Source: Anaerolineaceae bacterium (GTDB taxonomy: Bacteria > Chloroflexota > Anaerolineae > Anaerolineales > Anaerolineaceae). Taken from it: a DNA stretch of 64,000 nucleotides. The notes beneath the pieces are model-generated. The model was not told where the DNA came from, made no database searches, and saw only the letters and a program-made list of their open reading frames with translations. A program made the position numbers and the translations under genes. Positions within the stretch are counted from its first letter, which is position 1. Every line of letters starts with the position of its first letter. Positions 1 through 64,000 of this stretch are shown in pieces. The stretch is taken from the NCBI GenBank assembly GCA_016841365.1, contig JAENZI010000004.1, positions 124,001-188,000 on the forward strand. Reading direction: 5' to 3'.

Positions 1-627
1 GAGACCTTGCTTGAAACCTTAGCCTATAAACCTGAGGGAGAAAAGTTTGATGATTTCGGCTACGATATCATCCCCTATTGTGTCAAAAAGCCGCTCAGGG
101 TCTTCGGCTATGAGTTTTCAGGTTATTGGCGCGATATTGGGACGATCCGCTCTTTTTATGAGGCAAACTTGGAATTATCTCTGCCTAATCCGAGTTTTGA
201 TATCTACAATAAGGATCAACGGATTTATACTCACGGCAGATTTCTCCCGGGTTCCAAGCTGGCAGATTGCAAATTGGATAACGTGCTGATTGCGGAAGGG
301 TGCTTAATCGATCAGGCGGAAATCAGCCATTCCGTGGTTGGCTTACGCAGCATGATCAAGAAAGGTGCTCGGATCAAAGATTCCGTCCTGATGGGTGCGG
401 ATTATTACGATTCATCTGGAAGCATCCCGATTGGGATCGGTGAGAATTGCGATATCGAAGGCGCGATTGTCGATAAGAATGTACGCATGGGGCAGGATGT
501 GACCATTAAACCCTTCCCGCGCGGGACTGAATTAGCAACGGACTCTTATACCGTCAAGGATGGCATTGTGGTCATCCCGAAGCGCACTATTCTGCCTTCA
601 GGCACGTACATCGGCCCAGAAAGATAA
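1..627 (+). CDS. glgC: Glucose-1-phosphate adenylyltransferase, C-terminal part (cut by window start)
   Basis: ADP-glucose pyrophosphorylase makes ADP-glucose from glucose-1-phosphate and ATP for glycogen synthesis in the cytoplasm. About 208 codons are present and the frame is open to base 1, so the N-terminal nucleotide-binding half lies outside the window. What remains is the end of the catalytic domain, with the family segment GYWRDIGTI near residue 39, followed by a left-handed beta-helix of hexapeptide-like repeats (ADCKLDNVLIAEGCLI, then SVVGLRSMIKKGARIKDS) that normally carries allosteric control and oligomer contacts. The end (GTYIGPER) is normal. A strong terminator follows directly, so this is the last gene of its transcript. 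Confidence 0.93.
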   Translation, partial: ETLLETLAYKPEGEKFDDFGYDIIPYCVKKPLRVFGYEFSGYWRDIGTIRSFYEANLELSLPNPSFDIYNKDQRIYTHGRFLPGSKLADCKLDNVLIAEGCLIDQAEISHSVVGLRSMIKKGARIKDSVLMGADYYDSSGSIPIGIGENCDIEGAIVDKNVRMGQDVTIKPFPRGTELATDSYTVKDGIVVIPKRTILPSGTYIGPER

Positions 628-660
628 ACGGAAAAGATCTTATTGATGACGAGACGTCAG

Positions 661-693
661 ATCTGCGTGGAATATGTTCCACGCAGATTTTTT
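661..693 (+). terminator. Intrinsic terminator after glgC
   Basis: A perfect 12-bp stem (661-672 with 677-688), a 4-base loop and five T residues. It also shows that the next gene cannot start at the first in-frame ATG (674), which lies in the hairpin loop. Confidence 0.92.
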
Positions 694-723
694 GTGTGTC
701 CAGAGGGCAGAATCGCTATCGGC

Positions 724-729
724 TATAAT
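724..729 (+). promoter_or_regulatory. -10 box of a probably leaderless promoter for the DUF89 gene
   Basis: A perfect TATAAT ends 7 bases before the ATG at 737, so transcription should begin at or next to the start codon. No Shine-Dalgarno sequence is present and no good -35 box is seen. The same arrangement occurs at 12764, 33159 and 38621. Confidence 0.6.
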
Positions 730-736
730 TCAGACT

Positions 737-1591
737 ATGCAAACCTACATTGATTGTTATCCGTGTTTTCTACGTCAAGCCATTGAAGCCTCCCGTATGG
801 CTGGAGGGACTCAAGCCCAGGAGCGGGAAATCGTATTACGAACCCTGCAAATCTTATATGAGCAGCCTGAAGGTGCAACACCACCTGCGATTGGCACCAA
901 AGTGCACAGCATTGTGCGAGAGGTCACCGGAAATGATGACCCATATTACCAGGTGAAACAAGAATCCACCGCTAAAGCCATAGCGATGCTGCCGAAGTTG
1001 AGAGCATTACGGGATGCATCAAAAGATAAACTGGAAACCAGCGTGCGGATGAGCATTGCCGGCAATATCATGGATTTTGGGCCTAACCCGGAGTATGATC
1101 TGTGGGAGGTTGTCCAACGCATCCTTACCCAGGATTTTGCGATCAATGATATGGACTCATTACGGGAGTCTTTAACCAAAGCCGATGCAATCTTGTTTTT
1201 AGGCGATAACGCAGGCGAAACGGTCTTTGACCTATTGCTGATGGAAGTGCTGGAAAAGCCGGTCACTTATGTGGTGAGGGGCGGGCCAGTGCTGAATGAT
1301 GCCACCCGGGAGGATGCAGCAGCAGCCGGGATTGACTGGATTGCAAAGGTGATTGATAACGGCGCCTGTGTGCCGGGCACGGATCTCTCGCTGTGCAGTC
1401 CGTCTTTTGTGGATCATTTTAACACTGCTGATCTGATCCTTGCCAAAGGGATGGGAAACTATGAAACGCTTTCCACCGTGGATGCGCCGATTTACTTTCT
1501 GTTCCAGGTGAAGTGCCCGATTATTGGACTGGATGTCAATGCCCCAGCTGGCAGTATTGTGGTTATAAAAGGCCGGAAAATCGATTATTAA
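737..1591 (+). CDS. DUF89 (ARMT1-like) family protein, putative metal-dependent phosphatase
   Basis: A 284-aa member of the DUF89 family, metal-dependent phosphatases thought to remove damaged or over-accumulated phosphometabolites; the substrate here is unknown. The N-terminus has the Cys pair of the prokaryotic AF1104-like branch (DCYPCFLRQAIE, residues 4-15). Further on are the metal and phosphate-site motifs FLGDNAGETVFD, VVRGGPVLNDAT and LAKGMGNYETL. I start it at 737, not 674: the upstream ATG lies inside the glgC terminator, and homology begins at the MQTYIDCYPC segment. It seems to be a single-gene transcript between glgC and the Ca2+ ATPase. Family assignment is firm; the reaction is inferred from the family. 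Confidence 0.85.
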   Translation: MQTYIDCYPCFLRQAIEASRMAGGTQAQEREIVLRTLQILYEQPEGATPPAIGTKVHSIVREVTGNDDPYYQVKQESTAKAIAMLPKLRALRDASKDKLETSVRMSIAGNIMDFGPNPEYDLWEVVQRILTQDFAINDMDSLRESLTKADAILFLGDNAGETVFDLLLMEVLEKPVTYVVRGGPVLNDATREDAAAAGIDWIAKVIDNGACVPGTDLSLCSPSFVDHFNTADLILAKGMGNYETLSTVDAPIYFLFQVKCPIIGLDVNAPAGSIVVIKGRKIDY

Positions 1592-1612
1592 ACCAATCGT
1601 AATAAAATCAGA

Positions 1613-1673
1613 TATAATTATTTGGGTTTTTTATCGCCTGCATTATAGAATTAACCTTAGATTTTCTAAGGTT
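1613..1673 (+). promoter_or_regulatory. -10 box and perfect hairpin in the leader of the Ca2+ ATPase gene
   Basis: TATAAT at 1613-1618 is followed by a leader of about 110 bases. Within it is a perfect 9-bp inverted repeat, AACCTTAGA (1653-1661) with TCTAAGGTT (1665-1673) and a 3-base loop. No T-run follows, so it is not a terminator. It could be an operator or an mRNA structure. A Shine-Dalgarno AAGGAG lies at 1718-1723. Confidence 0.5.
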
Positions 1674-1729
1674 GAGCGTGAATTTTTTATGTAAAAATTT
1701 TATCGAAATCAATTTTTAAGGAGATTATT

Positions 1730-4561
1730 ATGAGTGACGAAACACAGGCTGCGCAGTCAGACGAAACGAAAAAGGATTTGATTGCCTGGCATACGAAGTC
1801 AGAAACCGATGTCATGCAGGAGTTGCAGATTGAGGTTGATAAGGGTCTCAGCAGTGATGAGGCGGAGGCGCGGCAGGAAAAATATGGCCTGAACGAGCTG
1901 GAAGAACGAGGATTGCGGAGCCCCTGGGTTGTTTTAGCCGGCCAGTTTACTGAGATCATGGTGCTGATTTTGATCGTTGCCGCGGCCATTTCGTTCTTAA
2001 TTGGCGAAACCACCGATGCGATCATGATCTTGATCATCGTTATTTTGAATGCTATTCTTGGTTTCACCCAGGAATATCGTGCGGAAAAAGCGATGGAGGC
2101 ATTAAAGAAGCTGTCTGTGCCCACGGTTAAAGTCAGGCGGGATGGGCAGATCAAAGAAGTCGAGGCTAAAGGCTTGGTACCCGGTGACGTGGTCCTGCTT
2201 GAAGCGGGAGATCGTGTGCCCGCAGACTGCCGGGTGGTTGAATCGGTCAACCTGCGGGCAGAAGAAGCTGCCCTGACGGGTGAATCTGTCCCTGTCGAAA
2301 AAACGGACAAGGCCCTGCAAGATGAAGATCTGCCTATTGGTGATCGAAAGAACCTGGTTTTCATGGGTACCTCCATCACCTATGGCCGCGGTGAGGCCGT
2401 TGTGGTCAACACCGGAATGAAGACCGAGCTTGGCAATATTGCCGATATGCTCCAAACGGTGACAGAAGAGAAAACGCCGCTTCAGCGCAAGATGGCAGAA
2501 TTGGGAAAGTGGCTGGCGATTGGGGCTGGTGTTCTGGTCGCGATTGTCTTTGCTGTGGGCGTCTGGCAAGGCGGTGAGGTGGACGAGATGTTCCTGACCG
2601 CAGTCAGCCTGGCAGTGGCGGCAGTCCCTGAAGGCCTCCCCGCAGTTGTGACGATTGCATTAGCTTTGGGCGCGCAGCGTATGGTAAAGCGCCAGGCGCT
2701 GATTCGCAAGCTCCCCGCTGTTGAAACCCTGGGGTCGGTCACGACCATCTGCTCCGATAAAACCGGTACCCTGACTGAAAATCGAATGACTGTTACTGTG
2801 CTGGATGTTGCCGGCACCCGGTTAGACCTGACCACAAAAATGGAACATTCTGGGGCGACACTTTCACCAGATGAGGAACCCATCGTTGAACCTGATAAAG
2901 ACCTCTCGCTGTTGATGGCGGGTGGTGCCTTGGCGAACGATGCCAGGCTTCAGGCGGATGATGACGGACAGGGTTTCCACACCATTGGCGACCCGACGGA
3001 AGGTGCCCTGGTTGTTGCGGCTGCCCGATTGGGTTTATGGAAAGAAAAACTGGATAAGGTCCTCCCGCGTGTCGATGAGGTTCCCTTTACTTCAGAACGC
3101 AAACGAATGAGCACAGCGCATGAGATCAAAACAGACCTGCAGCCCGAAAACGGGAAGCCATATCAATATTTGTTGGACTATCTGCCAAAGAATAAATATG
3201 TTGTCTTCACGAAAGGTGCTGTTGACAGCTTGATGGATATCTGCGACCGGGTGTGGTCTGAAGGCAAGATCGAATCGATCAATGATGAGTGGCTGTCTCG
3301 TATTGAGAAAGCGAATAACAACCTGGCTAAAGAAGGTATGCGGGTGCTCGGTGTGGCGATGAAGTGCATTGATACATTGCCGGAAACCGAGAAAGAAGAC
3401 GCATATGAAAACGGTTTGATTTTCATTGGTCTGACGGGCATGATCGATCCACCCAGGCCTGAAGTGCGGGATGCCGTGAGGGAATGCCGGACAGCAGGTA
3501 TCCGCCCGGTGATGATCACGGGTGACCATCCTTTGACGGCGTTAAATATTGCTAAGGATCTTGGAATTGTTCATGCAGAGGATGGACAGGATGATCAGGA
3601 TCTGGTGATCACGGGACAGGAACTGGCAAAAATGTCAGTTGATGAACTTGATGATGTGGTTGAATCGATTTCAACCTATGCACGTGTCAGCCCTGAGCAC
3701 AAAGTCAAAATTGTTGAAGCCCTGAAAAACCGCGGTCAGATCATTGCGATGACGGGCGATGGCGTGAACGATGCGCCGGCGCTAAAGCGATCAGATATTG
3801 GGGTTGCGATGGGCATCACTGGTACGGATGTGAGCAAGGAAGCCTCTGATATGGTCTTACTGGATGATAATTTTGCGACTATCGTACATGCCGTGGAAGA
3901 AGGCCGCACGATTTATGACAACATCCGGAAATTCATCAAGTACACCATGTCCAGCAACATCGGTGAAATTATTGTGATGTTGTTGGCGCCATTACTTGGG
4001 CTACCCATTCCCTTGAACGCGATCCAAATCTTGTGGATTAACCTGGTTACGGATGGGCTGCCGGGTTTGGCATTAGGGGTTGAACCGACTGCACCGGATA
4101 CAATGAAACGACAACCGCATCCACCAAGCGAAAGTGTGCTTGCCCGTGGTTTAGGTCTATATATGATTTTGGTCGGCCCGCTGATGGGTATTGTGGCCCT
4201 GATGCCGGAACTGCTCAACGAATTTACAGGCGTAACCTATGATGGCGGTGTGTGGCGGACGATGGTTTTCTCCACATTAGCCCTTGCCCAGATGGGGAAT
4301 GCGCTGGCTATCCGGTCTGATCGGATGACCCTGTTCCAGTTAGGCATATTTACGAATCCTGCGTTGATCGGTGCCGTTGTGCTGACTTTTGCCCTGCAGA
4401 TGGCTGTGATTTACGTCCCATTCCTGCAGAACATCTTCGACACCACCGCACTTAGCTTTGGTCAGTTGATGCTGAGCCTGGGTTTGAGCACGATCGTCTT
4501 TATCGTGGTTGAATTGGTCAAGTGGGTCAAACAGCTCAGAGAGCGCAAACAGGAAAATTAA
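1730..4561 (+). CDS. Cation-transporting P-type ATPase, SERCA-like (probable Ca2+ exporter)
   Basis: A full-length 943-aa P2-type ATPase that should pump Ca2+ out of the cytoplasm using ATP. Visible in order: N-terminal cation-ATPase domain; actuator TGES motif; TM4 PEGLP; phosphorylation loop DKTGTLTENRM with Asp343; P-domain MTGDGVNDAPAL; and the membrane ligands of the SERCA branch, SSNIGE in TM5 (Asn743, Glu746) and NLVTDGLP in TM6 (Asn771, Thr774, Asp775). These correspond to site I residues of SERCA, which favours Ca2+ over Mn2+, Na+ or K+. It starts with ATG after AAGGAG with a 6-base gap. It stands alone between a regulated leader and a strong terminator. Confidence 0.93.
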   Translation: MSDETQAAQSDETKKDLIAWHTKSETDVMQELQIEVDKGLSSDEAEARQEKYGLNELEERGLRSPWVVLAGQFTEIMVLILIVAAAISFLIGETTDAIMILIIVILNAILGFTQEYRAEKAMEALKKLSVPTVKVRRDGQIKEVEAKGLVPGDVVLLEAGDRVPADCRVVESVNLRAEEAALTGESVPVEKTDKALQDEDLPIGDRKNLVFMGTSITYGRGEAVVVNTGMKTELGNIADMLQTVTEEKTPLQRKMAELGKWLAIGAGVLVAIVFAVGVWQGGEVDEMFLTAVSLAVAAVPEGLPAVVTIALALGAQRMVKRQALIRKLPAVETLGSVTTICSDKTGTLTENRMTVTVLDVAGTRLDLTTKMEHSGATLSPDEEPIVEPDKDLSLLMAGGALANDARLQADDDGQGFHTIGDPTEGALVVAAARLGLWKEKLDKVLPRVDEVPFTSERKRMSTAHEIKTDLQPENGKPYQYLLDYLPKNKYVVFTKGAVDSLMDICDRVWSEGKIESINDEWLSRIEKANNNLAKEGMRVLGVAMKCIDTLPETEKEDAYENGLIFIGLTGMIDPPRPEVRDAVRECRTAGIRPVMITGDHPLTALNIAKDLGIVHAEDGQDDQDLVITGQELAKMSVDELDDVVESISTYARVSPEHKVKIVEALKNRGQIIAMTGDGVNDAPALKRSDIGVAMGITGTDVSKEASDMVLLDDNFATIVHAVEEGRTIYDNIRKFIKYTMSSNIGEIIVMLLAPLLGLPIPLNAIQILWINLVTDGLPGLALGVEPTAPDTMKRQPHPPSESVLARGLGLYMILVGPLMGIVALMPELLNEFTGVTYDGGVWRTMVFSTLALAQMGNALAIRSDRMTLFQLGIFTNPALIGAVVLTFALQMAVIYVPFLQNIFDTTALSFGQLMLSLGLSTIVFIVVELVKWVKQLRERKQEN

Positions 4562-4589
4562 TACAAGATTTTCACAGAGTATCAATCAA

Positions 4590-4624
4590 GCGAGGCTGGA
4601 CTTATTCTCCAGCCTCGCTTTTTT
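4590..4624. terminator. Terminator between the convergent ATPase and stress-protein genes
   Basis: Perfect 10-bp stem GCGAGGCTGG / CCAGCCTCGC with a 9-base loop and six T residues on the + strand. The convergent gene ends at 4631, so the stem may stop both transcripts, but only the + strand has the T-run. Confidence 0.9.
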
Positions 4625-4630
4625 GGTGTT

Positions 4631-5344
4631 TTATGACTTGACCGGATTCCGGATGATCACAACAGGGCAGGGGGATAATTCCGCCAGTCGGTATGGGATT
4701 GTGCCAAAAAGGAAACTGCCCAATTGTGTTCGTTCAGACGCCCCCACAACAAGCAAGTCATATCTGCCTTCACGAGCTGTTGATATGATTGTTTGCACAA
4801 GGTTGTTACTGGGGATAATTTTGATTTCTAATTCAAAGTTGTGGCTGACATCCAGCAGGCTCTTGTGTGCCAGATCTTTTACGATGGCTGTTTGTACTTC
4901 TATGCTGGTCGAGGCTGATGGTGGAATGATTCTCAAGAGGGTGATTTTGCCACTCTGGTCTCCCCCTAATTGAGCCAAAAGCCGCAACCCTGATAAAACA
5001 TTTGGCCCATCGCCAACCGGGATCAGGATACGCTTGATTTGAGCGAAATCTTTGGGAATATGCCCATTGCCAATGGTCGATAGGGGCTGTTTGGGACGCG
5101 AAATCTGAGATAGTCCGAGGATGAGCCAGAAGAAGTAACCAATGGGTACTAAGGCCAAGAAAAGAAATAAAATGAATTTCTCTGCTGTCTGCCAAAAAGC
5201 CTCATCCCGAAAAGCTGCGATGGGGCTTTGAGCAAAGAGAAGTCCATGGATGAAGAACCCGGCTAATCCTCCGAGAATAAATGTAGCGAGGATGAATAAC
5301 AGCGTTTTTCTTCTGCGAATTTTATTGATGAATGGGTGAGTCAT
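4631..5344 (-). CDS. Membrane-anchored universal stress protein (UspA domain)
   Basis: A 237-aa protein with two predicted membrane segments (about residues 14-36 and 57-79) and a C-terminal UspA domain from about residue 102 (IKRILIPVGDGPN) to the end. The nucleotide-loop region VVGASERTQLGSFLFGT resembles ATP-binding Usp proteins, and the last strand is SPCPVVIIRNP. The bitopic layout is unusual: most Usp proteins are soluble, while membrane forms are normally fused to a transporter, which is not seen here. Start ATG is preceded by AGGAA with a 6-base gap. It is transcribed alone, convergent to the ATPase and divergent from the nucleoside kinase. Its role is unknown. Confidence 0.85.
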   Translation of the reverse strand: MTHPFINKIRRRKTLLFILATFILGGLAGFFIHGLLFAQSPIAAFRDEAFWQTAEKFILFLFLALVPIGYFFWLILGLSQISRPKQPLSTIGNGHIPKDFAQIKRILIPVGDGPNVLSGLRLLAQLGGDQSGKITLLRIIPPSASTSIEVQTAIVKDLAHKSLLDVSHNFELEIKIIPSNNLVQTIISTAREGRYDLLVVGASERTQLGSFLFGTIPYRLAELSPCPVVIIRNPVKS

Positions 5345-5645
5345 AACATATTCCTATATTATTATTTTTTCTATTCAAATCATTTAGTTCATTGGCCGAG
5401 ATCGAATTTGTGATAATGACGATATTAATGTTGTAGATGATTTTCGGGTGATTGTCAAATTTTGCTGTGAGGCATCTATTGTTGTATATTAAATGGGATT
5501 TACTTTTTACCTTCTCAAAAAGCAGGATATCCAATACAATCAACCGCAGACGATTTTGTGCAAACAAATCGATCATTCGTAGATAGCCTTGCCAGATTAC
5601 AAAAGTTGGTCAGGTTGATGTCTCATTTGAGGAGGAATTTCCTGA
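5345..5645. other. AT-rich divergent intergenic region
   Basis: It separates the Usp gene (-) from the deoxynucleoside kinase gene (+) and must hold both promoters. I could not pick a convincing -35/-10 pair. No RNA gene or repeat was recognised. Confidence 0.5.
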
Positions 5646-6284
5646 ATGGAAAAATTTATTGCGGTGGCTGGCAATATTGGTGTGGGGAAGTCAACATTGG
5701 TGAAGTTGCTCAGCGAAAACTTGAATTGGACACCCTTTTACGAGCCTGTATCCGAAAACCCTTATCTTGAGGATTTTTATGCAGATATGCAGTCCTGGGG
5801 GTTTCACTCGCAAATCTATTTTTTGATGCGCCGCTTGCGCATCCATCGAAAACTGATGGATATGGAAGGCTCTGTCGTTCAGGACCGCAGTGTGTATGAG
5901 GACGCAGAGATATTCGCTCACAATCTATTTTTGCAGGATGCAATTTCTGAGCGGGATTATGCGACATATCATGAGCTCTACCAGGTTTTGGTGGAATTTT
6001 TACCGCCACCGGATTTGGTGATCTATTTACGAGCCTCAGTGGGAACGTTGATTGACCGCATCACGATGCGCGACCGAACTTATGAGCGCACCATCAGCGC
6101 GGAGTATCTCTCCGATCTCAACGAACTGTATGAAAATTGGGTTGAAAATTTTGAACTATGCCCCGTGCTGACCGTGCCCTGTGACAATTTGGATTATGTC
6201 GCCAAGCCGCAGCATCTGTCACTGATCATCGAAAAGGTCAGGGATATCTTGATGGGAAAAGAGGAGATCCGCTTCGATCTTTAA
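5646..6284 (+). CDS. Deoxynucleoside kinase (deoxyadenosine/deoxyguanosine/deoxycytidine kinase family)
   Basis: A 212-aa cytoplasmic salvage kinase that phosphorylates deoxynucleosides with ATP. P-loop GNIGVGKST is at residues 9-17, the substrate-site EPVSEN at 33-38, the catalytic DRS motif at 80-82 (VVQDRSVYED), and an Arg-rich lid around ITMRDRTYER. The length matches bacterial Dgk/Dak enzymes. A strong Shine-Dalgarno (GAGGAGG, about 5627-5633) precedes the ATG. It is a single-gene unit with its own terminator. Which base it prefers cannot be read from the sequence. Confidence 0.9.
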   Translation: MEKFIAVAGNIGVGKSTLVKLLSENLNWTPFYEPVSENPYLEDFYADMQSWGFHSQIYFLMRRLRIHRKLMDMEGSVVQDRSVYEDAEIFAHNLFLQDAISERDYATYHELYQVLVEFLPPPDLVIYLRASVGTLIDRITMRDRTYERTISAEYLSDLNELYENWVENFELCPVLTVPCDNLDYVAKPQHLSLIIEKVRDILMGKEEIRFDL

Positions 6285-6313
6285 TGCTGGTGCGGCTCTC
6301 TCATAAATAGAAA

Positions 6314-6341
6314 ACAGACGCGTGAAAGCGTCTGTTTTTTT
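6314..6341 (+). terminator. Intrinsic terminator after the deoxynucleoside kinase gene
   Basis: 8-bp stem ACAGACGC / GCGTCTGT (6314-6321 and 6328-6335), a 6-base loop and seven T residues. Confidence 0.9.
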
Positions 6342-6379
6342 ATCTATCGCTAAGTTGTTAATTTCAGGCCCGATAAACC

Positions 6380-6715
6380 CTATCCAACGGATTCCGTTGA
6401 AACTTCCTCAGGTTTGTCTACTTCTGGTGTTTTCTGCGTTGGGGCGGTGTCTTCGCCGCGCGGTTGAATGACCAACTTGATCGCCGTCCTGACCTTGCCG
6501 TCAATCTCCACGTCCACAAATTCCGGTACACAAGTGATATCAATGCCATCATTGACCAGGTAACCTTTGGCCAGGATGATTGCTTTGATCGCTTGGTTGA
6601 CCGCTCCGGCGCCGATGGATTGGACCTCGGCGTAATGGCTCTCGCGCATGACACCTGCGATTGCCCCTGCGACTGCGGCAGTGCGGGAGTTTGCTGAGAC
6701 TTTTATGATGTTCAT
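6380..6715 (-). CDS. Stage V sporulation protein S (SpoVS) family, Alba-like fold
   Basis: The first 86 or so residues are a clear SpoVS domain (IIKVSANSRTAAVAGAIAG, then VQSIGAGAVNQAIKAIILA). SpoVS has an Alba-like fold and is thought to bind nucleic acid; it is common in bacteria that do not form spores, including Chloroflexota and Deinococcus-Thermus. This copy has an extra acidic tail of about 25 residues (PEVDKPEEVSTESVG). The ATG follows GAGGGAG, and a good promoter lies upstream at 6796-6824. No sporulation gene is nearby, so a general regulatory or chromatin role is more likely than sporulation. Confidence 0.92.
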   Translation of the reverse strand: MNIIKVSANSRTAAVAGAIAGVMRESHYAEVQSIGAGAVNQAIKAIILAKGYLVNDGIDITCVPEFVDVEIDGKVRTAIKLVIQPRGEDTAPTQKTPEVDKPEEVSTESVG

Positions 6716-6795
6716 TTCTTTGCTCCCTCTTCATCTCTCTTTGGCTGCGTGTTAAGCAAAATTTAACTTAGCAGGGCCTTATGACTGATATTTGA

Positions 6796-6824
6796 ATTTT
6801 ACAGGATTTTTTGATTCTTATCAA
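6796..6824 (-). promoter_or_regulatory. Sigma-70-type promoter of the spoVS-like gene
   Basis: Read on the minus strand: TTGATA (6819-6824), a 17-base spacer and TAAAAT (6796-6801), about 80 bases upstream of the start codon. Confidence 0.6.
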
Positions 6825-6925
6825 GGTATGAAACGCAATCAATTAATCCATACTTAATATAAATGTCATTATGTGTTAAGAGAAATATCAGGGAATCATA
6901 CCCCGAATTTTATTTATGGCTTGTG

Positions 6926-8056
6926 TTATAAAGGCTTTTGATACACCCGGTAGCGTTTGTATAACTTGCCGCCCATGCGCTCAGCCAGCATGGGTGTCTT
7001 GGGGTTGTCTTCCGATGTCAGTGAAAGATCAGCCCAGGTGTACCCTTTTTCTTGAGCACGTTTGAACATCTCAGAAAAAAGCATCAAACTGACGCCAGAT
7101 CCCCAGTATTCTGGGAGAACCAGCACGCTCTTGACGGATAGGCATTTAGGCTGGATGCTGCTGTATTTGAGCATTTTGAGATAATCCCAGGGATAGCGCA
7201 ACCCGTTTACATGATGCAGTATTTCATTGAGGTTTGGAATGCCCGGGAAAAATCCAACAGTCTGATCGCCGACATCAGCGAACAACACCAGGTAAGGGTC
7301 CGCATATTTTTTGAAGGGTGCCAGGGTGTCGTCCAACGCCTGGCGGTCCCAGCCAACAAAATCGTCGAGGTGCGCCAGCGCTTTGTTGAGCAAAAAGTGC
7401 ACCCGGTCTGCTTCACGGTCCCACTCATCCAGCCTCGCTTCGCGGATGACGGCGGTCCCACGTGCGGCAGCTTTTTCTGCCAGCTTGTGCATTAATTTAA
7501 TTTCACGGGTCTCTTCGGTGAGGTCAATCGCAAAAGCGATGTTATCCGGCCTAAGCGGTGTGAAGCCATAAGTCACATGCAGGTCTTCATAATAGCGTGG
7601 GGTATGGCCGCAGCTCAAGGCTGGGGGACGGTCTCGCCCTTCAATCAGCACGCCGTAGGCAGAATCATAGTCCTGGTGAAATGGGCCGATCATGCGAGAA
7701 AGCCCTCTGGACTTCATCCAGTCTTCAGCGGCGGCGAATAGCCTTGCAGCAACCTCAGGATCGTTGATGCACTCGAAAAAGCCAAACATGCCATCCTTCA
7801 ATTTACGCGAGGCATTTGAGGAATGATCAACCGCTGCCATAATCGTTCCGGAAAGTTGACCGTCTTTGTAAGCTAAGAAGAAATCGGCTTCGCCGTGACT
7901 GAAGAATGTGCCCTTTTGCGGATTGAGTTGTTTCAGCCTTTCCGGGAGCAGAGGGGGCACCCACAAGGGGTCATCTTGATAGATTTGCCAGGGGAATGTG
8001 GCATACTTTCTGCGCTGGTTTGCGTTCTCGACTTTATTCAGGGTGATGGTGCTCAT
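6926..8056 (-). CDS. Large GNAT-superfamily N-acetyltransferase-like protein
   Basis: A 376-aa protein of a GNAT-related family with two half domains. The N-terminal part has FFLAYKDGQLSGTIMAAVD, typical of a GNAT strand pair. The C-terminal part has SVLVLPEYWGSGVSLMLF, which resembles the acetyl-CoA loop, though the usual Q/RxxGxG/A is altered to YWGSGVS. Homologues are usually annotated only as GNAT or hypothetical; the acceptor is unknown. The ATG follows GGAGC. The GPH transporter gene upstream on the same strand ends 15 bases away, so the two are probably co-transcribed. Confidence 0.75.
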   Translation of the reverse strand: MSTITLNKVENANQRRKYATFPWQIYQDDPLWVPPLLPERLKQLNPQKGTFFSHGEADFFLAYKDGQLSGTIMAAVDHSSNASRKLKDGMFGFFECINDPEVAARLFAAAEDWMKSRGLSRMIGPFHQDYDSAYGVLIEGRDRPPALSCGHTPRYYEDLHVTYGFTPLRPDNIAFAIDLTEETREIKLMHKLAEKAAARGTAVIREARLDEWDREADRVHFLLNKALAHLDDFVGWDRQALDDTLAPFKKYADPYLVLFADVGDQTVGFFPGIPNLNEILHHVNGLRYPWDYLKMLKYSSIQPKCLSVKSVLVLPEYWGSGVSLMLFSEMFKRAQEKGYTWADLSLTSEDNPKTPMLAERMGGKLYKRYRVYQKPL

Positions 8057-8071
8057 GTTCGCTGCTCCTGA

Positions 8072-9427
8072 TCATGATTCTAATGTGCTTTGGCGTTTCG
8101 TTTCGAGCTCATGAACAACCTGATGGTATTCATCGCGTGAAAGCGGGTAAAAGATCGCAAAGACGATCCCGCCCACCAGCAAAGCGGCGGGGATGGGGCC
8201 GACGACCAGCCGGATGCCGGTCAGTGTGGACGCAGGCTGCACATCTGCGTTTGGGATATAACCGCTAAAATCCAGCACTGCCAGGGCTAAGGGAACGGCG
8301 ATAGAATTGGTCACTTTCCCCAACAGCGTCACCAGGCTGTAAAACATGCCTTCGTGCCTTTCACCGGTCTTTAATTCATCCACTTCGATCGCATCCGGGA
8401 TCATTGCCCAGGGGAGGACATGTGCCGCACCGACACCCAGCCCGGCCAAAACGCATAATGATAACAAATATGCCAGCGAGCTTGATGCCGTGACTGTGAT
8501 TAATAACATCTGGACAACGGCCCAAAACGCAATCCCGTAGATGTAGGCAAGGCGTTTGTTGAACTTGTTTGACATCCAATTCCACAGGGGCAGGGAAATG
8601 ATGGCGGTGACGAAAATCGCAGCCATGATCACTTCGCTCATATTCTCGCGCTGGACAACATACTTAATATAAAACAACAGATTGGCTTCGATCACGTGCA
8701 TACTCGTCCAGGTGAAGAGGTAAATGATTGCGCTGAATACAAAGGGACGGTTCTGCAGGGCGGCTTTGAAGGATTCCCACAGCTTAGGGCGTTCCATCCT
8801 TTTGAAGATGGGTTTTTCACGAGTGCCGAAGAAAACAAAATACAGCGGAATGGCAGACGCCAGCCCAAAGATCAATCCCATTCGGAATACATTGCCGGCG
8901 TTTTCCGGGGACATCTTCCCGATGATCATCATCGGGACCACAAAGGAAATCAGTCCGCCCACAATCGAAAAGAACATACGGTAACCCGTCAGGGAGGTGC
9001 GCTCGTCATAATCTTCGGTGAGCTCCGGGGTCAGCGAAAAATAGGGCATGCTGACGAATGTACCTGCTGCATCATACAGGACGAACATCAACGTGTAGAA
9101 AATGACCAGCGCCAGTTGCGATTCCAGCGGCGGCTTCCACCACAGAAAGGCGAAGATCAATCCATAGGGCAGTGCGCCAAACAGCAGAAAGGGACGGCGC
9201 CTTCCCCAGCGGGTGCGCGTACGGTCAGAGATGTGCCCAATCAGGGGGTCGTTGATGTAATCCCAGCTTTTACCGATGAACAGCGCAATGGCAGCGACTG
9301 CTGGCGTTATCCCCACAATGTCGGTCAGGAAGATGGGGAAGTAAGCTGCGATGATCGTGCCGGTCATACTGAAACCGATATCGCCAAAACCGTAGATGAT
9401 TTTTGTGAGGGCAGGCAGTTTTTTCAT
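8072..9427 (-). CDS. GPH-family (MelB-like) sugar:cation symporter
   Basis: A 451-aa, 12-helix major facilitator of the glycoside-pentoside-hexuronide:cation family. The signature loop NDPLIGHISDRTRTRWGRRR after TM2 is present, as are YGFGDIGFSM at the N-terminus and the AWAMIPDAIEVDE segment in the C-terminal half. It should import a sugar or glycoside with Na+ or H+, but the substrate cannot be predicted and no glycosidase gene adjoins it. It lies directly downstream of a second GPH gene, with a terminator between them, and 15 bases upstream of the GNAT gene. Confidence 0.88.
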   Translation of the reverse strand: MKKLPALTKIIYGFGDIGFSMTGTIIAAYFPIFLTDIVGITPAVAAIALFIGKSWDYINDPLIGHISDRTRTRWGRRRPFLLFGALPYGLIFAFLWWKPPLESQLALVIFYTLMFVLYDAAGTFVSMPYFSLTPELTEDYDERTSLTGYRMFFSIVGGLISFVVPMMIIGKMSPENAGNVFRMGLIFGLASAIPLYFVFFGTREKPIFKRMERPKLWESFKAALQNRPFVFSAIIYLFTWTSMHVIEANLLFYIKYVVQRENMSEVIMAAIFVTAIISLPLWNWMSNKFNKRLAYIYGIAFWAVVQMLLITVTASSSLAYLLSLCVLAGLGVGAAHVLPWAMIPDAIEVDELKTGERHEGMFYSLVTLLGKVTNSIAVPLALAVLDFSGYIPNADVQPASTLTGIRLVVGPIPAALLVGGIVFAIFYPLSRDEYHQVVHELETKRQSTLES

Positions 9428-9467
9428 TGGGATCCACTGAAGTTACAGGAAGAATATTTAGTTAATA

Positions 9468-9506
9468 GAAAAACCCCTGTGTCAAGAACGACCTTGACAC
9501 AGGGGT
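9468..9506 (-). terminator. Intrinsic terminator between the two GPH transporter genes
   Basis: A perfect 14-bp stem (9473-9486 with 9493-9506), a 6-base loop and a T-run on the minus strand. It ends the transcript of the 9600-11015 gene. Confidence 0.92.
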
Positions 9507-9599
9507 AAAGATTGTTTGATGGTTAGCTACGAGGGCATTCCAACCGGTTGACATGAATTTTCCATGGTCTCCACAGGAATCTTGTCGTTAATTAATTGC

Positions 9600-11015
9600 T
9601 TAGATCGGCTCTTTGACGCCGGGCAGGGGTTTCTTGTCTGCCCGTTTTTGTTTCCGCTCTGCGCGGCGAACTTTCAATGCCTCAACAATCTCATGGTGCT
9701 GTTGACGGCTGAGGGGGTATAGAACGGCCATGATAATCCCTGAGATGAGGAGCAGTGCCGGCAGAGGGCCCATCACCAGGCGGATACCCAACAAGGCACT
9801 GTCTGGCTGAACAACACCCTGGCCTTCCTGGAAGTTGCTAAATTGCAGGATGAGCAGGCTCAGCGGTTGCGCAATTGCCATACCGACTTTACCCAAGAGG
9901 GTGATCAGGCTGTAGAACATGCCTTCATTGCGATCGCCGGTGTGATATTCCTGCCATTCAATGGCATCCGGGATGATAGCCCATGGCAACACCTGGGCTG
10001 AGCTGACGCCGATACCAGCCATAACACATAAAACCAAGATCAACCAGAAGGGGGTTTCGGGAGACATCAGGATCAAAACCATCATCACCACTGCCCAAAA
10101 GGCAACACCGGCGATGTAGGCATAACGTTTGTTCCAGTGCTTCGAAACCCAGTTCCAAATGGGCAGGGCAAAGATGGCAGTCACAAAGATGCTCACCATG
10201 ATGATCATGCTTTGCGATTGACGCTGGACAATGTGAATAATGAAAAATTGCAGGTTGGATTCTACAACGATGATCGTCATCCATGTGAACAGATACATCA
10301 TTGCGCCAAACACGAAGGGGCGGTTCTTAAAGGCTGCTTTGAGAGAGGGTAAGAATTTGGGGAGGGATTCCCTCTGGTATTCTTTCTTTTCTCTGGTTCC
10401 GAAAAATACACCTAACAACGGGGTGGCGGCGATCCCAGCAGCGACAAACGCCATCACGAGCACATCCTGGCTGGTGGCTTTTGTCCAGTCGTTGCCGATG
10501 ATCAGCAAGGGCAGGATGTAAGCGGTCAGGCTGCCGATGATGTTGAACATCATGCGATAGCTGGTGAGCTTGGTGCGCTCATCATAATCATCGGTCAATT
10601 CTGGTGTGAGTGCAAAATAGGGCATGTAGACTGTGGTGGCGAGGGCTTCATAAACGATGTAAGCCAGTGAATAGTAGATGATCAGACCGGTCCGGCTTAA
10701 ATCGGGGCTGAGCCACAGCAGGACAAATGAAAGACCGAAGGGGATTGCGCCAAACAATAAGAATGGGCGGCGGCGTCCCCATCTTGTGCGGGTGCGGTCT
10801 GAAAGGTGGCCGATAATGGGGTCATTGATAAAGTCCCAGCTGCGGCCGACAATAAAAATAATGGCGACCAATCCGGGGGGCATCCCCACGACAGTCACCA
10901 TAAATACTGAGAAAAAGGCTGTAATAATTGAGTTGTTCATGCTGAAACCGAGATCGCCGGTTCCATAAACAAGCTTCTTCCAAAGGGGGAGTTTTTCTGT
11001 GTTCTCCATACTCAT
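9600..11015 (-). CDS. GPH-family (MelB-like) sugar:cation symporter, paralogue of the next gene
   Basis: A 471-aa, 12-helix transporter closely related to its neighbour: both carry the NDPIIGHLSDRTRTRWGRR-type loop, the YxPYFxLTPELTxDYDERT segment and the AWAIIPDAIEW/E segment. The C-terminal tail is Lys/Arg-rich (RRAERKQKRADKK). The ATG follows AGAGGA. The transcript ends at the 9468-9506 terminator, so the paralogues are probably expressed separately. The upstream region contains a 7-bp inverted repeat that could be the operator of a sugar-responsive regulator. The substrate is unknown. Confidence 0.88.
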   Translation of the reverse strand: MSMENTEKLPLWKKLVYGTGDLGFSMNNSIITAFFSVFMVTVVGMPPGLVAIIFIVGRSWDFINDPIIGHLSDRTRTRWGRRRPFLLFGAIPFGLSFVLLWLSPDLSRTGLIIYYSLAYIVYEALATTVYMPYFALTPELTDDYDERTKLTSYRMMFNIIGSLTAYILPLLIIGNDWTKATSQDVLVMAFVAAGIAATPLLGVFFGTREKKEYQRESLPKFLPSLKAAFKNRPFVFGAMMYLFTWMTIIVVESNLQFFIIHIVQRQSQSMIIMVSIFVTAIFALPIWNWVSKHWNKRYAYIAGVAFWAVVMMVLILMSPETPFWLILVLCVMAGIGVSSAQVLPWAIIPDAIEWQEYHTGDRNEGMFYSLITLLGKVGMAIAQPLSLLILQFSNFQEGQGVVQPDSALLGIRLVMGPLPALLLISGIIMAVLYPLSRQQHHEIVEALKVRRAERKQKRADKKPLPGVKEPI

Positions 11016-11049
11016 AGTCCTCTCAAAATAAAAGATAATTCTTTAATAC

Positions 11050-11077
11050 AACACAATTAACCCTGCTGAGTTGTGTT
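11050..11077. promoter_or_regulatory. Candidate operator of the GPH transporter gene
   Basis: Perfect inverted repeat AACACAA (11050-11056) and TTGTGTT (11071-11077), 14-base spacer, 35-60 bases upstream of the start codon. Its position fits a repressor site. No regulator gene is adjacent. Confidence 0.4.
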
Positions 11078-11302
11078 TCTACTTCTAAAACTTCTTTCTT
11101 TCAAAAAAATATCTCAAGCCCGATCGCACATCGTGCCGAGATCTTGGGTAAACGAATTTCTAAAAGTGAATAACAAAGATGATTTTGTCACATAAACACC
11201 ATGATTGTATCACCAATGATCAAAAATGCACAAATAACCAAAAGTGCAAGAAAATCACTGTGGCTTTACAGGGTAACAACCTATCCAGTTTAGAAAATAG
11301 TA

Positions 11303-11333
11303 AGGGTTGCCCAGATTTTAAGCTGGCAACCCT
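11303..11333 (-). terminator. Terminator after the 11358-11957 gene
   Basis: Stem AGGGTTGCC(C)AG / CTGGCAACCCT with one bulged base, then a loosely T-rich tract on the minus strand. Confidence 0.65.
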
Positions 11334-11357
11334 GCTTTGTAGAGATCTTGCAGGTGG

Positions 11358-11957
11358 CTATTTTGAACCCCCACCCTGCCTTCCGCCTGACCACAACGGG
11401 CGTCCATTTTGATCCCGGATGGTGATCATTTCACCTGAGTTTGTCTTCATAATTTGACCGATTTCAATCGATTCGCCTTCATAAAAACCGGTTAATCTCA
11501 GGTTGTCGCCAACTTCTACTATAAAGCCCTGTTCAAGCATAAAGCTTAATTTTCGTCCCTCGATCTCCAGTGTTGAACCGTCGGTGAGCGTGATTGTCCA
11601 CAGATCCTGTGAGACCGATTCGACGGTGCCTGTAAAGGTCAGCCATGTGTCAACTTCAGCCAAACCGATGCCTGTGTTCTCCCCGGGGGTCTGAGCGTTA
11701 CCGCCGCCACCCCGCCAACCGCCCTCGGAGTTCGAATCTTCGCCGATGGTATCTTCGGTTCGATTGCGGCCATATAACTGGTCTTCTTCCGTAAGGCGAC
11801 GGTTCTCATTTTTAGGTTCATTATTCTCACCTAAATTTTCGCTCAAGGCCAATGGTCCGTCATCGGTGGTTTTTGCGATGGTGCGGTTGACAGCACCAAG
11901 GATCAATAAACCAAATACTGCTGCTAACAAAACGCCCACAAATACTTTTTTAATCAT
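11358..11957 (-). CDS. Membrane-anchored extracytoplasmic protein of unknown function
   Basis: 199 aa. One N-terminal membrane segment (about 4-24: VFVGVLLAAVFGLLILGAV), then a low-complexity stretch rich in Asn, Glu and Gly (about 35-95), then a compact beta-rich domain (about 103-185: FTGTVESVSQDLWTITLTDG, LEIEGRKLSFMLEQGF, GDNLRLTGFYEG) that looks like a small OB-fold or SH3-like barrel, and a Gly-rich tail. I do not recognise a named family with certainty. It lies 61 bases downstream of the DUF4405 gene on the same strand, next to a divergent two-component system, so it is probably part of an envelope redox or stress module. Confidence 0.65.
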   Translation of the reverse strand: MIKKVFVGVLLAAVFGLLILGAVNRTIAKTTDDGPLALSENLGENNEPKNENRRLTEEDQLYGRNRTEDTIGEDSNSEGGWRGGGGNAQTPGENTGIGLAEVDTWLTFTGTVESVSQDLWTITLTDGSTLEIEGRKLSFMLEQGFIVEVGDNLRLTGFYEGESIEIGQIMKTNSGEMITIRDQNGRPLWSGGRQGGGSK

Positions 11958-12018
11958 CTCTTACCTCTTATCGATAATTGATATCATTCCTATAACTTTT
12001 TCTGATTAACCGGTCTGG

Positions 12019-12645
12019 TTATATCGCCTCTAAAACCTCATCAGGATCATTGCCCGCGATGGATGACTTCTGTTTTGTGAACATTTTTGCGGTGATATTG
12101 GAAACCCACTTCCAGTGCAGCACAAAGTGCAGAATAGCCGCAATGGTCATGATGACGCCGCTCCAGGTGTGAATTAAGTCCCAGGTGACTTTATTAAAGA
12201 GGAAAATGGGGGTTTCGGCTTGGCTGCCAGTGAAGAACAGAAAATATATGCCTGAGATGGCACAGATCACAAAGCAAACAGCCACCGTTGCATCCAAAAA
12301 GATGTTATAGGTCAGGCGTGAGCCGAAAGGTTTCCGTTTTCCGATCATCACCTGCCAGGTGCGCGAGGCTGTTTTAGTGATCCAGTCCCAGTGAATCACG
12401 ATGTGCAGCACAGCGGCTAAGATCATCACCACGCCAGACCAGGTATGGATGATATCCCAGGTGTGCCGGCTGAAGATCACAACGAGATCATAGTAGGGGT
12501 TTCGGCCTCCCTGATAGCCGCTAACGGGGAAGGCGAGGAAATACAGGCTGGAAAGAACCGCCACGAGCGCGCCAAAACCTAAAAGCGTATCGATCCACCA
12601 ATTTTGGCGTAATTTTGGGGTCAATGAAGATTTTCTTTGTTTCAT
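12019..12645 (-). CDS. DUF4405 membrane protein, probable haem-binding cytochrome b-like protein
   Basis: 208 aa with four or more membrane helices and an internal duplication. TWDIIHTWSGVVMILAAVLH...HW in the first half recurs as TWDLIHTWSGVIMTIAAILH...HW in the second. Each unit offers His residues at both ends of helices, as expected for b-type haem ligands. DUF4405 proteins are linked in the literature to membrane electron transfer to extracytoplasmic flavoproteins; that role is inferred here. I choose the ATG at 12645 because GGAG lies 7 bases before it, and the earlier in-frame TTG overlaps that site. It is divergent from the response regulator at 12776 and likely co-transcribed with the 11358 gene. 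Confidence 0.82.
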   Translation of the reverse strand: MKQRKSSLTPKLRQNWWIDTLLGFGALVAVLSSLYFLAFPVSGYQGGRNPYYDLVVIFSRHTWDIIHTWSGVVMILAAVLHIVIHWDWITKTASRTWQVMIGKRKPFGSRLTYNIFLDATVAVCFVICAISGIYFLFFTGSQAETPIFLFNKVTWDLIHTWSGVIMTIAAILHFVLHWKWVSNITAKMFTKQKSSIAGNDPDEVLEAI

Positions 12646-12718
12646 ATCGTTCTCCAAATCAGAATTACTTGAGATGATTGTGATTGTAATGCGATTGATT
12701 GCAGAAACGATGCGGAAA

Positions 12719-12769
12719 TTATGAAGAACTTATGAAGAAATCCACGAAGGTGATTAAGCGGACTATAAT
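12719..12769 (+). promoter_or_regulatory. OmpR-type tandem repeat and leaderless -10 box before the response regulator
   Basis: Two identical 10-base units TTATGAAGAA start at 12719 and 12730, an 11-base period (one helical turn). They end where a -35 box would be. TATAAT follows at 12764-12769, 6 bases before the ATG. This is the usual layout of an activator site for an OmpR/PhoB-type regulator and suggests autoregulation by the adjacent gene. The divergent DUF4405 gene may share it. Confidence 0.6.
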
Positions 12770-12775
12770 AATTCC

Positions 12776-13465
12776 ATGAGTACCGTATTGATTATTGAAG
12801 ATGAAAAAGAATTAGCTAATGTCCTTATGGCCTACCTTGAACGGGCGGGTTATGAGGTGTACCTGGCAACCAGCGGTGACCGGGGATTGAAACTATGGCA
12901 GGAGCAGCATCCTGATATGATCTTGCTGGATTTGAACTTGCCAGGGATGGATGGCATAGACATCGCCCGCAGAATCCGCCAGACGGATGACACACCGCTG
13001 ATCATGGTAACTGCAAGGGTAGAGGAGGTAGACCGGCTGTTGGGCCTTGAATTGGGCGCGGATGATTACATCACTAAACCCTACTCACCGCGTGAGGTCG
13101 TGGCGCGGGTCAAAGCTGTGCTCAGGCGGGTGGATAGCGCACCAGCTAAGGAACCTTCGATGATTGAGATTGGGGATCTGCAGATTGACCCCGAAGCATT
13201 TTCTGTCGTAAAATCCGGCACAGCGATTGAGTTGACCCCGACAGAGTTTTTAATCCTGCTGACCATGGCAGAACACCCTGGTCGGGTTTACAGTCGCCTT
13301 CAGTTATTAGAATCAACCCAGGGAGTCGCTTATGAAGGGTATGAGCGCAGCATTGATGCCCACATAAAGAATTTACGTGCAAAACTGGGGGATGACAGCA
13401 AAAACCCACGCTATATTGAAACGGTCTTCGGGGTTGGCTACAAGTTTAAAAAGGCTGTGGAATGA
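12776..13465 (+). CDS. OmpR-family response regulator
   Basis: 229-aa DNA-binding response regulator. The receiver domain (1-120) has acidic residues Glu8, Asp9 and Glu10, phosphoacceptor Asp52 (ILLDLNLPGMDG), the conserved Thr (MVTARV) and Lys (YITKPY). A winged-helix domain (about 130-228) ends in the usual RYIETVFGVGYKF. The gene starts without a Shine-Dalgarno site right after a -10 box. It overlaps the kinase gene by 4 bases (ATGA), so the two form one translationally coupled operon. The divergent DUF4405 and unknown membrane protein genes are the best candidate targets. Confidence 0.92.
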   Translation: MSTVLIIEDEKELANVLMAYLERAGYEVYLATSGDRGLKLWQEQHPDMILLDLNLPGMDGIDIARRIRQTDDTPLIMVTARVEEVDRLLGLELGADDYITKPYSPREVVARVKAVLRRVDSAPAKEPSMIEIGDLQIDPEAFSVVKSGTAIELTPTEFLILLTMAEHPGRVYSRLQLLESTQGVAYEGYERSIDAHIKNLRAKLGDDSKNPRYIETVFGVGYKFKKAVE

Positions 13466-14832
13466 GCATGCGCTGGCGGTTGTTGGGTTCTTTTTTGTTG
13501 GTCATTTTGATCGCGTTGGGCACTGTCGCGGTTGTAACGCGATATACAACACAGCAAGAAGTGCAAACCTTTTTGCGTCACGGCGGTCAGGTGGGGCTTG
13601 AAACCCTGTCCGAGAATCTTGAATCTTATTATCAAGTCAATGGAACATGGACAGGAGTCAGCTCCGTATTCCGCGTTGGCGGCAGCCAGGGGCGCGGGGG
13701 GCAGGGTCAGCGCTCAGGCGTGAATGCACCCAACACTAATAACCGCCTGGTGGATGAGAAAGGTGTTGTTATCCTCAGTCCAATTTCTGATGAGATCGGC
13801 ACACGCTTGTCGGATTCCGTGCTTTCACGATCGATCCCGCTGGAGGTCTCGGGGGATGTTGTGGGTTACCTGATCCCAGAGGGTGGATTCTTAGAACTGC
13901 CTGACAATTTTGAGTCATTGCTTGTAGAGCGTGTCATGAATGCTTCAATGATTGCCGCTGCAATTTCGGGTGGTATTGCCATTTTGCTGGCTTTGATTTT
14001 GGCTGCCTTAATCCTCAAACCGGTGAGAAGTCTGACGAAGGCTGCCGAGAAAATGTCTCAGGGAGATCTTTCACAGCGAGTTGCTGTTGAAGGAAGCGGT
14101 GAAATGGCCGTGTTGGGGGCAACATTCAACCAAATGTCTCAGTCTCTGCAAGACGCCGAATCGCGTCGGAAAGCGTTAACAGCTGATATTGCCCACGAAC
14201 TGCGCAATCCTTTAGCAGTCCAACGAGCACACCTTGAGGCGTTGCAGGATGGGGTTTATCCCCTGACGCAAGATAACCTGACGCCGATTGCTGAACAGAA
14301 CCAGCAGTTAACCCGATTGGTGGAAGACCTGCGCACGCTAGCTCTGGCTGAATCGGGCGAACTGGCGATGAACATCCGGCAGATCGACCTGACCCAGGTA
14401 TGTACAGAAACGATTGGGCGATTCGAACCGCAAGCCATCGCCAGCCAAATAAGTCTGCAGGCAGATTGTGGGGCCCAGGCCTGTTACGCCATGGTGGACC
14501 GGGAGCGTCTGCAGCAGATTTTAGATAATCTGATCCATAATGCCCTGCGCTATGCGCCGGTGGACGGGGTAATCCGGCTTACGCTGCAGTGCAGGGGGCG
14601 TTCAGCCGTTTTTGAGGTCTTTAATGATGGGCAGCAAATCCCTGAAGATGCCATGCCTCATTTATTTGAACGGTTTTACCGTGCGGATCGGGGACGTGAT
14701 CGGGCAAGTGGCGGCACAGGCTTAGGCCTGGCGATTGCGCGAGAATTAGCCGAAGCCCATGGGGGGAGCTTAACAGGGAAAAATCATCCGGAGGGCGGTG
14801 TTGTTTTCTCTCTGACGCTGCCTGTTCAATAG
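13462..14832 (+). CDS. Membrane sensor histidine kinase (HAMP, HisKA, HATPase)
   Basis: 456 aa. TM1 about 7-27, an extracytoplasmic region of about 130 residues with a Gly/Arg-rich patch (GGSQGRGGQGQRSG), TM2 about 161-184, HAMP to about 236, HisKA with phospho-acceptor His245 (IAHELRNPL), then the ATPase N-box (DNLIHNALRYAP), a short G1-like segment and GGTGLGLAIARELAEAHGG. It partners the upstream regulator through an ATGA overlap. The input signal is unknown; the sensor region has no recognisable PAS or Cache fold by eye. Confidence 0.92.
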   Translation: MSMRWRLLGSFLLVILIALGTVAVVTRYTTQQEVQTFLRHGGQVGLETLSENLESYYQVNGTWTGVSSVFRVGGSQGRGGQGQRSGVNAPNTNNRLVDEKGVVILSPISDEIGTRLSDSVLSRSIPLEVSGDVVGYLIPEGGFLELPDNFESLLVERVMNASMIAAAISGGIAILLALILAALILKPVRSLTKAAEKMSQGDLSQRVAVEGSGEMAVLGATFNQMSQSLQDAESRRKALTADIAHELRNPLAVQRAHLEALQDGVYPLTQDNLTPIAEQNQQLTRLVEDLRTLALAESGELAMNIRQIDLTQVCTETIGRFEPQAIASQISLQADCGAQACYAMVDRERLQQILDNLIHNALRYAPVDGVIRLTLQCRGRSAVFEVFNDGQQIPEDAMPHLFERFYRADRGRDRASGGTGLGLAIARELAEAHGGSLTGKNHPEGGVVFSLTLPVQ

Positions 14833-14868
14833 GGATTTCGATATGTAACCCGCAAAAATTGAAGGGGG

Positions 14869-16071
14869 TCAGGCGTGTTCTGTGTGTGATTCCTTTTTTC
14901 CGAACACCAGCGGCAGCAGCAACAGGATCAGCAGATTGATAACAAACAGGATCAGGAAGGTGTTACTGAATCCTGTGAGGTCTGATAACATGCCGCTCAA
15001 CCCCATCCCAATGCCCTGGCCGATGTTGGTGAAAGCCATCAGGATGGCAAACATGGATGCCGCGATGCGGGGGTCAACAAAACGCATGGCGACGGCAAAA
15101 TACTCGGTCTGGTAAGTGCCATAAGCGACACCAAAAAACACCACCAGAGCAATTGCCAGCGGAAGACCGAATTGAGGGGTGAGGAGGAACGCCAGGGCCA
15201 GCAGTGCTGCACTCAACAAGCCCACGCCAATGACTAATGCCCTTCTTGGCTGATATTTACGGATTAACCAGCCGCCAACAAAACTACCGCCAACCACACC
15301 CACACTCCACAACGATGTAATTAAACCGGCTGCAGACAGGCTGATGCCAAATTGTTTCTCAAGGTATGGGTTGATCAGCTGGTTTGCGCCCAAGATGATC
15401 ACGAACATCAGCAAGCCTAAAACGCCAGCCAGGAGGGTTCTGCGGTTGAAGGCTTTGAATGCAGACCAATCAAAACGTTCTTCCACTTTGCGCTGATGCT
15501 CGCGAACGAAGAACATGAGGGGAACGGGAATCAGCGTGAGGGCTGCCAGCACCCAGAACACAGACAGCCAGGACACATTCTCTGCCAAAAAGCCAACCAC
15601 AGAGGCAGCCACGATTGCCCCGACTGCACGGCCGCCGACCATGAAACTTTGGATTGTGCCGTGTTCTTCTTTGGGTGTGGTATCCAGCGCTAAACCATCG
15701 GTGCAGGTATCGTAAAGCGCCATGCCTAACTGCATGGTGAAAGCCAGGGCGACATACCCCCAGAAAAATTCACCCGGGTTGACAAAAGGAGCGCCAATCA
15801 GGCAGATGAACTGCACTGCGAGGCCAATGAAGATGTAGGGCTTGCGGTGACCCATCCCGAAAAGATTGACCCGGTCGCTGATGATCCCCAGCCCAATTTT
15901 GATCACAAATGGCAGCAGGGCAATGAACCCAAATATGCCGACATCCGTCATCTGCAAGCCATTTTCAAGCAGATACAGGGCATTCAGGGCAGCAAAGAAA
16001 CCCTGGATGGTGCCTTGAGTGAAGTATAAGGATCCAAATGTCAAATAACGGAAAAATTTTTTCTGCGGCAT
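14869..16071 (-). CDS. Major facilitator superfamily transporter
   Basis: 400 aa, 12 predicted helices. The N-terminal half has LGIISDRVNLFGMGHRKPYI, the loop 2-3 signature of MFS porters, and TM4-5 has the conserved YDTCTDGLALD. This Asp-rich segment is seen in MFS groups related to AmpG and folate/biopterin carriers, so a large or aromatic substrate is possible, but I cannot name one. I use the ATG at 16071 because GGGAGAG lies just before it; the in-frame TTG at 16083 overlaps that site. It is convergent with the histidine kinase gene and has no obvious functional partner. Confidence 0.82.
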   Translation of the reverse strand: MPQKKFFRYLTFGSLYFTQGTIQGFFAALNALYLLENGLQMTDVGIFGFIALLPFVIKIGLGIISDRVNLFGMGHRKPYIFIGLAVQFICLIGAPFVNPGEFFWGYVALAFTMQLGMALYDTCTDGLALDTTPKEEHGTIQSFMVGGRAVGAIVAASVVGFLAENVSWLSVFWVLAALTLIPVPLMFFVREHQRKVEERFDWSAFKAFNRRTLLAGVLGLLMFVIILGANQLINPYLEKQFGISLSAAGLITSLWSVGVVGGSFVGGWLIRKYQPRRALVIGVGLLSAALLALAFLLTPQFGLPLAIALVVFFGVAYGTYQTEYFAVAMRFVDPRIAASMFAILMAFTNIGQGIGMGLSGMLSDLTGFSNTFLILFVINLLILLLLPLVFGKKESHTEHA

Positions 16072-16152
16072 ATTCTCTCCCAACTTGTGTGCGTTGAATT
16101 AGGGCAAGTATACATGAATAATTCACCGCGGGGTAGTTCATATGGAGAATTA

Positions 16153-16186
16153 AATAAAAACACCCCGGCAATTGCTGCCAGGGTGT
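16153..16186 (-). terminator. Intrinsic terminator after surE
   Basis: Stem ACACCCcGGCA / TGCCaGGGTGT (16160-16170, 16176-16186) followed on the minus strand by TTTTTATTTA. Confidence 0.85.
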
Positions 16187-16207
16187 GAATGTTTAAGTTA
16201 TGCAGGT

Positions 16208-17017
16208 TTATTGCGAGAACAAACCATCCAGAGCGCTTGAATTGATGCGGGATGTCTGGTCGATACTGATCGGCGTGACAGAAACCTTCTTTTCTACCAG
16301 CAATGCATACAAATCAGTGCCGGGTTCAAGATCTTCCGGGTCGTAACGGATTTCATACTTCATCGGTCCGGGCTCTTCGAGGGATTGCCTTGTGGTGGGT
16401 TTGGGGAAGTAATAGCGGCTGCGTGATTGTCGTGTGAGCACCATGGGTGTGTCAACTGTGGCACCGCTTGGGATATCCATTTTGATGATGTCTACATCGT
16501 CGGCTAAACCAGTTTCAAGCATCTTTTGTGCGATGATCTGGGTGAAGTAACCTGCGACATTGAAGTCCACATCTTGCGAGAGCGAAAGATGGTGTTCGGT
16601 GCTGGTTTGCATTGAGACGGCTAATGCCGGGATGCCGAGGGATGCGGCTTCTAAGGCTGCCCCCACAGTTCCAGAAATTGAGATGCACGCGCCGATATTT
16701 TCGCCATAGTTAATCCCGGAAACAACAAGGTCGGGCTTTTCTTTGACCACATCGTAGATGCCGTGGATCACAGCTTGACCAGGAGAGCCATCCACGGAGA
16801 AGACTTCCCAATCGCGGCCGTTGACGTGCAGGTTCATTTGTTCAATAATGCCGGAGGAATGGATGGGCATGCTGTGACCCGCACCGGAATGCTGGTCACG
16901 CGGGGCGACGACATGAATGAACCCGAGGGGGTCAAGCGCCTCAGCGGCTGCCCACAAGCCGGGGGAATGGATACTGTCATCATTGGTCAGCAAGATTTGT
17001 TTCGATTTATTGTTCAT
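16208..17017 (-). CDS. surE: 5'-/3'-nucleotidase SurE
   Basis: 269-aa metal-dependent phosphatase that hydrolyses nucleoside monophosphates and, in some bacteria, short polyphosphate. Metal-site motifs are present: LLTNDDS (9-15), SGINYGENIG (Ser and Asn ligands), and SGTVGAALEA. The length is normal. It has its own terminator, and the sufS-sufE transcript ends upstream of it, so surE is probably transcribed alone. Exopolyphosphatase activity would fit the phosphate-related genes 2-10 kb upstream on the same strand, but that link is speculative. Confidence 0.93.
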   Translation of the reverse strand: MNNKSKQILLTNDDSIHSPGLWAAAEALDPLGFIHVVAPRDQHSGAGHSMPIHSSGIIEQMNLHVNGRDWEVFSVDGSPGQAVIHGIYDVVKEKPDLVVSGINYGENIGACISISGTVGAALEAASLGIPALAVSMQTSTEHHLSLSQDVDFNVAGYFTQIIAQKMLETGLADDVDIIKMDIPSGATVDTPMVLTRQSRSRYYFPKPTTRQSLEEPGPMKYEIRYDPEDLEPGTDLYALLVEKKVSVTPISIDQTSRINSSALDGLFSQ

Positions 17018-17102
17018 AGCATCTTTATTGTATTCCCTAATACCATCGCCTTCAATCGGTCACGGGTAAAGGTTTTGTTAAATATCAAACTTTTTACAGT
17101 CA

Positions 17103-17130
17103 GAAAAAAGAGACGTTTACCAACGTCTCT
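17103..17130 (-). terminator. Intrinsic terminator after sufE
   Basis: Perfect 8-bp stem AGAGACGT / ACGTCTCT (17109-17116 and 17123-17130), 6-base loop, T-run on the minus strand. Confidence 0.9.
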
Positions 17131-17166
17131 GGGTGGGTTATGTAAGTCAGCAAGTGTCAATTTGCC

Positions 17167-17592
17167 TTACGGTTCGTTGGCAGCACACTTAGCGGCAAAG
17201 GCTTTGATCTGCTCGATCATAGCCATCAAGCCGTTTGCCCGCTGTGAGGAAAGGTGCTGGTCCATGCCCGTTTCAGCGAAGAATGACAGGTCTGCCGCAA
17301 GCACGTCTTCCGCCGGCTGACCGGAAAAAACCTTCAGCAGCAAAGCGGCTAAGCCTTTCACGATCAGGCTGTCGCTATCGGCCAGCAAGTGAACCTTGCC
17401 TTCAATACATTCTCGATGGAGCCAGACGGTAGATTGGCAGCCACGGACGATGTTCTCTTCGGTCTTATATTCCTCAATCAGCGGTTCCATTTTCTGTCCC
17501 AATTCGATCAGGTAGGCATAGCGTTCTTCCCATTGGGGGAGGAATGAAAAGTCTTCAATGATCTCGTTTTGAAGTGCTTGAATGGACTCCAT
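17167..17592 (-). CDS. sufE: SufE-like sulfur acceptor protein
   Basis: 141-aa SufE. It takes persulfide sulfur from SufS and passes it to the Fe-S scaffold. The acceptor Cys is Cys52 in IVRGCQSTVWL, the expected place and context. Domain length is normal. It lies 2 bases downstream of sufS and its ATG follows AGGAAG, so it is co-translated with sufS. No sufBCD genes are in this window, so the scaffold genes must be elsewhere. Confidence 0.93.
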   Translation of the reverse strand: MESIQALQNEIIEDFSFLPQWEERYAYLIELGQKMEPLIEEYKTEENIVRGCQSTVWLHRECIEGKVHLLADSDSLIVKGLAALLLKVFSGQPAEDVLAADLSFFAETGMDQHLSSQRANGLMAMIEQIKAFAAKCAANEP

Positions 17593-17594
17593 GA

Positions 17595-18818
17595 TTATCT
17601 TCCTAACATTTTCAATGCTTTGCGTATGGCGGTCACCAGCGCATCAATATCCTGCATGCTATTGTAGAGCGCCAGGGAAGCACGCACTGTGCCGTCAATG
17701 CCCAGGGCGGCCATGATCGGTTGGGTGCAGTGATGCCCTGTGCGGACAGCGACACCCTGGGTATCCAGCAGGGTGCCCAGGTCGTAATGGTGGATGCCTT
17801 CAATATTGAATGCCAAAATGCTGGATTGCTCTTTGGCGTTGCCGTAGATTCTCAAACCCTCAATTTCTAACAGCCTTTCTCGGCCGTACGCCAGCAGTTG
17901 ATCCTCATGCGCTTGGATGTCTTCAAAGGACAGCGTGTTGAGATAGTCGATGGCTGCCGCTAACCCGATTGGCCCGACGATGTTGGGCGTACCGGCTTCA
18001 AATTTGAAGGGCAGTTTGTTATAGGTGGTCTTTTCAGCCGTGACGAGGTCGATCATTTCGCCGCCGCTTTGATAGGGCGGCATGGCATCCAGCCAGCGTT
18101 CTTTGCCGTACAATACGCCAATCCCAGTGGGGCCATACATTTTATGCCCGGAGAAAGCGTAAAAATCGGCATCCAGCGCGCGCACGTCATGTGCAATATG
18201 CTGCACAGATTGCGCCGCATCCACCAGCACGGCTGCGCCTACCTTATGGGCCATGTCAATCATCTTTTTGGCGGGGTTAACGGTGCCGAGGGAGTTTGAG
18301 ACGTGGTTGAAAGCGACGATGCGTGTTTTTTCCGATAATAAATTTTCATAAACTTCCAGTTGAAGTTCGCCGTTCTCGTCAAAGGGGATGACGCGGAAAT
18401 GTGCCTGTCGGCGTTCGCACATCATCTGCCAGGGGACGAAATTGGAGTGATGATCCATCTGGGTGACGATCACTTCATCGCCCGGGTTGACAAATGCCTC
18501 ACCAAAGGCAAAAGCGACCAGGTTGATCGATTCGGTGGTGCCGCGCGTGAAAATGATCTCGTGTTCGTGCTCGGCGTTGATGTAGCGTTGTACCGTCCTG
18601 CGCCCGCTTTCGTGGGCTTCGGTTGCCAGAGACGAGAGATGGTGCGCTGCCCGGTGGATGTTGCTGTTGTAAGTCGTGTAATACTGGGTGATCGCTTCGA
18701 TTACCGATTGGGGTTTTTGTGTGGTCGCCGCGTTGTCCAAATAGGTGAGCGGGTGACCGTTAACCTCTGAATGTAGTATCGGGAAATCAGACCGGATTTT
18801 TTGAATGTCGATTGCCAT
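17595..18818 (-). CDS. sufS: Cysteine desulfurase SufS
   Basis: 407-aa PLP enzyme that converts L-cysteine to alanine and a protein persulfide. PLP Lys226 is in AFSGHKMYGPTG and the catalytic Cys364 is in RTGHHCTQP. The residue numbers coincide with those of E. coli SufS (Lys226, Cys364). Cofactor contacts TRGTTESINL, HHSNFVPW and VDAAQS are present. It forms a two-gene operon with sufE and has a plausible promoter at 18854-18882. Confidence 0.95.
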   Translation of the reverse strand: MAIDIQKIRSDFPILHSEVNGHPLTYLDNAATTQKPQSVIEAITQYYTTYNSNIHRAAHHLSSLATEAHESGRRTVQRYINAEHEHEIIFTRGTTESINLVAFAFGEAFVNPGDEVIVTQMDHHSNFVPWQMMCERRQAHFRVIPFDENGELQLEVYENLLSEKTRIVAFNHVSNSLGTVNPAKKMIDMAHKVGAAVLVDAAQSVQHIAHDVRALDADFYAFSGHKMYGPTGIGVLYGKERWLDAMPPYQSGGEMIDLVTAEKTTYNKLPFKFEAGTPNIVGPIGLAAAIDYLNTLSFEDIQAHEDQLLAYGRERLLEIEGLRIYGNAKEQSSILAFNIEGIHHYDLGTLLDTQGVAVRTGHHCTQPIMAALGIDGTVRASLALYNSMQDIDALVTAIRKALKMLGR

Positions 18819-18853
18819 TGCTTCCTTTATTTCATTTAGGTGTATATAGATGA

Positions 18854-18882
18854 ATTTTACCCGACAGGTATCAATTTGACAG
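18854..18882 (-). promoter_or_regulatory. Possible promoter of sufSE
   Basis: On the minus strand CTGTCA (18877-18882), a 17-base spacer and TAAAAT (18854-18859), about 35 bases upstream of the sufS start. The -35 box matches consensus at 4 of 6 positions. Confidence 0.4.
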
Positions 18883-18931
18883 CCTGATTTACAAAAGTTA
18901 AGTGGATGGTTGTGATTGGTATGCGGAAGAA

Positions 18932-20143
18932 CTAATTTTGTATTGGATTGGCTGACGAGGGCAGCTTGAGCCGTTCCCCCAGCTTTCCTAAAGGCAGACC
19001 ATTGACAAGGTGCCCGGCGGCAGACGCCAAATTGTATCTTGATTTGTCTATTGCCACAATTTCAACACGCTTGCCGGTTCGGTCTGCATCCTCCAATACA
19101 CCCGAGAGCGTGTGAATGCCCGGCAAAATATAAAATTGAGCTCCGATTCTGGCTGCGATGGGTTGGTTCTCATCGCTGGCGACGATGAGGTGTACCGTAC
19201 CGGGCGGGAAGTTTGGCGTCACTTCGGCAAGAAAGCGGGCAGCATCAGGCGTCCCGATGGGGGTGAGATCAAGGATCTGTGCCTGGGGGGCTATGTTGGT
19301 GACCGCACCTATGACCAGGCCGGTACCCACATCATCCCGTGGAGATTCTGTGATCAGGGTCAGGATACCGTTGCTCTCAAGGCTTGAGGCGGCTGGCGGG
19401 TTGCCAAATTTTGCCACCAGGTCATCGTAGTTAAGCCCCTGACGGATCATTTGGGCGAAGACTTCGGGAAGCCCTGTCTGTCGCATGGCATGCACAGCGG
19501 CGTTGATATTGTAGGGAACACGGAACATTTCAGCGGTGACTTCGTACTTATTAAGCGTTAAGACGGCATAACTGGGGCGCGGGTCTCCGTCATCCGGCCG
19601 CCCGACGGTGCCCGGGTTGATGAACCACACAGCATTCACCTTGCGGATGAAGCCCTGATGGGAATGTCCGCAAAGGATAATGTCAGCATCGGTTGTGGCT
19701 GCTAATTCGGCCAGGCGGCTATCGGGTGTTTGCGGCAGCAGATGCTCGTTGATCGATGCCGGGCTGCCGTGGGTCAGCAGGATCTTCTGTCCGCCAAGCT
19801 CGACCAGACGCTGTTTCGGGAGCTTGGATAAAAATTTGCGAGATGGTTTTGAGAGGGATTGGTACGTCCAGGCAAACATTTGGCGTTTTTCTGGTGTTTT
19901 GACGCGCTGCCAACCCTCCTGGCGGTGCTTTTTGCTGAGTACTTTTTTGTCGTAATTGCCGAGAATGTTGATGAAAGCAGGGTTCTGAATGCGCTGTACG
20001 GTTTGTTCAGGGTTGGGTCCGTAGCCGGTTGTGTCGCCCAGGTTCAGGATAACATCTCCGGTAGATTGCCCCCTGGCATGGCGCAGAACCGCCTCTAGCG
20101 CGTGGATGTTGCCGTGAATGTCGGAAAGAACAACGATCTTCAT
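18932..20143 (-). CDS. Metallophosphoesterase fused to a degenerate SAM hydroxide adenosyltransferase-like domain
   Basis: 403 aa in two parts. Residues 1-210 are a complete YfcE/ApaH-type metallophosphoesterase: SDIHGN (Asp8, His10), NLGDTTGYGPNP (Asp37), GNYD (Asn63), THGSP (His125), CGHSHQG (His160, His162). Residues about 259-392 resemble the N-terminal domain of DUF62 SAM hydrolases: a matching start (GILTLITES), NIAPQAQILDLT, NFPPGTVHLIVA, and a final ASAAGHLVNGLPLGKLG. The DUF62 catalytic triad Asp-Arg-His is lost (positions align with Ser323, an Ala near 331, Asn371) and TDF and PDNG are changed. So it may bind a ligand rather than cleave SAM. Its ATG overlaps the CHAD gene stop by 4 bases (ATGA), so it is the last gene of that operon. 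Confidence 0.8.
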   Translation of the reverse strand: MKIVVLSDIHGNIHALEAVLRHARGQSTGDVILNLGDTTGYGPNPEQTVQRIQNPAFINILGNYDKKVLSKKHRQEGWQRVKTPEKRQMFAWTYQSLSKPSRKFLSKLPKQRLVELGGQKILLTHGSPASINEHLLPQTPDSRLAELAATTDADIILCGHSHQGFIRKVNAVWFINPGTVGRPDDGDPRPSYAVLTLNKYEVTAEMFRVPYNINAAVHAMRQTGLPEVFAQMIRQGLNYDDLVAKFGNPPAASSLESNGILTLITESPRDDVGTGLVIGAVTNIAPQAQILDLTPIGTPDAARFLAEVTPNFPPGTVHLIVASDENQPIAARIGAQFYILPGIHTLSGVLEDADRTGKRVEIVAIDKSRYNLASAAGHLVNGLPLGKLGERLKLPSSANPIQN

Positions 20144-21213
20144 GATGTACTGTCTGGGGGTTGGGGCGCGTCCCTCTCTTCAACTGAGAGGTGCGCCTGC
20201 TGGAGATTTTCACCTTGTGATGCCTGCTGGGCGGCAAGGTGCTGCAGGGCTGCTTCAACATTGACCGGTGCGCTGATGATGTTCCGCAGGTTCTCCCAGG
20301 CTTGTTCACGCTGCAGTATATCCCATTCAGAGAGAAATGCCTGGTAGGTCTCATTACGGATATTTTGTTGGATTGCAACGAGGTGCTGGATGCCCGGCAG
20401 CAAGCGCTTGAGTGGGCCAGCGTTGCCGAAATAATCCTCAATGCGTTCCCTTTCTTCTTCGATGAATTTTGGCAGCCAGGCAATCCACACATCGGCATCG
20501 TGGATAGCGCCAAGTTGATCTTGGATGTCTTTCATAATCTGGATGTAAGGCAGCAGTGCTTGTTTATAGATCGGCGCAAAGATTTCCAGCGTATAACGGA
20601 AATGCTTCCCCGCAATCCGCATGGCATGCAGCGCTTCAATGTTTTCTGGTTTTTGAATGGCCGTTTGGTAACTCAGGAAGTCATCGAGGTGCTGGTTGAC
20701 CGCTGCATAAGCCTTTTGATACAGTGATGGGGTGAAGAGGTAAAGCCCTTCTTTGTTTGCCGCCATGTCTTCAAACTGATGCTGCAATATGTTGAAAATG
20801 CCTTCATCCTGGTAGCGGGTGAGGGTTTTTGTTACTTTATCTTGTGCCTTGGTACGGCGCTGTTTGAGCCTGAGGAGCAGACGGCGGTAGCCGGGTTTCA
20901 ATTTCTCGTCCAGGTCTTCGTCATACAGCAGGTTGAGGGTCTCGATCTGGATATCCAGATCACGCGCCCTGCCGAGGGTCTTTGTGACCCTGCGGATATC
21001 ATCCTGCCATGTGACAGATTTTTTCTTGGGGAGACATTCTCTGAAATGATCCATGGCGCTTCGCAGCCGGCGAGAGGCGACCCGCATACGGTGGATGTGT
21101 TCGATATCCTTGGGGTCCAGCGCACCTGCCAGGTCATTTTCGAGCACATTCACCTGTTCCAGCATGAAATTAGCGCCGAAGATGCAGATGGTTTTCTGAA
21201 CTTTTTTACTCAT
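20140..21213 (-). CDS. CHAD domain protein (polyphosphate-binding family)
   Basis: 357 aa. The CHAD fold is a helical bundle with conserved His and basic residues that binds inorganic polyphosphate. The signature HIHRMRVASRRLRSAMDHF is near residues 39-57, DLDIQIETL follows, and the second half repeats the pattern in ALHAMRIAGKHFRYTLEIF. It probably sits on polyphosphate granules or senses polyphosphate. It overlaps the phosphoesterase gene by 4 bases and follows two thymidylate-kinase-like genes on the same transcript, about 1.6 kb downstream of phoU, which supports a phosphate-storage context. Confidence 0.9.
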   Translation of the reverse strand: MSKKVQKTICIFGANFMLEQVNVLENDLAGALDPKDIEHIHRMRVASRRLRSAMDHFRECLPKKKSVTWQDDIRRVTKTLGRARDLDIQIETLNLLYDEDLDEKLKPGYRRLLLRLKQRRTKAQDKVTKTLTRYQDEGIFNILQHQFEDMAANKEGLYLFTPSLYQKAYAAVNQHLDDFLSYQTAIQKPENIEALHAMRIAGKHFRYTLEIFAPIYKQALLPYIQIMKDIQDQLGAIHDADVWIAWLPKFIEEERERIEDYFGNAGPLKRLLPGIQHLVAIQQNIRNETYQAFLSEWDILQREQAWENLRNIISAPVNVEAALQHLAAQQASQGENLQQAHLSVEERDAPQPPDSTS

Positions 21214-21268
21214 GCTATCCTGCCTGTGTTCTGCAGCCGCGTGAGGGGAAGTCGCTCGTGATGTTTGT

Positions 21269-21982
21269 TTAGAAGTCTTCTTCGATGATGGATTGCTGGT
21301 CTTCGAGCAGATTACGGATGTGCATCTTTAAGTCTGAAAAGACATCCAGCACCGGTCGGGCTGCATTCACGGTGACAAACCCATATTGCTCTGCAAACTG
21401 GTCAAATAAGGTAACCAATGACGATTGGTAATCAATAAAGCTGTCATACAAGTCTTTTGAGGGATGGATGTCCATGCCGGCTTCCCAGTAATTCAGGCCG
21501 CGACCATGAATCAGGCGTGCTACCAGGTCCGTCACCTCGGCTTTAAGATACAGCACCAGGTCTGGTTTGAGTGCAAAACCGTACACCTTTTTTGCCCAAT
21601 CCGCATCGGCCCCGCGGGAAATATCGCGAGCCATAATTGAATAGAAGTAGCGATCCGAAAGCACGATAAAACCAGCCTGCAGCGCAGGGATGATCTGGTT
21701 TTCGAGCCTGTCAGCAAAATCGGTGGCATAGAACAGGCTCATGGTGATCCTGCCCAGCGTGTGTCCTTTGCGCGCTTCTTCTAACCCCTTTTGGGTCATA
21801 TCAGAACGCCTCAGCCCCGTATCGGAGACCGCAAAACCTTCGTCCTCAAGCCATCTGCGCAACAGCTGGGTTTGTGTTGAGCGACCGACACCGTCCGAGC
21901 CTTCCAGGACGATCAGTTTGCCAGGAAGATCTCCAATTTCGCGATAAGGGAAACCTGCACCGTAGAAATCAGGGTCAGACAT
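21269..21982 (-). CDS. Thymidylate-kinase-like protein with an Arg-substituted P-loop
   Basis: 237-aa P-loop kinase-like protein of the thymidylate kinase fold. The Walker A motif reads GSDGVGRST (28-36): the invariant Lys is Arg34, encoded by CGC, so it is not a simple transition from a Lys codon. DRYFYSIMARDISRG keeps the DRY substrate-site motif, and NYWEAGMD is shared with the neighbouring paralogue instead of a standard Tmk lid. A P-loop Arg usually weakens or abolishes ATP hydrolysis, so this may be a regulatory or pseudo-kinase subunit. It overlaps its paralogue by one base (TGATG), which suggests equimolar production and perhaps a heterodimer. Confidence 0.82.
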   Translation of the reverse strand: MSDPDFYGAGFPYREIGDLPGKLIVLEGSDGVGRSTQTQLLRRWLEDEGFAVSDTGLRRSDMTQKGLEEARKGHTLGRITMSLFYATDFADRLENQIIPALQAGFIVLSDRYFYSIMARDISRGADADWAKKVYGFALKPDLVLYLKAEVTDLVARLIHGRGLNYWEAGMDIHPSKDLYDSFIDYQSSLVTLFDQFAEQYGFVTVNAARPVLDVFSDLKMHIRNLLEDQQSIIEEDF

Positions 21983-22713
21983 CAGGCATTTCCTTTCCGG
22001 GCGTTAATGTCCGATTGCATGAGAAAATAGGGGGTTCCATCAGGTGTCGGGAGACCTTTCCAGCCATCTAATTCTTGCTTGACGATCTCTCTCACCAAGC
22101 GCTGCTGCGCCTGGACGGTCAGGTTGCCGTCAATCACGGTCAGGTTGAATTCCTCTACCATGTTGTCATATTCGTTCAAGATGCGTTCCTGAAAGAGCTT
22201 GAAGCTCTCGATCCGGCTTTCTGATAGTTGGAGGTCCATCCCCGCTTCGTAAAACTTGAGCGCTGCCCTGGCGCTGGTGATGCGCTGAACGGCAATATCC
22301 AGCGGGACTCTAAAATACAGAGCGATATCAGGCTGCATGGCGAAGGAATACAGGTTGCGAACCCAATCCTTATCCACTCCCCGTGCAACATCGCGCCCGA
22401 AGGCAGTAAAGGCATACCGATCCGCCAGAACGATCACGCCTGCTTTCAGCATCGGCAGGATGCGGTTCTCCCACCTGTCCGCAAAGTCAGTGCATTGCAG
22501 TAAGCTGAATGTGCTGGGGGTGAAGAGCTTGCGTTTTTTGGCGCGCTTTGTGGTGCTCTTGACCAGTGCAGACGAATTCCACTCACTAAAATAAACAGAT
22601 CGCCCCTGTGTTTGAAGCCACTTATACAGCAGGTCGATTTGGGTGGATTTCCCGCTGCCGTCGATGCCCTCAACGATGATCAACTTCCCGGGGGTTGTAT
22701 TTTTCCTCAACAT
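21982..22713 (-). CDS. Thymidylate-kinase-like protein with an intact P-loop
   Basis: 243-aa P-loop nucleotide kinase of the Tmk fold: Walker A EGIDGSGKST (15-24), the DRY motif in LADRYAFTAFGRDVARG, and AMQPDIALYFRVP after it. It shares with its downstream paralogue the block FYEAGMDL, which is not a normal Tmk lid. I take the ATG at 22713 as start because GGAAGG lies 7 bases before it; the in-frame GTG at 22728 overlaps that site. A minus-strand TATAAT at 22755-22760, just after the phoU terminator, probably starts the transcript of this gene, its paralogue, CHAD and the phosphoesterase. It could be the cell's dTMP kinase, or a kinase of this operon with another substrate. Confidence 0.8.
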   Translation of the reverse strand: MLRKNTTPGKLIIVEGIDGSGKSTQIDLLYKWLQTQGRSVYFSEWNSSALVKSTTKRAKKRKLFTPSTFSLLQCTDFADRWENRILPMLKAGVIVLADRYAFTAFGRDVARGVDKDWVRNLYSFAMQPDIALYFRVPLDIAVQRITSARAALKFYEAGMDLQLSESRIESFKLFQERILNEYDNMVEEFNLTVIDGNLTVQAQQRLVREIVKQELDGWKGLPTPDGTPYFLMQSDINARKGNA

Positions 22714-22794
22714 ATGCACGCCTTCCACCAGAATAAACGCTTTGGATGACCAAAATTATACTTGATTTATCCTTCCGGATGCGAATGTTTGTAC

Positions 22795-22820
22795 AAAAAA
22801 ACCGGCTGTAATCAGCCGGT
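22795..22820 (-). terminator. Intrinsic terminator after phoU
   Basis: Perfect 8-bp stem ACCGGCTG / CAGCCGGT with a 4-base loop and six T residues on the minus strand. It separates the pstB-phoU transcript from the kinase-CHAD operon. Confidence 0.9.
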
Positions 22821-22850
22821 GGAATTGAAAGGTTTTTTTGATGTTTCAGC

Positions 22851-23540
22851 TTAAAATTCGTCTTCTTCAAGCCACTCGTCATCCGAAACGTCAATTTCTA
22901 ATAGTTCGCCTGTTGCGATAAAAATGGTGCGTTCGCAAATATTGGTCACCCGATCTGCCATGCGCTCAATATTGTGCACGATCCACATGACGTAGTTAGA
23001 GTGATCGATGATGCCAGGGTTTTCGATCATGTTGGTGACATTCTTATGGAGTATCTGCTTGAAGAGTTCATCGACCAGATCATCTTCCTGGGGGATGCGG
23101 TATGCCATATTCACGTCTTCATTGATGAAGGCGCTTAACGCCCGATGGAGCATGCCAACGGCCAGGTCTCCCATCCGGGTGATTTCATGGATCGGTATGA
23201 CTGTGTCGTCCTCACCGATCAGGATGTTGATCTTTGCAATCCCTTTGGCGTAGTCACCCATCCTTTCCAGTTCGGTAATCACTTCAAGGATTGCTGCTAA
23301 AAACCGCAGGTCATGTGCGATGGGCTGCTGTGTTGCAAACAGGATCAGGACTCGGTTTTCGATGGCATAGCGTTTTTCGTTGATGACGTCATCATCCCGA
23401 TAAACTTTGCGCGCCGCCGAAAAATCACGCCTTTTGAGGGCGTCAATGGCATTCAACATCGCCTGTTCGACCATGCTTCCCAACAGTAGGACTTCATCCT
23501 GTAGATGGTGAATTTCGCGGTCTAAGGTTTGACGCGGCAT
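22851..23540 (-). CDS. phoU: Phosphate signalling regulator PhoU
   Basis: 229 aa with two PhoU three-helix repeats. The metal-binding signatures are ELERMGDYAKGIAKI (about residue 90) and IERMADRVTNICE (about 190). PhoU damps PhoR signalling through the Pst transporter and limits phosphate uptake. It follows pstB, 52 bases downstream, and its ATG has GGAGCT in front. The acidic C-terminal tail (DVSDDEWLEEDEF) is longer than usual. Confidence 0.93.
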   Translation of the reverse strand: MPRQTLDREIHHLQDEVLLLGSMVEQAMLNAIDALKRRDFSAARKVYRDDDVINEKRYAIENRVLILFATQQPIAHDLRFLAAILEVITELERMGDYAKGIAKINILIGEDDTVIPIHEITRMGDLAVGMLHRALSAFINEDVNMAYRIPQEDDLVDELFKQILHKNVTNMIENPGIIDHSNYVMWIVHNIERMADRVTNICERTIFIATGELLEIDVSDDEWLEEDEF

Positions 23541-23592
23541 GGGTAGCTCCTGATAGATGGATAAGGTTAAGGTACTGCTATTTTATATGATT

Positions 23593-24486
23593 TTATCCGA
23601 AACGACCAGTCACATAGTCTTCGGTTTGTTGGCATTTCGGGTTGGTGAAAATTTGGTCGGTGGCATCCATTTCTACCAATGTGCCTGAGCGGTCTTCATC
23701 GATCATCAAAAAGGCTGTAAAGTCCGATACGCGTGCCGCCTGCTGCATGTTGTGGGTCACAATCACGATGGTGTAGTTCTCTTTAAGTTCTTCCATCAGA
23801 TCTTCGATCATTAATGTGGCAATCGGGTCGAGGGCAGAGGCAGGCTCGTCCATTAAGATCACGGCGGGCTCGACAGCCAGCGCGCGTGCAATGCACAGAC
23901 GCTGCTGCTGGCCGCCTGAAAGCGCCAATGCAGATTGCTCGAGCTTGTCTTTAAGGTCCTTCCATACGGCTGCCTGCCTGAGGCTCTGTTCGACAATTTC
24001 ATCAAGAACATTCTTATTGCGGATGCCGTAAAGACGCGGTCCATAAGCGACATTGTCATAAATGTTCATCGGGAAGGGGTTGGGTCTCTGGAACACCATC
24101 CCGACCCGCTGGCGGATGTCCACAACATCAACATCAAGGCCGTAAATGTTCTTGCCGTTAAGCAGCACCTGCCCGGTGATGTGCGATCCCTTAACCAGGT
24201 CGTTCATCCGGTTGAATGATCGCAGTAAGGTGGATTTTCCGCAACCCGAAGGTCCGATCAGTGCCGTGATCCTGTTTTCAGGGATGTTGATCGAGATCTT
24301 GTTCAGCGCACGGAATTTTCCGTAATAAACGGATAGGTCCACAGCAGCCATTTTGACGGGGAGTGCATCAAGGGGTAATTGCGCGGCTTTTTCCCCAAGG
24401 CTGATGCTGGTTTGTATGGGTTTATTTCGTTTTGAGGGCGAAGATGAAGGCGACAGCGTGAGAATATCAGGTTTTGAAAGATTCAT
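23593..24486 (-). CDS. pstB: Phosphate ABC transporter ATP-binding protein PstB
   Basis: 297 aa. Walker [10 protein letters not shown], signature LSGGQQQR and Walker [14 protein letters not shown] are all intact, and [15 protein letters not shown] is the PstB-specific Q-loop region. It should energise high-affinity phosphate uptake with PstC and PstA, but no pstS, pstC or pstA gene is in the window. About 45 residues precede the usual PstB start ([11 protein letters not shown]); that Ser/Pro-rich extension may be real or the start may lie further in. I use the ATG at 24486; no clear Shine-Dalgarno is seen. PhoR lies 147 bases upstream. Confidence 0.92.
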
Positions 24487-24632
24487 AAGTGTTGTTCGTT
24501 CATCGTAGTGCAAATCCGTCTGGATGACGGCTCAATCAAGATTTAGATCATGTTAATCTTATCATTTCTGTATTTAAGTTAATCAGTCACAAGGTTAAAT
24601 CTGGATAAATTAGGGTAAAGATCAGATTAACG

Positions 24633-26357
24633 TCATGCAATGGGTAAATTGAAGTAGAGGGTGCTGCCTACGCCTTCTTCGCTCCTGGCCCAAATATAAC
24701 CGCCATGGGATTCGATCATGTGCCTGGCGATGGATAAGCCTAACCCTGTCCCGCCACCGGCGCGTGCCCGATCTGCCTTGTAAAAGCGTTCGAAGATCCT
24801 GCTCAAATCTTTCTTTGGGATTCCAACACCCGTATCCTGGACGAAGAACACAATATGTTCGCCTTCCCGGTAGGCAGAGAGCGTGATCTTACCGCCTGGT
24901 GGGGTGAACTTGATGGCGTTGTGCACCAGGTTGATCAATACCTGGGTGATGCGGTCCGGGTCGGCGAAGACAGCGGGCAGATCTGGTTGGCAATCAAAAT
25001 GCAATTCAAGCCCGGCGCGCTCGGCTTGCAGCACCATCCGTTCATAAGATGGCCTGAGCAGGTCACAGGGCTGTATGCGGTGGAAGGATAAGGGCACTTT
25101 GCCCGATTCGATTCGAGAAAGCTCGAGCAGTTCGTTCACAAGCTGCGTCAGGTTGTCGATTTCCGTCTCCATTCGCAGGATGAAACGCTTTGCGGCTGGC
25201 GGGTCATCCAGTGCGCCTTCTTGCAGGGTCTCTGCCAGCGCCTTGAGGCTTGCCAGCGGGGTGCGCAGTTCATGCGAGACGTTACTGATGAAATCCCGCC
25301 GAACGGTTTCAAGCCGGCGCAACTGGGTCAGGTCTTGAAAGAGGAGCAGGGTTGACCCGGGCAGGGAAATCTCCAGGGGAATGCCGATCACCTGTAAGAA
25401 AAGGTGCTGCGGGCCGATTTCGAGCATGGTGCTTTGCCTTTTCCCCTGGTTGGCTTCTTGCCACAGCTCAACCAGTTGGTGGTAGCGCATGACCTCCACA
25501 ACGGAGCGGCCCAAACCGGTTTTTTCGTTGATCTGGAAAAGGCGCCCAGCAGCGGGGTTTAATAACTGCACGTGACCTTCGTGATCGGCAATGATCACCC
25601 CATCGGTCATCTGGTTCAGCACTGCTGATAGTTTCGCGCGTTCCTTTGTGAGAGTATCAATCTGTGTTCCCAAGCGTTCTGCCATATCCTTGAAGGTTTC
25701 GACAAAGGCATGCAGGGGAGGCGGGGAATCTGGATATTCCAGGTTGGTGAAATTTCCCATTTGGATTTGTTGGGCAGCGATATTTAATTTTTCAATGGAT
25801 TGTTGAGAGCGATCCTGCACGATCAGGGCTAAACCAATCACCGCTGCTGAGCTGATCAGCAAAGCAAGCGCGCCAACGGCAAAGATCCACCTGAGATCGT
25901 GTTGATAAGTTGCCTTGGCTGACTGAAGCGTGATGTAGCCGAGAACTTGATTCCCTTCATCAGCGATGACGGTCGTCGTTGTGATCCCCTGGCGGTTCGA
26001 GATAGCCGCCTGACCCTGGCTTTGAGCTTGAGCAAACGCACCCATATCTGGCTGCGCGCCTTCTGGCAGCGACGATGCCAGGATCTCAGCGTTGGCATCC
26101 AGAAAGGTGATTTCTGCTGTTATTTGTTGGGTTGTTGTTTGAATAAGTTCAGATAAGTCGCTGCGATTGGGCTGTGGTTGATAAGCTGCCTGTGCTTGCG
26201 CTGCAATCAGGTGGGCTGTATTGAGGAGTTGATCCTCCCAGCGAATTTTATCCTCCTGCTGGACGCGGTTGACGATCACACCCGTCAGGATGCTGAAAAT
26301 CAGGACCAGCAGGATCAGGTAAGGCAGGGCAAACCGCCAGTGCGTATGGCGCGCCAT
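24633..26357 (-). CDS. phoR: PhoR-like sensor histidine kinase
   Basis: 574 aa. TM1 about 9-30, an extracytoplasmic domain of about 125 residues, TM2 about 158-180, HAMP, a PAS domain (about 243-345), HisKA with His362 (FISNVSHELRTPLASLK) and a C-terminal ATPase domain (DPDRITQVLINLVHNAIKF, GGTGLGLSIARHMIESHGG). The order TM-HAMP-PAS-HisKA and the FISNVSHELRTPL sequence are typical of PhoR in Gram-positive and Chloroflexota lineages. It lies 3 bases after phoB, its cognate regulator. The large sensor loop differs from the loop-less E. coli PhoR. Confidence 0.88.
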   Translation of the reverse strand: MARHTHWRFALPYLILLVLIFSILTGVIVNRVQQEDKIRWEDQLLNTAHLIAAQAQAAYQPQPNRSDLSELIQTTTQQITAEITFLDANAEILASSLPEGAQPDMGAFAQAQSQGQAAISNRQGITTTTVIADEGNQVLGYITLQSAKATYQHDLRWIFAVGALALLISSAAVIGLALIVQDRSQQSIEKLNIAAQQIQMGNFTNLEYPDSPPPLHAFVETFKDMAERLGTQIDTLTKERAKLSAVLNQMTDGVIIADHEGHVQLLNPAAGRLFQINEKTGLGRSVVEVMRYHQLVELWQEANQGKRQSTMLEIGPQHLFLQVIGIPLEISLPGSTLLLFQDLTQLRRLETVRRDFISNVSHELRTPLASLKALAETLQEGALDDPPAAKRFILRMETEIDNLTQLVNELLELSRIESGKVPLSFHRIQPCDLLRPSYERMVLQAERAGLELHFDCQPDLPAVFADPDRITQVLINLVHNAIKFTPPGGKITLSAYREGEHIVFFVQDTGVGIPKKDLSRIFERFYKADRARAGGGTGLGLSIARHMIESHGGYIWARSEEGVGSTLYFNLPIA

Positions 26358-26360
26358 TAA

Positions 26361-27077
26361 TTATCCTTCAAAGCGATAGCCGGCGCCTCTCACTGTGATG
26401 ATGCGGCGCGGGTTGGCAGGGTCCTGTTCGATTTTTTCACGCAGCCAGCGCACATGCACATCCACGGTGCGGCTGTCGCCGATGAAGTCCCATCCCCAAA
26501 CGCGTTCAAGGATGAATTCACGTGAGAGCACCTGCCCCTGGTGCTGCGCGAAAAAGGTCAGCAGTTCGTATTCCTTAGGCTTGAAGGCGATCACTTCACC
26601 ACCCACGGTGATTTCGCGGCGGATCATATCTATACGCAAATTGCCAAATTCAAGGATTTTGTCCTTGGTTTGGGTTTCTGTTTCTGAGACGTGGTTGACT
26701 TCTTCCCTGATCAGGCGCACGCGCCGTAGCATGGCTTTGACGCGGGCGATCAATTCACGCATGCTGAAAGGCTTTGCCATGTAATCGTCTGCGCCGACCT
26801 CAAGACCCACAACCCGGTCAATTTCATCGTCGCGGGCGGTGAGCATCAGGACAGGTGTGGACATTTCATGCCTTAGAATGCGGCAAATTTCAAATCCATC
26901 CATCCCGGGCAGCATCACATCCAGGATGATCAGATCCGGCTTGAGTTCCCGTGCCAGGTCCAGGGCTTTAGCCCCGTCCCCGGTGGTTTCAACGTCATAG
27001 CCTTCTTTTTTCAGGGTATATGCCAGTGTTTCCTGAAGTGAGATTTCATCATCAACAACTAATATTTTTTCTGCCAT
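26361..27077 (-). CDS. phoB: PhoB-like response regulator
   Basis: 238 aa. Receiver domain with phospho-acceptor Asp53 ([13 protein letters not shown]), Thr (LMLTARD) and Lys (YMAKPF), then a winged-helix domain with [24 protein letters not shown]-like PhoB/PhoP features and a normal end ([13 protein letters not shown]). Its Shine-Dalgarno AGGAG lies inside the last codons of the upstream glycosyltransferase gene, 2 bases away, so the two are translationally coupled. Assignment to the phosphate system rests on PhoR architecture and on pstB and phoU downstream. Confidence 0.88.
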
Positions 27078-27079
27078 TT

Positions 27080-28285
27080 CTAACTCCTCATTGATTCCAG
27101 GAGGGCGGTAAACTTATCCGCCAATTCCACACGAGAAAATTCTGTTTCAATTGTCCTGCGTCCATTCATGCCCATTTCACGGCAGATCTCAGGGTTCTCT
27201 GCCAGATGGCGGATTGCGGATGCCAGTTCGTCCGGATTGCCGGGCGGCACCGCAATGCCAGCTTGGGCTTCTTCGACAACTTCTTTGATGACACCTTCGA
27301 TCGCCAAGATCACCGGTCGGCCTGCTGCCATGTAATCAAAGACCTTGTTTGGGTAGGTCGTTTTGTACAGCTCAATCGGTTTCAAGATCGCCAGGCAGGC
27401 ATCAGATGCTGCCAGCGCTGTTTTCATAGCAGATTTTGGCACCGGCGGTAGAAAGTGAATGTTTGATAACCGGCGTTCTTCAGCCTCCGCAACCAGGCGG
27501 GGTTTTTCTTTACCCGAGCCCAGCAAAACGATTTGAATGGACGGCTCCTCAAGTAGAAGTTGCGCCGCTTCGAGCACAACATCGAGGTCGTTCGACATGC
27601 CATGCGCACCGGCGTAGAGCACGACGAAGTGGCCTTCCAGTCCATGCTCCTGCCTGAAGTCAAGCCCTTTTGCATCTGGGTCGAACATATCCGGGTCGGC
27701 ACCATTGGGGATGAGGGTCACATGTTCGGCGCCGTGAGATTGCACATGGCTGATGTAACCAGGTGAATTGACGATCACCTGGTCGGCGTGCCGATAAAGG
27801 AATCTTTCCAGCCATTCCGAAAGCCTGATCAGGCATTTGTTCTTGAGCACGCCCACCGCCACAGCGAAAGCAGGCCACAGGTCGCGCACTTCAAGCAAGA
27901 ACGGGCAACCCTTCAATCGTGCCAGCAGCCATGCGGTCGGTCCCTGAAAGATGGGCGGGGTCGTGCCCCACACAAGATCCACTTTTCGAACAAATAGACC
28001 GTTGATGAAGGATGAGATCATAAAGCTCAGAAAACTGAACACACGCCAAATAAATGAGCGGTGCAGTGCGGGCAGTGTGTAACTGCGGATGATGGTCACA
28101 CCCAGATCATCAGTTTGCTTCCTGACCCGCATCCCGGTCTCATCACCTGTCAGGTAGCTGACCGGGCTGGCGATCACGGTTACCTGGTGCCCCTGACGAA
28201 CGAGGTGCCTGGCAAGTTCGTGATGGCGGGTGCCGCCGGGTTCATCCAGCGCGGCAAAGGCCTGATGGATCAGGAGGATATGCAT
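27080..28285 (-). CDS. Glycosyltransferase family 4 (WbuB-like)
   Basis: 401-aa GT-B retaining glycosyltransferase. The N-terminal acceptor domain has [20 protein letters not shown], and the C-terminal donor domain has [14 protein letters not shown], the family motif, then a [15 protein letters not shown] block with the expected Glu-equivalent region replaced by VFDYMA. It should add a sugar to a lipid-linked or growing polysaccharide at the inner membrane face. It follows the heparinase-like gene by 36 bases and runs straight into phoB, so polysaccharide genes and phosphate regulators may share a transcript. Confidence 0.88.
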
Positions 28286-28321
28286 AACGTTAACATTTTA
28301 CTCGATTATTAACAAGTGGTG

Positions 28322-30226
28322 TTATTCGGTGAATTCCCAGTTGGATTGGAGTGTGAGCGGCAGCCTGCCTGTCAGCGTTGCCACCAGCATCAATGCGGGG
28401 GCACGTTGTCCATAAGTTGAGGAAACCCAGCCCCATGTGGGTTGGGGCGATATTTGCCCAAAGAGACGTTCCCCTGCTCGGAATAGATTGAGATGTTCAG
28501 CACCTGAAATTGTAAGGCTGAATGAAAATTCAGCACCGGTCAGGCGTATTTTGTTACTTTCTTCAAATTTATAATCCCAGTCAGGTAACAGCCAGGTCAG
28601 GGTCGCGGTGTGAACGGCTTTGTTAGGCTTCCCATAGGGCAAAACCGTATCGGTCACCAGCCATCCGCGCGGATCAGCCGCCAGTGTGCGCTGGTGGAGT
28701 GCGTCGGATTTGCGGTACCCGTCATGCTCCGCTGTCAGGCGGATGATCCGACTTTCGTCATCAATCTCGTGCGCCAAGATCTGGGCTTGTGCCCAGTCGA
28801 GCCATAAAAACCGTCCTGCGCGCAGCATCTGATCCTCTCCGTCCAGGGTGAGGGTGTTGTGAACTTGGGTGCCTGCCAGGGCATTATCCCATGGCGATGG
28901 TGCGTTGTATTGATAGGTGCCCGGGTCTTGGGTAACGTTGACGCCCTGCCACCACAGATCAACGTGGAGTTGATCGGCATGCGATGGGCGGTCCGTAAAC
29001 TGTGCAGTGCGGATAAAAGCACGCCTGTCATTTCCGTCTATCCGCAGCATGTCCGATGCCTGCGGCTGGGGTTGCTTTTGGGCAATTGATGCAGTCAGGG
29101 TAAACCAATCCGCCATCTCAGCAAGCTCGGGCTGGTCAAAGATGTCCTGGTTGAGGAAGGCTTTAGCGGCGGCATCCAGCACCGGTCGGAAATCTGAATA
29201 GGGGCACGCCGTCAGCGGCAGGATGTAAGCGCCGTCGTTTGCACCCAAGTTGGGGGTTTCGCCTGTCTGAGGATCGGTGAGCGCCCATAACCAGCGGGTG
29301 GCTGATGCGAGTCGGGAGCGGGTTTTTTCTGGCCATTCGGGCTGACCGGCGGATCTGCGGACGTGGTCAGCATATAATGCCGTCTGCAGCATCAGGCGGT
29401 GATAGTTGACGCTGTGCTGCACATAAGTGCCAAACTCGTCTATTTGGTGCTGAAAGCCCCAATTCAGCCAGCGACAGCCAAGTCTGCGCCACTTTTCGGC
29501 CTGGGGGTGATCAGCCAGATAAATGCCGGCGGTGTACAATCCGGCTGCCTCTGTGAGGAGGTGGTTGTTGTTTTGTGCCCGGGCATAAACCAGCGTGGGC
29601 GGAATGCGCTGTGCGTGGTCGGCAATCGCTTGCCACAATCGTTCCCGGTTGGCGGGTGTCGAAGACGGCGCAGCGGCAAAGGCACGATCACAGAAGACCA
29701 TTGCCATCAGGCGGATGGCGACTTCCTGTGCAGATTGCCACTGCCGCCCCAAGTTAGGTGGGTGTGCTGCCAAAAATTGAAAGGTGTTATCCCAAAAAAG
29801 TTGGGCATCGGCGGGGTCTTTGCTGAAAGCAAAAGCCCTGGCTAAGGTGATAGCCCAGCCAAAACGCCCCGGCTCCCAGATGAATTTGATGTCTTCTTCA
29901 GGGGGTGTTTCCTCCAAGACGGTCCAATGCTCGGGTGCAGACCCGGCATTTAGATCGAGCGGGACGGGTTCGCCGCCGAATAGCCTTAGCATACCCCGGC
30001 CGATTTCATCCGCATATGCCAGGGTAAGGTCTTTTTGGGCTGGTGTTGGGTTAGGGAAGGATGCAAAAGGGCCGATGCTGGGCGCGATTGTGTGAGTGTC
30101 CCTCACGCTGGGGGTGACCCGGCGATAGTGGCCGCTTTTTAGTCCGATTTGATAAAGTGCGTATTGCCAGAGTTTTGTTATCCCCAGGTAGCGGCAGGCT
30201 TTAATCGCTTTGATCATTCGGTTCAT
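28322..30226 (-). CDS. Heparinase II/III-like alginate-lyase-family protein
   Basis: 634 aa. The N-terminal half is an alpha/alpha toroid (around NNHLLTEAAGLYTAGIYL, then HSVNYHRLMLQTALYAD), and the C-terminal half is the beta-sheet heparinase II/III domain (DQLHVDLWWQGVNVTQDPGTYQYN and AGTQVHNTLTLDGEDQM, with candidate catalytic His and Tyr residues). No signal peptide is seen, so it probably acts inside, or at the membrane during polymer synthesis, as in many exopolysaccharide clusters. I start at the ATG 30226; the earlier in-frame TTG has no ribosome site. It sits between the oxidoreductase and the GT4. Confidence 0.82.
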   Translation of the reverse strand: MNRMIKAIKACRYLGITKLWQYALYQIGLKSGHYRRVTPSVRDTHTIAPSIGPFASFPNPTPAQKDLTLAYADEIGRGMLRLFGGEPVPLDLNAGSAPEHWTVLEETPPEEDIKFIWEPGRFGWAITLARAFAFSKDPADAQLFWDNTFQFLAAHPPNLGRQWQSAQEVAIRLMAMVFCDRAFAAAPSSTPANRERLWQAIADHAQRIPPTLVYARAQNNNHLLTEAAGLYTAGIYLADHPQAEKWRRLGCRWLNWGFQHQIDEFGTYVQHSVNYHRLMLQTALYADHVRRSAGQPEWPEKTRSRLASATRWLWALTDPQTGETPNLGANDGAYILPLTACPYSDFRPVLDAAAKAFLNQDIFDQPELAEMADWFTLTASIAQKQPQPQASDMLRIDGNDRRAFIRTAQFTDRPSHADQLHVDLWWQGVNVTQDPGTYQYNAPSPWDNALAGTQVHNTLTLDGEDQMLRAGRFLWLDWAQAQILAHEIDDESRIIRLTAEHDGYRKSDALHQRTLAADPRGWLVTDTVLPYGKPNKAVHTATLTWLLPDWDYKFEESNKIRLTGAEFSFSLTISGAEHLNLFRAGERLFGQISPQPTWGWVSSTYGQRAPALMLVATLTGRLPLTLQSNWEFTE

Positions 30227-30354
30227 GCGCTGGCATTCTTTCAACGGTAAATAACAGGCTGCAAATCATCACTAAATGCAACCGGTAATTTTCTAAATTT
30301 CAACTCTCAGCATTAGGCAAAAAGCAACCTTTTCAACGGGGGCTTTGCAGGAAT

Positions 30355-32535
30355 TTATTCAGCCTTTATTGTTTTGGGCAGTTCAATTGTGGTCTTTTTC
30401 CCGCTGCGTAAGGCATCCACGGCAGCAAAACTGGCTTGAGTTACGCCTAAGGCTTGCTCATAAGGGATGGGTGGAGCATTCTTGCTCTGCACGGCTTGTA
30501 GAAATGCCCGCCAGGCATTGAAGTGCCCCTTATCTTGCTGCAGCAGGTGACGTTTGACCGTGCGCCGGCCTTTGGAGATCATCTCGAGCTTGCGCCAATC
30601 GTGCAAAACCGCGACCCTGCCGCCGGTGAAAACTTCCAAGTATTCCTTCAAGAATGCTCTGTCGCCATTGGCAAGATATGAGATCACGCCTAATGAGCCA
30701 TCCGGGTAGCTGAAGCGTAAGACGACATTATCTTCGCTGTATTTGCCGTTGTCGGGCAAGCCTTGTGCGCTTACCTCGATGGGGTTTTCACCAATCAAAA
30801 AGGTCAGAAAGTCGATGAAATGACAGCCTTCACCGACGATCCTTCCGCCGCCAATTTCAGGGTCAATCAGCCAGTGTTCGGGCGGCAATTGGTTTGCATT
30901 GATGCGGTAATGGGCAAAGAGCGGTTCCTGCCGCTGGTCAACAAAGGCTTTGAGGTGTTCGGCTAAGGGGGCAAACCGGCGGTTGAAGCCGAGCATCAAC
31001 AGCGGGTGCGCCTCATTTTGCAGCACATCCGAAATTTCTGCGAGTTGCTGCGGGTTGATGGCTAAGGGCTTTTCACAATAGACATGCTTACCGGCTTTGA
31101 AGGCGCTTAAGATCTGCTGTGTATGAAGGTTATGGCGGGTGAGGATGGCTATCAGGTTGATCGCGGGGTCTTCAATCACGGCGGTGGGGTCGCTGGAGGC
31201 AAACCCAAAACCGAACCGCTGGGCAGCATGATGTGCGCTGACACCTGAAGCAGAAATGATCCCAACCGGGGCGACCAGACCCGACTTTTTGATTACCGGC
31301 AGAAAGGTGGAGAGGGCATAATTGCCTGCACCAAGGACGCCTAAGGCTAAAATGTCTCCGGGTTTGACGCGCACGGTCGGCGCCAGCTTGTTCGGAATGC
31401 GATTGTCGCTGGGCAGGGGTTGCTCTTCGTAGGTCAGCAGTACCCCAAGGTAGGGTTCATCGCCAGTGATGAGTTCATAGGCTCGTTCCCCTTCCTCGAT
31501 GGGGATGCGGTGGGTGATCAATGGGGCGACATCCAGCTTATCCTGCGCCAGGAGGTTGAGGAAGGCTTCCATGTTGCGGGTTTCAGTCCAGCGGACGTAA
31601 CCGATGGGATAATCCTGCCCCTTTTCTTCAAAATCCGTATCATAGCGCCCAGGTCCATAAGATCTTGAAACGACCAGGTCTAATTCTTTTTCATAATAGG
31701 GTTTGCGGGGGACCTGCAGACCGACCGCGCCAACCGCGACGATTTTCGCCTTGTCCCGGGCGATCTCTCCAGCTAATTCAACGGGGTCATTTGATTTCGT
31801 GTCCGCACAGATCAGAACCGCGTCTACACCCTTGCCGCTTGAAAGTGCCGCGGCGGCTTCCACAGCTTGATCCCGTGTGACGGCGTTCACAGCACCCAAT
31901 TTTTCAGCAAGTACAACCCGTTCAGGATCAAGGTCAATGCCCAACACACGGCATCCCGCAGCAGAAGCGATCCCGGTTGCCAGCAGCCCCAGCAAACCCA
32001 GACCGATCACCGCAACGTTGGCCCCTACCTGAACATCAGCGAGCCGAAAACCCTGCATCGCCACCGCACCGATAGTGGCAAACGCGGCTTGCTCAAAATC
32101 AACGGCATCCGGAATGCGGACCAGCAGGTTTTGAGGGATATTCGCAAACTCTGCGTGGACAGCATACCCGCCTCCGCCGCAAGCCACCCGATCACCGGCG
32201 CGAAAACCGCTCAGGTTCGAGCCAGTTTCTACGATCGTTCCGGCTGAGGAATATCCCAGGGTGAGCGGTTGATCGAGTTTGTTCCTGGCTGCATCTAAAG
32301 TCGAAAGCAGCCCCTCGCGCTTGGCTTTGTTCAGCACCTGCTGCACCAGGTCTGGCCTGGATTGTGCTTTACCTATAAGGCCCTGTTTGGCAAACTCAAC
32401 CAGCATGCGCTCGGTGCCCGCAGATACAAGCGATGCCGCCGTGCGGACTAAGGCAGCTTTTTCGCCAACTTGTGGAACGGGGATGTCAACCACCTGTGTT
32501 TTTCCGGTTTTCATGTCTTGCAGCAATTGTTTCAT
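30355..32535 (-). CDS. Bi-domain oxidoreductase: zinc-type alcohol dehydrogenase fused to Gfo/Idh/MocA
   Basis: 726 aa. Residues 1-370 are an MDR alcohol dehydrogenase (TLGYSSAGTIVETG, VAVIGLGLLGLLATGIA) and residues about 390-720 a Gfo/Idh/MocA NAD(P)-dependent sugar oxidoreductase (LGVLGAGNYALSTFLP, HVYCEKPLAINPQQL). This fusion is regularly found next to heparinase-like and GT4 genes in envelope-polysaccharide loci. It probably oxidises or epimerises a nucleotide sugar, but the substrate is not known. A minus-strand TATAAT at 32574-32579 lies about 40 bases before the start. It is the first gene of a minus-strand run reaching phoR. Confidence 0.88.
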   Translation of the reverse strand: MKQLLQDMKTGKTQVVDIPVPQVGEKAALVRTAASLVSAGTERMLVEFAKQGLIGKAQSRPDLVQQVLNKAKREGLLSTLDAARNKLDQPLTLGYSSAGTIVETGSNLSGFRAGDRVACGGGGYAVHAEFANIPQNLLVRIPDAVDFEQAAFATIGAVAMQGFRLADVQVGANVAVIGLGLLGLLATGIASAAGCRVLGIDLDPERVVLAEKLGAVNAVTRDQAVEAAAALSSGKGVDAVLICADTKSNDPVELAGEIARDKAKIVAVGAVGLQVPRKPYYEKELDLVVSRSYGPGRYDTDFEEKGQDYPIGYVRWTETRNMEAFLNLLAQDKLDVAPLITHRIPIEEGERAYELITGDEPYLGVLLTYEEQPLPSDNRIPNKLAPTVRVKPGDILALGVLGAGNYALSTFLPVIKKSGLVAPVGIISASGVSAHHAAQRFGFGFASSDPTAVIEDPAINLIAILTRHNLHTQQILSAFKAGKHVYCEKPLAINPQQLAEISDVLQNEAHPLLMLGFNRRFAPLAEHLKAFVDQRQEPLFAHYRINANQLPPEHWLIDPEIGGGRIVGEGCHFIDFLTFLIGENPIEVSAQGLPDNGKYSEDNVVLRFSYPDGSLGVISYLANGDRAFLKEYLEVFTGGRVAVLHDWRKLEMISKGRRTVKRHLLQQDKGHFNAWRAFLQAVQSKNAPPIPYEQALGVTQASFAAVDALRSGKKTTIELPKTIKAE

Positions 32536-32654
32536 AAGATTGCACTCATTTAATGTATTTGACGGATAATAGGATTATAGCGCAAACCTGATTTTGGCGG
32601 GGTATTTTTAGGTAGGGTGGATTATTGTGCAATCGGTAATATTTGGATGGATTA

Positions 32655-32684
32655 AAACAAAAATGCGAGCCCAAAGCCCGCATT
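32655..32684 (-). terminator. Intrinsic terminator after the FmdB-like gene
   Basis: Stem AATGCGAGC / GCCCGCATT (32662-32670, 32676-32684) with one wobble, then TTTTTGTTTT on the minus strand. Confidence 0.8.
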
Positions 32685-32702
32685 GACGTTTATTGAGTAG
32701 GA

Positions 32703-32999
32703 TTAATCTTTTTTAGGTTTGCTTGTGGATGCTTTTGGTTCCGGCTTTGTTTCGGTTTTGGTTTCGCTGTCCTTCTTGGTGCTTTCATCCTTATCAGACG
32801 AATAGGATTGACCGGAAGGGGAGCGGTTATCGGTGGCGTAAAAGCCTTTGCCCTTGAACACAATCCCGACTGGCGTATAAACCTTGCGCAGGGCAGGTTC
32901 ACCGCATTCCGGGCAGATGGTCAGAGGTTCTTCAGAGAAACTCTGGTATTGGTCAAAGCGGATTCCGCAATTTTCACACTGATAGGTATAGGTTGGCAT
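32703..32999 (-). CDS. FmdB-family zinc-ribbon protein
   Basis: 98 aa. The FmdB zinc ribbon occupies residues 1-45 with Cys8/Cys11 and Cys29/Cys32 (YQCENCGIRFD, ICPECGEPALRKV), followed by the usual GIVFKGKGFYATD. The rest is a Lys/Glu/Ser-rich disordered tail. Members are often named putative regulatory proteins; the true role is unknown. It has its own good promoter (33029-33057) and terminator, so it is a single-gene unit. Confidence 0.9.
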   Translation of the reverse strand: MPTYTYQCENCGIRFDQYQSFSEEPLTICPECGEPALRKVYTPVGIVFKGKGFYATDNRSPSGQSYSSDKDESTKKDSETKTETKPEPKASTSKPKKD

Positions 33000-33028
33000 T
33001 ACAAGCTTTCTAATTTTGATCCTTTCCG

Positions 33029-33057
33029 ATTATAGTCCGCTTGAATGTCAAAGGCAA
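33029..33057 (-). promoter_or_regulatory. Promoter of the FmdB-like gene
   Basis: On the minus strand TTGCCT (33052-33057), a 17-base spacer and TATAAT (33029-33034), about 30 bases before the start codon. Confidence 0.6.
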
Positions 33058-33158
33058 GTCTGATGAGGCGACTCATACGAATTTCTAACGAGGCATTTCA
33101 TTATGTTTAGGTTATCCGTAGTAAAAGGTCAGTGATGGAAACCCCTCCTTATCGCTGG

Positions 33159-33164
33159 TATAAT
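33159..33164 (+). promoter_or_regulatory. -10 box of a probably leaderless promoter for the LysM lipoprotein gene
   Basis: TATAAT ends 6 bases before the ATG at 33171. TGGAAA at 33136-33141 is a possible weak -35 box with a 17-base spacer. There is no Shine-Dalgarno site. Confidence 0.6.
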
Positions 33165-33170
33165 GCCCGC

Positions 33171-34187
33171 ATGCGAAAAAATTTGACAATTGTCTTGAGT
33201 TTGCTGATCGGGGCGGGAATCTTGTTTTCTGCTTGCGTGCAGCAAACCCCAGAAGGCATGCAAACTCCGACCGGTACTATTGAAGGTACTTTACGTCCCT
33301 ATCCATCGGATACGCCTTCAGCGACACCTTATCCGACGGATTATCACAGCCCCACACCCTCGCTAACCACGACACCCACACCTACACCTGTTTATTACAC
33401 CGTGAAGGCGGGTGATGATATGTACAGCATCGCTTTTCGGTATGGTCTCGAACCCGCCGCTGTAATGACAGCCAACCCCACTGTCAACCCAGGGATGATG
33501 TCGGTTGGAACATCTCTTCTGATCCCGGTTACGCCGATGCCGGAATTGACCCCAACCCTTGAGGTAACAATCTCGCCAACGCCCACACCTCGGTTTGCCG
33601 GTTTGAACCCGCCTGACTGTTACCCGGATGCCGTGGGTGGTTTGTGGTGTTTTACACTGGTAGAAAACAACGAAGCTGGTGCACTTGAAAACCTGACCGG
33701 GACTTTTGTGTTGAATTCAGAGGATGGACCCCGGGAGGAAATCGGCATGATCCTGTTAAACCTCCTGCCATCCGGCGCAGCCTTACCCCTGACAGCTTAC
33801 TTCCAACCCCCGCTGCCCGCACAATATACCCCCAGCGTGACGGTTGACTTTGTCTTACCTGTGATGCCCGATGATGATCGTTACCTGGATGCGGAAATCT
33901 CTGAGCAGTTTATCGAGATCAGCGAGGACGGCCGCGTTGCAGATGTGAGCGGTGTGGTATCCCTGCCCACAGACGGCGGTGATGCGGAATATGTGTGGGT
34001 CAACGCCACTGCCCTGGATGCCGAAGGGCGTGTGGTGGCTGTCCGCCGCTGGGAAGCCGATGGCGAGGTTGCCTCAGGTGAAAGCAATGCATTTTTGCTG
34101 ACGCTTTACAGCCTGGGCGACTCAATTGACCGCGTAGATATGTTGGTGGAAGCACAGCGGCTGGATGCACCCGCCGATGAACCCTGA
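33171..34187 (+). CDS. LysM-domain lipoprotein
   Basis: 338 aa. Lipoprotein signal peptide with lipobox LFSAC (Cys22), a Thr/Pro-rich spacer (about 25-73), one LysM peptidoglycan-binding domain (about 75-121: YYTVKAGDDMYSIAFRYGLEP), another Thr/Pro linker, and a C-terminal beta-rich domain (about 150-330) like the FxLyD-type domains of Anaerolineae surface proteins. It is probably anchored in the membrane and touches the cell wall. The lipobox and the -10 box fix the start at 33171 rather than at the in-frame ATG at 33132. Its last codons precede folP by 37 bases. Confidence 0.85.
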   Translation: MRKNLTIVLSLLIGAGILFSACVQQTPEGMQTPTGTIEGTLRPYPSDTPSATPYPTDYHSPTPSLTTTPTPTPVYYTVKAGDDMYSIAFRYGLEPAAVMTANPTVNPGMMSVGTSLLIPVTPMPELTPTLEVTISPTPTPRFAGLNPPDCYPDAVGGLWCFTLVENNEAGALENLTGTFVLNSEDGPREEIGMILLNLLPSGAALPLTAYFQPPLPAQYTPSVTVDFVLPVMPDDDRYLDAEISEQFIEISEDGRVADVSGVVSLPTDGGDAEYVWVNATALDAEGRVVAVRRWEADGEVASGESNAFLLTLYSLGDSIDRVDMLVEAQRLDAPADEP

Positions 34188-34224
34188 TGATTTTCTGGTT
34201 TACGATGGCGCAAAAAGGATTCTA

Positions 34225-35097
34225 ATGAACACAATAAATCATCCGCCCTTACCCTGGGGCACACGCACCTTCATCATGGGCATCATTAATGTCACCCCAG
34301 ACAGCTTTTCAGGTGACGGATTGGTCCAACGCGAAGAACCGGTAGATTCTGCTGTTGCCCAGGCAGCGCAATTCTTGCGCGAAGGTGCGGATATTCTGGA
34401 TGTTGGTGGTGAGAGTACGCGGCCGGGGTCAGCACCGGTCAGTGAGGAAGAAGAGCTGGAGCGAGTTATCCCCACCATTCAGGCGATCCATAAAGCCTTC
34501 CCGGATGCGTTGATCTCGGTTGATACCTACAAGTCTAACGTTGCAAATCGGGCTTTGGAAGCCGGTGCTGCCTGGGTGAATGACATTTGGGGACTGCGAG
34601 CCGACCCGGCGCTGCCGGAGGTCGTTGCTCAATTCCAGGCGCCAGTGATCCTGATGCATAACCGTTTGCAGCCAGGTTCTGCTGAAGTAGGTGAACGGTT
34701 GGGCGGCAGGTATGTGGGTACAGATTATGAAGACTTGATAGGGGATATCTGCCAGGAGCTGTTAGGCAGTGTTGATATCGCACATAAGGCTGGTATCCCG
34801 GATGAGCGCATCATCCTCGACCCGGGTATTGGCTTTGGGAAGACTACCGCTCAGAACCTGGCTCTGGTGGACCGTTTGGATGAGTTCAAGGTATTGGGCT
34901 ACCCGCTTTTAGCTGGGCCTTCGCGAAAATCGTTCATTGGTTACACGCTGGATCTTCCACCCGATGAGCGTGTGGAGGGGACGGCAGCAGCCGTTGCGAT
35001 TTGCATCGATCGCGGGGCAGATATTGTGCGTGTGCATGATGTAGGGGTAATGGCGCGGGTTGCCCAGATGACCGACGCCATTGTGCGAGGGGGATAA
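34225..35097 (+). CDS. folP: Dihydropteroate synthase
   Basis: 290-aa enzyme that joins p-aminobenzoate to 6-hydroxymethyl-dihydropterin diphosphate in folate synthesis. Signature 1 GIINVTPDSFSGDG and signature 2 ILDVGGESTRPGS are both present, with VNDIWGLRADP, ILDPGIGFGK and AGPSRKSFIG further on. I choose the ATG at 34225 because AAAAGGA ends 5 bases before it and it gives the normal enzyme length; in-frame ATGs at 34165 and 34177 overlap the lipoprotein gene. No other folate genes adjoin it. Confidence 0.93.
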   Translation: MNTINHPPLPWGTRTFIMGIINVTPDSFSGDGLVQREEPVDSAVAQAAQFLREGADILDVGGESTRPGSAPVSEEEELERVIPTIQAIHKAFPDALISVDTYKSNVANRALEAGAAWVNDIWGLRADPALPEVVAQFQAPVILMHNRLQPGSAEVGERLGGRYVGTDYEDLIGDICQELLGSVDIAHKAGIPDERIILDPGIGFGKTTAQNLALVDRLDEFKVLGYPLLAGPSRKSFIGYTLDLPPDERVEGTAAAVAICIDRGADIVRVHDVGVMARVAQMTDAIVRGG

Positions 35098-35141
35098 TTT
35101 AGAATTATATATGAATGCAAAATTAATGGAGAATTTTGGCC

Positions 35142-36089
35142 TTAATCCAGCAAATCGTGAACATTCTGTATCGCGTCATCCAACGAAGCACCTAAAAAGA
35201 CTCCGGGCACCTGATCACGCGCTTGCGGATTTTCATTGAAATAACGTCCGCCAAATCCAAGTTTGGGTTTTGAGGGTAATTTATCAAGCATTGCTTGCAT
35301 TTTATATAGCTGACGGGCGGAAAGCTCTGAACTCACCGAGAGGATGATCATATCCGGGTTTGCATCCTCTGCATACATCACCAGGTCTTCAACAGGCAGA
35401 TCGGCGCCTAAAAATTCCACCTGATACCCCTCTCTTCGCAGGAGGACCGATAGCATCAGGGCGGCAATTTCATGGAACTCTTCGGGTCCACACCCGATCA
35501 GCAGGCTGGGTGCCTGGGAATAAATCGGGAAGGCTTGCAGTAGTTGCATCAGGATCCCGCGGATAAAGGCTGAGGCGAAATGTTCTGTCGCAATGCGGAT
35601 CTCTCCCCGATACCAGGCTTCACCAATTTCATACAAGCATGGATAAAAAATTTCAAAAAAGATCGTCTTCAGGTCATACATGCTCTGCACAGAATCCATG
35701 ATCTTTCGGGCTGCTGCCTCATCATGTTTTGTGAGCGCCTGGAATAATTTCTCGGCATAGGTTTTTGGCGGGAATTCTGGTGTTTTGGAAGGTGCAGGCG
35801 CTAAGACTGTCGGCAGGGCTTCAGGCCAGATGCCGTTGCTGCGAAAACCCTTATATTCACGCACTGCGCTGCTGATTGAAAGCCCTTCGTCCAAACGATG
35901 GGTAATCCAGCGCACGACTTCGATATCGCGATCCGAATAAAGGCGATAGTTGTTATCGAGGCGTTCCGGCTCCAAAAGGTCGTAGCGGCGTTCCCAGGCA
36001 CGCAGCGTGACCGGGCGCACGCCAGTTCTTTCGCTGAGGATGCGGATGGTGTATTTGGGTTCTTTCGAAAACTCTGCTATCGAAGCCAT
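35142..36089 (-). CDS. MerR-family regulator with cobalamin-binding domain (CarH/LitR-type, putative light sensor)
   Basis: 315 aa. N-terminal MerR winged helix (IRILSERTGVRPVTLRAWERRY), a four-helix cap domain (about 108-190) and a Rossmann B12-binding domain (about 193-313). The cap has Trp159 followed by nine residues and Glu169-His170, the Wx9EH motif of adenosylcobalamin photoreceptors such as CarH. The B12 domain keeps Glu204-x-His206, the lower-ligand His, although the last Gly of the ExHxxG motif is Ala. It probably represses DNA in the dark and releases it in light. Targets are unknown; no carotenoid or photolyase gene is in the window. It is 43 bases downstream of the CapA-like gene and may be co-transcribed. 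Confidence 0.87.
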   Translation of the reverse strand: MASIAEFSKEPKYTIRILSERTGVRPVTLRAWERRYDLLEPERLDNNYRLYSDRDIEVVRWITHRLDEGLSISSAVREYKGFRSNGIWPEALPTVLAPAPSKTPEFPPKTYAEKLFQALTKHDEAAARKIMDSVQSMYDLKTIFFEIFYPCLYEIGEAWYRGEIRIATEHFASAFIRGILMQLLQAFPIYSQAPSLLIGCGPEEFHEIAALMLSVLLRREGYQVEFLGADLPVEDLVMYAEDANPDMIILSVSSELSARQLYKMQAMLDKLPSKPKLGFGGRYFNENPQARDQVPGVFLGASLDDAIQNVHDLLD

Positions 36090-36132
36090 ATCATTAACCT
36101 CTGAGAAACTTTAGACAATCCTGATACTGATT

Positions 36133-37896
36133 TTACCGTGAAATCCAATCACTGGCGGTAAATAACACATCCAGGAAGGTTGATCTTTCGGCAGCAGTCA
36201 TCGGCCGGGGTTGGGCATAATCTTCCAACATTGCGGTCAGCAATTCTGTGCTGAGGTGTTTGCCATTGTAAAATGTGTGGCGCTGGATGACCTCCCAGCG
36301 GGTCCTGAGGATTTGATTACCGTAATCATCAATAATGCCCATCTGATCAAAAAACAAATTTCCCAGCCCATAATCGATGAAGGTGCTGTCTGTGAACGCC
36401 ATGCCTTTCGGCAAGTGTGCCTGGCTGCCGTTGAGGATCACAGGGCTGGCATCGGCGATTCGCCCAAAGTCGCGGATATGATGAGATTCTGGCTGGTGGT
36501 AATAGTCTTCATAATACTGAAAGGTAGCAATGGGCAGGTAACCTTCCTTGCGCAAGCGGATGATCTCATCTGCCATCCATTGATAATCACCGCAGGGTGC
36601 CGCACCACCGTGTTCATCTGTTGCCCATGCAAAGTCCGGCCCGGGGGCGTTGCAGCCAATGAAGGCTAATTGGTTACCGTTATGAGTGATGAGTGCAGGG
36701 GATTTTGCGTCTGCCAGGTCTTCACCCCCGCCAAAATAAAGCATATCCCGCTCGCGATATAGATTAAGGCTGAAGGGCACCACATCCACGCCATACATAT
36801 GTAAGGAGTCATTATTGTGATTGCCTGTCAGCTCGATGATATCTGCGCCGATATATTCAAATAACTTGATGTAAGCAGGGTTACTGCAAAAGAAAAGCAA
36901 TCTTGAATTTGGGTTTGGGAAGGGGCAATTTTCGTAGAAGGATACCTCGTTGCTGATGTGGGTGATATCGGCGCCTGTCAGCCAATCTACGATTTGCTCG
37001 CCTGGATAAAGGATGCCCTTGGTTTCCATCCTGTATGCGGTTGCCCTCACCAGGGCAGTGACACCGGTCATGACCAGGGTCGTCATCTTGTCAGGTTCGC
37101 GGTTGGTGGGTTTGATAGCCGCCAGGATGCTTTTCAGGTCAGCCATCTCTTCCCCGGTTTGTGTGTGGACGAGTGTGAATCTAAAAGAAAGGGGATAGGT
37201 TTGAGGTTCAAAGCCCTTATGGAGCGGTGAAAAGCCGTCAATGCTGAGCACTTTCAATCGCGGGGTGAGCGCGTCAAAGGGGAGGATCACCCAGGCGTTT
37301 TCATCCCACAGCGTGTCTATCTCAGGGAGTGATTGGTAGGTGAGGGTGGTCACGTCTGAGGGTGCTCCCCAAGCGGCGCTCAGGCTGGCAGCAAGCTCAT
37401 CGGGAACATACAATCTTGATGGCGAGGTAAAGTCGCTGGCTGGTGAACCCTGCCAGAGCGATTGCAGGTCGGCTGATGAAACATCGTCCCTCAGGGTGGG
37501 GAAGGGTGCTGCCAGGGCATAGACCCATTCTGAAGTGTGCAGAATTTCGCCGGCAGGGGCATCTTCTGCTAAGCCAAACCAGAGTGATGCCTGTGGGCTA
37601 TCGGACAGTGTAATGTTGCTCAAATCTTGTGTTGAAAGAATCCCTTGTGGGAGGGGTTCAGCAATGTAGAGGGTCGGGTTTGCAGGTGTTGGCGTTGTTG
37701 TGGCTTCTGCGATGGCCGCTGTCGGGACAGCGGCTGTTTGGGCTGGCGTGGTGCTTTCAGCGGTGGAACTGGCTTTGGGTAAATCCGTTGTAAGTGTCGT
37801 GCCTTGAGATGTCGCACAGCCTGCAATTAACAAGCCTAGAATAATCAGTAGTAAAGGTGATGTTGATGCTTTGCTGATGTTTGCGTGGGTTTTCAT
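36133..37896 (-). CDS. CapA-family lipoprotein with an N-terminal solute-binding-like region
   Basis: 587 aa. Lipobox LIAGC (Cys27), Thr/Pro-rich linker, a region of about 200 residues (90-280) resembling half of a periplasmic binding protein (SEWVYALAAPFPTLRDDVSS, LYVPDELAASLSAAWG), then a CapA/PgsA metallophosphatase-like domain (about 300-560) with ADITHISNEVSF, IELTGNHNND and LNGSQAHLPKG. CapA proteins take part in poly-gamma-glutamate or capsule assembly, though no capBC genes are here. The start ATG at 37896 is fixed by the lipobox; a minus-strand TATAAT lies at 37935-37940. The usual CapA motif GDxxxxR at the domain start is changed to TGVTALVRA. Confidence 0.82.
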   Translation of the reverse strand: MKTHANISKASTSPLLLIILGLLIAGCATSQGTTLTTDLPKASSTAESTTPAQTAAVPTAAIAEATTTPTPANPTLYIAEPLPQGILSTQDLSNITLSDSPQASLWFGLAEDAPAGEILHTSEWVYALAAPFPTLRDDVSSADLQSLWQGSPASDFTSPSRLYVPDELAASLSAAWGAPSDVTTLTYQSLPEIDTLWDENAWVILPFDALTPRLKVLSIDGFSPLHKGFEPQTYPLSFRFTLVHTQTGEEMADLKSILAAIKPTNREPDKMTTLVMTGVTALVRATAYRMETKGILYPGEQIVDWLTGADITHISNEVSFYENCPFPNPNSRLLFFCSNPAYIKLFEYIGADIIELTGNHNNDSLHMYGVDVVPFSLNLYRERDMLYFGGGEDLADAKSPALITHNGNQLAFIGCNAPGPDFAWATDEHGGAAPCGDYQWMADEIIRLRKEGYLPIATFQYYEDYYHQPESHHIRDFGRIADASPVILNGSQAHLPKGMAFTDSTFIDYGLGNLFFDQMGIIDDYGNQILRTRWEVIQRHTFYNGKHLSTELLTAMLEDYAQPRPMTAAERSTFLDVLFTASDWISR

Positions 37897-37983
37897 AAGA
37901 TAGAAGCCTGATTTGTCGATGTTGAACAATGCCGATTATAACCCCGATGATTTCTAAGTGAAAACTTTTGCTCACAAATGATG

Positions 37984-38021
37984 AAAAACTCCCCTGGCTT
38001 GCACCGTGCAAACCAGGGGAG
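37984..38021 (-). terminator. Intrinsic terminator after the DUF4332 gene
   Basis: Long stem CTCCCCTGG..TTGCA / TGCAA..CCAGGGGAG (37989-38021) followed by TTTTT on the minus strand. Confidence 0.92.
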
Positions 38022-38051
38022 CCGGAAAAGTCTATTGGATAAGTATAAGTC

Positions 38052-38456
38052 TTAGTAGTGGATCATCCGGGGCATGGTCTTGGCCTGTGCGACCCAATCG
38101 CTCACCTGACGTTGGGATGGGAGCTGGCGCACAAGTTTTTTCATGTCGTTGGTTTCGACCAGTTTGGCATACAGGTTTTCAGGGTTTCGCTGAGCAAGTT
38201 CTGGAACGGTATCCACACCGGCTTCTTCTAACAAGTCGGAATATTCTTCACCGACGCCCTTAATGCGGAAGAGATCGGCATGATTGACCCATTCCAGGAT
38301 CAGGCTAGCATCGATGCCAGATTTTTCAGCAAGTTCCTCACGGCCTTTGGGTGTGGCACCCTTCTTCAGCAGTTTGTTGGTGGTCTTGATTCCAAGCGCG
38401 ATCAAGCGTTCTGCATAAACTGGACCAATGCCTTCAACATCAATAATTTTTGCCAT
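38052..38456 (-). CDS. DUF4332 helix-hairpin-helix protein
   Basis: 134 aa. Two helix-hairpin-helix units: VEGIGPVYAERLIALGIKT (about 7-25) and IKGVGEEYSDLLEEAGVDT (about 64-82), typical of DUF4332. Such units bind DNA without sequence preference or serve as protein contacts; no exact role is known. The ATG follows AAGGAGA. It is a single-gene unit with a strong terminator. Confidence 0.88.
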   Translation of the reverse strand: MAKIIDVEGIGPVYAERLIALGIKTTNKLLKKGATPKGREELAEKSGIDASLILEWVNHADLFRIKGVGEEYSDLLEEAGVDTVPELAQRNPENLYAKLVETNDMKKLVRQLPSQRQVSDWVAQAKTMPRMIHY

Positions 38457-38620
38457 TTAAATCTCCTTTTTTGGTGGCTCATCTAAATATCTTGCATAAA
38501 GCAACATATTTGATACAGGTTGTTTCAAGCGTTTGCTATTTCTGCTTTTATTATAAAGCATCTTTTGATATTTTGACAACTATTGTCTTGTTTTTATCAG
38601 ACTAAAAAATAAAACCGGAT

Positions 38621-38626
38621 TATAAT
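38621..38626 (+). promoter_or_regulatory. -10 box of a possibly leaderless promoter for the MFS gene at 38636
   Basis: TATAAT ends 9 bases before the ATG; no Shine-Dalgarno site and no clear -35 box. Confidence 0.5.
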
Positions 38627-38635
38627 TTCAGGGTT

Positions 38636-39811
38636 ATGTCTAAATCGCGCATCAAAATCAACCTGCAAATTCTTCTGTTCACCATCAACCGGACGGTGTT
38701 TAACACCAGTTACCGTATGGTCTATCCCTTCTTGCCGGTGTTTGCCCAATATTTAGGGGTCGAACCGGGTTCGTTGGCGTTGGGGCTGTCCATCCGCTCA
38801 TTTTTAGGTGTGTTTGGGCCATTTTTGGCGACGGTTGCCGATACCCACGACCGCAAGACGGGCATGTTATTGGGGATTGGGCTGTTCACGGCTGGCAGCG
38901 GTGTGGTCGGGTTGTGGCCTTCTTTTTGGTCTTTCATCCTCGGCACAAGCCTGGTTTTGCTCGGCAACGGGGTATTTATCCCATCAATGAACGCCTATCT
39001 GGGGGATCACATCCCCTTCGAAAAGCGGGGCAGGGTCTTGGCGATCACGGAGCTTAGCTGGGCTTTGGCGTTTATTGGGGGCATTCCGCTGGTTCGAGTT
39101 TTGATCGAATCAATCTCCTGGGTCATGCCATTTTTTCTCTTTGCAGCGTTGGGTGTCATCCTCTTTTTGACCTTCGCATGGGTGCTGCCTTCCAATAGTA
39201 TTGCCAAGACAGAAGAAAACACCATCTGGAAGAACTTGTGGCGTGTGGTCAGTTTTTGGCCTGCATTGGCTGGCTTGCTGATGGGGATTTTATTCACTGG
39301 CGCGAATGAGACCGTAAACCTGATGTTTGGCGTGTGGATTGAAGACCGATTTGGGCTTGATTTTACCTTGCTGACCGTCGCTTCAATTGCCATCGGTGTT
39401 TCGGAGCTGGGTGGTGAGGTTGTTTCAGGGTTATGGTTGGACGCAGTGGGCAAACGGCGGATGATCTGGATCTGCCTTGGGTTAAACAGCCTGGCTGCTG
39501 TTTTGCTGCCGTTAACGGGTGGCAAATTGGCCTGGGCTTTGGTCGGTTTAGGGTTCTTCTACATCACATTTGAGGTAGTGCTGGTCAGCACACTGACGTT
39601 GATGAGCGAGATTGTGCCCGATGCGCGGGCTACGATGACTGCAGCAACCGTGGCTGGGTTCTCACTTGGGCGGATGCTGGGCGACTTAATCGCGCCCGGG
39701 CTGTATAACATCAGCTTTTGGGCGATCTGTTTGGCGGCAGTCGCGCTCAACTTTTTGGCAGCAGGCTTTTTGACCCAGGTGAAAGTCCGCAAATCAGCAG
39801 AGGTGTTCTAA
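38636..39811 (+). CDS. Major facilitator superfamily transporter
   Basis: 391 aa, about 12 helices. Loop 2-3 carries TVADTHDRKTGMLLGIGLF, a relaxed MFS signature, and TM5 has LAITELSWALAFIGGIPLV. No substrate can be predicted. It appears to be a single gene; the next gene (39952, minus strand) is a second, distinct MFS protein and the two are convergent. Codon use looks like that of its neighbours. Confidence 0.82.
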   Translation: MSKSRIKINLQILLFTINRTVFNTSYRMVYPFLPVFAQYLGVEPGSLALGLSIRSFLGVFGPFLATVADTHDRKTGMLLGIGLFTAGSGVVGLWPSFWSFILGTSLVLLGNGVFIPSMNAYLGDHIPFEKRGRVLAITELSWALAFIGGIPLVRVLIESISWVMPFFLFAALGVILFLTFAWVLPSNSIAKTEENTIWKNLWRVVSFWPALAGLLMGILFTGANETVNLMFGVWIEDRFGLDFTLLTVASIAIGVSELGGEVVSGLWLDAVGKRRMIWICLGLNSLAAVLLPLTGGKLAWALVGLGFFYITFEVVLVSTLTLMSEIVPDARATMTAATVAGFSLGRMLGDLIAPGLYNISFWAICLAAVALNFLAAGFLTQVKVRKSAEVF

Positions 39812-39885
39812 TCAGGTGGGAGATAGGGCATTTTGATTATGCCTCGCCGTGTTGACGATGATTACTATTGAAAATAAAAAAGCGC

Positions 39886-39929
39886 CTGAAGTTCAGTGAG
39901 GATGATAACCTCATAACTCCATCAGGCGC
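39886..39929 (-). terminator. Terminator after the MFS gene at 39952
   Basis: Stem GCGCCTGA / TCAGGCGC (39892-39899, 39922-39929) with an inner helix, then TTTTTTATTTT on the minus strand. Confidence 0.85.
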
Positions 39930-39951
39930 ATATTCTTAATCCCAATCGAAA

Positions 39952-41241
39952 TTAATCGCTTACCTCAATTGGCACGGTCGCTATTTTGTGCTGCATGCCA
40001 TCAGGTTTTGATGTATTGCTTTTGTTTTCAGGCAAGCGGAATTTGAAGTAGATGGGCACCATGATTAGCAGGGATGCACAGGCGGTGACAATGAACGGTG
40101 CCCGCGGGCTGATCGCCTCCCACATTTTGGCACCTAACCAGGGGGCAGGCAAAGCAATTAATCCCCGGCTGCTATAAAACACACCCGAGAAAGCGCCCAG
40201 CATCTTGGCAGGCACCACCTTGGTGATCAGTGATTGGTAGGCAGGCCCCAGCATGCCGCCGCCCAAACCGAACACTGCCCAGCTGATTGCAAAAGTGAGA
40301 AAGCTATCTGCCCTTAAGAAGACCATAAATGCTGTGAAGATCAATGCGAATCCGCCGATCAGCGGCAGGCGTTCACCGTGCTTATCCACCAGTTTGCCCG
40401 AAAGCAGCGGGATGAACATGGCTGCAATCGCGCTGATGGAGCCCAGTGTGCCAATTTCTGCCAGACCGATATTGGCGATTTTTTCAAGGTAAAGGGGTTG
40501 CAGTTCGCCCGACATGCGGAAGGCGATATCGGCGATCCCATCGGTCAGGAAGATCCAGGTGATCACACCACCGCCGACAAGCAGGCCTACCATCCTGGCC
40601 ATGGTGGTTTTGAAGGAGTGCATCGTCAGCTTTTCGGTGGCGTTTTGCTTGGCTGAGGATTTCATTGTGGTAGCCATCCAGATGCGCAAACAGGCTGCCG
40701 CGCCATATAAGACACCAGAAACAGCCAGCATCCCTTTGAACCCAATCCACCCGGCCAGCAAGCCGCCCAAAGGTGGCCCAATCACACCTGTGATTTGAAA
40801 AATGGTGTTGGTCATTCCAAAGACTTTACCGCGGTTGGCTTCTGCGGAATTTTCAGCGATGAAAGCCTGGAAACTAGGTCCGACCAATGCATAAGGGATT
40901 TGATGAATGGCAAGGGCGACGATCATCCACTGCCAGGTAGGAGCCAAAAACATGGCTGCATAACCAATTGTGCCGCCGATGCTGCCGATAGCTACCGCGC
41001 GTAACCGTCCGATCGAATCGGACATCCAGCCGCCGAAAACCTGCAAGATAAGGATGACAACCGAGGTCAGGGTGAATACCAGGCCGACATCGGTGATATC
41101 AGCACCGAGGTCTGTCAGGTAAAGGGGAATGAGCATCGGCGTCATCATACCTGCGATGTTTGCCAGCACCATCGCCAGCATGAACCAGCGCAAGATCGGG
41201 CTGAGGATGGGTTGTTTCTCGGTTTTTGATTCTGATTGCAT
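39952..41241 (-). CDS. Major facilitator superfamily transporter (drug-efflux type)
   Basis: 429 aa, 12 helices. VFGGWMSDSIGRLRAVAIGS is a good loop 2-3 signature, GLVFTLTSVVILILQ precedes it, and FQITGVIGPPLGGLLAGW in TM5 resembles motif C of drug:H+ antiporters (GxxxGPxxGG). An exporter is therefore likely. Start ATG 41241 is preceded by AAAGGAA; the in-frame TTG at 41277 lies upstream of that site. The gene appears to stand alone. Confidence 0.83.
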   Translation of the reverse strand: MQSESKTEKQPILSPILRWFMLAMVLANIAGMMTPMLIPLYLTDLGADITDVGLVFTLTSVVILILQVFGGWMSDSIGRLRAVAIGSIGGTIGYAAMFLAPTWQWMIVALAIHQIPYALVGPSFQAFIAENSAEANRGKVFGMTNTIFQITGVIGPPLGGLLAGWIGFKGMLAVSGVLYGAAACLRIWMATTMKSSAKQNATEKLTMHSFKTTMARMVGLLVGGGVITWIFLTDGIADIAFRMSGELQPLYLEKIANIGLAEIGTLGSISAIAAMFIPLLSGKLVDKHGERLPLIGGFALIFTAFMVFLRADSFLTFAISWAVFGLGGGMLGPAYQSLITKVVPAKMLGAFSGVFYSSRGLIALPAPWLGAKMWEAISPRAPFIVTACASLLIMVPIYFKFRLPENKSNTSKPDGMQHKIATVPIEVSD

Positions 41242-41503
41242 GATCTTTTCCTTTCGAATTTTCCGATGCGTATCCAAGGACTTCGAATGGCGCGGGGATA
41301 TGACTGTGTGGTTTGCAACTGTTTACAGTATATGAAAGAAAAGACCACTGTGGTATGACCCCAAGGATGGATTTCCCCCTGGCCTTGTGGATAGGTTGGA
41401 TAAACCAGATGGCTTGCTCAGATCTGGTGTTATGTTTGATTATTGAATTTTGTTGCTTTTTTCTAAATTATGCCGTGCGCATAGTAATTAAATATTCTTA
41501 TTT

Positions 41504-42085
41504 TCACCACACGTGAGGTAGTAGACGCCATGAGTCTTGGGCGTATTCATCGAATTGTTCGCCAAACCAATTATGCAAAGAGGTTTCTTCAACCGTGATC
41601 CGGTACATAACTGCGGGGATCCCTCCAACAACAGCTATTATCAATCCGCCCCAACTTCCTATGCACAAAGGGATACCGAGGAACAGGCATAATAACCCTA
41701 AGTAGGCAGGGTGACGGATTTTTTGATAAATTCCCTCCGTAATTAACTGGTGCTTTTCTGAGGTTTCCACATGCACGCTATATTGTTTCCCAAGGTCACG
41801 TCTGGCGATGAAACGCAGCGCTAACCCAACGATGATTAAGATCAAACCAATTATTCTCAAAAGCCACTGGTTTTGATTGAAGGTCGTCCAATTTAATGTC
41901 CAGACATCCAAAATGGCAAAAAACATTGCCCCATACCAGAAGATATTGATCAACCAAAATGAGATTTGTGATTGTTTGCGACCTTTTTCCTGCCGCTGCT
42001 TGAAGAGCGAAAAACCACGCTCCATCAATGACCAAAGAATGAAACCTCCTAAACCGAGATATTCAAAGAGTCTAACAAGATCCAT
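41504..42085 (-). CDS. ICMT/PEMT-family membrane methyltransferase-like protein
   Basis: 193 aa, about five membrane helices. The C-terminal half has the family signature GIYQKIRHPAYLGLLCLFLG and ends EETSLHNWFGEQFDEYAQDSWRLLPHVW, as in isoprenylcysteine carboxyl methyltransferases and related bacterial proteins that use SAM. The substrate in bacteria is usually unknown. A near-perfect ribosome site (GGAGGTAACG) precedes the ATG. No neighbour explains the role. Confidence 0.85.
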   Translation of the reverse strand: MDLVRLFEYLGLGGFILWSLMERGFSLFKQRQEKGRKQSQISFWLINIFWYGAMFFAILDVWTLNWTTFNQNQWLLRIIGLILIIVGLALRFIARRDLGKQYSVHVETSEKHQLITEGIYQKIRHPAYLGLLCLFLGIPLCIGSWGGLIIAVVGGIPAVMYRITVEETSLHNWFGEQFDEYAQDSWRLLPHVW

Positions 42086-42191
42086 CGTTACCTCCTTCTT
42101 GGATAGTGTTTAAAAGCACTCGCAAATTTCACTCAAAAATTTCTTTTAATAGTATATCGATTTCAGATCCGAGCTACAAGCGAGTTATTGC

Positions 42192-43034
42192 TTATTTTGT
42201 GATCTCCACCTGCCACTCGGGCCCATAGCCAATTTCAAACATCTCGCTGAAGCTCCCCCGGTTGACCGCAACAGCCACGCGCATGAGCTCATTGTTATAG
42301 AGCATTGGTTCACCTGGTTCGGCGTAACCAAACGATTTTTCAAACAGCAGTTTTTGAGAGAAAGCCACCTGTCCCTCGTGGCGGATTGTGAGCTGCACCC
42401 GGGTGCCAAAGTCAAAACCTGCCTCAAAGAAATCCTTTAATGGGATATTGGTCCAAATATTACCGAAATTCGGATCGTTAATTTCGAAGATGCCCAGTGC
42501 ATGGCCTTCGCTGATCACGGGTTCGTGCATGGCATGAGAGATGATGTGTTTTACGTCATATTTTGAGCCGACCTGCTCAAATGTAATTTTGCCGCTGGCG
42601 AGTTTTGCCGCGCAATAGGAAAAAAGATCCCGACCGTGGAATACGCTCACACCTTCGGTGTTCTTCCCCTTCAATCGATTGGTGTTTTCGTCGATCTCCC
42701 GCACCTCCTCGATCCCCACCCAGTTTTTGAGATGGGTCAGTGAGCCGTTGTCGGGAGTGACAACGTAGTAACCATCAGAAGTCTTGGCAACGCAAGCCTT
42801 GCGCTCGGTGCCGACACCTGGGTCAACGACGGATACAAAAATGGTGCCCTTCGGCCAAAATGCCATGGATTGATAGAGTCGGTACGAGGCACTCCAGGTA
42901 TCAAATTTCGGGATTTCGTGTGTCCCGTCGATGATCTCCAGATCATGGTCAACGCTTTTTACCACGCCATACATGGCACAAACAGCGCCTTCTTTATAAG
43001 TAAAATCAGTTTGATATACGAGAATAGGCTTCAT
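42192..43034 (-). CDS. SAM hydrolase / SAM hydroxide adenosyltransferase (DUF62)
   Basis: 280 aa. Enzymes of this family split S-adenosylmethionine into adenosine and methionine with water. Active-site motifs are intact: TDF (9-11), VVDPGVGTERK with Asp71 and Arg78, TPDNGSLT (94-100), and FHGRDLF with His133, giving the Asp-Arg-His triad. The C-terminal domain (about 155-278) binds the adenosine part. It is the last gene of the ECF transporter transcript, 9 bases after ecfT, with a strong AGGAGG before the ATG, so the transporter and the enzyme probably act on one pathway, perhaps adenosine or methionine handling. Confidence 0.9.
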   Translation of the reverse strand: MKPILVYQTDFTYKEGAVCAMYGVVKSVDHDLEIIDGTHEIPKFDTWSASYRLYQSMAFWPKGTIFVSVVDPGVGTERKACVAKTSDGYYVVTPDNGSLTHLKNWVGIEEVREIDENTNRLKGKNTEGVSVFHGRDLFSYCAAKLASGKITFEQVGSKYDVKHIISHAMHEPVISEGHALGIFEINDPNFGNIWTNIPLKDFFEAGFDFGTRVQLTIRHEGQVAFSQKLLFEKSFGYAEPGEPMLYNNELMRVAVAVNRGSFSEMFEIGYGPEWQVEITK

Positions 43035-43043
43035 TGTGTCCTC

Positions 43044-43883
43044 CTAAATGAAAGGGTTATAAAACCGGCTTTGATTGATGAATATTGAAACTGCAACGGT
43101 GCCCAAAAAGATCAAGGTCGAAACAGTGATGGCAATGTGATCTTCCCGGGTCATCTTCCTGGCAGTATACCAGGTGCGCGACTTACTCTTGGCAAACCCA
43201 CGCAGGTCCATGGCATTGCTGATCAGCTCAATACGGTCCAGCGAAGAGAAGATCAATGGAATGATGATCAGCAAACCATTCTTAACACGGTTGCCAAGGG
43301 AGGCTTTGCGAGAAAGCTCGAGGCCGCGGGCTTGTTGGGCAAGGCTGATATCGCGATAATCCCGCTGAACATCCGGGAAGTAGCGAAGGGTCAGCGCGAC
43401 GCCGTAGGCTGCTTTATAGTTTACCCCGATGCGATTGAGCGAAGAGGCAAACTCGCTTGGATTGGTTGTGAGTAGAAAGATGATGCCAAAGGGAATCACT
43501 GAAACATATTTAAATAGCTTCGTCACACTGTAGAGCAATTGCTCCTGTGTGAGGGCAAATCTCCCGTAAAGTTTGACGATGGGGTGACGGGTGCCATAAA
43601 TTTCCACGCCCATTTCAGGCGCAAAGAAAAAAGAAATGATCGCATTGGTGAGAACAAAGATCAGCACGTAAATGACCATCAACTTGATCTGGGAAAATTT
43701 AATTTTGGAAATTTTGATGATATAGATTGAAAATACCATCATGAGCAAGATGACACGGATGTCATAAGAATACATCACAGCAAATGTGAGCAGCAGAAAG
43801 CAGATCAGCTTTGTTAACCCGGACAGCCGATGAATTGGTGAATCGACGGTGTCATAAGAAAATAACTTTGCCTTGGCGTTCAT
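43044..43883 (-). CDS. ecfT: ECF transporter membrane-coupling protein EcfT
   Basis: 279 aa, with N-terminal helices and the two coupling-helix motifs that contact the ATPases: AQQARGLELSR (first Ala-Arg-Gly motif) and SNAMDLRGFAKSKSRTWY (second, ARG variant). EcfT couples ATP hydrolysis to release of the vitamin-like ligand held by the S component. Its ATG overlaps the ecfA stop by 4 bases (ATGA), so it is coupled to ecfA. Confidence 0.92.
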   Translation of the reverse strand: MNAKAKLFSYDTVDSPIHRLSGLTKLICFLLLTFAVMYSYDIRVILLMMVFSIYIIKISKIKFSQIKLMVIYVLIFVLTNAIISFFFAPEMGVEIYGTRHPIVKLYGRFALTQEQLLYSVTKLFKYVSVIPFGIIFLLTTNPSEFASSLNRIGVNYKAAYGVALTLRYFPDVQRDYRDISLAQQARGLELSRKASLGNRVKNGLLIIIPLIFSSLDRIELISNAMDLRGFAKSKSRTWYTARKMTREDHIAITVSTLIFLGTVAVSIFINQSRFYNPFI

Positions 43884-45589
43884 CGGTTCTTCAGCTTCCT
43901 TTCGTAATTGATGAAACCCTGAACAAACGCCGTCTCATCCGGTATGCCAGCCATTTGCGCCAGGTGATAAAGAGATGTCTCCTTTAAGTTGGCTTTCTCG
44001 ATCACCTCGGGGTCGGTTAACACCACCGACGCCGCGGTGTCGGCGATCAGCTTGCCGCCAGAAAGGACGATAGCACGAGGCGTGTATTCCAGCATGAGGT
44101 GCATGTCGTGGGTAATGAGGATGATCGTCACACCCATTTTGTTGATCTCCACCAAAAACTCCATGATCTCGGTGTAATGGCGGAAGTCCTGCCCGGCGGT
44201 TGGCTCATCTAAAATCAGGACTTCAGGCCCTAACGCCAGGATCGAGGCGATTGTGACACGCTTTTTCTGCCCATAGCTGAGCGCGGAAATTGGCCACTCT
44301 ACAAATGGCGCCAGGCCGCAAATTTTGAGCACTTTTTCTACTCTGGTCTTTATCTCTTCTTCAGGGACTTCTCTAAACCGCAGACCCAGGGCAATCTCGT
44401 CAAAGATCAAATTTTTGGAGATCATCTGGTTGGGGTTTTGCAGTACCACACCGATCATCTCTGCGCGTTCTTTTATGGATTTATCTTTAATATCTTCGCT
44501 ACGATAATAAATGGTGCCCTGATCAACTTTTTCAAAACCGCATAGCAGTTTTGAAAGCGTGGACTTACCCGCACCGTTCTTGCCAACCAATGAAACCATT
44601 TCCCCTTCGCGAATGTCGAAGGTGATATCCTGCAGGACTGGACGTTTGCCGTCATATGAAAACGAGACATTATCCATCCTGATGACGGATGGTTTGGTTT
44701 CGGCAGGTGGCGGTGTCTGGATGTTTTTCTGCCACTCGGTTAAGGCATCCGTGGAAAGCCGTGCTTTGAGCGTGGTGATATATCCCGGCAGCATCTCCCG
44801 CGTCACATCCACACCGGCATATTTTAATGCCGTCACATATAGCGGTTCACGAATGCCGGTGTTGATCAATATATCGGATGAAACCAGCGAGTGAGCATCC
44901 TGATCGGCGATAATCCGGCCGTCATTGACTACGAGGATGCGGTCTACATGGCGGTGCAGCACATCTTCAAGGCGGTGTTCAATGATAATGACGGTCTTGC
45001 CCGAGTTGTTGTGGATGTCGTCAATGATTTCAATGGCTGTTTTACCCGTTGCCGGGTCGAGGTTGGCGAGAGGTTCATCGAATAATAGGATATCTACATC
45101 GTTGACCAACACACCCGCTAATGAAGTGCGTTGTTTTTGCCCGCCCGAGAGTTCAAAGGGTGAGGATGTCAGAAAGCTCTGCATTTCCACCATATCAGCC
45201 ACTTTCCTGACGCGTTCGTGCATTTCAGCATGGGGAACACTATCGTTTTCGAGGGCAAAGGCAATATCTTCGCCAGCGCTTAACCCCACAAATTGACCAT
45301 CAGAATCCTGCAAGACGGTTCCGACAAATTTAGATAACTCGAAAATGTTTAGATCTTGGGTGGATTTTCCGTGGACGGTCAGGCTGCCGGATATTTCGCC
45401 TTTGTATGAAAAAGGGATCAACCCATTGATGCAATTCCCCAGGGTGCTCTTGCCGCTGCCGCTGGGGCCAACGATTAAGATCTTCTCGCCTGGGTAGATG
45501 CTTAAATTAATATCATGCAGGGTTGGTTCAGCTTGGCTGAAGTATTGAAAGGAAAAATTTTTAAATTCGATGATGGCTTGTTTTTCCAT
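43880..45589 (-). CDS. ecfA: ECF transporter double ATPase (EcfA1-EcfA2 fusion)
   Basis: 569 aa with two ABC ATPase domains in one chain. First: Walker A GPSGSGKST, Q-loop VLQDSDGQFVG, signature LSGGQKQR, Walker B DILLFDEPLANLDP. Second: GKNGAGKST, VVLQNPNQMI, LSYGQKKR, VLILDEPTAGQD. In most ECF systems these are two genes. Start taken at the ATG 45589 (MEKQAIIEF); a GTG at 45616 is also possible and neither has a strong ribosome site. It lies downstream of the S component, with a terminator-like hairpin and a dyad between. Confidence 0.9.
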   Translation of the reverse strand: MEKQAIIEFKNFSFQYFSQAEPTLHDINLSIYPGEKILIVGPSGSGKSTLGNCINGLIPFSYKGEISGSLTVHGKSTQDLNIFELSKFVGTVLQDSDGQFVGLSAGEDIAFALENDSVPHAEMHERVRKVADMVEMQSFLTSSPFELSGGQKQRTSLAGVLVNDVDILLFDEPLANLDPATGKTAIEIIDDIHNNSGKTVIIIEHRLEDVLHRHVDRILVVNDGRIIADQDAHSLVSSDILINTGIREPLYVTALKYAGVDVTREMLPGYITTLKARLSTDALTEWQKNIQTPPPAETKPSVIRMDNVSFSYDGKRPVLQDITFDIREGEMVSLVGKNGAGKSTLSKLLCGFEKVDQGTIYYRSEDIKDKSIKERAEMIGVVLQNPNQMISKNLIFDEIALGLRFREVPEEEIKTRVEKVLKICGLAPFVEWPISALSYGQKKRVTIASILALGPEVLILDEPTAGQDFRHYTEIMEFLVEINKMGVTIILITHDMHLMLEYTPRAIVLSGGKLIADTAASVVLTDPEVIEKANLKETSLYHLAQMAGIPDETAFVQGFINYERKLKNR

Positions 45590-45667
45590 ACCTGCCGATC
45601 TAACCTGAATAGTCACGAAATATCATTTTACCAAACAATCACGAAAAACAAATGCGGCCATGCGGGC

Positions 45668-45693
45668 GACAAGTGTAATTTAGATACATTGTC
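45668..45693. promoter_or_regulatory. Inverted repeat upstream of ecfA
   Basis: GACAA(G)TGTA / TACATTGTC with one bulged base and a 7-base spacer, about 80 bases upstream of ecfA. It includes a minus-strand TTGACA. It may be an operator for separate control of ecfA-ecfT and the SAM hydrolase gene. Confidence 0.4.
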
Positions 45694-45734
45694 AAAAATC
45701 TGCTTTTGTTGTCATGTTCATAAGGGCATAAAGA

Positions 45735-45760
45735 AAGCTGGCGTCATCTGACGCCAGCTT
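45735..45760 (-). terminator. Hairpin terminator between the S-component gene and ecfA
   Basis: 12-bp stem AAGCTGGCGTCA / TGACGCCAGCTT with a 2-base gap, flanked by T-rich sequence on both strands (TTTATC... on +, TTTCTTTAT on -). It may be leaky, giving more S component than ATPase. Confidence 0.75.
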
Positions 45761-45785
45761 TTATCTTTTTCACCAAAACGAAAGT

Positions 45786-46343
45786 TTAGCCTTTGCTCAG
45801 GCTGCCCTTCTTGGTGCGGGTGGCGGCATAAGCGATCAGAAGCAGGGTGCCGAACACGCCTGCGCTGATGATATTCATGATGGCAGCGGTGATGCCCTGG
45901 GTGAAGACTAAATTGGCGGGTTCCTGATAGATGAGGATATCCAGCACGGGGGCAACAAGGATCCAGGCGATGGCGTTGCCAATGATCTGGATGATGTTGA
46001 AGGTGATGATGTCCTTGCCCTTGAATTCGCCCTCTTCAACACGAGTACGTTTGAAGGCGAACCCGAAGACGAAGCCGGCGACGCCGCTGGCGATCACCCA
46101 GCTCCACCATGGGGAACCATATTGCACAGCATCGCTAAGGGCGTGGCCGATGAATTGGATCAATGCACCGGCGATGGGGCCAAAGAGCGTCGCCATGAAG
46201 GCGCCTAACCCATAGGCTGTCTGGAAGCTGGTTTCGGGGATGGGTGATGGGATTTTGACATACATGAATAAGAGCATAAAGAGTGCTGCGCCAATGCCGA
46301 TGGCAACGATCGTGCGGGTTGTAATTTTGAACAAGCCTTTCAT
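45786..46343 (-). CDS. ECF transporter substrate-specificity (S) component, UPF0397 family
   Basis: 185 aa, five or six membrane helices. Family hallmarks VAIGIGAALF, IPSPIPETSFQTAYG, LFGPIAGALIQFIGHAL and GSPWWSWVIASGVAGFVFG match UPF0397. Proteins of this family bind a vitamin-like ligand that is not firmly known; automatic riboflavin labels are unproven. The ATG follows AAAGGAGAT. It begins the ecf operon after a 220-base leader with several hairpins. The SAM hydrolase gene at the operon end may hint at the ligand. Confidence 0.9.
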   Translation of the reverse strand: MKGLFKITTRTIVAIGIGAALFMLLFMYVKIPSPIPETSFQTAYGLGAFMATLFGPIAGALIQFIGHALSDAVQYGSPWWSWVIASGVAGFVFGFAFKRTRVEEGEFKGKDIITFNIIQIIGNAIAWILVAPVLDILIYQEPANLVFTQGITAAIMNIISAGVFGTLLLIAYAATRTKKGSLSKG

Positions 46344-46478
46344 AATATCTCCTTTTACAACAAAAAATGATTGAGTGGTGGTTTCCTGCAGTCTTCAACT
46401 GAAGCGTTCTGCGGGCATTGTTTTACCCTTGAGATCAATTTCAGGTCGAGCTTTCTATAATGGATTGATCAGCAAGGT

Positions 46479-46573
46479 TGGCTGGTTTCAGCCAGGTGTT
46501 GATGGATATCGGTTTACTCCGATAAAGCCTCCTTTCGGATTAGGCTTATCACGTTCAATGCATCACTATTATA
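46479..46573 (-). ncRNA. Structured leader RNA of the ecf operon, possible riboswitch of unknown class
   Basis: On the minus strand TATAAT lies at 46568-46573, giving a leader of over 200 bases. Three hairpins follow in order: AAGCC(TAA)TCC-GAAA-GGA-GGCTT (46525-46547), TATCGG/CCGATA (46507-46524) and TGGCTG/CAGCCA (46479-46494). The first can extend through 46521-46524 with 46547-46550, and the same four bases form the second hairpin, so two pairings exclude each other. The conserved cores of the SAM, TPP, cobalamin, FMN, preQ1-I, purine and fluoride classes are not visible. Class and function are inferred only from structure and position. Confidence 0.5.
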
Positions 46574-46587
46574 TAACAAAAAAGTTC

Positions 46588-47448
46588 TTACGAAGTTTTG
46601 TTTGCGTTCGTTTTTACCTTTCTTAGATATTTGCTCACCCGGCCTTCATCTTCTTCGGGGTAATCGAAATTGAAAAATGCTGCCACCTCCCTGGCGCAAT
46701 CTCTGAAGAGTTCGGTTGAGTTCAAAAGGGCTTCCCAAGTGGGGTTGATTTCTGCGGGGGCAAAGGTTGCCAACAGGCGTGACCAGTGCTGCGCTGGGAG
46801 CACATGTTTTAGATTGTCGCCCGCTTTGCCAGGGTTTTGGCGGAAATCCGTTCTTATCCCAAAATTCCAGGTGAGCATTTTGATCAACTCCCCGTGCATC
46901 ACAACATCCAGCATGTGGTGTGCAAGCAGGATGTCTGCGCGTGCCAGGCTTTTGGCAACATAGGTTGATACCCACCAGAACTCATTGCAGCAATCCCCAA
47001 AGGCTTTAGCTGTTGGCGGTGCCGGCAGGTAAGTCGCTTCACTGGGGGACGGGAAGGGCTTGAAGCGGTCGTCTTTGTCCATAAGCAGGATACTCAGGCT
47101 ATCATCCTCCATTTCCTTTGCGCTATCAACAGGGATCAGGGAAAGGTCAATCCGGTTGCCGTCCATGAATTGCATCAGGTATGTGAACCCACCATCACTA
47201 CGGGGCGCTTCAGACCCCATCAAATCCGGGGTTTGCATGATCATCCGCTCGCCGAAGCGGTCGATCCAGGTTGGGTCTGAGATGAAGGGTGTGATATCGG
47301 TCACAACGTATACAATGTCAAAATCCTGTAAGCGGTCGGGCTTGATGTTTGGATTTACCCGTGAGCCATTCAAGATCACCGCGCGGATGCGATCATCCTC
47401 GCGCGCTGTGGTGAGGATCAGGTCCATCATTTCTTGCTCGTTGCGCAT
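46588..47448 (-). CDS. AadE/ANT(6)-like streptomycin adenylyltransferase homologue
   Basis: 286-aa nucleotidyltransferase. The pol-beta motif LNGSRVNPNIK...QDFDIVYVV (about 26-50) gives the GS and two Asp metal ligands. NRIDLSLIPV adds the third acidic position. The C-terminal helical part (around WWVSTYVAKSLARADILLAHHML) matches AadE. Chromosomal homologues in environmental bacteria often are not proven resistance genes, so the substrate is unsure. I start at the ATG 47448, which has GAGAGG before it; the in-frame GTG at 47466 lies upstream of that site. It ends 15 bases before the -10 box of the ecf leader. Confidence 0.85.
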   Translation of the reverse strand: MRNEQEMMDLILTTAREDDRIRAVILNGSRVNPNIKPDRLQDFDIVYVVTDITPFISDPTWIDRFGERMIMQTPDLMGSEAPRSDGGFTYLMQFMDGNRIDLSLIPVDSAKEMEDDSLSILLMDKDDRFKPFPSPSEATYLPAPPTAKAFGDCCNEFWWVSTYVAKSLARADILLAHHMLDVVMHGELIKMLTWNFGIRTDFRQNPGKAGDNLKHVLPAQHWSRLLATFAPAEINPTWEALLNSTELFRDCAREVAAFFNFDYPEEDEGRVSKYLRKVKTNANKTS

Positions 47449-47647
47449 ACTGGGCAAACCTCTCACTATAATTTTTATCTATCGATGCTGGTTGTCATTA
47501 TAAAATAAATTCAGAATCCTCTTGAGTGATCAGGAATGTTAGAAGGGCGCAATGCTATCTGGACAATGTTCTGTTTGTCATTTATGATGGGGTCAGTAAA
47601 CTTAGTGTGTATGCTGGAACGAAATTGATTTTTAGAGGAGCAGATCT

Positions 47648-48619
47648 ATGAACCCCAATGCTTTGCCCAATATCCCCTGGGAGGACCGTCCTGAAGGTTG
47701 TTCGGATGTGGTTTGGCGTTACTCAGCCAATCCGATAATCCCGCGTGATCTGATCCCCTCTTCAAACAGCATCTTCAACAGCGCTGTGGTGCCCTTTAAG
47801 GAGGGATTTGCCGGGGCCTTTCGCTGCGACAATAAAAAGCGGGAAATGAACATTCACCGTGGTTTTAGTGATAACGGGATTGACTGGCAGTTGGAGGATG
47901 CCCCGATCGATTGGGCGTATGCTGACGAGGAGTTGAGCCGGTTTGAACACCGCTACGATCCACGGGTAGTATGGTTGGAGGATCGGTATTATGTCACCTG
48001 GTGCAATGGCTATCACGGCCCCACTATCGGGATTGGGTACACCTTTGATTTTGAGACCTTCACCTTTTTGGAGAACGCGCTGCTGCCGTTCAACCGTAAT
48101 GGCGTGCTGTTCCCTCGTAAAATTAATGGCAAGTATGCCATGTTCAGCCGCCCGAGTGATAATGGGCACACACCTTTTGGCGATATCTTCATGAGCCAGA
48201 GCCCGGATATGGTGCATTGGGGTGAGCACCGTTATGTGATGGGTGTTTCTGGCGGCTGGCAGAGCACTAAAATCGGGGCTGGCCCCGTCCCGATCGAGAC
48301 GCCTGAAGGCTGGTTGTTGTTTTATCATGGCGTGTTGACGTCGTGCAATGGTTTTGTGTATAGTTTTGGAGCGGCGCTGCTGGATTTGGAACAACCCTGG
48401 AAGGTGATCTATCGCGGTGCGCCCTACTTGCTCTCTCCCCAAAGGCTGTATGAGAATGTGGGTGATGTCCCCAATGTGGCTTTTCCTTGCGCGGCGCTCT
48501 ATGATCAACCCAGCGGGCGGATTGCCATTTATTACGGCGGCGCCGACACGGTGACCGCCCTGGCGTTTTGCAAACTAGATGAGGTTTTGGATTTTCTGCG
48601 TGAGAACTCGTCAGTTTAG
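47648..48619 (+). CDS. Glycoside hydrolase/phosphorylase family 130
   Basis: 323-aa five-bladed beta-propeller of GH130, which mostly phosphorolyse beta-mannosides, for example mannosyl-glucose or mannan-derived oligosaccharides, releasing mannose-1-phosphate. The motif with the general acid Asp104 is in [19 protein letters not shown], and other blade motifs are [20 protein letters not shown] and [21 protein letters not shown]. No signal peptide, so it is cytoplasmic. The ATG follows GAGGAG. It is a single-gene unit ending in a terminator; an oligosaccharide transporter is not adjacent, though two GPH symporters lie at 8-11 kb. Confidence 0.9.
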
Positions 48620-48656
48620 TGTCTTGCTGAACCGGATATGAAAGATTAAATAAAAA

Positions 48657-48690
48657 AGGAGATGCCAAACCTTGCATCTCCTGTGTTTTT
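48657..48690 (+). terminator. Intrinsic terminator after the GH130 gene
   Basis: 9-bp stem AGGAGATGC / GCATCTCCT (48657-48665, 48674-48682), 8-base loop, then GTGTTTTT. Confidence 0.88.
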
Positions 48691-48746
48691 GGCTAAGTGG
48701 CACTTATGTGGGGATAATGGGGAGGGACTAAAATTCTTCCAGATGA

Positions 48747-48787
48747 CTTAGTCAGCGGGGTAAATGTGATAAATGTGACTGGCTAAG
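48747..48787. repeat. Imperfect hairpin with an internal direct repeat
   Basis: CTTAGTCAG (48747-48755) pairs with CTGGCTAAG (48779-48787) with one wobble. The loop contains AAATGTGA twice in tandem. It lies downstream of arsM and of the GH130 terminator. The role is unknown. Confidence 0.3.
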
Positions 48788-48828
48788 GATGATGTTGATT
48801 GCCGTCAGTGCGAGCGCGTACACGTTTT

Positions 48829-49632
48829 TTAGATTTTCGGTTTAATAGCCTCGATCGTCGCGGAAACAACATAATCTTCAATCTTGCTATCCGGTGACCA
48901 GTTTTTTATAAAATCCTTACTTTCATCTTTTGGAGTAATTTTTATGGCTTTAAAACCTGCTTCTTTAAGCATTGATTCAATTTCTGCAATTAATGGTGCA
49001 CCTGACATACATCCAGTCCATAATGCTGCATCATTTTGCAGATGTTCTGGTAACTCAGCGCTTGCAACGACATCTGATATAGCCAGTCGACCACCAGGTT
49101 TCAAGACCCTATATGATTCTTGAAAAACCCTTGATTTATCAGGCGAAAGATTGATCACGCAATTGGAAATAATGACATCGATTATGCCGTCAGCTACAGG
49201 CAGATTTTCAATCTCGCCAAGGCGAAATTCCACATTTTTATAACCAGCCTTTTCAGCATTAGCTCTTGCTTTGCTCACCATCTCCGGCGTCATGTCAACG
49301 CCTATTACTGCTCCGGATTCGCCAACTTCTTTAACAGCAAGAAAACAATCAAAACCGCCACCGCTACCTAAATCCAGGACAGTCTCACCGGCTTTCAAAG
49401 AAGCAATAGCCTTTGGATTGCCACACCCCAAGCCCAAATTTGCACCCACTGGCACCAAGTCTACATCAGAGCTTGAATAGCCAATTTCCTTAGAAATCGC
49501 TTTGGCATCGATGTTCGGTTCTTGGCAACATGAAGTTGTAGAACATCCACAACCATTATTCCCAGTTTCTGCTATGGTGCCATAATGTTTGCGTACTGCT
49601 TTGCGTATGTTGTCGTGCAGTGTTTGGGTCAT
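48829..49632 (-). CDS. arsM: Arsenite S-adenosylmethionine methyltransferase
   Basis: 267-aa class I SAM methyltransferase that methylates As(III). SAM motif LDLGSGGGFDCF (87-98), GVDMTPEMV, and the arsenic-binding Cys set: Cys70 (GLGCGNP), Cys158 (ISNCVINLSPDK) and Cys208 (WTGCMSGAP); the last two are 50 residues apart, as in algal ArsM. A Cys-rich N-terminus (NNGCGCSTTSCC) is typical. The ATG at 49632 lacks a Shine-Dalgarno site and the gene looks more AT-rich than its neighbours, which may point to recent acquisition. No arsR or ars efflux gene is adjacent. Confidence 0.92.
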   Translation of the reverse strand: MTQTLHDNIRKAVRKHYGTIAETGNNGCGCSTTSCCQEPNIDAKAISKEIGYSSSDVDLVPVGANLGLGCGNPKAIASLKAGETVLDLGSGGGFDCFLAVKEVGESGAVIGVDMTPEMVSKARANAEKAGYKNVEFRLGEIENLPVADGIIDVIISNCVINLSPDKSRVFQESYRVLKPGGRLAISDVVASAELPEHLQNDAALWTGCMSGAPLIAEIESMLKEAGFKAIKITPKDESKDFIKNWSPDSKIEDYVVSATIEAIKPKI

Positions 49633-49668
49633 GTTAATTAATTTTTGGGAAAAAATTTAATAAAGTTT

Positions 49669-50076
49669 TTACTGCTGAATAGATAGAGAGGGGCGGAATT
49701 TATAGCCATAGACCAGCATGCCGCGTTCGTCACCATCTGAGCGCAACCGGCGGGTGACCATCTCAACCGGCATCCCGATTTGGACATCACTCTCACCCAG
49801 GTCGGTCAACTGCGCTGTCACAATTGGGCCCTCTTCGAGTTTGACCAGTGCCACGGTATAGGGAGCCTGTTCTTCAAAACCAGCGGGGGCATTGTCCATA
49901 CGGGTGAAGGAATACACCTCACCCTTGCCGCTGAAGGCGTAGGCGGTTTTTGCCTCCTTGCCGCATTCGGGGCAAACATCACGCGGCGGGAAGATCTTCG
50001 CGTCGCAATGCGGGCAGACTTCGCCAACCAGTGCATATCGCTGTTTTTTCAATCGCCAATGGCGTGGAACTTCCAT
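49669..50076 (-). CDS. DUF35 OB-fold protein with N-terminal zinc ribbon
   Basis: 135 aa. Rubredoxin-like zinc ribbon (Cys21/Cys24 and Cys35/Cys38: VCPHCDAKIFPPRDVCPECG) followed by an OB fold (GKGEVYSFTRMDNAPAGF to VTRRLRSDGDERG). In archaea and many bacteria such a protein holds acetoacetyl-CoA thiolase and HMG-CoA synthase together. Neither enzyme is coded in this window, so this copy is either separated from its partners or acts in another CoA pathway. The ATG follows AAGGAGTATC. Confidence 0.9.
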   Translation of the reverse strand: MEVPRHWRLKKQRYALVGEVCPHCDAKIFPPRDVCPECGKEAKTAYAFSGKGEVYSFTRMDNAPAGFEEQAPYTVALVKLEEGPIVTAQLTDLGESDVQIGMPVEMVTRRLRSDGDERGMLVYGYKFRPSLSIQQ

Positions 50077-50234
50077 GGTTGATACTCCTTACTGATCGCC
50101 AAAGGACATCCTTTGGCAGATTTCGTTTATTTACTGATCTGAGTTTACCGATGTTCGACTCTCAGAAACTATCAAATTGAGGTTTTCCCTGACGACCAGG
50201 CCCAAAAATCGACTATTTTGGCTGTTTTTCCATC

Positions 50235-50264
50235 TTGACAGCTTAAAAATGAGGTTTGTATAAT
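50235..50264 (+). promoter_or_regulatory. Consensus sigma-70 promoter
   Basis: TTGACA (50235-50240), an 18-base spacer and TATAAT (50259-50264): both boxes match consensus exactly. It drives the small-protein gene at 50350 with a leader of about 80 bases, and possibly the downstream genes to 53215. Confidence 0.82.
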
Positions 50265-50349
50265 CCTGTTAAGTCTTCGTGTGAAGTGAATTGATGTTAT
50301 GATTTTAGGCAGCAGATTTAGCTGACCCTATCATTGGAGGTGATATACA

Positions 50350-50580
50350 ATGACCATTCATCTGCTGGATGGCACCCTGGAAGTTGATATTTTCTATGAG
50401 TGCGAGGATCATGACCTTGATGACAACATCTGTATTTCTGTGGTTGAACGTTGCCCCCCATCCGAAAAGCTGCTGAGAGCCGGTGAAACACATCTCTATC
50501 TCACGGCTGCAGAGGCCAGAGTGTTGGGTGAGCGTTTGCTGGCTGCGTCAATAAAAAGTGACATTCAACAGATGAAATGA
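50350..50580 (+). CDS. Small protein of unknown function (76 aa)
   Basis: Not recognised. 76 aa: a hydrophobic start (MTIHLLDGTLEVDIFYECED), two Cys in its first half plus one in NICISVVERCPP, an acidic stretch EDHDLDDN, then a helix LTAAEARVLGERLLAASIKSDIQ. No signal peptide or membrane segment. It is almost certainly a real, well-expressed gene: a perfect consensus promoter lies upstream and GGAGGTGAT precedes the ATG. It ends 9 bases before the AlkX-like gene. It may be a conserved Anaerolineae protein; function cannot be deduced. Confidence 0.75.
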   Translation: MTIHLLDGTLEVDIFYECEDHDLDDNICISVVERCPPSEKLLRAGETHLYLTAAEARVLGERLLAASIKSDIQQMK

Positions 50581-50589
50581 GATCCTAAA

Positions 50590-51789
50590 TTGATTCAATT
50601 ATCACAAAACACTGTCCGATGCGCGATGCTGGCTTCCCAAGGTTTGCTGACCCAGCCTGCCGCCCCGGCTGTCAAAACGGATATTATGCCCGTCATTCGG
50701 CAAATGCAATATCTGCAAATTGACACCATTCAGGCTGTGCGGCGCAGTCAATACCTGGTGCTGTGGAGCCGTTTGGGCGATTTTGACCCTGCCTGGCTGG
50801 ATGAGGTCCATCAATCCGGCGAGCTTTTTGAATATTACGCTCATGCGCTGTGCTACCTGCCAATCGAAGATTACCCGATATTCAGGGGCAGGATGCTGTA
50901 TGATGCGCGTGTTGGTAATCACAGGCGAGATTGGGCACAGGAGCACGCATCCTTTGTTGAGCATGTGCGTTCATATATTACCGAAAACGGTGCAGTCAGT
51001 TCATCAGATTTTGACTCACAAACGGTTTCAACGGGTTGGGGTGATGTAAAACGTGAAAAACTCGCCCTGCAGCACATGTTTTCGACAGGTGAGTTGATGG
51101 TGCCCTACCGCCAGAAATTCAGGCGGTATTATGACCTTCGTGAACGGGTGCTGCCCGATTGGGACGATGCGCGAGCGCTGGATGCTGACACAGCGCTGGA
51201 AGAATTGATCATCAAGACGGTGTATGCCCTGGGGGTGGCCCTTGAGGCGTGGATCCCGGGATATTATTATTTGCTTAAAGGTGGGCTTTCGGAAAAACTT
51301 GAAAGGCTGGTTTCCGAGAGTAGATTGTTGCCTGTGCGGGTTGAGGGTTGGGAGGCTTCTGCTTATGTTCACCCCGACCGAGTCGCTATGGTGGAGTCCT
51401 GCACCAGTGGTGCATTGGTTCCCAGCCACACAACGCTGCTTTCACCCTTTGACCCGCTGGTTTCAGATCGCGATCGGGCATTGACGCTATTTGATTTTGA
51501 TTACCGGCTGGAATGCTTCACGCCTGCGAAGGACAGGATGTATGGTTATTTCTGTTTGCCCATTTTATATCATGACCGTTTGATTGGGCGTTTGGACCCT
51601 AAAGCACACCGCAAGGAAAAGCGAATGGAGATCAAGACGATTTATCTTGAACCCGGTGTGCTGCTTGGTGATCAGATGATAGAAGCGTTAAAAGAAGTCT
51701 TGAACCGTTTCACACACTGGCATGGCATGCATTCTCTTGAGATTGGCGTCACCGATCCGCCGGAACTGCGCGAGGCATTGGTATCATGA
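50590..51789 (+). CDS. AlkX/YcaQ-like DNA glycosylase (winged-helix HTH_42 family)
   Basis: 399 aa of the YcaQ family, which unhooks DNA interstrand crosslinks and removes bulky alkylation. The catalytic QxD motif is Gln43-Ile44-Asp45 in MQYLQIDTIQ. VLWSRLGDFDPAWLDE, FEYYAHALCYLP and LLSPFDPLVSDRDRAL are further family landmarks. It starts with TTG, 9 bases after the small-protein gene; this start is needed to keep the N-terminal LSQNTVR helix. Its stop overlaps the Nudix-GNAT ATG (ATGA), so those genes are coupled. Confidence 0.87.
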   Translation: MIQLSQNTVRCAMLASQGLLTQPAAPAVKTDIMPVIRQMQYLQIDTIQAVRRSQYLVLWSRLGDFDPAWLDEVHQSGELFEYYAHALCYLPIEDYPIFRGRMLYDARVGNHRRDWAQEHASFVEHVRSYITENGAVSSSDFDSQTVSTGWGDVKREKLALQHMFSTGELMVPYRQKFRRYYDLRERVLPDWDDARALDADTALEELIIKTVYALGVALEAWIPGYYYLLKGGLSEKLERLVSESRLLPVRVEGWEASAYVHPDRVAMVESCTSGALVPSHTTLLSPFDPLVSDRDRALTLFDFDYRLECFTPAKDRMYGYFCLPILYHDRLIGRLDPKAHRKEKRMEIKTIYLEPGVLLGDQMIEALKEVLNRFTHWHGMHSLEIGVTDPPELREALVS

Positions 51790-52712
51790 TCCAGCCTGGT
51801 TTCACCTTATGTTTTCTGCTTTACAAAGGGGATGTGCTGATGCTGCATCGGCGGTTCTCGCCCAACCAGGGGTTGTGGAACGGCGTCGGCGGGCATATTG
51901 AGCCGGGAGAGACCGCTCGTGAGGCTGTGATCCGCGAGGTGAGGGAAGAAACCGGTTATGAAATTACAGATCCGGTCTTTGCCGGTCTGCTGACATGGGA
52001 TGGGTTTGAAATCCCGCCTGGCGGGATCGCGATTTTCACAGCCAACGTACCGCATCCGGATTTTGCCAGCAACCACGAGGGTGACCTGGCATGGAAGCCA
52101 AGCGATTGGGCATGTTCAGCACCTGAGGTCGTGGATAACATCCATGTGTTCCTGCCGAGGATTCTCAATGCTAAACCCCCGCAACACTACCACTTCACTT
52201 ATCAAGATGGCGTCCGCATCAGGGATCGAATCTCCTCCCTGCCAGATGATTTTGACCTTGAAATGCCTTACCAGCCAGAACATGGCATAATTGAAGCGCA
52301 GCGCGGCGAATACCTGGTCAGCGGCGACCCGGAGCGTTTACAGATCGACATCATTGAGGAATATCTAAAAAAACATACCTATTGGGGGCAGGGACGCAAC
52401 CGGGCTGTGATTGAGCGCTCCATCCAGAATTCGGTTTGCCTGGGGATCTATCATCATGGCATACAGGTGGCTTTTGCCCGATTGGTCACGGATCGGGCGA
52501 CTTTTGCCTGGTTATGTGATGTGTTTGTGGATGAAGCGCATCGGGGGCAGGGTTTGGGCAAATGGCTGGTGGAAACAGCCTGCGGCTATGTAGATGGGCT
52601 GGAGGTCAGTCAGGTGCTGCTGGCAACCCGAGATGCACAGGGTCTTTATCAAGCCTATGGCGATTTTGAGAATTTGTCTAACCCCGAATCCTATCTGACC
52701 CGGATAAAATAA
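51786..52712 (+). CDS. Fusion of a Nudix hydrolase and a GNAT acetyltransferase
   Basis: 308 aa. The N-terminal Nudix domain (1-150) has a perfect Nudix box: Gly36, Glu42, then REVREETG at 50-57, and the start resembles MutT-type 8-oxo-dGTP or nucleoside diphosphate hydrolases. The C-terminal domain (about 175-305) is a GNAT fold with DVFVDEAHRGQGLGKWLVE. The following gene encodes a stand-alone homologue of this second domain (both have WLTE/WLVE after RGQGLGK and a LATRDA...LY motif). The fusion is unusual. It is translationally coupled to the AlkX-like gene, so a role in dealing with damaged nucleotides is possible. Confidence 0.87.
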   Translation: MIQPGFTLCFLLYKGDVLMLHRRFSPNQGLWNGVGGHIEPGETAREAVIREVREETGYEITDPVFAGLLTWDGFEIPPGGIAIFTANVPHPDFASNHEGDLAWKPSDWACSAPEVVDNIHVFLPRILNAKPPQHYHFTYQDGVRIRDRISSLPDDFDLEMPYQPEHGIIEAQRGEYLVSGDPERLQIDIIEEYLKKHTYWGQGRNRAVIERSIQNSVCLGIYHHGIQVAFARLVTDRATFAWLCDVFVDEAHRGQGLGKWLVETACGYVDGLEVSQVLLATRDAQGLYQAYGDFENLSNPESYLTRIK

Positions 52713-52735
52713 GAAGACGATGGCTCAGGAGAAAC

Positions 52736-53215
52736 ATGATGGAAGTCAAGCGAGATCCATATTGTATCAGTACCGATAAAGAAAAATTGCAGGTAGATGT
52801 GATCCACCGCTACCTGACAGAAGAAGCCTACTGGACAACTGGGCGGACGCGTGAGATGACGGAAAAATCCATCGAGCATTCTCTGTGTTTTGGCGTTTAT
52901 AAAGACGATCAACAAATTGGGTTTGCCCGTGTGGTGACGGATTACACGATCTTCGCTTACCTGTGTGATGTGTTTATCTTATCGGCGTACCAGGGGCAGG
53001 GTCTGGGCAAGTGGTTGACGGAGACCATATTACAAACCCTGGATGAGGAGGGCGTGCGCTGGACGATGCTCGCGACACGCGATGCCCACGAATTGTATGA
53101 GGAATATGGCGGGTTTCAGAAACTATACCTGCCAGAGAAGTGGATGGGCCGGGTCAATCCCCGATTGCTGCGCGGGTCGGGGGAAGGCTACACGGTTCCA
53201 GGCGATGGCATGTAA
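52736..53215 (+). CDS. GNAT acetyltransferase, homologous to the second domain of the preceding protein
   Basis: 159 aa. VDVIHRYLTEEAYWTTGRTREMTEKSI matches the linker-like start of the preceding GNAT domain, and DVFILSAYQGQGLGKWLTE is the acetyl-CoA loop; the C-terminus has LATRDAHELYEEYGGF. Most likely a tandem duplicate of the adjacent domain. The acceptor is unknown; related proteins are often annotated as aminoglycoside- or sialic-acid-type acetyltransferases without proof. AGGAGA precedes an ATG-ATG pair; I use the first. Confidence 0.87.
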   Translation: MMEVKRDPYCISTDKEKLQVDVIHRYLTEEAYWTTGRTREMTEKSIEHSLCFGVYKDDQQIGFARVVTDYTIFAYLCDVFILSAYQGQGLGKWLTETILQTLDEEGVRWTMLATRDAHELYEEYGGFQKLYLPEKWMGRVNPRLLRGSGEGYTVPGDGM

Positions 53216-53363
53216 GTGGAGGATTAGGTTTGCTGCCCATAAAGAAAAATTTGGTATTCTGGGTTATGATTTAATCACTCAAATTTTTGTTTCAATAATC
53301 GAAACGGTTTCATTTTAATTAAGCGAAGACTTTTCTATTCTTTTTGTTGCGGAGGTTAATCAA

Positions 53364-53987
53364 ATGCTCCCATTAGGTGATGACAACTCAAACCGAAGGA
53401 TATTTCCTTTCATAACCTACTTGATCCTGATCGTCAATATTATCGTGTTTTTACTTGAGCTGCAGGGGGGTGATGCCTTTGTTGAAGCCTGGGCTTTTGT
53501 ACCCAGCCGTTTTGCTGCCAATCCCGGGGGGGAAATCGTCAATGTTTTTACATCCATGTTCATGCACGCCGGCTGGATGCACCTGGGCAGCAACATGTTA
53601 TACCTGCTGATCTTTGGAGATAATATTGAAAACCGTTTTGGGCACGGCAAATATTTAATTTTTTACCTGCTGAGCGGTGTGGCTGCGACAGCGCTGCAGA
53701 CCTTCTTCACACTTGGCTCGAACTTACCGATCGTTGGGGCTTCCGGTGCGATTGCTGGGATATTGGGTGCTTATATTGTCCTGTTCCCAACCCGGAGGGT
53801 TAAAGTGTTGTTTATCTTCCGCCTGGCATATCTGCCTGCGATCATTGTGATCGGTGTCTGGTTTATTTTGCAGCTTCTCAATGGGGTTGGTTCATTTGGC
53901 GCTGAAACGCAAACGGGCGGGATTGCCTACATGGCGCATATCGGCGGCTTTGTGGCAGGGTTGGTGTTGACATTGTTCTTTCGGTAA
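53364..53987 (+). CDS. Rhomboid-family intramembrane serine protease
   Basis: 207 aa, six membrane helices. Catalytic Ser127 in GASGAIAGILGAY and His192 in AYMAHIGGFVAG; His73 and Asn77 in HLGSNMLYLL form the oxyanion region. All key residues are present, so it should cleave membrane proteins within the bilayer. The ATG follows GGAGG. It precedes the metK leader; an AAATAACA/TGTTATTT inverted repeat (54020-54045) may end its transcript. Confidence 0.92.
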   Translation: MLPLGDDNSNRRIFPFITYLILIVNIIVFLLELQGGDAFVEAWAFVPSRFAANPGGEIVNVFTSMFMHAGWMHLGSNMLYLLIFGDNIENRFGHGKYLIFYLLSGVAATALQTFFTLGSNLPIVGASGAIAGILGAYIVLFPTRRVKVLFIFRLAYLPAIIVIGVWFILQLLNGVGSFGAETQTGGIAYMAHIGGFVAGLVLTLFFR

Positions 53988-54042
53988 GCTGGCTGGCTGA
54001 ATTTCACCTTAGCACACTCAAATAACAAATAAGGGCCTGTTA

Positions 54043-54071
54043 TTTGCATTTAACGGGTTTGGTGTTATAAT
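54043..54071 (+). promoter_or_regulatory. Promoter of the metK leader
   Basis: TATAAT at 54066-54071 with TTTGCA at 54043-54048, 17-base spacer. Transcription should begin about 30 bases before the riboswitch. Confidence 0.6.
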
Positions 54072-54104
54072 CCCAGCGTAAATGAATTGAATAGCCCTAT
54101 GCGG

Positions 54105-54270
<166 letters not shown>

Positions 54271-54294
54271 AACGAGACATGGAGGTTCTCAAAT

Positions 54295-55506
54295 ATGACG
54301 TTGACTTTTATGAATCTACCCAAATACTTATTTACCTCAGAATCGGTCACTGAAGGACACCCGGACAAGCTGTGTGACCAGGTTAGTGATGCTGTTTTGG
54401 ACGAACTGATCCGGCAGGATCCCTTTTCACGGGTGGCTTGTGAATGCGCAACCAAGACAGGTTTTGTTCTGGCAATGGGCGAGATCACAACCACGGGCTT
54501 TGCTGATTTTGATAAATTAGTACGTGAAGTGGTTATTGGGATTGGCTATGACCGGGCAAAGAAAGGTTTTGACGGTGCAACCTGCGGTGTGATGGTGGCA
54601 TTGGCGAACCAATCCCCGGATATTGCGATGGGCGTTGATAGGGCCAAGGAAGCCAAAGAAGGCCAGATGAGCGAGGATGAACTCGAAGCGATTGGCGCGG
54701 GTGACCAGGGTATGATGTTTGGCTACGCCTGCAATGAAACCGATGTTTTGATGCCAATGCCGATCTATTACGCCCATAAGCTGACACGCCGCTTGGCGGA
54801 TGCAAGACGTGCCAATGACCTGGATTTTCTCTGGCCGGATGGCAAAAGCCAGGTGACGGTGGAATATGAATATGGTAAACCCAAACGCATCCACACCGTA
54901 CTGATTAGCACCCAGCATTCGCCGGATGTGACCCAGGAACAAATCCGTGAGGGTGTGATCGAGGAGATCATCAAACCGATCCTTCCGGCAGACCTGGTGG
55001 ATGAGGATATGCTTGTGTATGTCAACCCCACCGGCCGGTTTGTGGTGGGCGGCCCAATGGGCGATGCTGGTGTGACTGGGCGTAAGATCATCGTTGATAC
55101 CTATGGCGGTATGGGGCGGCACGGCGGCGGCGCTTTCAGTGGGAAAGACCCGACAAAAGTTGACCGTTCCGGTGCCTATGCAGCCCGTTGGGTGGCAAAA
55201 AACGTGGTTGCCGCTGGTTTGGCTGACCGCTGTGAAGTCCAGGTGGCGTATGCCATCGGGATGGCACGTCCCCTCTCGGTCAATGTGGAAACCTTCGGCA
55301 CGGGTAAAATTGATGACACAAAAATTGCGGCATTGATCAATGAACATTTCGATCTGCGGCCAGGTGCGATCATTCGAGACCTGGATCTGCGCCGCCCGAT
55401 CTATCAGAAGTTGGCTGCTTATGGGCATTTTGGCCGCGATGACCTGGATTTGACCTGGGAAAAGACGAACAAGGCGGAATTGCTGCGAGACGCGGCAGGA
55501 TTATAG
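54295..55506 (+). CDS. metK: S-adenosylmethionine synthase
   Basis: 403-aa enzyme that makes SAM from methionine and ATP. Motifs [17 protein letters not shown] at the N-terminus, [12 protein letters not shown], and [16 protein letters not shown] (the P-loop-like phosphate site) are all intact. Length is normal. GGAGG precedes the ATG. It is controlled by the SAM-I riboswitch and ended by a strong terminator. It is the likely SAM source for the methyltransferases and the SAM hydrolase in this window. Confidence 0.97.
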
Positions 55507-55535
55507 AAAGAATTTTATTTTATTGTTGAATGTAG

Positions 55536-55560
55536 GGGCTCGGCATGCCGAGCCCTTTTT
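55536..55560 (+). terminator. Intrinsic terminator after metK
   Basis: 8-bp stem GGGCTCGG / CCGAGCCC with a CATG loop, then TTTTT. Confidence 0.92.
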
Positions 55561-55592
55561 GTATTCCGGCTTGGCTGGTGTCCTTCTGTTCT

Positions 55593-55612
55593 CGCTGGTG
55601 TCCTCACCAGCG
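55593..55612. repeat. REP-like hairpin next to the RAYT gene
   Basis: Perfect 8-bp stem CGCTGGTG / CACCAGCG with loop TCCT. The surrounding 28 bases (55588-55615) recur at 56294-56321 with one change. A half copy (GCTGGTGTCCT) lies at 55574-55584. Confidence 0.75.
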
Positions 55613-55623
55613 ATGATTTTCAC

Positions 55624-56178
55624 CTATCCCTCGTCATCCTCCTGGATATCGAGCGTTATTGGAATTTCCCCTTCTTCGCCATTTAACCAATACCCGGCTG
55701 AAGAGTGTACCCAATCTTCTGGCAGCCGGACATATCCCTTTCTGACCGGATTCTCATGGATATAATTCACTTTCTGATGGAAAAATTTTTCACTTACTAA
55801 GCCTTCAGCATGCCAGCCTGATTGCCATACCTGTCTTTTCCGATCATTCAAATGGGTATTGTGGATCACCAGTGATAATGATTCTGGAAGCGCCTTGTCA
55901 ATATAATCGGCTAAATTGTGTCCCGAAAATTTTCTAAAGGCTGTCAAAGTTTCTTGCAGTCGAGAATTATTGAATTTTGAATCGGAAACAACCATGTGAA
56001 TATGATTGGGCATGATCACATAAGCATATAACTTAAGATGTTTATTAGTGATGCAAAATCGTAAACAAGCGGTGATGATTTTAATTGGTTCGGGATTTAT
56101 AAATACAGGGAGCCAATCTACCATTGTGAAGGTCACAAAATAAACATACACACCGGGCATAAATTTATAAGAGTCCAT
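55624..56178 (-). CDS. REP-associated tyrosine transposase (RAYT, Y1 family)
   Basis: 184-aa single-domain HUH nuclease of the IS200-like Y1 family. The metal motif is His59-x-His61 in IMPNHIHMVVS, and the catalytic Tyr139 is in KVNYIHENPVRKG, the RAYT signature. Such proteins cut single-stranded DNA at REP hairpins and spread or maintain them. Here REP-like hairpins lie 11 bases past the stop codon and again upstream of the start, as expected for a RAYT with its own repeats. It looks intact. Confidence 0.9.
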   Translation of the reverse strand: MDSYKFMPGVYVYFVTFTMVDWLPVFINPEPIKIITACLRFCITNKHLKLYAYVIMPNHIHMVVSDSKFNNSRLQETLTAFRKFSGHNLADYIDKALPESLSLVIHNTHLNDRKRQVWQSGWHAEGLVSEKFFHQKVNYIHENPVRKGYVRLPEDWVHSSAGYWLNGEEGEIPITLDIQEDDEG

Positions 56179-56253
56179 GAAATAATTATATTTTGAAATT
56201 CGTGTAATTTTTGTGATTTATTCTTATTGGTTTACATTCTAGTGTTGTTGTAA

Positions 56254-56370
56254 CCGGCGCACGGTCAGGAGACCGGCGCGAACTGAATATTGCGTTCTCG
56301 GTGGTGTCCTCACCAGCGATGTGCCATATAGCGCACGGTCAGGAGACCGGCTTCAACGAAGACCGGCGCG
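56254..56370. repeat. Cluster of REP-like hairpins in alternating orientation (BIME-like)
   Basis: Three hairpins in 96 bases: CGGTC-AGGA-GACCG at 56262-56275, CGGTGGTG-TCCT-CACCAGCG at 56299-56318 (one mismatch), and CGGTC-AGGA-GACCG at 56336-56349, plus a half copy GACCGGCGCG at 56361-56370. The loop AGGA is the reverse complement of TCCT, so the units alternate in direction as in bacterial BIMEs. This fills the gap between the RAYT gene and the next gene. Confidence 0.8.
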
Positions 56371-56384
56371 AAGGAAGGTTGGTT

Positions 56385-57347
56385 TCAGCCGAGCAAGTGG
56401 GTTTGATATTTGCCTGCAAATAATGCCGGGCCACCGCCCGTATGCCAGAACAGGACGGTGTCTGTTGCCTCAAAGAATCCCTTTCGGATCAGGTCGATTA
56501 AGCCAGCGGCAGCGCGACCGGTGTAAACAGGATCCAGGAGCAGGGCTTCTCGTTTGGCAAATAGTTGAATGGCTTCGATTTCCGCATCGCCCATGATGGC
56601 ATATCCTTCACCTGTGTAATCATCGTTGACCTGGATGTCAGCTGGCGAAAAAGTCCGATTTTCACCGATGGATTCGGCTAATTGTGTTGCCAGCTTGGCA
56701 ATGGTGGCCTTCAGCTGATCTGCCGGTTCATCTACGCTGATGCCGAGGATCTTGCCGTTGAAACCGCTCAACCGGGCGCCGACCAGCATGCCTGCCTGGG
56801 TGCCGCCGGAGGAACTGGGGAAAACGATCCAGTCTGGGTGGATATTTTGTTCTGCCAGTTCGAGCATGGCATTCACATAGCCCAACGCGCCAATCGTGTT
56901 TGATCCGCCATAAGGGATCAGATACGGCTTTCGCCCCTGGGATTGCGCCGCCTGGAAGACCTCGTCCAGCTTAACCGTGACATTGTCTCTATGGGTGAAG
57001 ACCACTTCTGCCCCCAGCAGATAGTGCAGCAAATGATTGCCGTCTGGCGGGTCTGGCGGATCACCGAACAAGACCAGGATGCAGCCCATACCGAAACGCG
57101 CAGCGGCAGCCACGGTTTGCCGGCAATGATTGGATTGCACCGCCCCGGCGGTAATCAGGGTGTCGGCGCCCTGTTCGCGGGCATCCGCCATCAGGTATTC
57201 CAGCTTGCGGATCTTATTGCCGCCGAAAGCCAGCCCGGTCTGATCATCGCGTTTGACGAGCAGTCTCGGCCCTTTAAGCGTTGCCGAAAGCCTGGGTAAG
57301 TCTTCAACCGGGGTGGGCAAATGTGCAAAATGGAGTCGGTTTTTCAT
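56385..57347 (-). CDS. D-cysteine desulfhydrase / ACC deaminase family PLP enzyme
   Basis: 320-aa PLP enzyme. GNKIRKLEYL holds the Schiff-base Lys45, QSNHCRQT (71-78) is the substrate-site SNH motif, and SSSGGTQAGMLVGARL binds the PLP phosphate. Family members degrade D-cysteine to pyruvate, H2S and ammonia, or open ACC; the D-cysteine type is favoured. The ATG at 57347 overlaps the stop of the FemX-like gene (ATGA), which settles the start, so it is the last gene of the FemX operon. That suggests a link to wall amino acids, but no direct evidence exists. Confidence 0.85.
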   Translation of the reverse strand: MKNRLHFAHLPTPVEDLPRLSATLKGPRLLVKRDDQTGLAFGGNKIRKLEYLMADAREQGADTLITAGAVQSNHCRQTVAAAARFGMGCILVLFGDPPDPPDGNHLLHYLLGAEVVFTHRDNVTVKLDEVFQAAQSQGRKPYLIPYGGSNTIGALGYVNAMLELAEQNIHPDWIVFPSSSGGTQAGMLVGARLSGFNGKILGISVDEPADQLKATIAKLATQLAESIGENRTFSPADIQVNDDYTGEGYAIMGDAEIEAIQLFAKREALLLDPVYTGRAAAGLIDLIRKGFFEATDTVLFWHTGGGPALFAGKYQTHLLG

Positions 57348-58459
57348 GTGTTCATACTCCTCTTGGTTGTTGATTTTCCCCTCCGGCGCATCCAACCCAG
57401 AATGCGGGGGAGGACCTGGTGATACAACTTGTAGATCAACGGGCGGACCGGATAGTCCCAGGCGCCCAGGGTTCTGACGACCTGCCCGCCAAAACCATCT
57501 TTAAAGCGATAGACGCCCCATAATGGGTCATCTTCTGTAAACTCATCCGGTGCCCCCCACATATCGTAGGCATGGCAGCCAGCGGCTTTGGCTCGCCGCA
57601 TCGCCTCCCACTGTAAACGGTAGTTGAACATCTTCTCGCGGTGCTCGTCGAGGGACATGCCATGGATGTACCACGCCCGTCCGCCAAAGCGGAAGATGAC
57701 CACGGCACCGACGGCTTGTCCTTCCACTTCTGCAATCAGGGGTTCAGCGAGGCCGACTTCAAATAATGCCCCCCAGACGGTCTCGTAATAGCCTTTGTGG
57801 CGGATTAGAAAGTCATCGCGCACCGCGGTGTGGGCATACATTTGATAAAGCAAATCAATATCACTTGTATCGCCAGCACGAACAGTAACCTCCCTTCTTT
57901 TTGCCAGGCGGATGTTGTAACGCGTTTTGGACTTCATGCGCATCAACATCTCATCCTCTTCAGGCGTCAGGTCTACCACAACCGTATTGCGGAATTGGAT
58001 TTGCTCATCTGAGAACTGCCAGCCATTGGTTTGGAGTAATCCACGTACTGCAATGCCGTCAGAAGTTTCTCGCGCATCGGGTTCCCCGGGGATGCCGTAG
58101 CCAGTGGGGAGGTCAGGATCAATTTTGAGGAAGATTGCCCGATTTTTTCGGGCGAAATTTTGCAGGTCTGCGATTACCCGGCTGGAAAGTTCGCTGTCTG
58201 ACCAATCCAGCAAAGGGCCGCGCGGGGCGTACATCACGCTTAACGCCATGAAGGATGCTTGATGTATCACCTTGCGCTGGAGCACCAAACAGGCTGCAAT
58301 GGTTTGACCCGTGTCATTCTGCCAGAAGAGGTAATGCGGCTGCCACCCAAATTGCGACTTTACAAGGCCCCACTGTTGGGTTTGTAAGGCGTGTGCACCG
58401 GGCAGGTGTTCAATCTGCTCGTTCCATTGTGCAGCATCTGAGGTGGTGATCAATTTCAA
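57344..58459 (-). CDS. FemX/FemAB-like peptidyltransferase (lipid II aminoacyltransferase family)
   Basis: 371 aa, two GNAT-like halves of the FemAB fold: QTQQWGLVKSQFGWQPHYLF (first), FLKIDPDLP, then MRMKSKTRYNIRLAKRREVTV (the hallmark of this family), HGMSLDEHREKMFNYRLQWEAM and AYDMWGAPDE. Such enzymes add amino acids from tRNA to lipid II peptides. I place the start at TTG 58459, since AAGGAG lies 6 bases before it; the ATG at 58501 would overlap the upstream paralogue. The downstream D-cysteine desulfhydrase gene overlaps by 4 bases. The helical tRNA-arm insertion of FemA is missing, as in many environmental homologues. Confidence 0.85.
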   Translation of the reverse strand: MKLITTSDAAQWNEQIEHLPGAHALQTQQWGLVKSQFGWQPHYLFWQNDTGQTIAACLVLQRKVIHQASFMALSVMYAPRGPLLDWSDSELSSRVIADLQNFARKNRAIFLKIDPDLPTGYGIPGEPDARETSDGIAVRGLLQTNGWQFSDEQIQFRNTVVVDLTPEEDEMLMRMKSKTRYNIRLAKRREVTVRAGDTSDIDLLYQMYAHTAVRDDFLIRHKGYYETVWGALFEVGLAEPLIAEVEGQAVGAVVIFRFGGRAWYIHGMSLDEHREKMFNYRLQWEAMRRAKAAGCHAYDMWGAPDEFTEDDPLWGVYRFKDGFGGQVVRTLGAWDYPVRPLIYKLYHQVLPRILGWMRRRGKSTTKRSMNT

Positions 58460-58479
58460 ATAGCGCTCCTTAAGTTGAT

Positions 58480-59469
58480 TTAATTGGATCGTCCAGCCCA
58501 TAGCTGATAGGCTTTATAAAGCAGCGGCCGATAGACGCGGTCCCAGGTGCCAATGGTTCTATGGACCTTGCCGCCGAAGCCCCTTTTGAAGCGATAAACG
58601 CCCCACAAGCCGTCCGAGCGATCCAGGAAGTGGTCTTCAAGGTAGGTTTCAGGGTGATCTGGGATGCCCCACAAATCGTATGTTTCACAGCCTTTGTCTT
58701 TTGCCCAGCGCATGGCTTCCCATTGCAACAGGTAGGTGGGCATGCGGCTGCGCTCTTTTTCAGTTGACGCTCCATACAGATACCAGGCGGTCTGGTGATG
58801 TGCGAATGCCATCAATCCCGCCAGCGGCTGTCCTTCAAATTCTGCGATCAACAATACACACTTCCCCTGGGGGGCAAACAGGTCATAGGCACGCTGATAA
58901 TATTCGAGGCTGTGGATTTCAAATTCATCACGAGCTCCAGTGGTCAGGCTCATGCGATGGAAGGTTCCTACATCATCGCTTTGTCGAACGGTGACATCTT
59001 TGCGCTCTGCCAGGCGGATGTTGTAACGCGTTTTGGATTTCATCGCCATCAGGATATCTTCTTCTGAGGGACGCAAGTCAACAAGGATCGTGCGGGGCGG
59101 TTGTGTGGATTGAGGGGTCTCTTGAAAGCCGGGTAATTGCTCCGGGATGAAGTCTTCCGGCATGGGCTCCCAAATTTCTGGCTCTACCCGTAAAAAAACA
59201 GCATGCTCCTTTTTGCAGAGCGAATCAACCGCCGGCCAAAGTGCATTCCAGTCGCCTTCGCCGACCGGCCCCCTGGGAATGTAAGCCACGCTCGCCCCGA
59301 ATGGCAGATGGCGGAACAACACCATCGCGCCGAGTTCATCCTGGCGGATGAAACGCGGTGACCACCCAAAGCTTGCTTTCAGGTTCGCCCAGGCGGAGGT
59401 TTGGAGGATGTGCGAGTAGGGATGTTGTTCGATAAAGACGTCCCATTCCTGCGGTGTCAATAAATCCAT
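58480..59469 (-). CDS. FemX/FemAB-like peptidyltransferase, paralogue of the next gene
   Basis: 329 aa with the same architecture as its downstream neighbour: LQTSAWANLKASFGWSPRF, VFLRVEPEIWEP, MAMKSKTRYNIRLAERKDVTV, YGASTEKERSRMPTYLLQWEAM and TYDLWGIPD. Both end with a YRFKxGFGGxVxRTxGxWDxxxRPLxYK pattern. Two copies suggest stepwise building of a two-residue or longer interpeptide bridge, or different substrates. It lies 80 bases after the polysaccharide gene at 59550 on the same strand and starts the FemX-FemX-desulfhydrase run. Confidence 0.87.
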   Translation of the reverse strand: MDLLTPQEWDVFIEQHPYSHILQTSAWANLKASFGWSPRFIRQDELGAMVLFRHLPFGASVAYIPRGPVGEGDWNALWPAVDSLCKKEHAVFLRVEPEIWEPMPEDFIPEQLPGFQETPQSTQPPRTILVDLRPSEEDILMAMKSKTRYNIRLAERKDVTVRQSDDVGTFHRMSLTTGARDEFEIHSLEYYQRAYDLFAPQGKCVLLIAEFEGQPLAGLMAFAHHQTAWYLYGASTEKERSRMPTYLLQWEAMRWAKDKGCETYDLWGIPDHPETYLEDHFLDRSDGLWGVYRFKRGFGGKVHRTIGTWDRVYRPLLYKAYQLWAGRSN

Positions 59470-59549
59470 AATGTCCTTAAAACCGTTGAGATTGCCAGCT
59501 CAGATGGCAATACCCGTTAAGTAAGTTTAATTTTAATGACCTTGAAAAA

Positions 59550-61448
59550 TCATTCTACCATATCGAGGGAGGTTCCCTGGATATGGATGGCTGCGCCAGG
59601 GATGGTTTCAATCAATAGATTGAGGATGGCTTCTTGATTGCCCTCGCGGGCATATTCAATTAATTGATCCACGATGACCGTCAGTTGTTTGGAGGAGATG
59701 GTCGTCTCACTATCCACGCGGTAGATGTCGGGGTGGGTCGTCGGCGAGTAGGCAAAACCCTGATCCCACAGGTCCTCGCTTAGTTTTTCTCCCGGGCGGA
59801 TGCCGGTGAATACGATCTCAATGTCTTTGCCCGGTTCCAGACCAGAAAGACGGATCAGGTCTTCAGCCAGGTCAACGATCTTGACCGGTTCACCCATTTC
59901 GAGGATGTAATTTTCTCCGCCTTCGCTCATCGCGGAAGCCTGCAAAACCAGGTGAACCGCTTCGGGGATGGTCATGAAGTAGCGTGTCATCTCAGGGTGG
60001 GTGACGGTTACCGGCCCGCCGGCTGCAATCTGACGTTTGAAGCGGGGGACCACACTCCCCCGGCTGCCCAAAACGTTGCCGAACCGAACGACCGAAAAAG
60101 CGCGGTTATGCTGGTAGGCAGCATCCAGTACGAGCATTTCTGCGATGCGTTTGGTGGCGCCCATCACGCTGACCGGGCGGATGGCTTTGTCTGTTGAGAT
60201 CATCACCAGCCGTTCGATATTATGCGCCAATGCAGCTTTGACAATATTGCGGGTGCCCTCAATATTATTGGTGATCGCCTCTTCGATGTTATTTTCCATC
60301 AGGGGGACGTGTTTATGCGCCGCAGTGTGAAAGATGATATCGGGTTGCCAACGCTCAAAGATGACAGAAAGGCGGGGTAGGTCACGCACATCGGCAATCA
60401 GCGGGACGATGTCGATATGGCTGAAGCCGTCTAATAAGGACTGGAGCGTGTTGAAGATGCTGTTTTCTCCATGTCCGAGCATGAGCAGCTTTTGGGGGTT
60501 GAGGCGCGCAATCTGGCTGCAAAGTTCGCTGCCAATCGAACCGCCTGCGCCTGTGACCATAACCACACGGCCTTCTAAAACTTCACCCAGCGCTTCGGTC
60601 TCCATTTGAACCGGTTCACGCCGGAGGAGGTCTGCGATATCGACTTCGCGCAATCGGCTGACGCTGACATTGCCGCCCAGCAGCTCATAAAGGCCAGGCA
60701 TGGTACGGAAGGGGATGCCCATCCGGTGACACACCTCCGCCACCCTGCGCAAGACTTTGCCGGCAGCGCTGGGAATGGCAAGGATCACCTCGTCCACATG
60801 GCGGGTCTTTAGTATGTGATCGATTTGACTGAGAGGCGCCAATACGGGGATGCCGTGGATCTTGCTTTTTTGTTTATTCGGGTCATCATCCAGGAAACCC
60901 ATGGGTTTCATGTTGAGCTGCGGGTTTTTGAGCAGTTCACGCACCACCATTGCGCCTGCATCGCCCGCGCCGATCACCAGCACCCATTTTTTGCGGCGCA
61001 TGAATTTGCTGTCGCTTTCAGCCGCAGATGAGGATGTCTCAGCCAGGACACGGATCAGGAAACGGGTTCCACCGATCAGAGTCATTGAAAGCAGCCAGTC
61101 AATCACCAAAACAGACCTGGGGAAGCCAATGAATACGCCTGCACCGAATAACCCAAGCATGGCGCCGGTCAGGATCATTGACGAAACGGTGACTGCCGAA
61201 AGGATCAGCACCAGCTCTCGGATGCTGGCGTAGCGCCACAAGCGGCGATAGATGCCAAACAGGTAATAGACCAGCGGTTTGATGACGATTGCAATCCCCA
61301 GCATCCACAGCAAGCTGACCTCGTAGGTTGGGAAGATTGCGATCAGTTCTAAGCGGATTACATAGCTGGCCAGCACGGAAACAGCACTCAGGAAAATATC
61401 CCCCAAAAGCATGTAGCGATTTCGAATTCTAATACCGAAAATTGACAT
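59550..61448 (-). CDS. FlaA1/PglF-like nucleotide-sugar 4,6-dehydratase (polysaccharide biosynthesis protein)
   Basis: 632 aa. Four N-terminal membrane helices, a first Rossmann region (VLVIGAGDAGAMVVRELLKN) and a second SDR domain with VTGAGGSIGSELC (NAD site) and MISTDKAIRPVSVMGATKRIAEM. In the catalytic triad the Tyr is Met (VMGATK), the known variant of the FlaA1/PglF dehydratases that act on UDP-GlcNAc. It probably makes a UDP-4-keto-6-deoxy sugar. I start at ATG 61448, since the first in-frame codon (TTG 61487) overlaps the upstream gene; AAAGG lies 9 bases before it. It follows the sugar transferase by 19 bases. Confidence 0.88.
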   Translation of the reverse strand: MSIFGIRIRNRYMLLGDIFLSAVSVLASYVIRLELIAIFPTYEVSLLWMLGIAIVIKPLVYYLFGIYRRLWRYASIRELVLILSAVTVSSMILTGAMLGLFGAGVFIGFPRSVLVIDWLLSMTLIGGTRFLIRVLAETSSSAAESDSKFMRRKKWVLVIGAGDAGAMVVRELLKNPQLNMKPMGFLDDDPNKQKSKIHGIPVLAPLSQIDHILKTRHVDEVILAIPSAAGKVLRRVAEVCHRMGIPFRTMPGLYELLGGNVSVSRLREVDIADLLRREPVQMETEALGEVLEGRVVMVTGAGGSIGSELCSQIARLNPQKLLMLGHGENSIFNTLQSLLDGFSHIDIVPLIADVRDLPRLSVIFERWQPDIIFHTAAHKHVPLMENNIEEAITNNIEGTRNIVKAALAHNIERLVMISTDKAIRPVSVMGATKRIAEMLVLDAAYQHNRAFSVVRFGNVLGSRGSVVPRFKRQIAAGGPVTVTHPEMTRYFMTIPEAVHLVLQASAMSEGGENYILEMGEPVKIVDLAEDLIRLSGLEPGKDIEIVFTGIRPGEKLSEDLWDQGFAYSPTTHPDIYRVDSETTISSKQLTVIVDQLIEYAREGNQEAILNLLIETIPGAAIHIQGTSLDMVE

Positions 61449-61467
61449 CAGGGAATTGCCTTTGGTG

Positions 61468-62883
61468 TTATTGGCCTTTGAACCCAAAAACCTGTCCGAC
61501 GGTTCTCAGGATAATGGAAATATCCATCAGCAGATGGCGGTGCTCAATATAATACAGGTCGTATTCTAATTTAATGGCGGTTTCATTGACTGTGCCTGCA
61601 TAGCCAAAATTGATTTGCGCCCAACCGGTGATGCCGGGTTTGACCAATAACCGGGCGCGGTAAAAGGGGATTTGATTCTGGAAGTATTCCACCAGTTGCG
61701 GGCGCTCGGCGCGGGGGCCGACCAGGCTCATCTCGCCTCGCAGGACGTTGATAAATTGTGGCAGTTCATCCAGGTGTGATTTGCGCAAGAACCAACCAAA
61801 CCTTGTCACACGCTCGTCGTTTTCCTCTGCCATGCGAACGCCGTCTTTTTCAGCATCCCGTTCCATGGTGCGGAATTTGATGATTTTGAAGGGTTGACCG
61901 CCGCGGCCGAGCCTTTCCTGGGTGAAGAAGATGGGGAAACCCGATTCAAGCAAAATGCCGAGGCTGATGAACGGAAAGAAGACGATCATCATTAAGAAAC
62001 CGATCAACCCACCTGTAAAATCGATCAGATTCTTTGAGAGTTGATAGAGCGTACTGGTGTGGGTACGTTCGACGAAGGATCGCACGATCCATTCTGCTTC
62101 AAGCAAAAATATCGGAACCCGTGACAACAGGTCCTCATAGATCTGCGGCATGGTAGATAACCCAACGCCCATCTCCTGTGCCGTCAGGACGGATTGGAAC
62201 ATATCGCCCTTCATCTCGCCGCTGATCGCCAGGATCAGTTCGGAAATATCTTGTTCTTTGATGATATCGATTAAGGTGTGATTATCGCCGATCACGTGGT
62301 AGTCCCCGATCTGGTCACCCTGTTTTTGCGGGTCGTCATCGATCAACCCGATCACGTTGAAGGGGGGTGGTGATTGGTCGGTAATCACTTTAACCAGGGT
62401 TTCGCCTGCGTTGCCCGCACCGATGATCAACACGCGCCGCAGCAGGTGCGGAGAGGTGAATAATTGGATGTAGATCAGCCGCCACACAAGCGTGAGCAAG
62501 ACGGCAAAGACGATAAAGAACGAGACGCCGCGCCGCGGCAGTGAATTGGGCTCGGAGGTGAAGTAGATCAGCAAATAGACCAGCGAGGTGATCAGCGCGG
62601 CCAGGCCGATTCCTTTGAGCGTCTCACGGATATTGCTGGCGCGGTGGACATCGTAAAGCTCAACCAGCAGGATGACCCAAAAGATGGGCAGTAAAAAGTA
62701 CCAGAATGGTGGGCGGTCCCGGATGAATTCGAGGGAGAACTGCATCCATGCGTCACCGGCAGCCCAAAGGTATAGCGCAAAGAACAGCGAAACAAGAGAC
62801 ATCAGCACATCCCCAATGAGCAGGATGATCACCCTTTCGGATGCGCTCAGAAGCCATCTTTTTGGTCTTGATTTTGTTTCCAT
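61468..62883 (-). CDS. Undecaprenyl-phosphate sugar phosphotransferase (WbaP/WcaJ-like)
   Basis: 471-aa polyisoprenyl-phosphate hexose-1-phosphate transferase. Five membrane segments, a CoA-binding-like Rossmann domain (VLIIGAGNAGETLVKVI), and a C-terminal bacterial sugar transferase domain with the conserved FKIIKFRTMERDAE, DELPQFINVLRGEMSLVGPR and KPGITGWAQINFGYAG. It starts repeat-unit assembly by attaching the first sugar phosphate to the lipid carrier. It lies between the GT2 gene (10 bases) and the FlaA1-like gene, which probably supplies its sugar. Confidence 0.92.
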   Translation of the reverse strand: METKSRPKRWLLSASERVIILLIGDVLMSLVSLFFALYLWAAGDAWMQFSLEFIRDRPPFWYFLLPIFWVILLVELYDVHRASNIRETLKGIGLAALITSLVYLLIYFTSEPNSLPRRGVSFFIVFAVLLTLVWRLIYIQLFTSPHLLRRVLIIGAGNAGETLVKVITDQSPPPFNVIGLIDDDPQKQGDQIGDYHVIGDNHTLIDIIKEQDISELILAISGEMKGDMFQSVLTAQEMGVGLSTMPQIYEDLLSRVPIFLLEAEWIVRSFVERTHTSTLYQLSKNLIDFTGGLIGFLMMIVFFPFISLGILLESGFPIFFTQERLGRGGQPFKIIKFRTMERDAEKDGVRMAEENDERVTRFGWFLRKSHLDELPQFINVLRGEMSLVGPRAERPQLVEYFQNQIPFYRARLLVKPGITGWAQINFGYAGTVNETAIKLEYDLYYIEHRHLLMDISIILRTVGQVFGFKGQ

Positions 62884-62893
62884 AGCTTACATT

Positions 62894-63898
62894 TTAACCG
62901 TTATTTTGTTTTTGAGGGCGCAGCACGCCCCATAGAAAGCCCGATCCCCAGGCGAAGTGCATGGTAGCGATCGCCAGTGGCACGCCCAGGATGTGTGCAG
63001 CCTGTTTATGCCTGAGGGCAAGCTGAACACCTGCTGCAAATAAAAATAGCAAGTAAATGACCAAGACACCTGCCAGCGTCCACAGCGCTGGTCTTAAAAA
63101 CAGCCCCAACACCATCAGCAGGATCAGCCACAGAACGAACAGTGGCGGCAGCGCCTGGCGCCAGCGCAGCGTATCGGGGTAGCGGCGCAACATTTGCCGC
63201 TTCCAGTAGCCATAGCGCCAGTATTGCCTGGCCAGGTCTTTGAGATTACCCCGGGCATAATATACGGAGCGAATTTGAGGGTCGAGCCATACCTTGCCAC
63301 CCTGTTTGCGGATGCGGGTGTTGAACTCGTAGTCTTCGTTGGTCAGCAGAGTCTCGTCAAATAACCCGATCTGGTCGAGCAGCGAGCGGTAGAAAGCACC
63401 AAAGGGCACAGTATCCACCTCGCTTGCTTGATCAGCATAGCGGTAAAGCGCATCACCGACACCGATCGGGTGGCCCGCGGCGGCAGCAATTCCCCGGGCG
63501 ATCCAGTGATCTCTGCCCGGCTGGATATCCCATACACCGCCCACATTTTGCCCGCGCCCTGCGCTGAGCGCTTTCACCGAACGTTCGACATAATCCGATT
63601 GGGGATGTGAGTGGGCATCCAGGCGGATGATGATTTCGCCAGAGGAGGCGTTGATGGCTGTGTTGAGCGCGGCAGGGATGATCTTTTTGAGATTGGGGAC
63701 CAGGGTGATCTTCAGGTCGGGATGGTCCGTTCCCCATGAGTCGATCACAGCCCGGGTGCCATCTGTTGAGCCGCCATCGGCGATGACCACCTCCATAGCA
63801 TCCAGTGGATAGGTTTGCACATGCAGCGCATCCAGCAGGAGCGTGATGGTCGCCCATTCGTTGTAACAGGGAATGATGATGGAGACTTCTGTGGTCAT
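62894..63898 (-). CDS. Glycosyltransferase family 2 (ExoA-like)
   Basis: 334 aa, GT-A inverting transferase plus C-terminal membrane helices. Motifs VSIIIPCYNEW at the N-terminus, VIADGGSTDGTRAV (DXD-like region), a GGVWDIQPGRDHW variant and TNEDYEFNTRIRKQGGKVW for acceptor binding, as in succinoglycan-type ExoA. I start at ATG 63898: it overlaps the stop of an upstream gene (ATGA) and follows GGAAAG, while the ATG at 63919 has no ribosome site. Three C-terminal helices would place it at the membrane. Confidence 0.88.
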   Translation of the reverse strand: MTTEVSIIIPCYNEWATITLLLDALHVQTYPLDAMEVVIADGGSTDGTRAVIDSWGTDHPDLKITLVPNLKKIIPAALNTAINASSGEIIIRLDAHSHPQSDYVERSVKALSAGRGQNVGGVWDIQPGRDHWIARGIAAAAGHPIGVGDALYRYADQASEVDTVPFGAFYRSLLDQIGLFDETLLTNEDYEFNTRIRKQGGKVWLDPQIRSVYYARGNLKDLARQYWRYGYWKRQMLRRYPDTLRWRQALPPLFVLWLILLMVLGLFLRPALWTLAGVLVIYLLFLFAAGVQLALRHKQAAHILGVPLAIATMHFAWGSGFLWGVLRPQKQNNG

Positions 63899-64000
63899 AG
63901 GGCTTTCCAGGATTGCCATCCGGGTTGGCCTAAAGCGGCTGGGTCAATGTCACGGATGGCAATCATAAGGTGCAAAAATGGGTTAGCGCATTTCAGTGCG
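63895..64000 (-). CDS. C-terminal end of an unidentified protein (cut by window end)
   Basis: The minus-strand frame is open from the window edge for about 34 codons, ending in ...AALGQPGWQSWKAL and TGA. The stop overlaps the GT2 start by ATGA, so it is very likely the end of a real upstream gene of the polysaccharide operon. Too little is present to name a family. Confidence 0.6.
   Translation of the reverse strand, partial: ALKCANPFLHLMIAIRDIDPAALGQPGWQSWKAL

Follow-up and report, generated by a model that had tools for sequence, protein, structure and literature searches.

A metallophosphoesterase with a probable relic of a fused SAM hydrolase in an Anaerolineaceae bacterium

The gene at positions 18932-20143 (minus strand) of the window, by which we mean the whole stretch of 64,000 nucleotides analysed here, encodes a metallophosphoesterase (MPE) followed by the remains of a SAM hydrolase (SAM_HAT family, DUF62). 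In our reading, to which we give a probability of about 0.8, the MPE has been kept and the hydrolase half is a relic of a fusion found in the genus, which has decayed beside a second, intact SAM hydrolase. The gene would descend from a genus-specific fusion of a phosphodiesterase-type MPE with a SAM hydrolase that was complete and probably active. The lineage leading to the window would have retained the MPE half; from the hydrolase half the catalytic triad, the loops of the SAM site and the C-terminal domain are gone, and this half was presumably free to decay as the second hydrolase is kept beside an ECF transporter. The protein can be seen as a two-in-one enzyme caught losing one half, which is still whole and fused in sister species. 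Sequence comparison supplies the grounds for this: the domains present, the motif losses, the intact relatives, an acceleration specific to one half and a mutually exclusive pattern of intact copies.

The two halves of the window protein

The gene and its parts are as follows.

18932-20143, minus strand: MPE with vestigial SAM hydrolase N-domain, 403 amino acids (open reading frame, Pfam)
19409-20143, minus strand: MPE half, residues 1-245, with SDIHGN, LNLGD, GNYD, THGS and CGHSH (Pfam, motif check, AF2, Foldseek)
18968-19369, minus strand: degenerate SAM_HAT_N domain, residues 259-392, with three in-frame deletions at site loops (PF01887 at 34.8 bits, alignments)
18819-18931, minus strand: gap of 113 nt to the next gene, the expected site of the C-terminal domain (three frames read, tblastn)

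The MPE half is complete, as the original prediction had it. Metallophos_2 covers residues 1-198 (Pfam, 5.4e-29), all the metal-binding motifs are present, and both the AF2 model and a fold search give the fold of a calcineurin-like MPE. In the full AF2 model 209 residues have a pLDDT of at least 90 and residues 252-403 are nearly all below 50; this full model was used for the Foldseek search, the matches of which fall in the MPE part, with 3rqz and 3qfm as the nearest solved structures. Residues D37, H125 and H162 are invariant in 19 sequences, as are D8 and H10, two residues contained in the pattern by which some of the relatives were fetched. The nearest relative of this half with an activity in its PDB title is SapH (3qfm). 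The MPE half has probably been kept active and under normal constraint in the window lineage, and it may act on an adenine dinucleotide or another phosphodiester.

The assignment of residues 259-392 to the DUF62 fold family holds, as PF01887 (SAM_HAT_N) matches residues 262-369 at 1.7e-8 with 34.8 bits against a curated cut-off of 26.3. Structure prediction, which had been proposed as a check, yielded no confident fold (mean pLDDT of 42 in AF2 for the SAM_HAT part alone with one distant homologue from the window), and it is the profile that places this part in DUF62. Viral contigs, which were scanned in order to deepen the alignment, yielded no SAM_HAT relatives.

Alignments to intact homologues bear out the predicted loss of the catalytic residues and motifs. 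Relative to the intact fused copy of genome G012, TDFG has become TESP, DPGVGT has become S----D, PDNG has become PGIH, and FHGRD is deleted; the three in-frame deletions remove HQVR, PGVG and PDPSTSFHGRDIF (4, 4 and 13 residues). With the residues that we take to form the triad in PH0463 (2wr8), the corresponding positions in G012 are D327, R334 and H388, of which the first is S and the second N in the window protein and the third is deleted. This Asp-Arg-His triad is named as strictly conserved in SAM hydrolases in the accessible part of PMC10491745. The C-terminal domain (PF20257), on which the original prediction was silent, is absent from the window protein according to Pfam. In SAM hydrolases this domain supplies part of the catalytic site. 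No remnant of it could be recognised by eye in the three frames of the 113-nt gap. The last 105 residues of the nine other fusions, used as tblastn queries, gave no match near the end of the gene at E up to 10 and none over the window at E up to 0.01. According to the part of PMC12120602 available to us, the enzyme is a trimer with its catalytic site between protomers. The hydrolase half is best read as a relic that would no longer hydrolyse SAM.

Intact, dead and lost copies in the genus

Genomes other than that of the window (WIN) are denoted by G-numbers. With WIN counted, 8 of the 16 genomes of the genus encode an intact fusion of about 520 amino acids (G002, G003, G004, G006, G007, G008, G011 and G012). 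All eight copies keep TDFG, DPGVGT, PDNG and FHGRD and align over both SAM_HAT domains, both of which were found by Pfam in G012, the sole intact copy scanned. Their scores are 179-197 bits. Since these genomes retain the long fusion with all four motifs, the ancestor of the genus fusion was probably bifunctional; the intact fusion may be expected to hydrolyse SAM.

The window gene lies between two neighbours.

20140-21213, minus strand: CHAD-domain protein (polyphosphate-binding family), next gene upstream (PF05235 at 1.2e-49, neighbour in relatives)
17595-18818, minus strand: SufS-like gene, directly bounding the locus downstream (comparison of loci)

The name of the downstream gene is our assumption from its sequence; the gene bounds the locus in WIN, G003, G006, G008, G009, G010, G012 and G013. 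The locus shows a graded loss. G009 carries a full-length dead copy, in which TDSS, NAAQGP, PDDG and AHLWG replace the motifs and the C-domain scores below the curated Pfam cut-off. The window copy is dead and truncated, the sister species G013 has an MPE alone (244 amino acids) between the same neighbours, and in G010 both halves are gone, the SufS-like gene coming immediately after CHAD. In G005 the locus comprises 410 nt with stops and what is left of the MPE N-terminus. In G014, G015 and G001 (98%, 76% and 66% complete) the search for a CHAD homologue was negative.

The suggestion that the degenerate domain serves as a sensor of SAM or adenosine is not supported by these findings. The degenerate domain is not conserved between species, dead copies being present in 2 of the 16 genomes and differing in form. 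The same fusion contains an intact enzyme in eight genomes, the pocket loops of the window copy are deleted and its C-terminal domain is gone, its hydrolase half has evolved about four times faster than the MPE half, and G013 does without the domain altogether. Such a pattern points to decay and not to a sensor under conservation.

A comparison of the two halves shows where the acceleration lies. The MPE half of the window protein is 55-64% identical to those of the nine other fusions, which are 53-88% identical among themselves, whereas its SAM_HAT_N domain is 37-43% identical to those of the same nine, the eight intact copies being 61-91% identical among themselves. On one fixed topology, the tip length of the window copy is 0.297 for the MPE and 1.202 for SAM_HAT_N, a ratio of 4.05; the ratio is 0.54-1.55 for the eight intact copies and 1.78 for G009. 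The ratio of C-domain to MPE is 3.7 for G009 and 0.14-2.23 for the intact copies, the top value belonging to intact G007. Free trees agree with the fixed topology (0.32 for the MPE and 3.05 for the SAM_HAT half of the window copy). Judging from these trees, fast evolution is confined to the hydrolase half.

All ten fused copies form one clade in the SAM_HAT tree (98/99), in which the two dead copies are flagged as long branches and their place is unsure; the eight intact copies alone also form one clade (100/99). When 11 neighbours are concatenated, missing genes being entered as gaps, the resulting tree pairs WIN with G013 (96/97), G009 with G010 (100/100) and G005 with G007 (94/93), the order among its main branches not being settled, and the MPE tree weakly groups WIN, G009 and G013. 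Over 11 concatenated proteins G013, the nearest genome in the tree, is 74% identical to WIN. It is likely that there were at least two losses, namely that in G005 and one or more elsewhere. The decay in the window and that in G009 may have been separate events or one.

The architecture, which the original prediction did not recognise, is indeed unusual. Among the matches listed for 147 genomes of the family, both halves occur in one open frame in this genus only; family matches in G019 and G410 run slightly into the MPE end across stops. No fusion was found among the matches listed for the class (298 genomes) and the phylum (400 genomes), where rarer cases can be missed. Nine long SAM_HAT frames from the class and phylum (G569, G541, G146, G103, G510, G465, G494, G168 and G102) were compared by BLAST, and all nine match the SAM_HAT half and none the MPE half. 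On plasmids, none of the 161 matching records covers 80% of the fusion; MPE relatives adjoin ACR3 arsenite efflux genes on plasmids H1, H2, H7 and H12 (Adhaeribacter, Pedobacter, Mucilaginibacter). Among the open-licence papers listed in our searches none reports a SAM hydrolase joined to a metallophosphoesterase, and the intact fusion may be previously undescribed.

The second SAM hydrolase and alternatives to decay

The prediction of an intact DUF62 enzyme elsewhere in the window proved correct.

42192-43034, minus strand: intact SAM hydrolase with both Pfam domains, from the subfamily linked to ECF transporters (157.7 bits)

This enzyme is 19% identical to the relic and belongs to a distant subfamily; therefore, it is not the parent copy of the relic. 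At 42192-46343 (minus strand) it adjoins ECF genes (an S component, PF07155, CbiQ and a double ABC ATPase). A neighbour similar to the window ECF ATPase is present at 6 of the 13 stand-alone SAM_HAT loci inspected, in some with only 33-35% identity. At 46588-47466 (minus strand) there is a resistance-type gene that strongly matches streptomycin adenylyltransferase (PF04439, 2.5e-109).

A full-length ECF-type SAM_HAT is present in WIN, G013, G010, G005, G009 and G014 (the others being 73-79% identical to that of the window). These are six of the eight genomes that lack an intact fusion, and no such copy was found in the eight that have one. Of the other two genomes without an intact fusion, both of which are incomplete, G001 has a broken copy (locus L204; stops, frameshift or contig end) and G015 none. 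In G004, which has an intact fusion, the ECF-type copy contains two stops and one frameshift (locus L203). Fisher tests, in which relatedness is ignored, give p values of 0.007 for all 16 genomes, 3.3e-4 without G001 and G015, and 0.018 for the eight genomes that are at least 90% complete; five of the eight intact-fusion genomes are 69-81% complete, so that an ECF-type copy could be missed there. This reciprocal decay, in which no genome shows both an intact fusion and a full-length ECF-type copy, is our main reason for thinking that redundancy with the second SAM hydrolase is probably the cause of the decay. Redundancy alone is not the full account, however, because at least four intact-fusion genomes (G002, G006, G011 and G012) carry another stand-alone SAM_HAT.

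It is conceivable, though in our estimate unlikely, that the window domain is a repurposed pseudoenzyme, pruned but still folding, with a structural, docking or ligand-sensing role in the phosphoesterase. The relic still has an open reading frame, which none of its three internal deletions disrupts, and a degree of constraint may therefore persist. In a substitution-only neutral simulation of 151 codons starting from the G008 copy, the probability of meeting no stop was 0.05-0.09 at 42-60% identity and 0.21 at 70% identity. The deletions hit 11 near-invariant residues among the 21 removed, where random placement would give 5.1 (P 0.02), a placement compatible with the pruning of a kept fold or with a tolerance of loops. 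The preserved core stretches include FPPGTVH and AGHLVNGLPLGKLG, and the dead copy of G009 keeps its full length and 31 of 33 always-hydrophobic columns. In the window copy 24 of 29 such columns are still hydrophobic, and the neutral runs average 0.72-0.87; these columns do not separate the window copy from the neutral runs. Against a repurposed domain stand its entire loss in the sister G013 and the loss of both halves in G010. Moreover, the window copy is no closer to the dead copy of G009 (41% identity) than to the intact ones (37-43%), and it has lost 28 of the 40 near-invariant columns in the span (12 kept, as compared with 19 in G009) along with the SAM pocket loops. Decay remains the preferred reading, within which the relic domain may have a minor structural or non-SAM role.

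Two other explanations are far less probable. Corruption of an intact fused gene by an assembly or sequencing error might be imagined in a draft genome of 19 contigs, but substitutions and in-frame deletions are spread over the half with neither a frameshift nor a stop, the genes on either side are syntenic and of full length, and a second genome, G009, also has a dead copy; we regard such an artefact as very improbable. Least credible of all is the view that the C-terminal part is no SAM_HAT domain but an ordinary accessory domain of a phosphoesterase. The low AF2 confidence, both alone and in the full model, would allow it, but it is contradicted by the homologues: PF01887 scores above its cut-off, the part is 37-43% identical to the high-scoring intact fusions, and the matches of all 48 phosphoesterase relatives from genome contigs are confined to the MPE half and end at residue 248 or before.

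Phosphate and polyphosphate context and known systems

Upstream of the gene, the cluster continues as follows.

20140-20143, minus strand: ATGA overlap of the CHAD stop and the MPE start (sequence)
21269-22728, minus strand: two thymidylate-kinase-like genes of the same cluster (PF02223, order in relatives)
22851-27077, minus strand: phoU (PF01895), ABC ATPase, histidine kinase and response regulator (Pfam, synteny)

The ATGA overlap suggests translational coupling of CHAD and MPE. The names pstB, phoR and phoB for the ABC ATPase, kinase and regulator would follow from their PhoU neighbour. The order regulator-kinase-ABC ATPase-phoU-tmk-tmk-CHAD-MPE is largely kept from regulator to MPE in the genus and partly in the family, G006, G008 and G012 being without the two tmk genes here. 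The thymidylate-kinase-like genes are adjacent and diverged within the PhoU/CHAD cluster, and the pair is also found in many relatives. CHAD domains bind polyphosphate, according to the part of PMC6537752 at hand, and the operon would appear to serve phosphate or polyphosphate metabolism. Polyphosphate kinase (PF02503) was matched in six of the eight intact-fusion genomes and in two (WIN and G005) of the six comprising WIN, G005, G009, G010, G013 and G014; a link with fusion loss was not supported (Fisher p 0.28). The four unmatched genomes are all at least 95% complete, and an intact fused hydrolase is absent from all of them.

CHAD/HD clusters of two further genera also include a SAM hydrolase gene. 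Three genomes of genus g11 have CHAD-MPE-HD-SAM_HAT as separate genes; the one HD gene that was scanned matches Ppx/GppA domain III. G020 (L110 13-3794) has CHAD-HD-SAM_HAT-ABC ATPase in a row with no phosphoesterase between. The g11 SAM_HAT copies sit apart from the fused copies in the tree; an independent second recruitment to the CHAD cluster is not claimed here, since these copies and the fused ones may still form a single clade (AU p 0.385).

In a setting that responds to phosphate, the intact fusion would couple the cleavage of phosphodiesters to the hydrolysis of SAM, and the window protein would keep only the first activity. Tentatively, the intact ancestor, alive in half of the genomes, could have been a bifunctional dinucleotide or polyphosphate phosphodiesterase and SAM hydrolase of a phoU-CHAD operon. 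If this were true, SAM hydrolases would have their physiological role in the turnover of adenine nucleotides, linked to stores of phosphate or polyphosphate, and the window gene would be a natural experiment in which the hydrolase half has been dispensed with. The fusion suggests a functional linkage of the SAM hydrolase to the phosphoesterase in a phosphate/polyphosphate-type operon, and the graded loss in one genus shows which half is dispensable and where another SAM hydrolase is present. The intact fusion is more interesting than the relic and has a bearing on the purpose of SAM hydrolases, which is unsettled; in its accessible part, PMC12120602 (2025) doubts that clearing of (R,S)-SAM is their physiological function.

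Among known systems, the window MPE half resembles the Sphaerobacter metallophosphoesterase 3rqz (sequence E 2.1e-23, fold E 7.4e-20) and 3qfm (SapH/Spr1479, in its PDB title an asymmetric Ap4A hydrolase and phosphodiesterase; sequence E 3.3e-11, fold E 1.9e-18). Both are about 23-31% identical to the window protein in structural alignments; unlike it, their chains of about 240-270 residues have no SAM_HAT part. The CHAD gene, which lies just upstream and whose stop overlaps the MPE start, is like those encoding the CHAD proteins of polyphosphate gene clusters (PMC6537752); the available main text of that paper makes no mention of "metallophosph". As compared with SAM hydrolases (PF01887 with PF20257; PH0463, 2wr8; the (R)-S-adenosyl-L-methionine hydrolase 22uy), the window N-domain is homologous but lacks the triad, the motifs, three loops and the C-domain, and it is fused behind a phosphoesterase. 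The intact fused copy of G012 matches members of the family in the PDB over almost its full length (2zbu, 1.3e-59; 2wr8, 4.8e-41; 22uy, 4.3e-33).
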